Shown in pieces: positions 1 to 25,551 of a stretch of 25,551 nt of DNA. Source of the stretch: a virus. A program made the translations under genes and the position numbers. The stretch lies in IMG/VR virus record IMGVR_UViG_3300010883_000405, positions 1-25,551 of that record; one strand, 5' to 3'. Positions within the stretch are counted from its first letter, which is position 1; each line of letters starts with the position of its first letter. The notes below the pieces were generated by a model. The model ran no database searches. It was given only the letters and a program-made list of their open reading frames with translations, and was not told where the DNA came from.

Positions 1-126
1 AGTTCAGGATTGGCGATAATGGCATGTCAAAAACATCTTTACCAACCTGATAAAAAGACTAATAAAATAAGCCTTACCTTTGCGAAGTATAATAACACGG
101 GGAATACAAGTGAAATCATTAGATGA
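1..126 (+). CDS. C-terminal end of an upstream gene, possibly terminase large subunit (partial)
   Basis: Frame 1 is open from the first base to a TGA at 124-126 and encodes 41 residues ending in NTSEIIR. The stop overlaps the portal start in an ATGA arrangement (ATG 123-125, TGA 124-126), typical of two genes translated in succession, which argues that the frame is real. In tailed phages, crAss-like phages included, the gene directly before the portal is very often the large terminase, so that is the contextual guess. The 41 residues carry no diagnostic nuclease or ATPase motif. The gene starts outside the window. Confidence 0.5.
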   Translation, partial: SSGLAIMACQKHLYQPDKKTNKISLTFAKYNNTGNTSEIIR

Positions 127-2558
127 ACGAAGTTGAAGTAAGCATAACATCGACCGGTTTTCCAAGTCAATTTGCATCTGATGCCGAGAAAAACTCTATG
201 GAGTTTGGGTTACAGATAGGGCAAGCTATTCAGTATGAGTGGTTTAAAAAGGATGGAACTCAATGTCGATTCTACGACCAATGGAGAGCATTCCATAGGC
301 TAAGGCTGTATGCCCGAGGGGAACAGTCAGTAGCTAAATATAAAAACGAATTCGCTATAGATGGAGATTTATCCCATCTAAATTTAGATTGGACCCCCGT
401 TCCTATCATCCCAAAGTTTGTGGATATAGTAGTGAATGGAATGTCGGATAGGCTATTCCAAGTAAAGGCATATGCTCAAGATGCTATGTCTCAATCTAAG
501 AGAAGCAAGTACCAAGAGTTGATTCAAGGACAGATGATTGCCAAGCCTGAATTGGAGAAGATTCAAAAAGCTACCGGGGTAAATCCTTTTGTAGTTTCTC
601 CGGAAGGTTTACCTAAGACCGATGAAGAGCTTTCATTGTATATGCAGCTTAACTATAAGCCTGCTATAGAAATAGCTCAAGAGGAAGCTATCAATACTAT
701 TCTTTCAGACAATCACTATATAGATTTACGTAAGAGATTTGACTATGACCTTACTGTTGTAGGGATATCTGTAGGAAAACACGAGTTCCTTAAAGGGGGT
801 GGAGTAAAAGTTTCTTATGTAGACCCTGTTAATGTAGTATACAGTTATACAGAAGACCCTAACTTTACAGACTGCTTTTATTGGGGAGAAGTAAAAACCG
901 TTAATATTAATGAGCTACGTAAGATAGACCCAAAACTAACTAACGAAGACTTAGAGAAAATTGCGAAGAGGGGACAGAGTTGGTACGACTATTTTAATGT
1001 AGCGCAGTACTATGACAATGATATTTTCTATCGGGATACGGTAACCCTAATGTACTTTAATTATAAATCCACCAACAAAGTGGTTTATAAAAGAAAGGTA
1101 ACTGACTCAGGAAATGTAAGGATGGTAGAGAAGGATGACACCTTTAACCCACCACCTGAGATGATGGAGGATGGTAACTACGAAAAGGTAGAGAAAGTCA
1201 TAGACGTATGGTATGATGGCGTTATGGTTATGGGAACTAATTATGTTCTTAAGTGGGAGATGGCAAAGAACATGGTCCGACCTAAGTCGGCAACTCAACA
1301 CGCTATACCTAATTATGTCGCTGCTGCACCTAGGATGTATAAAGGGGTAATAGAGTCATTGGTTAGGAGAATGATTCCATTCACTGACCTTATTCAAATG
1401 ACCCATCTTAAGCTACAGCAAGTCATCGCGCGAACTGTTCCTGATGGAGTATATATTGATGCGGATGGTCTCAATGAAGTTGACCTTGGAACGGGACAGG
1501 CGTATAATCCGGAGGATGCCTTACGTCTTTATTTCCAAACAGGTTCTGTTATAGGAAGGAGCTATACCCAAGACGGAGACTTTAACCAAGCTAGAGTTCC
1601 GATACAGCAGCTTACTGCTAGTTCAGGTGCAGGTAAGACACAGATGCTTATCTCTAACTATAACCATTATATGGATATGATTAGAAGCGTGACAGGACTA
1701 AATGAAGCTAGAGACGGAAGTACTCCTGACCCTAGTGCTTTAGTCGGGGTACAGAAATTAGCTGCCTTAAATTCTAATACTGCCACACGTCATATTCTTG
1801 ATGCTAGTCTATATATGTACAGGACTATTGCGGAAGGACTATCCTATCGCATTGCAGATATTTTAGAATATTCTGATTTCACTGAGGAGTTTATCAATCA
1901 GATTGGAAAATATAACGTAAGTATCTTAAGGGATATTTCTGATTTATATATATATGATTTCGGGATATTTATAGAAGTGGCTCCTGACGAAGAAGAAAGG
2001 GCTCAGCTTGAGGGTAATATAAACATGGCGCTCTCTAAGGGAGATATAAACTTAGAGGATGCGATTGATATACGTGAGCTAAAAAATATAAAGCTTGCCA
2101 ACCAACTTCTTAAACTAAAGAGAGTTACTAAAGAAGAGCAGATGATGCAGGCCGAGGCTACTAAGCAAGCGATGCAGGGTCAAATTCAGATGCAGTCTCA
2201 ACAGATGGCAGCTCAAATTGCTATGCAAAAGCTTGAAGCAGAAACTCAGTCTAAGATGAAACTCAAACAGGCGGAAATTTCTTTTGAAATAGAAAAGATG
2301 CGAAGTGAGGTAGAGTTTAAAAGACAACTTATGGCTGAGGAGTTCTCCTACAACCAACAGCTTAGACAGCTTACAGAAGGGGCTCTTCAAAAAAGAGAGA
2401 CGGAAAGAGAGGGTGGAAAAAGTGAGCGCATCAGCCAACAGAATACAGAGCAGAGTAAGTTAATTAGTCAGAGAAAGAATAACTTACCTCCACAAAACTT
2501 TGAATCAAATGAAGATAGTTTAGATGGATTTGACCTTGCGGAGTTTAACCCAAGATAG
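123..2558 (+). CDS. Portal protein
   Basis: An 811-residue protein, long for a portal but in the range expected for crAss-like phages. Portals form the dodecameric ring at the capsid vertex through which DNA is packaged and ejected. Residues about 1-660 have the mixed, Tyr/Trp-rich composition of a portal core, with an early segment LDWTPVPIIPKFVDIVVNGM that resembles phage portals. Residues about 665-760 are a long Gln/Met/Glu/Lys-rich helix, likely coiled coil, matching the barrel or C-terminal helical extension of large portals. The tail after residue 765 is polar and probably disordered. The start overlaps the upstream stop by four bases and no Shine-Dalgarno is present. The position ahead of scaffold and capsid genes supports the call. 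Arginine is mostly AGA/AGG/CGA, unlike the capsid gene. Confidence 0.86.
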   Translation: MNEVEVSITSTGFPSQFASDAEKNSMEFGLQIGQAIQYEWFKKDGTQCRFYDQWRAFHRLRLYARGEQSVAKYKNEFAIDGDLSHLNLDWTPVPIIPKFVDIVVNGMSDRLFQVKAYAQDAMSQSKRSKYQELIQGQMIAKPELEKIQKATGVNPFVVSPEGLPKTDEELSLYMQLNYKPAIEIAQEEAINTILSDNHYIDLRKRFDYDLTVVGISVGKHEFLKGGGVKVSYVDPVNVVYSYTEDPNFTDCFYWGEVKTVNINELRKIDPKLTNEDLEKIAKRGQSWYDYFNVAQYYDNDIFYRDTVTLMYFNYKSTNKVVYKRKVTDSGNVRMVEKDDTFNPPPEMMEDGNYEKVEKVIDVWYDGVMVMGTNYVLKWEMAKNMVRPKSATQHAIPNYVAAAPRMYKGVIESLVRRMIPFTDLIQMTHLKLQQVIARTVPDGVYIDADGLNEVDLGTGQAYNPEDALRLYFQTGSVIGRSYTQDGDFNQARVPIQQLTASSGAGKTQMLISNYNHYMDMIRSVTGLNEARDGSTPDPSALVGVQKLAALNSNTATRHILDASLYMYRTIAEGLSYRIADILEYSDFTEEFINQIGKYNVSILRDISDLYIYDFGIFIEVAPDEEERAQLEGNINMALSKGDINLEDAIDIRELKNIKLANQLLKLKRVTKEEQMMQAEATKQAMQGQIQMQSQQMAAQIAMQKLEAETQSKMKLKQAEISFEIEKMRSEVEFKRQLMAEEFSYNQQLRQLTEGALQKRETEREGGKSERISQQNTEQSKLISQRKNNLPPQNFESNEDSLDGFDLAEFNPR

Positions 2559-2598
2559 GTCTAATTTTTCTGCATTACTTTTACAATAAATTAAATCT

Positions 2599-3729
2599 AT
2601 GGAAAATATTAAAGTACGCGAAATAAGCGGAGTAGAAGAAAAGTCTACACAAGAAATTGAAAACAATCTTTTAACTCAACATGAGGAGAAGATAAACGAA
2701 GAAACACAGAACCCTGTTGTCGATATGACTTCAGCTAATGTGCCTAAAGTGGCTTCAGAAAGCTCTCAAGAACCTGAGCAGTCCGAAGCCCAAGATACTC
2801 CCTCTGATTTAAAAGAGGAAGACGTTCTTTCATATATTAAAAATCGCTACGATAAGCAGATTGATTCAGTAGACCAATTGTTTGAGGCTCGTTCAGAGTC
2901 TGAAGAGTTACCTGAAGATGTCGCAGCTTATTTAAATTATAAAAAGGAAACGGGACGTGGGATTAATGACTTCCTCAAGATTAATAGAGACCTTGATGAT
3001 GTTCCCTCTGACCAAATCCTTCGTGACTATCTAGTTTCCACTGAGAAGGGACTTGATTCAGAAGACATCGACACCCTTATGGAGGGGTATGAATACGATG
3101 AAGATATTGATGAAGAGTCTGTTGTTAAGAAAACTAGACTAGCAAAGAAAAAGGCAATCTCTAAAGCCAAGGATTATTTTGAATCTGAAAAAGAAAAATA
3201 CAAGCTCCCCCTCGAGTCGGGTGGGGGGTCTCTTTCTAAAGAAGACCAAGAGAATCTAAGTGCCTATAGAGAGTATGTCACACAGTCAGCTACTTACGAC
3301 GAGCAGATGAAGCAACGACAAGAGTCGTTTCAACAAGAAAGTGATAAGTTATTTAACCAAGAATTCAAAGGTTTTGAGTTCACTGTTGGTGATGACAATG
3401 TCCTTACATATGCTCCCGGAGATGCTACGGAATTAAAAAATAACCCAAAGAATTTTGTGAGTAAGTTCACAAATGAAAGCGGGGTATTGACTGATACTGT
3501 AGGATATCACAAGTCTTTGGCGATAGCAATGAATCCTGATAAGTTTGCCAAGTTCTGTTATGAACAAGGTAAATCAGCACAGGCCGACGATTCGATGCGG
3601 AAGATGAAAAACACAGACATGTCATCTACACGCAACACCCCGGAGGTTACTAAGCAAGGAGGAATGCAAGTAAAAGCTATGTCCCCTGACTCAGGACGTG
3701 GTTTAAAAATTCGGAGTCGTAGAAAATAA
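2599..3729 (+). CDS. Probable capsid scaffolding protein
   Basis: A 376-residue protein placed between portal and major capsid protein, the classic position of a scaffold. Residues 1-90 are very rich in Glu, Gln and Ser and look disordered. Residues about 70-200 are acidic and helical. A Lys/Glu helix at about 180-205 follows a run of Asp/Glu (around YEYDEDIDEES). The C-terminus is short and strongly basic (ending KIRSRRK). Scaffolds characteristically pair an acidic helical body with a basic C-terminal capsid-binding tail, so the layout fits, though no sequence signature was recognised. It starts 40 bases after the portal stop in an A/T-rich gap. It could instead be another head-packaged protein; position and composition are the only evidence. 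Confidence 0.6.
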   Translation: MENIKVREISGVEEKSTQEIENNLLTQHEEKINEETQNPVVDMTSANVPKVASESSQEPEQSEAQDTPSDLKEEDVLSYIKNRYDKQIDSVDQLFEARSESEELPEDVAAYLNYKKETGRGINDFLKINRDLDDVPSDQILRDYLVSTEKGLDSEDIDTLMEGYEYDEDIDEESVVKKTRLAKKKAISKAKDYFESEKEKYKLPLESGGGSLSKEDQENLSAYREYVTQSATYDEQMKQRQESFQQESDKLFNQEFKGFEFTVGDDNVLTYAPGDATELKNNPKNFVSKFTNESGVLTDTVGYHKSLAIAMNPDKFAKFCYEQGKSAQADDSMRKMKNTDMSSTRNTPEVTKQGGMQVKAMSPDSGRGLKIRSRRK

Positions 3730-3749
3730 TAAAACAATTTTAAGAAAAT

Positions 3750-5204
3750 ATGGCAATAGCAGCCTCACCAACATTCGCACTACAACCTAGTGCTCAGCAA
3801 GTCCCCTTGGCGACGAACTATATTACAGACTTTGATTTTTTAAATCAGTATCTACCTGATACTTATGAGAAAGAGTTTGAGAGATATGGAAATCGTACAG
3901 TTTCATCTTTCCTCCGTATGGTAGGAGCGGAGATGCCTTCTAATTCTGACCTTATTAAATGGGCAGAGCAGGGAAGACTTCATATTAAATATACACAAGT
4001 AGGAACAGCCGCAGCAGCAAATGCTTCAGTTGCTACTTTCCAAGTTAACGATACAGGTGTTCCTGCATTCGCAGCTACAACTAATCAGATGGCTATTAAA
4101 AAGGGTCAGACGGTTATGATTGTACAGAATAACGGAACAGGCTCTAACAAGGCCGTGGTTACAGACGTGAACCTCGCTCCTGCTTTAGGTACTTTTACTG
4201 TAGCATTTTACGATGCCGGCGGTTTAGTTACCGCAGGTACAGGCGTAGTTAATTCTGATGTAACTGTATTTGTATACGGTTCAGAGTTCCAAAAAGGAAG
4301 TGATGACGCTACTATGGGTTCTCTTGAGGCAGATGATTTCATCTTCTCGAATAACCCTATTATCCTAAGAGACAAGTATGCCGTTAACGGTTCTGATATG
4401 GCTCAGATTGGATGGATAGAAGTTACTACTGAAAATGGTGCATCAGGATACCTATGGTACTTGAAGTCAGAGCACGAGACACGTCTACGTTTTGATGACT
4501 ATCTCGAGACAGCGATGATTGAAGCAGTTCCTGCTGCAGCTCCTACAGTAGCTACGGCAAGCAGCAACGCGCAGGAAGCGGGTTACATTGGTTCTGAAGG
4601 TGTCTTCTATGTAGTCAATGACCGTGGTAATGTATGGGGAGCCGGAAATCCGACTACCCTTGCAGAGTTCGATACAATTATTTCTCGTCTTGACAAGCAA
4701 GGTGCTATTGAGGAGAATGTATTGTTCTTAAACCGTCAGTTCGGATTCGATGTAGATGATATGTTAGCTGCTCAAAACTCTTATGGAGCGGGTGGTACAT
4801 CATATGGTCTCTTCGACAACGATAAGGAGATGGCATTAAACCTCGGCTTCACAGGATTCCGTCGTGGATATGACTTCTACAAGACTGATTGGAAATACTT
4901 GAATGACCCAACTATGCGTGGAGACCTAAACTCTACTGTCGGTGGCGGGGGAGTTACAGGTTTAATGGTTCCTGCAGGTTCAACTACTGTATATGACCAA
5001 ATCCTTGGTAAGAACGCGAAGCGTCCATTCCTACACGTGCGTTACCGTGCGTCTGAGACTGAAGACCGTCGCTACAAAACTTGGATTACAGGTTCAGCAG
5101 GCGGAGCGCAGACTAGCGGATTAGATGCAATGATTGTTCACTTCCTTTCGGAGCGAGCGGTATGTACCCTTGGTGCAAACAACTTCATGATATTTAACAG
5201 CTAG
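3750..5204 (+). CDS. Major capsid protein, HK97-fold, crAss-like
   Basis: A 484-residue protein close to the length of crAss-like major capsid proteins. Residues about 1-85 are the N-terminal arm and start of the fold. Residues about 85-180 are an Ala/Thr/Val/Gly-rich beta segment that looks like an inserted domain. The C-terminal half carries the most familiar stretch, RPFLHVRYRASETEDRRYKT (from about residue 425), followed by FLSERAVCTLGANNF, which I associate with crAss-like capsid proteins. Codon choice supports very high expression: arginine is overwhelmingly CGT, whereas the portal uses AGA/AGG. The gene starts 20 bases after the scaffold candidate with an A-rich leader and is followed by a strong hairpin. 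Assignment to the fold is confident; the insertion boundaries are estimates. Confidence 0.88.
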   Translation: MAIAASPTFALQPSAQQVPLATNYITDFDFLNQYLPDTYEKEFERYGNRTVSSFLRMVGAEMPSNSDLIKWAEQGRLHIKYTQVGTAAAANASVATFQVNDTGVPAFAATTNQMAIKKGQTVMIVQNNGTGSNKAVVTDVNLAPALGTFTVAFYDAGGLVTAGTGVVNSDVTVFVYGSEFQKGSDDATMGSLEADDFIFSNNPIILRDKYAVNGSDMAQIGWIEVTTENGASGYLWYLKSEHETRLRFDDYLETAMIEAVPAAAPTVATASSNAQEAGYIGSEGVFYVVNDRGNVWGAGNPTTLAEFDTIISRLDKQGAIEENVLFLNRQFGFDVDDMLAAQNSYGAGGTSYGLFDNDKEMALNLGFTGFRRGYDFYKTDWKYLNDPTMRGDLNSTVGGGGVTGLMVPAGSTTVYDQILGKNAKRPFLHVRYRASETEDRRYKTWITGSAGGAQTSGLDAMIVHFLSERAVCTLGANNFMIFNS

Positions 5205-5219
5205 AAGTTAGTATACTAT

Positions 5220-5260
5220 GATAAGGGGGGCGCGTCCTTACGGGTGCGCTCCCTATTATC
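5220..5260 (+). terminator. Strong G/C hairpin after the capsid gene, likely terminator or 3' stabiliser
   Basis: Bases 5225-5234 pair with 5245-5254 over ten base pairs, three of them G-T, around a ten-base loop. The stem extends outward with GATAA (5220-5224) pairing TTATC (5256-5260) past a small bulge. The downstream bases are T-rich but interrupted (TTTTAATTTT), so termination may be partial. It could equally protect the 3' end of abundant capsid mRNA. Confidence 0.6.
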
Positions 5261-5286
5261 TTTTAATTTTATAATCTTATCAAATC

Positions 5287-6033
5287 ATGAAACAAAGTAA
5301 ATACGTAGACAAGGTCTACAAACTCACAAGACAAGCAGCTCCACTATCGTTTATGCTGCCAACAAGAAATAGTCGTAGCTTTCCCTTAATGCATTGGGAT
5401 GAAGAGACCGGTATCAATCGGGTCTTACGTTACGCAAGGAATCAGAACTCTCCTTTTGAAGATGAACAAGACGGCAATGCTATTGTCGAACCTGTAATTT
5501 TTGAAGATGGGTTCTTAACTGTATCTAAACAGAATCAGGTACTTCAGAAATTTCTAGCTGTACATCCTTTAAATGGAAAAAAGTTTGAGGAAATAAATAC
5601 TGAGGCTGACGCTAAAGAAGATATGGAAAGTTTAAATGTAGAAGTTGATGCTTTAATAGAAGCAAGAGCTCTTCCTATAGAACAACTAGAAGTAGTATAC
5701 CGTGTTATATATGGTAGAGACTGTAGCACACTTAGCACTGCAGAATTAAAGCGTGATGTTTTAATCTTCGCTAAGAACTCTCCTGAGGCATTCTTAGACG
5801 TGCTAGACGACCCCGAGCTAAATCACAATGCCTCTACCCAACACTTCTTTGATATGGGCGTATTGGCTACCCGCAAGAACAATACGGAGGTGTGGTTCTC
5901 TACAGCTACAAATAAGAAGAAGATGCTTAGCTGCGCCTATGGTCAAGAACCCATCGCCGCCGCCGCCGCATATCTTAAAAGCGACAAAGGTATAGAGGCT
6001 CTAAAGATGCTAGAGTCATTAACCAATATGTAA
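5287..6033 (+). CDS. Conserved head-region protein after the capsid gene, function unknown
   Basis: A 248-residue soluble protein. The N-terminal third is basic and contains RVLRYARNQNSPFEDEQDGN (about residues 46-65), a stretch that looks strongly conserved and that I recall from proteins encoded just after the capsid gene in several marine and crAss-like phages. The middle (about 100-160) is Glu-rich and helical. The C-terminal third contains a motif around RDVLIFAKNSPEAFLDVLDD and an Ala-rich stretch coded by repeated GCC (around 5957-5970). No enzyme motif is visible. Its position suggests a minor head, maturation or decoration role, but this is inference. The start codon follows an AAATC leader without Shine-Dalgarno, and the gene ends just before an intrinsic terminator. 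Confidence 0.62.
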   Translation: MKQSKYVDKVYKLTRQAAPLSFMLPTRNSRSFPLMHWDEETGINRVLRYARNQNSPFEDEQDGNAIVEPVIFEDGFLTVSKQNQVLQKFLAVHPLNGKKFEEINTEADAKEDMESLNVEVDALIEARALPIEQLEVVYRVIYGRDCSTLSTAELKRDVLIFAKNSPEAFLDVLDDPELNHNASTQHFFDMGVLATRKNNTEVWFSTATNKKKMLSCAYGQEPIAAAAAYLKSDKGIEALKMLESLTNM

Positions 6034-6044
6034 ATCATATAAGA

Positions 6045-6073
6045 AGAGACCTTAAAAGGGTCTCTTTTTTTTT
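6045..6073 (+). terminator. Intrinsic terminator
   Basis: AGAGACC (6045-6051) pairs perfectly with GGTCTCT (6059-6065) around a seven-base A-rich loop, followed immediately by an uninterrupted T run to 6073. It lies 12 bases after the preceding stop and only three bases before a TATCTTTG promoter box. Confidence 0.82.
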
Positions 6074-6076
6074 ACT

Positions 6077-6084
6077 TATCTTTG
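6077..6084 (+). promoter_or_regulatory. Bacteroidota-type -7 promoter box (TATCTTTG)
   Basis: TATCTTTG matches the Bacteroidota primary-sigma -7 consensus TAnnTTTG. It sits directly after the T run of the preceding terminator and 29 bases before the ATG at 6114. No TTTG -33 element is visible at the expected 19-21 base spacing; that region is the terminator stem. The same T-run plus box arrangement recurs at 6772, which makes chance unlikely. Confidence 0.68.
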
Positions 6085-6113
6085 ACTTTTATTAATCATC
6101 TAATTTTTTAAAG

Positions 6114-6410
6114 ATGCAAAAGTACCTTAAATTCAACACCACTGCAGGTGTTCACAACGTTCCCGTCGGGAATGGATTGTATGCAGAAAAAGTCGGCCCT
6201 ACGGAGACAAGACTTTATAGCGCAGATGCTTTTTTATATCACTACAAATTGACAACTTCAGGTGGAGCTGCTCCAACAGCAGAGTTAACTGAGAGTATTA
6301 TGACAGCTTTAATTCAAGCTTCTGCTACTACTTGGCAACATCCTGAAGTAGAAGTAAGTCTTCCTGCAGGTGCAGTAGTGGCTTCTATTGCATTAACCCT
6401 ATTCTCTTAA
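6114..6410 (+). CDS. Small virion-associated candidate, paralogue A of a tandem pair
   Basis: A 98-residue protein, clearly homologous to the next gene: both share the pattern KY-(I/L), PVG-x-GL-(Y/F)-AE, (T/V)-x-(L/I)-YS, LTT-(S/T)-G, AS-x-(T/S)-W and LP-x-G in the same order. It is rich in Ala, Thr, Ser and Val, with a predicted beta-strand character and no Cys. It has its own terminator-promoter unit upstream, which isolates its expression from the head genes. Small beta-rich proteins encoded just after the capsid gene are often capsid decoration (cementing) or head-fibre components; that role is inferred from context only. Confidence 0.6.
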   Translation: MQKYLKFNTTAGVHNVPVGNGLYAEKVGPTETRLYSADAFLYHYKLTTSGGAAPTAELTESIMTALIQASATTWQHPEVEVSLPAGAVVASIALTLFS

Positions 6411-6421
6411 TCCTTGAAATC

Positions 6422-6709
6422 ATGATGAAATATATCCGTATACAATACTCTGCATCTAAAAGTGCAATAATTCCCGTGGGTCAAGGTTTATTTGCTGAGT
6501 TAACAGCAGCAACTGAGGTTAAGATTTACAGCTCTGCTGACACTACTTACTATTTCTCTCTCACTACTACAGGAGCAACCTTTGCTATGATTACAGCTAT
6601 TCAATCGGCATGTGTCCTCGCAGCTTCCACAAGTTGGGTAGACGCCGTACAAGATGTAGTTCTCCCGGAAGGAGAAGATGTTACTGACATTACAATTGCT
6701 GCATTTTAA
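6422..6709 (+). CDS. Small virion-associated candidate, paralogue B of a tandem pair
   Basis: A 95-residue protein starting 12 bases after paralogue A, with two adjacent ATG codons (6422 and 6425). Landmarks shared with paralogue A include IPVGQGLFAEL, the YSS segment, SLTTTGA and LPEGEDV near the C-terminus. The second half diverges more than the first. It is probably co-transcribed with paralogue A from the box at 6077, as no separate promoter box lies in the 11-base gap. An intrinsic terminator follows, so A and B form a two-gene transcription unit. A decoration or head-surface role is inferred. Confidence 0.6.
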   Translation: MMKYIRIQYSASKSAIIPVGQGLFAELTAATEVKIYSSADTTYYFSLTTTGATFAMITAIQSACVLAASTSWVDAVQDVVLPEGEDVTDITIAAF

Positions 6710-6739
6710 GAGTACATACTCATAACACATATTAGAAAG

Positions 6740-6768
6740 AGGGTCACTATGAGTGGCCCTTTTTTTTT
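6740..6768 (+). terminator. Intrinsic terminator
   Basis: AGGGTCACT (6740-6748) pairs with AGTGGCCCT (6752-6760) over nine positions, one a G-T pair, around a three-base loop, followed by eight T (6761-6768). It closes the two-gene unit of paralogues A and B and lies three bases before the next TATCTTTG box. Confidence 0.83.
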
Positions 6769-6771
6769 ACT

Positions 6772-6779
6772 TATCTTTG
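6772..6779 (+). promoter_or_regulatory. Bacteroidota-type -7 promoter box, near-leaderless
   Basis: TATCTTTG, preceded by T run + AC + T exactly as at 6077. The ATG of the next gene begins only four bases after the box. As the start point of Bacteroidota promoters lies a few bases after this element, the mRNA should begin at or next to the start codon. No -33 TTTG is seen. Confidence 0.7.
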
Positions 6780-6783
6780 TTAT

Positions 6784-7113
6784 ATGAACAATCTCTTACT
6801 TATACGAGACGAAACAAATAAGAAGCACTATGTCCCTTCTGATAATATTCAAAGAATATATAGGGTAGATGCTGTCACAACTAGAATCCAAACCAATATA
6901 GTTTTGTCAGTAGGGGCGGTAGGTTCACCTCCGGAGCTTGCTTGTTATGACTTCGGAGAGAGACCTCCGGGGTTAGGGGTATCAGACACCACACAGGTGG
7001 AAGCTTTTATTACTGCATGGCAAAGAGCTCTAGGTCTCTCATCAGCAACTGTAAACGTATCTCTTACAGCACCTGTATTTTCTGTTACACCGACATCTCA
7101 AAGTTGGACGTAA
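6784..7113 (+). CDS. Small virion-associated candidate, probable divergent third member
   Basis: A 109-residue protein with its own terminator-bounded promoter. The opening (LLLIRDETNKKHYVPSDNI) resembles the start of paralogues A and B: a hydrophobic strand, a polar turn, then a Pro-containing step where A and B have PVG. A TTR-I segment near residue 35 parallels their (E/T)-x-K/R-(I/L)-Y motif, followed by a Gly/Pro loop insertion. The C-terminal third (from about residue 72) repeats the AFITAWQRAL-type helix followed by strands. Homology to A and B is plausible but not certain. It may be a third decoration-type or minor head protein. Confidence 0.5.
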   Translation: MNNLLLIRDETNKKHYVPSDNIQRIYRVDAVTTRIQTNIVLSVGAVGSPPELACYDFGERPPGLGVSDTTQVEAFITAWQRALGLSSATVNVSLTAPVFSVTPTSQSWT

Positions 7114-7147
7114 TATCCTCTTAAAAAGTAGACCTCTTTTTTTTCCG

Positions 7148-7155
7148 TATCTTTG
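7148..7155 (+). promoter_or_regulatory. Bacteroidota-type -7 promoter box (TATCTTTG)
   Basis: TATCTTTG after another eight-base T run (7137-7144), with the ATG 15 bases downstream at 7171. Unlike the two preceding units, the T run is not preceded by a convincing stable hairpin: only an A/T-rich AAAAAG/CTTTTT pairing is possible. The arrangement is otherwise the same and drives the connector and tail genes. Confidence 0.62.
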
Positions 7156-7170
7156 TCTTAAAACACGGCA

Positions 7171-8142
7171 ATGATTAATACAGTTAGAAATACTGTTCTG
7201 TCTATACTTAATAAGAATAATTACGGATATCTCTCTCCTTCCGATTTTAATCTGTTTTCAAAGCAGGCGCAGTTAGAGATATTTGAAAGTTATTTCTCTC
7301 AATATAATACTCAGATAAATAAAGAGAACGCCCGCCTATCAGGTTCAGGCATTGCAAATTTATCAAAGAGTATTGAAGAGTCTATGGATTTATTTTCCAT
7401 GACTAAAGGACTGAATGTAAACACCTCGGTTGCGGGCTCATATTTTATGCCTTCGTTATTAACTACAGGAGACGACTATTACTTTCTTAATAAAGTTTTG
7501 GTATATAAAGATATAATTGTTTCGGGAAGCACCACTACTTTTAATGCATTAGGAACTAGATTGATAGATGGTTCCGCGACATTTATTGCTGCAGGCGTAG
7601 CAGTAGGAGATATTGTAGCAGTAGAAACCGTGAAAGGAGTGGTATATGGTACGGTAACTTTAGTAAATAGTGAAACAGAACTTACCACTTCATCAGATGC
7701 ATTTACTGCTGCCGGACTTTCATATGCTATTATTAAAGCAGGAACACAAAAAAACGAGGCAGAGAAAGTAACACATAGTAAGATAACAATGCTTAACAAC
7801 TCTATCTATACCGCTCCTTCTACTACGTACCCATCATATACCTCTGAAGAAGAGTTGCTTCAAATTTATCCCAATACAATTTCAACTGTAGGACGTACAG
7901 TAGCTCAGTACTTTAGATATCCCAAGACACCGAAATGGACATACATGTCCGTAGGTACGGGAGGCGAGCCTGTCTTTGACCAATCTCAAGCAGACTATCA
8001 AGATTTTGAAATCCCACTAGATGATGAGAACAACTTAATTATGATTATACTAAAGTATGCAGGTATAAGTATAAGAGAAGCTGATGTGTATACATTTGCC
8101 AAGGATGGAGAAGCTAAGGAAACCCAACAAGAAGCAGGATAA
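7171..8142 (+). CDS. Probable head-tail connector or ring protein
   Basis: A 323-residue protein immediately upstream of, and overlapping by one base (TAATG), the gp4-like tail gene. Residues 1-75 form a helical N-terminus (TVRNTVLSILNKNNYGYLSP, then FNLFSKQAQLEIFESYF) of a type I associate with structural proteins in crAss-like phages. Residues about 125-190 are a beta-rich Ala/Val/Thr/Gly segment that resembles a self-contained inserted module (DGSATFIAAGVAVGDIVAV). The C-terminal part returns to a mixed fold ending in a polar Gln/Glu tail. The gene's place between head and tail genes suggests an adaptor that joins portal and tail. No catalytic motif is seen. The precise ring it forms cannot be judged from sequence alone. 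Confidence 0.6.
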   Translation: MINTVRNTVLSILNKNNYGYLSPSDFNLFSKQAQLEIFESYFSQYNTQINKENARLSGSGIANLSKSIEESMDLFSMTKGLNVNTSVAGSYFMPSLLTTGDDYYFLNKVLVYKDIIVSGSTTTFNALGTRLIDGSATFIAAGVAVGDIVAVETVKGVVYGTVTLVNSETELTTSSDAFTAAGLSYAIIKAGTQKNEAEKVTHSKITMLNNSIYTAPSTTYPSYTSEEELLQIYPNTISTVGRTVAQYFRYPKTPKWTYMSVGTGGEPVFDQSQADYQDFEIPLDDENNLIMIILKYAGISIREADVYTFAKDGEAKETQQEAG

Positions 8143-9071
8143 TGTCATATATTACTCAGTATAAATATTATGAAAATGAAGGCGTAGTTCGTGAAGATGC
8201 TAATTGGGGTTCTTACCAATATGTATCTCTGTACGATATCGTAAACAACTTCATGTTAATGTATTCCGGGAATCATAACATTGTAAACAATGAGGAAAGA
8301 TTTAAGGTTTTGTTCCATGCTAAACGCGCGGTACAAGAATTAAACTATGATGCCTTTAAGGAAATAAAAGTCTTAGAGCTAGACGTTACAGACCAATACC
8401 GATTTGTCTTACCCTCTGACTATGTTAATTGGGTTCGTGTATCTGCATATGTAAATGGATATCTATACCAACTTACAGAAAATATTCAGGTCCAATATGC
8501 TCAGGCATATCTACAGGATAATACCGGAAAGATTTTATTCGACGTTGACGGCAAGGCATTGAGTCCTGAGTTTTCAGAAATAGACTTAGCAAGGATTCAA
8601 GGAACAAGACCTAGTATTTACCTTAACCAAGGTCATCAGTTCGACGGGATGGAAGGGTACTTTGTAGATGGGCAGTGGTTTTTCAACACTCCGTTTGGGG
8701 TGGGAGGTTTTTTCGGTTTAAATACTGAGACAGCAAATGTTAACCCCACCTTCTCTATAGATAAAACTATGGGCTGTATAAATTTTAGCTCTAACATTGG
8801 AACAAACTCGGTCATATTAGAGTACGTTTCAGATGGCATGGAGAATGGAGATGACTCAAAGGTTACTGTTAATAAAATGTTTGAGGATTATATATATGCA
8901 TATATAGAATTTGCTATTATAAATAGCAAGTTAAATGTACAAGAATATATTATACGTCGAGCTGCAAAAAGAAAGAGTGCGCTTTTAAGAAACGCAAAAA
9001 TCAGACTTAGTAATATTCATCCGGGGCGTTTGTTAATGAACATACGTGGAGTGGATAAGTGGATAAAATAG
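8142..9071 (+). CDS. Tail tubular protein, P22 gp4-like, crAss-like type
   Basis: A 309-residue protein. Residues about 28-75 (YDIVNNFMLMYSG, then FKVLFHAKRAVQELNYDAFK) form the helical core seen in gp4/gp11-type connector proteins, and the following strand segment LELDVTDQYRFVLPSDYVNW is a recognisable feature of crAss-like versions. The central part is strand-rich with a Gly/Phe loop (GVGGFFGLN). The C-terminal region is basic and helical (RRAAKRKSALLRNAKIRLSN). Such proteins form a ring beneath the portal that seals packaged DNA and carries the tail. The start overlaps the previous stop by one base and the next gene begins one base after its stop, so the three are likely translated together. 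Confidence 0.78.
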   Translation: MSYITQYKYYENEGVVREDANWGSYQYVSLYDIVNNFMLMYSGNHNIVNNEERFKVLFHAKRAVQELNYDAFKEIKVLELDVTDQYRFVLPSDYVNWVRVSAYVNGYLYQLTENIQVQYAQAYLQDNTGKILFDVDGKALSPEFSEIDLARIQGTRPSIYLNQGHQFDGMEGYFVDGQWFFNTPFGVGGFFGLNTETANVNPTFSIDKTMGCINFSSNIGTNSVILEYVSDGMENGDDSKVTVNKMFEDYIYAYIEFAIINSKLNVQEYIIRRAAKRKSALLRNAKIRLSNIHPGRLLMNIRGVDKWIK

Positions 9072-9072
9072 A

Positions 9073-12000
9073 ATGACAAAGTATACAAGGAATTTTACTG
9101 CGGGGAAAATGAACAAGGAAATAGACGAGCGTCTACTTCCTAACGGGGAGTATATAGATGCTCAAAATATTCGTATTGGTTCTACTGAGGAAGATGAGTT
9201 GGGAGTAGTAGAGAATTCTTTAGGTAACGTCCTTGTTGCCGAATTAAACTATGGGGGAGTTGCCCTTAGCAACAACGCTCTATGTATAGGTGCATATGAA
9301 GATGGAACTAATGAAACTATATATTGGTTTGTTCACGACTCTTCTTTTACAGGTTCTTCTGTAACTAATAAACTAGACCTTATTGTTTCGTGGAATTCAG
9401 AATCTAACACTATTACATACCACGTCGTTAGTATGGACGACGGAGGAGGTTCCGACACAACTTTAAACTTTAATCCTACATATCTAATTACAGGAGTAGA
9501 TTTGATAGAGAACCTGTTATTTTTTACGGACAACTATAACGCTCCAAGAAAGATTAATATAACTAAAGGATATGAGGTTCCTAATGCGGGAGATATCGAT
9601 CAATTTTCTAGTGACGAGATTTTAGTTATAAGGAAGCCTCCTAGTGAAAGTCCTACTGTATTTTCTCAAGTGAGTCCCACTATTACTTCGGACTATATGG
9701 AGGAAAGGTTTATATGTTTTGGTTATAGGTGGAGATATGACGATAACGAATACTCCGCTACGTCTCAATTTTCCACTCCTGCTTTCGCCCCTTCAAACTT
9801 TGACTTTAACCCGGATAGTTTTTTAAATGAGGGGATGGTTAATATATATAACAGAGCCCGCGTCACTGTTAAAACAGGAAGCTCTCTTGTTAAAGGAATT
9901 GACGTCCTATGGAAAGACGCCGGCGACCCTACCATTAAAGTCCTAGAGAAATTAGATAAGGCCGATTTAGGTATACCTGACAATCAGGATTATACCGTAC
10001 CCTTTTCCGATAGAAAAATCTTTACTATTCTTCCTGAGTCAGAGATTCTTAGATTGTATGACAATGTCCCTCGCCTTTCTCAAGCTTCAACTATTATGGG
10101 GAATAGGCTGATGTATGGAAACTATCTTGAGGGCTATGACCTTATAGATAGAAACAGCAATAAGACAAGACTTGAGTATTGGGTAGAGGGTCAAACTAAA
10201 GATTTTGGAGTTGTTTCTTTAGGCGCATCTGATATGACACTCGGAGACGTTTCTTATTCTATAAATCCTATAGCTTCAGTTACCATACCTAACGCAAAGG
10301 CTTCTTTTGATATGTCTTCGGTGGCAATAAATCCTAATGGGACAAGTGCTCTTTATATAGGAACCACACTAACTTTTACATTTGTCTTCGAGCACAACTC
10401 CTTTAATGTAAACCCTGTTGGAACTCCAATCCCGGGACAAGAAAACTTAAACAATAGTAGTTGGTCGCTAACATTTGAATATATATGTCCAAGAAGTTTT
10501 TCTTCTTTAACCGATTTAGTTTCTGACTCTTCTTGGGCTACCGCTATCGGTACGTCGGCAAATATTAAACCTATGTGGGGCAATGGAGGTCCTGACTCTT
10601 GTGACGGAGCTACCTTTACAGATTTCTTCAACTGCACCCTCCTAAATAACTTGGGTGTATACTCTCCTCTTACGAGTGGAATAACTGCAGACGCTGAACC
10701 TATTTCTACTTCTATATTAGGTAATACAATATCTTTCTCTTTCCCTGCCGTGCGCTTAGTAGATGTTTTTGCCGCCCCTACAGTAAATGTTTACGAGTAT
10801 TATAACTTAACTGATACAGAAGCAACTTTTTCTACAACAGACGACTCCTCAAGCTTACATAGCAATAGGGGATACGAAGTGGGGATGGTATATATGGACG
10901 AGTATAATAGGTCTACTACCGCCCTTGTAAGCGAAACAAATACTATTCATATCCCATGTAAATATAGTGATTTAAAAAACTCTATCCGAGCATATATCCC
11001 TCCCTCACAGATAGCGCCTTCATGGGCAAAAAGATATAAGTTTGTTGTCAAGCCTGACAAGCAGAAATTTGACACTATAATGTCTAATTTTTCTTTTGTA
11101 GATAATGTAAACGGTAAGGTATACATACTCTTAGAGGGAGAAAATGCTCGTAAAGTACAGGAGGGAGATAGGCTGCAGGTAAAGCGAGATATGGCAGGAG
11201 AGCTAAACTCTTGTTCCACTGTTACAGTCCTTGAGAAGAAGGCTATATCAGGAGAAGAAGCCTTGGTAATTGACGGGGATGGAAATATGCCTTCGGGGGC
11301 ATATATGATTGTAAAGAGTGGACAGCTTTCTTTTCAGATGCCTCCGGGTAGCATTGTAGATTTTGGTACTGTTAACGCAGAAACTAATTGTGATAAATCC
11401 TATGCTTTTGTATGGTATCCTGTAGCGGTGAATAGTGGCGTTGGGATGGGTTTGCCATATACCATTCCATCCAACTCGCGTATTACTTTTAATTTTGAAT
11501 TTACCCGACAAGGAAGAAAAGATGGCGCACTATGTGAGCCTCGTGAATATTTTCTTGAACAGACATATACTTCAGCAAATAACTATGGTAGTTTTGAAGA
11601 TTGGTTTAAAGACTCTAATATTGGAAACACTTTAAATCAAGGTAGTTGGGGAGATACCGGCGGCAACGATGGAAATAATTACTTTACTAACACCAATTAT
11701 ATTTCAGACGAACCTTTAGGAGGGACATTTTGTGAGGGAAGAAATGGAGGTTTTGCAGATGGATACAGGGGGTTTGGAAAAGAAAACAGTTCTATTATAG
11801 CTTGGACAGATAACATATCGGGCGGCAGCGGGGATATTCAATATCGTTTTGTAACAGGCACGAATGCGCTTTTACCATCTAAATATTTAGCAATCAGGAG
11901 TACGATATCTTGTGGCTCAAAAGATAAGAGAACTGCAAAAATGAAGGTAAACATTAAAGTCCTTCGTGCTGATAATCTTTTTGTTTTTGAGACGATGCCC

Positions 12001-14538
12001 GACGATGCTAATCCTGATTTATTTTATGAGGGGGCAGACTCATACGCTGTAAAAAGCGACGGGACACATGATGGAAATATACAGAATCAAACGGGAAGTC
12101 AGGCGGCTATTATAGACTTAGATTTCTTTAACTGTTATTCATTTGGGAACGGAGTAGAAAGCTACAAGATTCGTGACTCGGTCGCGGGGAAAGATTTCTT
12201 ACTTGGGAATAGAGCCACCGCTACAGCGGGGCAAGACTACAAAGAGATAAGAAGAATTGCGGATATAACATATAGCGGAGTATACAATCAAGAAAGTAAC
12301 GTTAATAAAACAAACGAGTTTAACCTTGGGCTTCTAAACTTTAAACCTTTAGAGCAGTCCTTTGGTTCTATTCAAAAAATGTTTGCTAGAGAAACGGACG
12401 TCTTAGTATTACAACAAGATAAAATCTCATATATTCTTGCAGGAAAAAATTTACTTTCTGACGCCTCAGGCGGAGGAACTATCGCATCTATCCCGGAGGT
12501 TCTAGGAACTCAGATAGCTCGCACTGAAGAGTTTGGTATATCAGACAACCCGGAAAGTTTTGCTTCTTTTGGGTATGACAAATATTTTACTGACGCTAAG
12601 CGTGGCTCGGTACTGCAACTAAGGGGGACCTCAGCTCAGAACGAAACCCTTACCGTAGTTTCAGAAGCTAATATGTCCCCTTGGTTTAGGGAGCTTTTCC
12701 AAAGCTCGTTCAACTATCAAAAGCTTGGGGGATATGACCCCTACTCAGATGAGTATGTTTTATCTGCATCAACTAGGAAGTTACCTGTAGATATCCCATG
12801 CCTTGACTGCGGTACAGTTCAAACATATCTAATTACACCTTCTACTCCTATATCCTATTGTGTCAATGTAGGAGAGATAAGTGAAAATTTCGTTGTGTCA
12901 TATACCTTTGCTTCTGCAGGTACGGCAACAGTTAATGTTTCATATGACTCTGTGACATATACAACAGGAAACGTCACTACAGACGGTACTTTAACAATAC
13001 CTAAGACAAAACCTAAGCCTACTATAGCTACTATAACTCTTCAGTCTACTGAGCCGGTAAGTTTAACGGTAGTCGTAGCGTGTCCCGTAGGTACTCCTCT
13101 TACCGTTATAGAGGTTTGTGTTACAAGTAAAAATGATGAGGGTAAGCTTATCCATAATCAATTTAACTTCTCTGATTCAGGGTATGTTTCCCCCCTTACA
13201 TCATCACAGATTCAGTTTGCCGACCCTTGGACTAACCCTATTATTTCTCAATATGACACACACGTTGGTCTTCAAGGTGAGAATATATTTCCTAGCGACG
13301 GGGCAACAGTAGATATTACTTCTACGCAAATAGGTGACGACACCTATACGCCTGCTTTACCTGATGAGTTGAGCTATTTAAGAACCTCAGCTTTTTATGC
13401 TAATACCTTAACCGATATAAGCGCGTTGCTTCTTTTAGTAAATGCTACTGCCCTTACAACATCTCCTACTACTATTACAGGAGACTTCACTATGCCTGCA
13501 GGAGCGGACGAGTATCTGTATATTATTTATGATTATAGAGATAGAACAGAGGTCACAAATTTATGCTTCGCTGCAACAGCGGCAGATGCATGTTGTGGAT
13601 GTGTGCCTTCAGGAACATACTATTTAAACGGAGCTACCCTGATTACCTCTACTGCGATATTTTCAGATAGCACTCTTACCACAGCGGCGGCCAATGGATT
13701 CTATTCCGACGGACAGTATGTAGTCGAACAAACCGGCGCTCCTTCTGCTCCGATTTTAAGTTTATGGACAGGATGTCCTTCGTGTGTTCCCTTCTGTGAT
13801 GTAGATATTGCATCAATTGTACAAGGGCTTGGAGGTATATATAAGATGGCATACGATGTGGGCACAAGCGGAAATGCGTGTGTAGTTGTAACCTTTACTC
13901 CGAACTCAATACCTAATGGTATAAAAGTTACCGCCGGAGGGCCAAGTAATTTGATTGATTTTAAATTGTCTTCCGAAAACTTCGGGAAACTAGAGTCTAC
14001 CTCCGGTAACTATACCTTATGTGGTACGGCAAGCTCAGCCTGTATTACTACTCCTGACACCACATCTTATAGTGTATTCGATTGGGAGAATGGAAATTGG
14101 ATAAATTCGGGAACTCCTCAAAATGCAACCCTTGAGGCAGGAGACGAACAATATACAGTCTCTCCTCCCGGTAAATGTAGTATGGTCATACCATCATATA
14201 CACCTGTATCTACTTTCGGCACACTGAACGTGGAGGTTATTTCTCCATGTCTACAAGACTCACCCTCATGGTCAGTCTCGGTACAGTGCCCTGCCCTTAT
14301 ACCTGCTACCAATACATCTAGCGTTAACTCAACATCTGTTGGTGCATGTGGTCTTCCTACAGGTACAGACCACTACTTTGTGGCTGCTGATGGAACAATA
14401 GGTGGAGCTCCTACCTTGTATGCATTTGTATTCACAGATAACTATGGCCTTACTCCGGCGGGAGATGGATGGATTGCTTATTTCACTAATAAGTTTCAGA
14501 TTTCGGACGGGATTATTATAGCGACAGGAGCCTGTTAA
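9073..14538 (+). CDS. Very large tail stabilisation protein, P22 gp10-like, with Cys-rich C-terminal extension
   Basis: An 1821-residue protein, several times longer than P22 gp10. The opening (RNFTAGKMNKEIDERLLPNG, then EYIDAQNIRIG) is the N-terminal signature of the gp10-like family: the tail hub that plugs the portal and connects to fibres. Strand-rich repeats continue to about residue 1235, where GGYDPYSDEYVLS marks the usual end of the conserved core. Beyond lies an extension with Cys clusters: CLDC near 1243, CCGC near 1506, then CPSC and related pairs. It includes a domain around ELSYLRTSAFY and YLYIIYDYRDR and two copies of a small module (YYLNG near 1516 and DHYFVAADG near 1770). The gene follows the gp4-like gene by one base. 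The tail role is confident; the function of the extension is not known. Confidence 0.78.
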   Translation: MTKYTRNFTAGKMNKEIDERLLPNGEYIDAQNIRIGSTEEDELGVVENSLGNVLVAELNYGGVALSNNALCIGAYEDGTNETIYWFVHDSSFTGSSVTNKLDLIVSWNSESNTITYHVVSMDDGGGSDTTLNFNPTYLITGVDLIENLLFFTDNYNAPRKINITKGYEVPNAGDIDQFSSDEILVIRKPPSESPTVFSQVSPTITSDYMEERFICFGYRWRYDDNEYSATSQFSTPAFAPSNFDFNPDSFLNEGMVNIYNRARVTVKTGSSLVKGIDVLWKDAGDPTIKVLEKLDKADLGIPDNQDYTVPFSDRKIFTILPESEILRLYDNVPRLSQASTIMGNRLMYGNYLEGYDLIDRNSNKTRLEYWVEGQTKDFGVVSLGASDMTLGDVSYSINPIASVTIPNAKASFDMSSVAINPNGTSALYIGTTLTFTFVFEHNSFNVNPVGTPIPGQENLNNSSWSLTFEYICPRSFSSLTDLVSDSSWATAIGTSANIKPMWGNGGPDSCDGATFTDFFNCTLLNNLGVYSPLTSGITADAEPISTSILGNTISFSFPAVRLVDVFAAPTVNVYEYYNLTDTEATFSTTDDSSSLHSNRGYEVGMVYMDEYNRSTTALVSETNTIHIPCKYSDLKNSIRAYIPPSQIAPSWAKRYKFVVKPDKQKFDTIMSNFSFVDNVNGKVYILLEGENARKVQEGDRLQVKRDMAGELNSCSTVTVLEKKAISGEEALVIDGDGNMPSGAYMIVKSGQLSFQMPPGSIVDFGTVNAETNCDKSYAFVWYPVAVNSGVGMGLPYTIPSNSRITFNFEFTRQGRKDGALCEPREYFLEQTYTSANNYGSFEDWFKDSNIGNTLNQGSWGDTGGNDGNNYFTNTNYISDEPLGGTFCEGRNGGFADGYRGFGKENSSIIAWTDNISGGSGDIQYRFVTGTNALLPSKYLAIRSTISCGSKDKRTAKMKVNIKVLRADNLFVFETMPDDANPDLFYEGADSYAVKSDGTHDGNIQNQTGSQAAIIDLDFFNCYSFGNGVESYKIRDSVAGKDFLLGNRATATAGQDYKEIRRIADITYSGVYNQESNVNKTNEFNLGLLNFKPLEQSFGSIQKMFARETDVLVLQQDKISYILAGKNLLSDASGGGTIASIPEVLGTQIARTEEFGISDNPESFASFGYDKYFTDAKRGSVLQLRGTSAQNETLTVVSEANMSPWFRELFQSSFNYQKLGGYDPYSDEYVLSASTRKLPVDIPCLDCGTVQTYLITPSTPISYCVNVGEISENFVVSYTFASAGTATVNVSYDSVTYTTGNVTTDGTLTIPKTKPKPTIATITLQSTEPVSLTVVVACPVGTPLTVIEVCVTSKNDEGKLIHNQFNFSDSGYVSPLTSSQIQFADPWTNPIISQYDTHVGLQGENIFPSDGATVDITSTQIGDDTYTPALPDELSYLRTSAFYANTLTDISALLLLVNATALTTSPTTITGDFTMPAGADEYLYIIYDYRDRTEVTNLCFAATAADACCGCVPSGTYYLNGATLITSTAIFSDSTLTTAAANGFYSDGQYVVEQTGAPSAPILSLWTGCPSCVPFCDVDIASIVQGLGGIYKMAYDVGTSGNACVVVTFTPNSIPNGIKVTAGGPSNLIDFKLSSENFGKLESTSGNYTLCGTASSACITTPDTTSYSVFDWENGNWINSGTPQNATLEAGDEQYTVSPPGKCSMVIPSYTPVSTFGTLNVEVISPCLQDSPSWSVSVQCPALIPATNTSSVNSTSVGACGLPTGTDHYFVAADGTIGGAPTLYAFVFTDNYGLTPAGDGWIAYFTNKFQISDGIIIATGAC

Positions 14539-14552
14539 ATTATATATAAAAA

Positions 14553-15383
14553 ATGGCACAAGACGTAAGTTTACCAAAGACGCTAACCTATGACCATGAC
14601 AAAAGGGTAATGGGGTGGCCTTCGTTTTATTCATATCATCCGGATTGGATGGTGGGGATGAACAACTTTTTCTATACGTTCTATAGGGGCAGACTATATA
14701 AACATAATTCTAACCTAAACCGTAATCGTTTTTACGAAGTAGATAACGATGCATCTATAACCACTGTTTTTAATGACGGGACGTTAGACAATAAGATATT
14801 TAAAACTATTGCTTTGCAGGGAACAAATCCTTGGACAGCTACTATTACTAGTGATATACAATACACAGGTACTATCGAGGATACGTGGTTTGAAAAGAAA
14901 GAGGGGGTATGGTTTGCGTTTGTAAGGAATACGGGAGAGACTCCCGCGACAGATGCAAACTATGCTTTGCGTTCAGTAAATGGTATTGCTAACAGTACAT
15001 CCATGGACGCTTCGACACCTTCCGCTGTACTTGTAAACTACGATGTTAACGCACAAGTAAGTGGCATTATTAGTATTGGAGATTTATTATACTATGGAAC
15101 AATCCCTACGCCTCCTGCAAACCTCACGCCTATTTTATGCGGCAAGGTTACGGGTATTAATGTAGACCTACGTGCGGGAGTAAATCAGCTAGTCGTTGAT
15201 ACCACTATTACAGGAGGTGCTTTACCTACTGCACAAGTTCTATATTACCTATATGTCAAAGACTCTATTGCAGAATCTCACGGGGTACTAGGTCACTTTG
15301 CAAAAGTTACCTTAACCAATACTTCCGACACACAAATGGAATTGTTTGTTGTACAGGCAGACGCTATGAAGAGTTTCCCATAG
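14553..15383 (+). CDS. Tail-associated protein, probably linked to the stabilisation protein
   Basis: A 276-residue protein beginning 14 bases after the stabilisation-protein stop. Residues about 20-95 (GWPSFYSYHPDWMVGMNNFF, then GRLYKHN, NRFYEV and a beta-strand run up to FKTIALQG) are of a type that I recall as part of the large tail stabilisation proteins in other crAss-like phages, here encoded separately. Residues about 95-270 are strand-rich and polar (DTWFEKKEGVWFAFVRNTGE and later beta segments). No stop-codon readthrough or frameshift signal is visible between the two genes. The likely role is a separate subunit of the tail hub or of fibre attachment. The family link is from memory and needs a profile search. 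Confidence 0.58.
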   Translation: MAQDVSLPKTLTYDHDKRVMGWPSFYSYHPDWMVGMNNFFYTFYRGRLYKHNSNLNRNRFYEVDNDASITTVFNDGTLDNKIFKTIALQGTNPWTATITSDIQYTGTIEDTWFEKKEGVWFAFVRNTGETPATDANYALRSVNGIANSTSMDASTPSAVLVNYDVNAQVSGIISIGDLLYYGTIPTPPANLTPILCGKVTGINVDLRAGVNQLVVDTTITGGALPTAQVLYYLYVKDSIAESHGVLGHFAKVTLTNTSDTQMELFVVQADAMKSFP

Positions 15384-15389
15384 TTTTAG

Positions 15390-15397
15390 TATCTTTG
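15390..15397 (+). promoter_or_regulatory. Bacteroidota-type -7 promoter box, near-leaderless
   Basis: TATCTTTG lies six bases after the preceding stop and three bases before the ATG at 15401 (six before the ATG at 15404). A short T-rich stretch (TTTTAG) precedes it, with no terminator hairpin. Transcripts would start at or near the start codon. This matches the other three boxes and allows separate expression of the cupin-like gene and downstream cargo genes. Confidence 0.65.
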
Positions 15398-15400
15398 TGG

Positions 15401-15922
15401 ATGATGGAAAATAAAAATCTTCCTATTCAAATACTAACTGATGTCGCAAGTGGACGAGGTTTATTATGGGAAAAAATCTCCGCATTCCGAGAATCCATAA
15501 ACAAACTCCCGGGTTCTCTTTCTCATAAAGTAGGGACTCCTCAATCTAAAGCTCTGCAGTCTGTGTTACCTTTGAAGCATAATTTCGAGGGCGGTCTATA
15601 TACTAGAGAGCTTTCTCTCCCTAAAGGAAGGATGATAATAAGTATGATTCATAAACAACAACACCCCTCTTTCCTTCTTAAGGGCAAGGTCTCATATATA
15701 GCAGACAATGGGGATGTTAAAACTATCTCTGCCCCACATACAGTCTTCACACAGGTAGGCGCACAAAGAGTTATCTACCCACATGAGGATAGTATATGGG
15801 CATGTGTGTATAAAACTGAGGCCACTAATGTCGAGGATGCCGAACTCGAAATCTACGTAGAAGACTTTGAAAAATTAGGGCACGAAGTAATTAATGAAAT
15901 AATGGAACAATGTCAGCAGTAA
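15401..15922 (+). CDS. Cupin-like small phage protein
   Basis: A 173-residue protein, starting at ATG 15401 (15404 is an adjacent alternative). The upstream TTG at 15395 lies inside the promoter box and cannot be the start. The core resembles a cupin beta-barrel. Motif 1 is PKGRMIISMIHKQQHPSFLL, with His84 and His88 followed by KGKVSY. Motif 2 is around TQVGAQRVIYPHEDSIW. Similar small proteins with an HK-x-x-H-P pattern occur in tail regions of many phages, generally without known function. The His-x3-His spacing differs from the standard cupin HxH, so metal binding is possible but unproven. The last 13 bases overlap the next gene, which suggests coupled translation. Confidence 0.66.
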   Translation: MMENKNLPIQILTDVASGRGLLWEKISAFRESINKLPGSLSHKVGTPQSKALQSVLPLKHNFEGGLYTRELSLPKGRMIISMIHKQQHPSFLLKGKVSYIADNGDVKTISAPHTVFTQVGAQRVIYPHEDSIWACVYKTEATNVEDAELEIYVEDFEKLGHEVINEIMEQCQQ

Positions 15923-16713
15923 TAGCAACAGTAGCAACAATAGTAGGTGTCGTAATCTCCGGAGTGGGGGCAGGGATGTCTTTTAATCAGGCGTCTAAAG
16001 CTAAAGACGCTCGTATAAAAGCAGATAGAGTAGCGAAAGAGAAAATGTCCGAGGCTATGAAGAGGTTAGACGTAAACTATATGGAGGCTTTATCTGTGCC
16101 TATGGAAGCTTTCGAGCAACAAAGAGAACAGATAGGTCAGATTAGCGCCAATGTCCTTGAGGCTGCCAAAGAAGGCGACCAAAGGGGAGTGGGCGCTACG
16201 GCGGGTCAGGTTCTAGCGGGAAGTCAGGCTATGACTGATGCTCAACGCGCAGAGATGGAGAAGACAATCTTCAATCTTGATGCCGCAACAGCGGAGGAAA
16301 GCTCTAGGCTACGAGATGTTAAGACGCAGATTAATTTAGAGGAGGCCGCAGGCGCTCAGGCTGCAGCGGCAGAGGCATCGGCAATGAGGTCGGCCTCTAT
16401 GCAGCAAGGCTTCCAACAAGTAGGTAATGCAGTACAGCAGGGTATAGGTGCTGCGGATTTGTATAGCAAAGGAGGAGCGACAAGGGCTGTTAATAAACAG
16501 ATGAAGAATAACCCCAACTTCAAATCTCAAGTGGCGAAATTGGATACCGCAAATCAAGGAATGAATGTTCCGTCCGGAGAATTTAATGCTGCAGGACAGC
16601 CTATAATGAGAAACATTCAGATTGCCGATATGAGTCCTTTGCAGTTTAATGACTACATGACTAACAACTTTACTAAGCAGGACATTAGAGGTATATTCCC
16701 AACACAAAATTAA
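15910..16713 (+). CDS. Probable internal virion / ejection protein with N-terminal membrane segment
   Basis: A 267-residue protein. Residues about 3-24 are a hydrophobic Val/Ile/Gly segment, likely a membrane span, followed by a basic patch (KAKDARIKADRVAKEK). Residues about 35-195 are a long Ala/Gln/Glu-rich helix region (AAGAQAAAAEASAMRSASMQ). The remainder is polar. This layout, a short membrane helix followed by an Ala-rich helical rod, is that of T7 gp14-like internal virion proteins, which leave the head first and form a channel through the outer membrane. The start overlaps the cupin-like gene by 13 bases. The position before two further large cargo-type genes supports an ejection role. 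No enzymatic motif is visible. Confidence 0.68.
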   Translation: MSAVIATVATIVGVVISGVGAGMSFNQASKAKDARIKADRVAKEKMSEAMKRLDVNYMEALSVPMEAFEQQREQIGQISANVLEAAKEGDQRGVGATAGQVLAGSQAMTDAQRAEMEKTIFNLDAATAEESSRLRDVKTQINLEEAAGAQAAAAEASAMRSASMQQGFQQVGNAVQQGIGAADLYSKGGATRAVNKQMKNNPNFKSQVAKLDTANQGMNVPSGEFNAAGQPIMRNIQIADMSPLQFNDYMTNNFTKQDIRGIFPTQN

Positions 16714-16715
16714 TC

Positions 16716-18572
16716 ATGGCGGATACATTTTATAAATACCAACCACAGGCCCCGTCTACAAATGTAAATTGGGCGGAGGTATCTAAGAACTTCACTGATA
16801 TACTCAGCGACGAAGTCCGGGTACGTGAGGAGAAAAAGGCTGCCATTAACGAGGGTACAAGGGAGCTACAGCGTACACTTAATACTACTGAGCAGGGGCT
16901 GCACGGAACAGCCAATCAGTGGATGCTTAAGGGGGCAGCTGAGATACAGGAGGTAATGTCTATGCAGGACAGATTGTTACAAAACGGTTCGTTACGTTTA
17001 TCGGACTATACTGTTATGCGTCAGAATTTAGTAGACGGGACGGATGGTATGCTTGCCTTGTTTAAGACATTCAATACAGAATATAAGGAACGCATGGCGC
17101 GGGCAAGTGATGCCGGGGGAGCGGAAGGCGCACAAAGCCAAGAGCTTGAGGCGTGGGCTATGCAGCAGATAGAGGGGTTTGCAAATTTCTCTACCTCTGC
17201 TTATATTGTAAATCCTGAAACGGGAACGGGCAGTGTCGGGATGATAGTCGATGGCGAGGTTTCTAGAAACCCTAACGACCTACGCAGTGTTGCGTCTTTG
17301 AACGGGATGATGGGACAGCAATACGACTACTATGACCTTGAAGAATCAACGCAAGCTATGGCTGCAGATTTGGGAGAGACGTCAGAGATATTCCGTACAT
17401 ACGGGGGTCAAACTGCAAAGGGTCTTATAACAAAGGTCAGCTCAAATAATTGGAGGGGAAAGAATTTAACGGATGAGGATTTAGAGACCTTGGGTATGAG
17501 CGGAGAGGAGGGAGAGATGTTAAATATGTATACCGCATCAGAGAATCAATTCATTAGTACGATTATGTCTGATATGTATCACACGTCTTCTATCCTTACG
17601 AATAACATCTACGAAGCAGGAAACGGAGAGAACTATACATTCACCTTTGACGAGGATAGGGGAGAGAACGAAATCTTATTAACTATAGACCCTATAACAG
17701 GAGCTATGGTTCCCACATATACAGACGAGCAGGAGGAGGATGTAAAAAATGCTATACGTACAAGTCTACGTAGCAAGCTAGACTCTACTACTGAGACCTC
17801 TGTCGTAAGCGACTACACACCTGAACCTAGGAACGAAGCTGAGACTAAAGAACAGGAAGTAATAGATAGGGGATTGGCGACGGATTGGAGCAGAATATGG
17901 TATGGCACTGATACCGAGAAAACTGCCGCGCTTGAGTCTTTGTTTGGCACAGAGGATAACCAAGACCTTCAGGGATTTGATTTTAATGCTGAGGGCGACA
18001 TAGTCTTAGATTATGCAGATGATAGCAAAGACCGTATTATTAAAGTAGGGTCCGCGGGCTCTTATGAAGACTTTCTACGTACCGGTACGGAGGTTACAGG
18101 TATTGCTAACGGAGATAGAATTATAGAACTTGCGGGAACTATGCCTGAGGGTGCTTCTTATGTACAAGGAACGGTGGGTATCGGCGCAAGCAGAGGTACG
18201 GACCCTCTTGTTCCTATTGTTGTAGCTAAAAAATTTACCGCCAACGCTATGCCTACCTCCGTATACACAGCAGGTGTAAGCGAGGACAAAGCCGCCGCTG
18301 CAATTAATGCAGCATATTCAGCCTATGGAATAAAAGCCACCCACGACACAGATGGATATGAAGAAGTATCTATTAAGAGAAATCTAAACTTCGGAACAGA
18401 CAAGGATGCGGAGTGGGTTGAAATCGGGACGTGGAATCCAAGTGAAAGCGGCACAGATGGAGAGGATAACTATAACGCTGCAATGGGTTATATAAACGGA
18501 GTCATTGCATCATACGATACTGAGATTATACAGCAAATTAGTGCCCAAGGCGGGTCCGGTGAACTAGATTAA
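16716..18572 (+). CDS. Probable internal virion / cargo protein
   Basis: A 618-residue protein starting two bases after the previous stop, with an AATC leader. It is acidic and soluble with no signal peptide. Residues about 1-150 are helical, with Gln/Glu/Met-rich stretches (WAEVSKNFTDILSDEVRVRE) and a Gly/Ala linker around residue 130. The middle part is mixed, with many Thr, Asp and Asn. The C-terminal region (about 490-618) has alternating strands and helices (DKAAAAINAAYSAYGIKATH). No catalytic signature was recognised. Its place between a gp14-like protein and the giant protein, in the same close-packed unit, suggests capsid cargo injected with the DNA, comparable to T7 gp15. This is inferred from context. 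Confidence 0.58.
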   Translation: MADTFYKYQPQAPSTNVNWAEVSKNFTDILSDEVRVREEKKAAINEGTRELQRTLNTTEQGLHGTANQWMLKGAAEIQEVMSMQDRLLQNGSLRLSDYTVMRQNLVDGTDGMLALFKTFNTEYKERMARASDAGGAEGAQSQELEAWAMQQIEGFANFSTSAYIVNPETGTGSVGMIVDGEVSRNPNDLRSVASLNGMMGQQYDYYDLEESTQAMAADLGETSEIFRTYGGQTAKGLITKVSSNNWRGKNLTDEDLETLGMSGEEGEMLNMYTASENQFISTIMSDMYHTSSILTNNIYEAGNGENYTFTFDEDRGENEILLTIDPITGAMVPTYTDEQEEDVKNAIRTSLRSKLDSTTETSVVSDYTPEPRNEAETKEQEVIDRGLATDWSRIWYGTDTEKTAALESLFGTEDNQDLQGFDFNAEGDIVLDYADDSKDRIIKVGSAGSYEDFLRTGTEVTGIANGDRIIELAGTMPEGASYVQGTVGIGASRGTDPLVPIVVAKKFTANAMPTSVYTAGVSEDKAAAAINAAYSAYGIKATHDTDGYEEVSIKRNLNFGTDKDAEWVEIGTWNPSESGTDGEDNYNAAMGYINGVIASYDTEIIQQISAQGGSGELD

Positions 18573-18573
18573 T

Positions 18574-21500
18574 ATGGAAGAACTACAGAAGCTATATAAC
18601 GTACTCTCAAGAGATGGGTACTATACAAAGTCCTTTGAGGAATTTCAGGTTCAGTATGATGACCCTGCATATCGAGATAAGGTATTTGAGTTGACTACTC
18701 GTGAAGGTCTTTATACGAACTCTAGAGAGGAGTTTGATATTAAATACTCTGTAAAAAAAAAAGACGAAACTATACAAGAAGATATGGATTCTGTTTCGGT
18801 CGATACTTTTTTGGACTCACCTTCGGGTGAAGAGGCCGCGCCTCCTGTTGAGCTAACTCCTGAGCAGCAGGAAGCTGAGTGGATGAATGCTATTCGCTCG
18901 GGAGAGGAGGTCCCGAGAGACAAATTTGGACTGCCTGACGCTTCGCAATATAGTGGGGGCGTTTTGTTACAAAATGGAGAGGGTCCTTCGAACGTCTTGT
19001 GGGACGAAGGAGGAATGGTGGCGGACAACAGACCTGAGATGCCAAAACAGATTCGAGAAGAGTATGAGGCCGGGTGGAAGCAAAGAAATTTAGACTCAGC
19101 AGAAGCCTTAAAAATTGTTCAGGCTGACGAAGTTGCCGCTGCAGAAACCTTAGCAATAGAGAAGCAGGATGCAGCTAATAGACTCTCAAGCGACCCGGAA
19201 TTTTTATCAGACGTAGAGACTATAACGCCAAGCTTGGTAGGTAAAACTGAGGAAGAGGTAGTGCCTGAGCTGAATGAAAAGTTTGGTAAGTATGGGTTTC
19301 TTTTTAAGGAGTCAGGCTTGGGAGACAATGTAACCGTAACTACTGTAACGGGAGATAATTCTTATACGTTTAACCTTGACGCTTGGACGGAGTCGGGAGA
19401 GATAGAAGGCGCAGAGAATATAAAAAGATTTATTAAGACCCACGCCGTAGACAATAGGGTTGATACGGAGGTGTCAGACTTTGTGATTGCAGCTAATAGG
19501 GCGCAGAACTTACGCGATGGAGCGTATAGAGATAATGGCGACGGAACGGTATCTACCGTTAAGATGATGTCGTTTGATGAGGATGGGAAGTTCTATGCTG
19601 CCCCAACTCTTTTCCCTAAAGACCCTGAAAATGTAACCTCTGCTTCGGACTCATGGAAAGAACTCCCGTGGAGAGAGGCTATAGAGGTGGCAAGAAATCG
19701 GGGAGAGCTTTTCCAATTCGAGACCGAGGAAGAGGCAGAAGATTTTGCTGAGGGTGGGTGGAAAAATATAAGCAACGTAGACCTAGAGGGTCAGAAGTTT
19801 TATGCGGACAGGGGATTTGACTACAACTCGGAGCGTAAGGCAAGGGATAATTATAATGATGCCCTTGAGGAGCTGATGTTTATCGAAGAGGCCAAGTCAA
19901 ATATGAGTTTTGATTATGGAGAGGACGCAGAAAAGTACCCTGAATTGTTTGTAAACGGTCAGCTTCGTAGAGACTATAGAGAGGTGGCGGAGGAACTACA
20001 AAAGAAGGTGGATGGACTGTATCAAGTGGCTCACGCAGATGACGAGAAGGAGCAGTTGCGCGAAGAGTTTGACCTATACCTCGCTAAAAGACAGCAGGGT
20101 ATATCTGCTGAGGCGGCGAAGATAAATAAAGAGGCCCTCAATGAAGGATGGAGACTGCAGGATATTTCACAGAGAAACCTTGGGATTAATCTTTCCGAAT
20201 TAAATACCTATGTTCCTAAGAATGAGCGCGAAGAGGTCCTGTTAGACAATCTTAAAGTAGAATTAGCAGAAGTAAACTATAATATAGACTTGGCTTCTGA
20301 CAAGTACTTACAAGCTCAAACATTTTATAGCGCGAAAGATAATAAAAATATCTACCAAGAATTTTCTGAGAATTGGGATGCTTTTTCCACTGAGTTTTGG
20401 GATGGGTTGAAACGAGGTCAGGCTATGGATATTATTATGAAGCATACCATAGGCATAACAGGAGAGGAAGACGCGGAGGAGAGGGCAGCTAAGGTTAGCG
20501 AATACCTTGCCTCAGTTAGCGGGAAGCAATCGCGTGTCTTAGCTCGCTTTGAAGAGGCGCGGGGTTTCCGGGAAACTATGGAGGTGTTTACTGACAACCC
20601 TTACGAGATGATAGGCACATGGTTTTCAAGCTCTATAAGTATGATGCTTCCTATGGGGTTACAGATTGTACCTGCAGCTGCTGTTGCAGGGGGTACAGCC
20701 GGTCTTGCCGGGGGGCCCTTAGCGGAGGTTACCGTTCCTGCAGGCATAGGGTATGGTGCAATGGCGGGGATGTCTGCAACAAACTTTTGGGTAGAGTATA
20801 CTAATGCATTCCTTGAGGCGGTAGCTAATAACCCTGCAGGGTATAACCCGTTAGACGGTCAGGACATGCTGAAGGCTTTCCAAAACCCGGAGGTATGGGC
20901 AGAGGCTAATGACAGGGGGGTAAAAAGAGGGTTAGCAATTAGCGCAATGGATTTGGTAGGCATGTCTGTGGCCGGACGCTTATTTAGTTTGGGAAGGTCA
21001 GCGGTTACAAGACCCGCGAAACTCCTTGCTCTCGGAGCGGCAGAGCGTGTGATAGTAGACCCTCTAGTAGAAGCAACGGGAGAAACTCTTGCTCAAATAG
21101 CAGTAGGGGATGATATCCGTTGGAAGGAAGTAATGGCGGAGGCGGGAGGAGCGATTGGAAACAACAGTGCGCCCATGGCGATACGGATGTTGAATGACAC
21201 ACGAAAAAATAACCATCTTAAGATAGCGGACAACCTTACAAGTTTAAGGTTTATGGCTATGGATAATGGAACGTCTACTCAAATTATGGAGTGGACAAAT
21301 AACATGAAGAAGCTAGGGAGGATAGACGAGAAAACCTATGGACGAATACTAGAGAACATAGGGCTTCGGGATGAGGCAAGGAGTTTGCTTAATACAGGTA
21401 CTAAGAGGGGCGCTAAGAAGACAGGGAACACAGCGGTTGAGTCCCGCATAATGGAGCTTCTCTCTGCACGAGAACAGCTTAGCTCGACAACAAATAGGAG

Positions 21501-24500
21501 CGAGGTATTTAGAAAGGAGTTGGGAGATATAAGAGAAGAGATTAACTTCTTAGTTAAAAACAAAGAGCTTGTTGAAAACGATACTGCCGTTGACCTAGGC
21601 GCTTTAGGATTAGAGATAGGTGGTAGAAGAAGTTCTAAAAACGATTTGCGTGAGGGAGTTGACAGGTATAGTATTAACGGGAGGCTATTCACCCGTAAAG
21701 GCTTTAAGAAAGCTGTAGAAAATCTTACACAGACACAACTCTTAAAGTATAACATTATAGTCTCGGAGCAGGGTGACGCCAAGGAGATGTCTAATTTTCT
21801 TACGCCTCTATATGACAAGGCTAGAGCAAAGCTCCCTGAGCTTGCTAAAAAAATAGACGAGAAGGCCGGGCTCCGCAAGAAGAAAGCTCCCGTTAGTATA
21901 AGTGTAGAGCAATCAACAGAGGCCCTAAAAAATGAGAATGAACTACGTAAGATTCGTGGAGAAGAGGAGATAGTTATTGATGAGAAGAGCATTGCGTCAA
22001 TGCAAAATGAGTTAGCTGCAGAGATTCAGGAGTACCAAGACCTAGGTGTTTCTGTAAGACCACCTACTGAAAACGACGTCATTAGTGCGCTGCTTTCTAT
22101 TGACGTTTCAAATCCTACTGAGGCACAGTTCCAAGCTGTAAAAGCAGAACTTATAAATCAATCAGCTCAAGAGCAATTAAAAAACAAGAAGAAAGATATT
22201 ATCTCAGACACCAAGACAGAGACAGAGACAGAGACAACGAAAGAAGAAAGATTAGAAGCAAGAAATAAAGATTTATTTAGCGAGACCCAACAGGCTCCCG
22301 GTATTCCGGGACGACCTACTATATCAGATATAACAACTGAAGGTGATGTCTCTACCGCGACCTATACCAATGAGAGCGGCGAGACTGATGTGATAATAAG
22401 CAGTACCGGGACGACTAATAATTTCGTAGGATTCTTTAGGGTTTATGAAGACGGCAAGCCTACTAATAAGTGGACTTCTAAGATGGAGGTAGACAGTGGT
22501 GTAGGGTTTAGCGATATGATTACCAAGGCTCAAGAAGCACTTCCTCCCGGGCATCAGTGGACTGAATCAAAAAGCATTTCAAAAGATGGTCTAAGGGTAT
22601 GGAATAACTCTTCTAAGAAAGGATACACCGCAGCTTTAGATTCTGAAGGCAATGTAATAACTAAAGAAGTAACATTAAATAAAGCAAAAAAAGGTGAGAC
22701 GACGGGAGAGTCTTCTGATTATAACACCGAAGTCTTTGCTACAAGAGAGGCTGCAGATGCAGCGGTTAAAGAGCTTCAGGAAATTTATCCCGGGATAAAA
22801 GCTGAGAGTAAGCGGTACAGAAAAAAATCATTCCAAGTTAAAATTCAACTTCCTGTATTAGTTCGCACGGATACCGACACCACGACTGAGGTAGAGGTAG
22901 AGGTTGACGCTGAAGTAGAGATTGTATCTAGACCTACCAAAAAAGATCGGGATAGTTTTGATGCGGGTAAGCTAGGTGAATCAAGAACTCGTGGTATTAT
23001 TGCGGGAATCCTACAGAAAGAAGCAGACAATAAAAAACTTACCCCCTTCCAACAGAGAGTTAAGGATGAGTCTTCGGATTTATTCTCCGAGATGTCGGGT
23101 GCTCAAGAGTTGGAGGCGGCACTTCAAAGCAAAGAAGCGCCCAAGAAGAAGGGTAAGAAGAAGGGCAAGAAGAAGGGAGGCGCTAACCTACAGCTAGGTG
23201 TTGACCCTAAGCTGAGTGATGGGAGCAAGCGTAAGGGTTTGCGTAAGGCAGAGAAAAAGAAAGCAGAAGATTTACTTAAGGAAGTTCAGGACGACCCCGA
23301 AGCGGCGGACCTATTATCTGAAGAGGTATTTACTGCAGAGAACCCCGCTCCCGGAGTTACTGTATATACCGTAACAATAAGGGAGAACTCTAAACTTGCC
23401 AACAAAGTAAGACGGATGGGACTTGATGAGCTAGTAGGCAAGAAGATTAATCTTGTTATGGCTGACCAACTTATTGTTAATGACGACTATATGGGTGGTC
23501 CTTTGTTCGCATTACAGGATAAATTATTTGGCAAGGTAGCTTGGGCGTCGATGGACTTGGCGGCGGCAAGAAAAATTATCAAAGGAGCTATAGACTCTGA
23601 CTACTCGGTAGTATATAACATGGCTCCCAATGCGATTGTATCTAACACGGCTTTTAGACAGGAGTTTTTAAAAGCAGTAGAGCGTCTCTCTAAGAAGGAA
23701 CAGAAGAAAGTGTTTGCTGAGATTAAAAAATTTGGGAAGAAAACAGGGAAGGACAATTGGAAAGCTCTTATAGCTGAGTCTAAAAACTTGGAAGAGTTCC
23801 TTGATGAAATGAGCGATTTTAATACCGCAAACAAAAGAGAGCTTATGTTGGCTATTATGCCAACAGAATCTGTAAAAGCTTCTTTAGGAATAAACAGTTT
23901 GCTAGAAGGGAAAGGCATAACAGTAGAAAGTATCCTCTCTATAATAACAGAGGACATGGTCAACGACCTACCTGCAGGAGCTCTCCTTACAGTTCTTAAT
24001 ATCACAGACAAGAACGGGAACAAAGTCACAGCGGAGACCGCTGAAGAGGCTATCATGACTCCGGAGCAACAAAAGGAAGAGGGTATACCTGAGCATCCTA
24101 ACTACCCTATATACCTACGGGGAAATGTAGAGGCTCTTATGAGTGAGACCACTCCGTTTTGGAATGTAATAAGTAAAGCCCTAGATACTATTAATAAAAA
24201 GGTAGCGGGAATAATAAAGAAAAAGAGTTCTACCACAAAAAAATATACCGAGCAGTACACATCTAAGGAGACATTGACAAATGAGTTGTATCAGGCACAG
24301 GTGGGGGCAACAGAAAGCAGGCAAACAAACCCTCTTCAGGTAAGAGACTATAGGAAGTTTGTTAGCTTATTGCAACGCTCGTTTCCTAACGTAGAGGTTC
24401 TTAGTTCTCAGGAAGAGTTTGACAATCTAGTCCTAGACCTCAGAGCAAAAAAGCTTATAACAAATAAATCGCAAAAGGTTTACGGTGCGGTATATGGCGG

Positions 24501-25551
24501 CAAGCTATATCTTAATCCCGAGCTAGAGAACTACAATACTCCCATCCATGAGTTCGGACACATATGGATGAACGTAGCCAAGCAACTTAGACCGGACCTA
24601 TATAGGAAAGGAATTACGCTTATAGAAAACTCTCCCTATATAACCGAAGTAAAGAACTCAAAAGAATATAAGGCAGTTCTTAAGAGTCTTGTCGCAGAGG
24701 GATACACCCCCGAGGAAATACAGGAGTACATACGAGAGGAGGCATTGGCTATGGCCATCGGAGATAAGGGGGCGGCCTTTGTTAACGCCACACAACAGAA
24801 GAATTTTAAGGATTGGATAAAGAAATTATATAACTTTGTTCGCAACCTCACCGGCCTATCTAAGTATACGCCCGAACAGCTACAGGATATTACTCTTGAT
24901 GAGTTCGTTCAGGGTGTAGTAGTAGATATAATATCAGGGGAGCAGGTCTTTAAAGACTCTCAGATGGTGAAGTTCAAGGGACAGATGCAACTTATGACGG
25001 GCGAAACCGTTGAGACAGCTACGATGTGGGACATTATTTCTACAGGAAGGGACATGGGATTACCCGATAGCTCTATACGAGCTGTATTAGAGTCTCGGAA
25101 CTTTGGAAAGTCTGATATTAACGAAGCTTTAATTGTTCCTATATCCATAGGTATGGAGGGGGAGACAGTTATACCTCCACAATTTGGTCAGGTAAACGGA
25201 GGCATGAAAGAGGGGGGTAGCTTATTTACTCGAGTGACAGAAAAGCTTAGGAAATATGCGGCAGGTTCTAAGAAAAGAAAGAGTGTTAGCGAAACCTCCG
25301 CGCAGAAAACTAAGCGTGCTCAGAAAATACGAGAAGCAAAGCCATCTTTAGCTGCGCTAACGGACGAGCAGATACTCAAGAGGTTTCCTAATCTTGGAGT
25401 TGAAACAGTTATGACAAAGTCTGCCCCCACCATGGCGGAGGTTAGGGCCAAGGCTTTAGAGTTATTAAAGGCAGACCCTGTATTCCAATCTCAATCTGAG
25501 ATAGTTCAAATAGAACTCATCTCTGCCTTAGATAGTACCATAGGTACAAGA
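18574..25551 (+). CDS. Giant polyvalent-type ejected protein with zincin metallopeptidase motif (partial, 3' end outside window)
   Basis: The frame opened by ATG 18574, one base after the previous stop, has no stop to the window end: 2326 codons and incomplete. Residues 7-58 hold two copies of a 30-residue-period motif (DGYYTKSFEEFQVQY, then EGLYTNSREEFDIKY). Residues about 100-640 are acidic and helical. About 675-780 is a hydrophobic Gly/Ala/Met segment (GTWFSSSISMMLPMGLQIVP) that could cross or perturb a membrane. Low-complexity linkers follow (Thr/Glu near 1214, KKKG repeats at 1524-1535). Residues 1970-2060 hold a zincin site: YGGKLYLNPE, then HEFGH at 1992-1996, with Glu2055/2056 in REEALAMAIGDKG as a candidate third ligand. 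Large phage proteins of this kind are thought to be packed in the head and injected. An RNA polymerase domain, seen in giant proteins of crAss-like phages, is not visible here but could lie downstream. Confidence 0.72.
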   Translation, partial: MEELQKLYNVLSRDGYYTKSFEEFQVQYDDPAYRDKVFELTTREGLYTNSREEFDIKYSVKKKDETIQEDMDSVSVDTFLDSPSGEEAAPPVELTPEQQEAEWMNAIRSGEEVPRDKFGLPDASQYSGGVLLQNGEGPSNVLWDEGGMVADNRPEMPKQIREEYEAGWKQRNLDSAEALKIVQADEVAAAETLAIEKQDAANRLSSDPEFLSDVETITPSLVGKTEEEVVPELNEKFGKYGFLFKESGLGDNVTVTTVTGDNSYTFNLDAWTESGEIEGAENIKRFIKTHAVDNRVDTEVSDFVIAANRAQNLRDGAYRDNGDGTVSTVKMMSFDEDGKFYAAPTLFPKDPENVTSASDSWKELPWREAIEVARNRGELFQFETEEEAEDFAEGGWKNISNVDLEGQKFYADRGFDYNSERKARDNYNDALEELMFIEEAKSNMSFDYGEDAEKYPELFVNGQLRRDYREVAEELQKKVDGLYQVAHADDEKEQLREEFDLYLAKRQQGISAEAAKINKEALNEGWRLQDISQRNLGINLSELNTYVPKNEREEVLLDNLKVELAEVNYNIDLASDKYLQAQTFYSAKDNKNIYQEFSENWDAFSTEFWDGLKRGQAMDIIMKHTIGITGEEDAEERAAKVSEYLASVSGKQSRVLARFEEARGFRETMEVFTDNPYEMIGTWFSSSISMMLPMGLQIVPAAAVAGGTAGLAGGPLAEVTVPAGIGYGAMAGMSATNFWVEYTNAFLEAVANNPAGYNPLDGQDMLKAFQNPEVWAEANDRGVKRGLAISAMDLVGMSVAGRLFSLGRSAVTRPAKLLALGAAERVIVDPLVEATGETLAQIAVGDDIRWKEVMAEAGGAIGNNSAPMAIRMLNDTRKNNHLKIADNLTSLRFMAMDNGTSTQIMEWTNNMKKLGRIDEKTYGRILENIGLRDEARSLLNTGTKRGAKKTGNTAVESRIMELLSAREQLSSTTNRSEVFRKELGDIREEINFLVKNKELVENDTAVDLGALGLEIGGRRSSKNDLREGVDRYSINGRLFTRKGFKKAVENLTQTQLLKYNIIVSEQGDAKEMSNFLTPLYDKARAKLPELAKKIDEKAGLRKKKAPVSISVEQSTEALKNENELRKIRGEEEIVIDEKSIASMQNELAAEIQEYQDLGVSVRPPTENDVISALLSIDVSNPTEAQFQAVKAELINQSAQEQLKNKKKDIISDTKTETETETTKEERLEARNKDLFSETQQAPGIPGRPTISDITTEGDVSTATYTNESGETDVIISSTGTTNNFVGFFRVYEDGKPTNKWTSKMEVDSGVGFSDMITKAQEALPPGHQWTESKSISKDGLRVWNNSSKKGYTAALDSEGNVITKEVTLNKAKKGETTGESSDYNTEVFATREAADAAVKELQEIYPGIKAESKRYRKKSFQVKIQLPVLVRTDTDTTTEVEVEVDAEVEIVSRPTKKDRDSFDAGKLGESRTRGIIAGILQKEADNKKLTPFQQRVKDESSDLFSEMSGAQELEAALQSKEAPKKKGKKKGKKKGGANLQLGVDPKLSDGSKRKGLRKAEKKKAEDLLKEVQDDPEAADLLSEEVFTAENPAPGVTVYTVTIRENSKLANKVRRMGLDELVGKKINLVMADQLIVNDDYMGGPLFALQDKLFGKVAWASMDLAAARKIIKGAIDSDYSVVYNMAPNAIVSNTAFRQEFLKAVERLSKKEQKKVFAEIKKFGKKTGKDNWKALIAESKNLEEFLDEMSDFNTANKRELMLAIMPTESVKASLGINSLLEGKGITVESILSIITEDMVNDLPAGALLTVLNITDKNGNKVTAETAEEAIMTPEQQKEEGIPEHPNYPIYLRGNVEALMSETTPFWNVISKALDTINKKVAGIIKKKSSTTKKYTEQYTSKETLTNELYQAQVGATESRQTNPLQVRDYRKFVSLLQRSFPNVEVLSSQEEFDNLVLDLRAKKLITNKSQKVYGAVYGGKLYLNPELENYNTPIHEFGHIWMNVAKQLRPDLYRKGITLIENSPYITEVKNSKEYKAVLKSLVAEGYTPEEIQEYIREEALAMAIGDKGAAFVNATQQKNFKDWIKKLYNFVRNLTGLSKYTPEQLQDITLDEFVQGVVVDIISGEQVFKDSQMVKFKGQMQLMTGETVETATMWDIISTGRDMGLPDSSIRAVLESRNFGKSDINEALIVPISIGMEGETVIPPQFGQVNGGMKEGGSLFTRVTEKLRKYAAGSKKRKSVSETSAQKTKRAQKIREAKPSLAALTDEQILKRFPNLGVETVMTKSAPTMAEVRAKALELLKADPVFQSQSEIVQIELISALDSTIGTR
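22214..22236 (+). repeat. Hexanucleotide microsatellite (AGACAG) inside the giant gene
   Basis: Three perfect AGACAG units plus AGACA. In frame it encodes alternating Thr and Glu (residues about 1214-1221) within a charged linker between two domains. A length change by whole units would keep the frame, so the tract could vary among strains. Confidence 0.8.
23143..23178 (+). repeat. Three tandem 12-base units encoding Lys-Lys-Lys-Gly
   Basis: AAGAAGAAGGGN is repeated three times, differing only in the last base of the Gly codon. It encodes KKKG three times (residues 1524-1535), a strongly basic linker in the giant protein. It looks like recent tandem duplication, or selection for a basic nucleic-acid-binding segment. 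Confidence 0.85.

Follow-up and report, generated by a model that had tools for sequence, protein, structure and literature searches.

Predicted overlapping terminator-promoters, conserved in layout, in the late region of tailed phages of Bacteroidota

Introduction

In T7-type phages, a terminator (Tphi) placed right after the capsid gene lowers the flow of transcription into the tail genes. Terminator-to-start distances in T7, T3 and SP6 range from 14 to 1742 bp, and the nearness of a terminator to a promoter has been proposed to favour reinitiation (PMC11347151). Bacterial RNA polymerase can stay on the DNA after termination and restart nearby, as seen in vitro with the E. coli enzyme (PMC6978380), and in crAss-like phages, another phage group of the Bacteroidota, the late genes are thought to be read by the host polymerase (PMC10136315).

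Transcript mapping in Flavobacterium johnsoniae placed the promoter box at -12 to -5, with starts 4–5 nt past it (PMC6847099). The same work found a weak -33 and two AT-rich motifs, one at -18 and another at -28, the latter being a matter of frequency and not a strict requirement (PMC6847099). Leaderless messages are a minority in the phylum (5.5% in F. psychrophilum; PMC9723704). Here we describe spacers in a phage late region in which a predicted terminator and a promoter box of this type appear to share one T-tract.

Results

The stretch analysed, called the window throughout, is 25,551 nt long and makes up the whole of the viral record used here (25.5 kb). It comes from a tailed Bacteroidota phage, and its gene order runs from portal through a scaffold-like gene and capsid to small genes and tail-side genes. 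By capsid protein, the nearest annotated records are MW202828 (66%), Maribacter phage Panino (51%) and the Flavobacterium elemo phages (45–47%), while a query of viral contigs with the same protein returned 80 relatives at 71–77% identity. The conservation counts given below refer to the 71 relatives with enough sequence, the window counted among them.

Downstream of the capsid gene, the following features were annotated, with hairpins, boxes and starts as predicted:

5225..5254, + strand: post-capsid terminator hairpin with a T-poor tail (-25.9 kcal/mol, z -5.4)
5257..5264, + strand: TATCTTTT, possible degenerate promoter box, with G to T at the -5 base
6041..6069, + strand: terminator hairpin 1, 13 pairs (-15 kcal/mol, z -3.75), T9 directly after
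6065..6073, + strand: T9, predicted to be both terminator U-tract and promoter -18 T-tract, then ACT
6077..6084, + strand: -7 box TATCTTTG; predicted start about 6089 (+/-2) by the F. johnsoniae spacing rule (PMC6847099)
6114..6410, + strand: 98-aa small gene, predicted leader about 25 nt, AlphaFold2 mean pLDDT 85
6422..6709, + strand: 95-aa small gene of the same family as the 98-aa gene, own promoter not seen
6734..6766, + strand: terminator hairpin 2, 15 pairs (-18.8 kcal/mol, z -6.0), T9 directly after
6760..6768, + strand: T9, shared tract, then ACT
6772..6779, + strand: -7 box TATCTTTG; predicted start 6784, the A of ATG
6784..7113, + strand: 109-aa gene, predicted leaderless mRNA, box-to-ATG spacing 4 nt
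7137..7144, + strand: T8 tract, hairpin absent, then CCG
7148..7155, + strand: -7 box TATCTTTG; predicted start about 7160
7171..8142, + strand: 323-aa virion structural gene (PHROG 14543), first of the tail-side unit

A stable hairpin followed directly by a U-tract, the mark of an intrinsic terminator, was found at 6041 and at 6734. The third spacer, tested for a stable hairpin at 7137, has none (-1.3 kcal/mol, z +0.37), and the 7148 site would be the promoter half left on its own. A search of Rfam gave no match above the gathering score and two sub-threshold ones (E 0.23 and 0.96). These results bear out a sequence-only reading of the window, which had assigned the T-run to a terminator hairpin in two of three spacers (real at 6041–6069 and 6734–6766, the third being hairpin-free); the near-identical T-run/AC/box string that it reported at 6077 and 6772 proved to be a fully identical 20-nt string, TTTTTTTTTACTTATCTTTG. 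All three of its T-run and box strings were confirmed, but they are not strictly consecutive, since the 11-nt spacer at 6411–6421, between the 98-aa and 95-aa genes, is signal-free. Its claim that the cassettes isolate each small gene holds only in part: the 98-aa and 95-aa genes would belong to a single unit, and there is no barrier to keep 6784–7113 transcripts from entering 7171–8142.

The box TATCTTTG by itself is barely unusual (four in the window versus 1.36 expected), and an E. coli-type promoter scan of the window was uninformative (60 found versus 48 expected). Base composition favours T runs, as an artefact of chance in AT-rich DNA would have it. Nevertheless, a run of T8 or more within 6 nt of TATCTTTG was observed three times in the window against 0.002 expected over 1000 dinucleotide shuffles, and the arrangement recurs in dozens of divergent contigs; shuffles and relatives together refute a chance or compositional origin, whose probability we consider negligible. 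The fourth TATCTTTG in the window (15390–15397) lies at the end of the gene 14553–15383, 3–6 nt before the ATGATG of a 175-aa gene; comparable to it, elemoF has a box 4 nt upstream of the gene at L011:20379.

A fourth related spacer, absent from the earlier reading, lies immediately 3' of the capsid gene, where the 5225–5254 hairpin is followed by TATCTTTT. The spacer between the capsid and 248-aa genes holds a terminator or strong hairpin in 66 of the 71 relatives, mostly without a promoter box, which is present in only eight of the 71 (four with TATCTTTT, four with the full box). In the relatives, this spacer looks like a plain post-capsid attenuator.

Just upstream of the homologue of 7171–8142, a TAnnTTTG box is present in 69 of the 71 relatives, always as TATCTTTG except for two instances of TATATTTG, and the predicted leader is 10–13 nt long in nearly all 69. 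A hairpin and T-run adjoining the box were found in 62 of these 69, with the hairpin ending 11–14 nt from the box in 61 of the 62 fused cassettes. The hairpins comprise 52 distinct sequences of 9–13 pairs, whose arms covary: pairing is 99.4% with the own partner compared with 67.5% when partners are swapped. Because the arms covary across 52 differing hairpins, it is the structure, not the sequence, that is under selection. The most invariant alignment columns are the T-columns and the box.

Viral contigs were also scanned, with no protein query, for T8NNNTATCTTTG by itself; among the matches listed, 95 of 119 sites lay before the 323-aa gene. A hairpin was present at 91 of these 95, again among the matches listed, versus 16 of 171 T8 runs without the box. 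ElemoF and MW202828, at 50 kb each, carry no fused cassettes besides the pair that flanks the 248-aa gene. Sequence thus establishes the anatomy of the cassette, its conservation, its covariation and its spacing, and the earlier description of the design as deliberate is a fair one for a fused terminator-promoter that is conserved, position-specific and constant in its spacing. The overlapping layout, a predicted signal for transcription to stop and restart within about 20 bases, is strongly conserved across these Bacteroidota viruses, which form a widespread group. The combination hairpin-T8-NNN-TATCTTTG was also seen in L271 (a 412-kb viral contig), L267 and L276, where none of these genes' homologues were found just downstream.

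Could the boxes be the only transcription signals, with the hairpins serving as 3' end protection or processing sites in a late region read as one transcript? The window's post-capsid hairpin (5225–5254), with its poor U-tail, would suit such an arrangement. However, in 62 relatives a G+C stem passes straight into a T-run, the standard form of an intrinsic terminator, and the hairpins go with box-adjoining T-runs to the extent given above for the matches listed (91/95 versus 16/171), leaving this explanation improbable.

To place the predicted starts, distances from box to ATG were counted for boxes outside reading frames: none fell at 0–3, 14 at 4–5, three at 6–13 and many from 14 upwards, counts in which some sites are homologous, two or three are probably inside coding sequence and the events are not independent. 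For TATCTTTG boxes alone, 9 of 11 short distances are 4–5. The distribution, with its peak at 4–5 and hardly any boxes at 0–3 and 6–13, agrees with the start rule of F. johnsoniae, a start five bases past the box putting the A of ATG at +1 when the distance is 4. The fifth base past the box is A in 82% of cases; in the window, the predicted +1 at 6089 is T. Such spacing supports a transcription start about 5 nt past the box. On this basis, gene 6784–7113 is predicted to be made as a leaderless mRNA: its box-to-ATG distance is 4–5 nt in all four homologues found (itself, and L029, L054 and L066 at 26–38% protein identity), whose proteins align from the first residue. In L041, L068 and L090 the box also stands only 4–5 nt before the ATG of the 323-aa gene homologue, which is predicted to be leaderless there.

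These data also bear on whether TATCTTTG is a promoter at all, or a chance match or other signal beside genuine terminators. In AT-rich DNA, chance alone produces TAnnTTTG often, and the window's post-capsid box is degenerate. Against this, the box hardly varies in 69 of the 71 relatives, its distance to the ATG is quantised and an A is conserved at the predicted +1, so that terminators without promoters seem very improbable.

With regard to promoter type, TATCTTTG is the Bacteroidota -7 promoter box, conforming to TAHHTTTG at all three window sites and near invariant in relatives. The T-tract occupies -12 to -4 relative to the box, that is about -24 to -16, and gives an AT-rich motif at -18; no AT-rich -28 motif is present, those columns being the C/G base of the stem. 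A -33 TTTG (B. fragilis type -33/-7) at a spacer of 15–21 was found in only 4 of 59 fused promoters (TTG in 12 of 59), its position unconserved, and the stand-alone promoters of these phages, as listed, have no outstanding -33 TTTG. The proposal that the terminator stands in for a -33 element is not supported, as the T-run lies over the -18 motif and, with -33 TTTG mostly missing from this promoter type, fused or stand-alone as listed, nothing had to be replaced. Since it sits at the position of the Flavobacterium -18 AT-rich element, the T-tract is most likely terminator U-tract and promoter -18 element at once.

An alternative is that compaction merely squeezes terminator and promoter together, both working and the T-tract having no promoter role. 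The spacers are short throughout, and many stand-alone promoters of these phages lack a T8 run, as compaction would predict. It does not readily explain why the T-tract is retained where the hairpin has been lost (window 7148, L029, L054), nor why, in cases with a short U-tract (T6), ATTTT fills the gap to the box and the distance of 11–14 nt from the hairpin is kept. The retention without a hairpin suggests that the T-tract may at some sites be a promoter element only. Compaction also fits poorly with the Bacteroidales, in which the T8NNN-box string is enriched (27 matches versus 4 in a reversed control) with a hairpin at only 9 of 80; the hairpin-free string looks like a genuine promoter configuration there. 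We therefore regard compaction as possible and on balance unlikely. In 99 genomes of Flavobacteriales no enrichment was found (4 versus 10 in the reversed control), and hence host promoters there can do without a long T-tract. The idea that the cassette string is a host commonplace was accordingly rejected for Flavobacteriales, and holds in part for Bacteroidales with regard to the promoter string that lacks a hairpin.

The number of small genes between the 248-aa and 323-aa genes, each about 95 aa long and mostly of one family, ranges from zero to nine among the relatives, in what appears to be an expanding and shrinking cluster. L066 has nine in a row (most of one family), versus none in many relatives. 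Small-gene boxes (n = 44) include 20 fused to a terminator and 20 without a T-run. A leader motif close to TTAACCCATAAA recurs between box and small-gene ATG in L018, L025, L067 and L078, and more weakly in the window at 6089–6113. The small proteins had no Pfam family above the curated cut-off and no match in phage records; structure comparison of the 98-aa protein, whose predicted fold is confident, returned uncharacterised viral proteins only, and none of the solved chains compared reached a Z of 5. To propose a decoration or head-fibre role is thus no more than guesswork.

Discussion

Taken together, we consider it probable (roughly 0.78) that in the cassettes a terminator and a promoter overlap, both acting on the host RNA polymerase and both served by one T-tract. 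A single tract of 8–10 T, within the 11–14 nt from hairpin to box, would act as U-tract for the gene upstream and as -18 element of the TATCTTTG (TAnnTTTG) promoter downstream. At the first cassette, release of one RNA near 6072 would be followed by the start of another near 6089, and at the second the corresponding positions would be near 6767 and 6784, in both cases a step of about 17 bp. Along with the post-capsid terminator, the cassettes would split the late region into the 248-aa gene, the small virion-type genes and the tail-side genes, blocking capsid-level transcription from flowing on and giving each unit its own rate. Termination, initiation, dosage control and the identity of the polymerase we infer. 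Use of the host polymerase is suggested by the box, the one feature that points to it, and a phage factor could alter specificity.

A further possibility is a relay, in which the same host polymerase, as it often does, stays on the DNA after RNA release and restarts about 17 bp on at the next -7 box, which would lie within its reach. Messages would then be separate while the flow of polymerase along the late region was kept, and some new messages would start exactly at AUG. We hold this to be doubtful and quite unlikely.

Known parts are here in a new combination, which on present evidence is a real, highly conserved overlapping terminator-promoter. Searches of the open literature turned up no account of such an element in these phages, and a narrow phrase search for overlapping terminator and promoter found no paper. 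If both halves work, one T-tract would do two jobs in about 50 bp, offering a minimal natural insulator-promoter part for Bacteroidota, a phylum with few genetic tools, and a natural setting in which to ask whether a just-terminated polymerase begins again at the promoter that follows. Thanks to the conserved spacing, transcription units and leaderless genes may also be predicted by a sequence rule throughout a large, mostly uncultured phage group.

Compared with recycling termination and reinitiation (PMC6978380), the phage cassette has the predicted favouring condition, a promoter very near the terminator; that process was shown in vitro with the E. coli enzyme, whereas for the cassettes it is a conjecture. 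The position of a post-capsid terminator is common to T7-type phages, with their Tphi, and the phages described here. The shortest terminator-to-start distance in T7, T3 and SP6 is also, as in the cassettes, tens of bp or less (PMC11347151). By contrast, T7-type phages use their own one-subunit polymerase, while the phages here have a host-type box and a shared T-tract.

With the primary-sigma promoter of Flavobacterium and Bacteroides (TAnnTTTG -7; PMC6847099, PMC9723704, PMC7366714) the cassette shares the TATCTTTG box, an AT-rich -18, the lack of G in the two middle box positions and start codons placed for a start 4–5 nt past the box; it differs in that its -18 is a terminator U-tract, its -28 a G+C-rich stem and its -33 TTTG missing. 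Like an intrinsic terminator, it has a stable G+C-rich stem with 8–10 T directly after, but unlike an ordinary one its T-tract ends 2–4 nt before the next promoter box.
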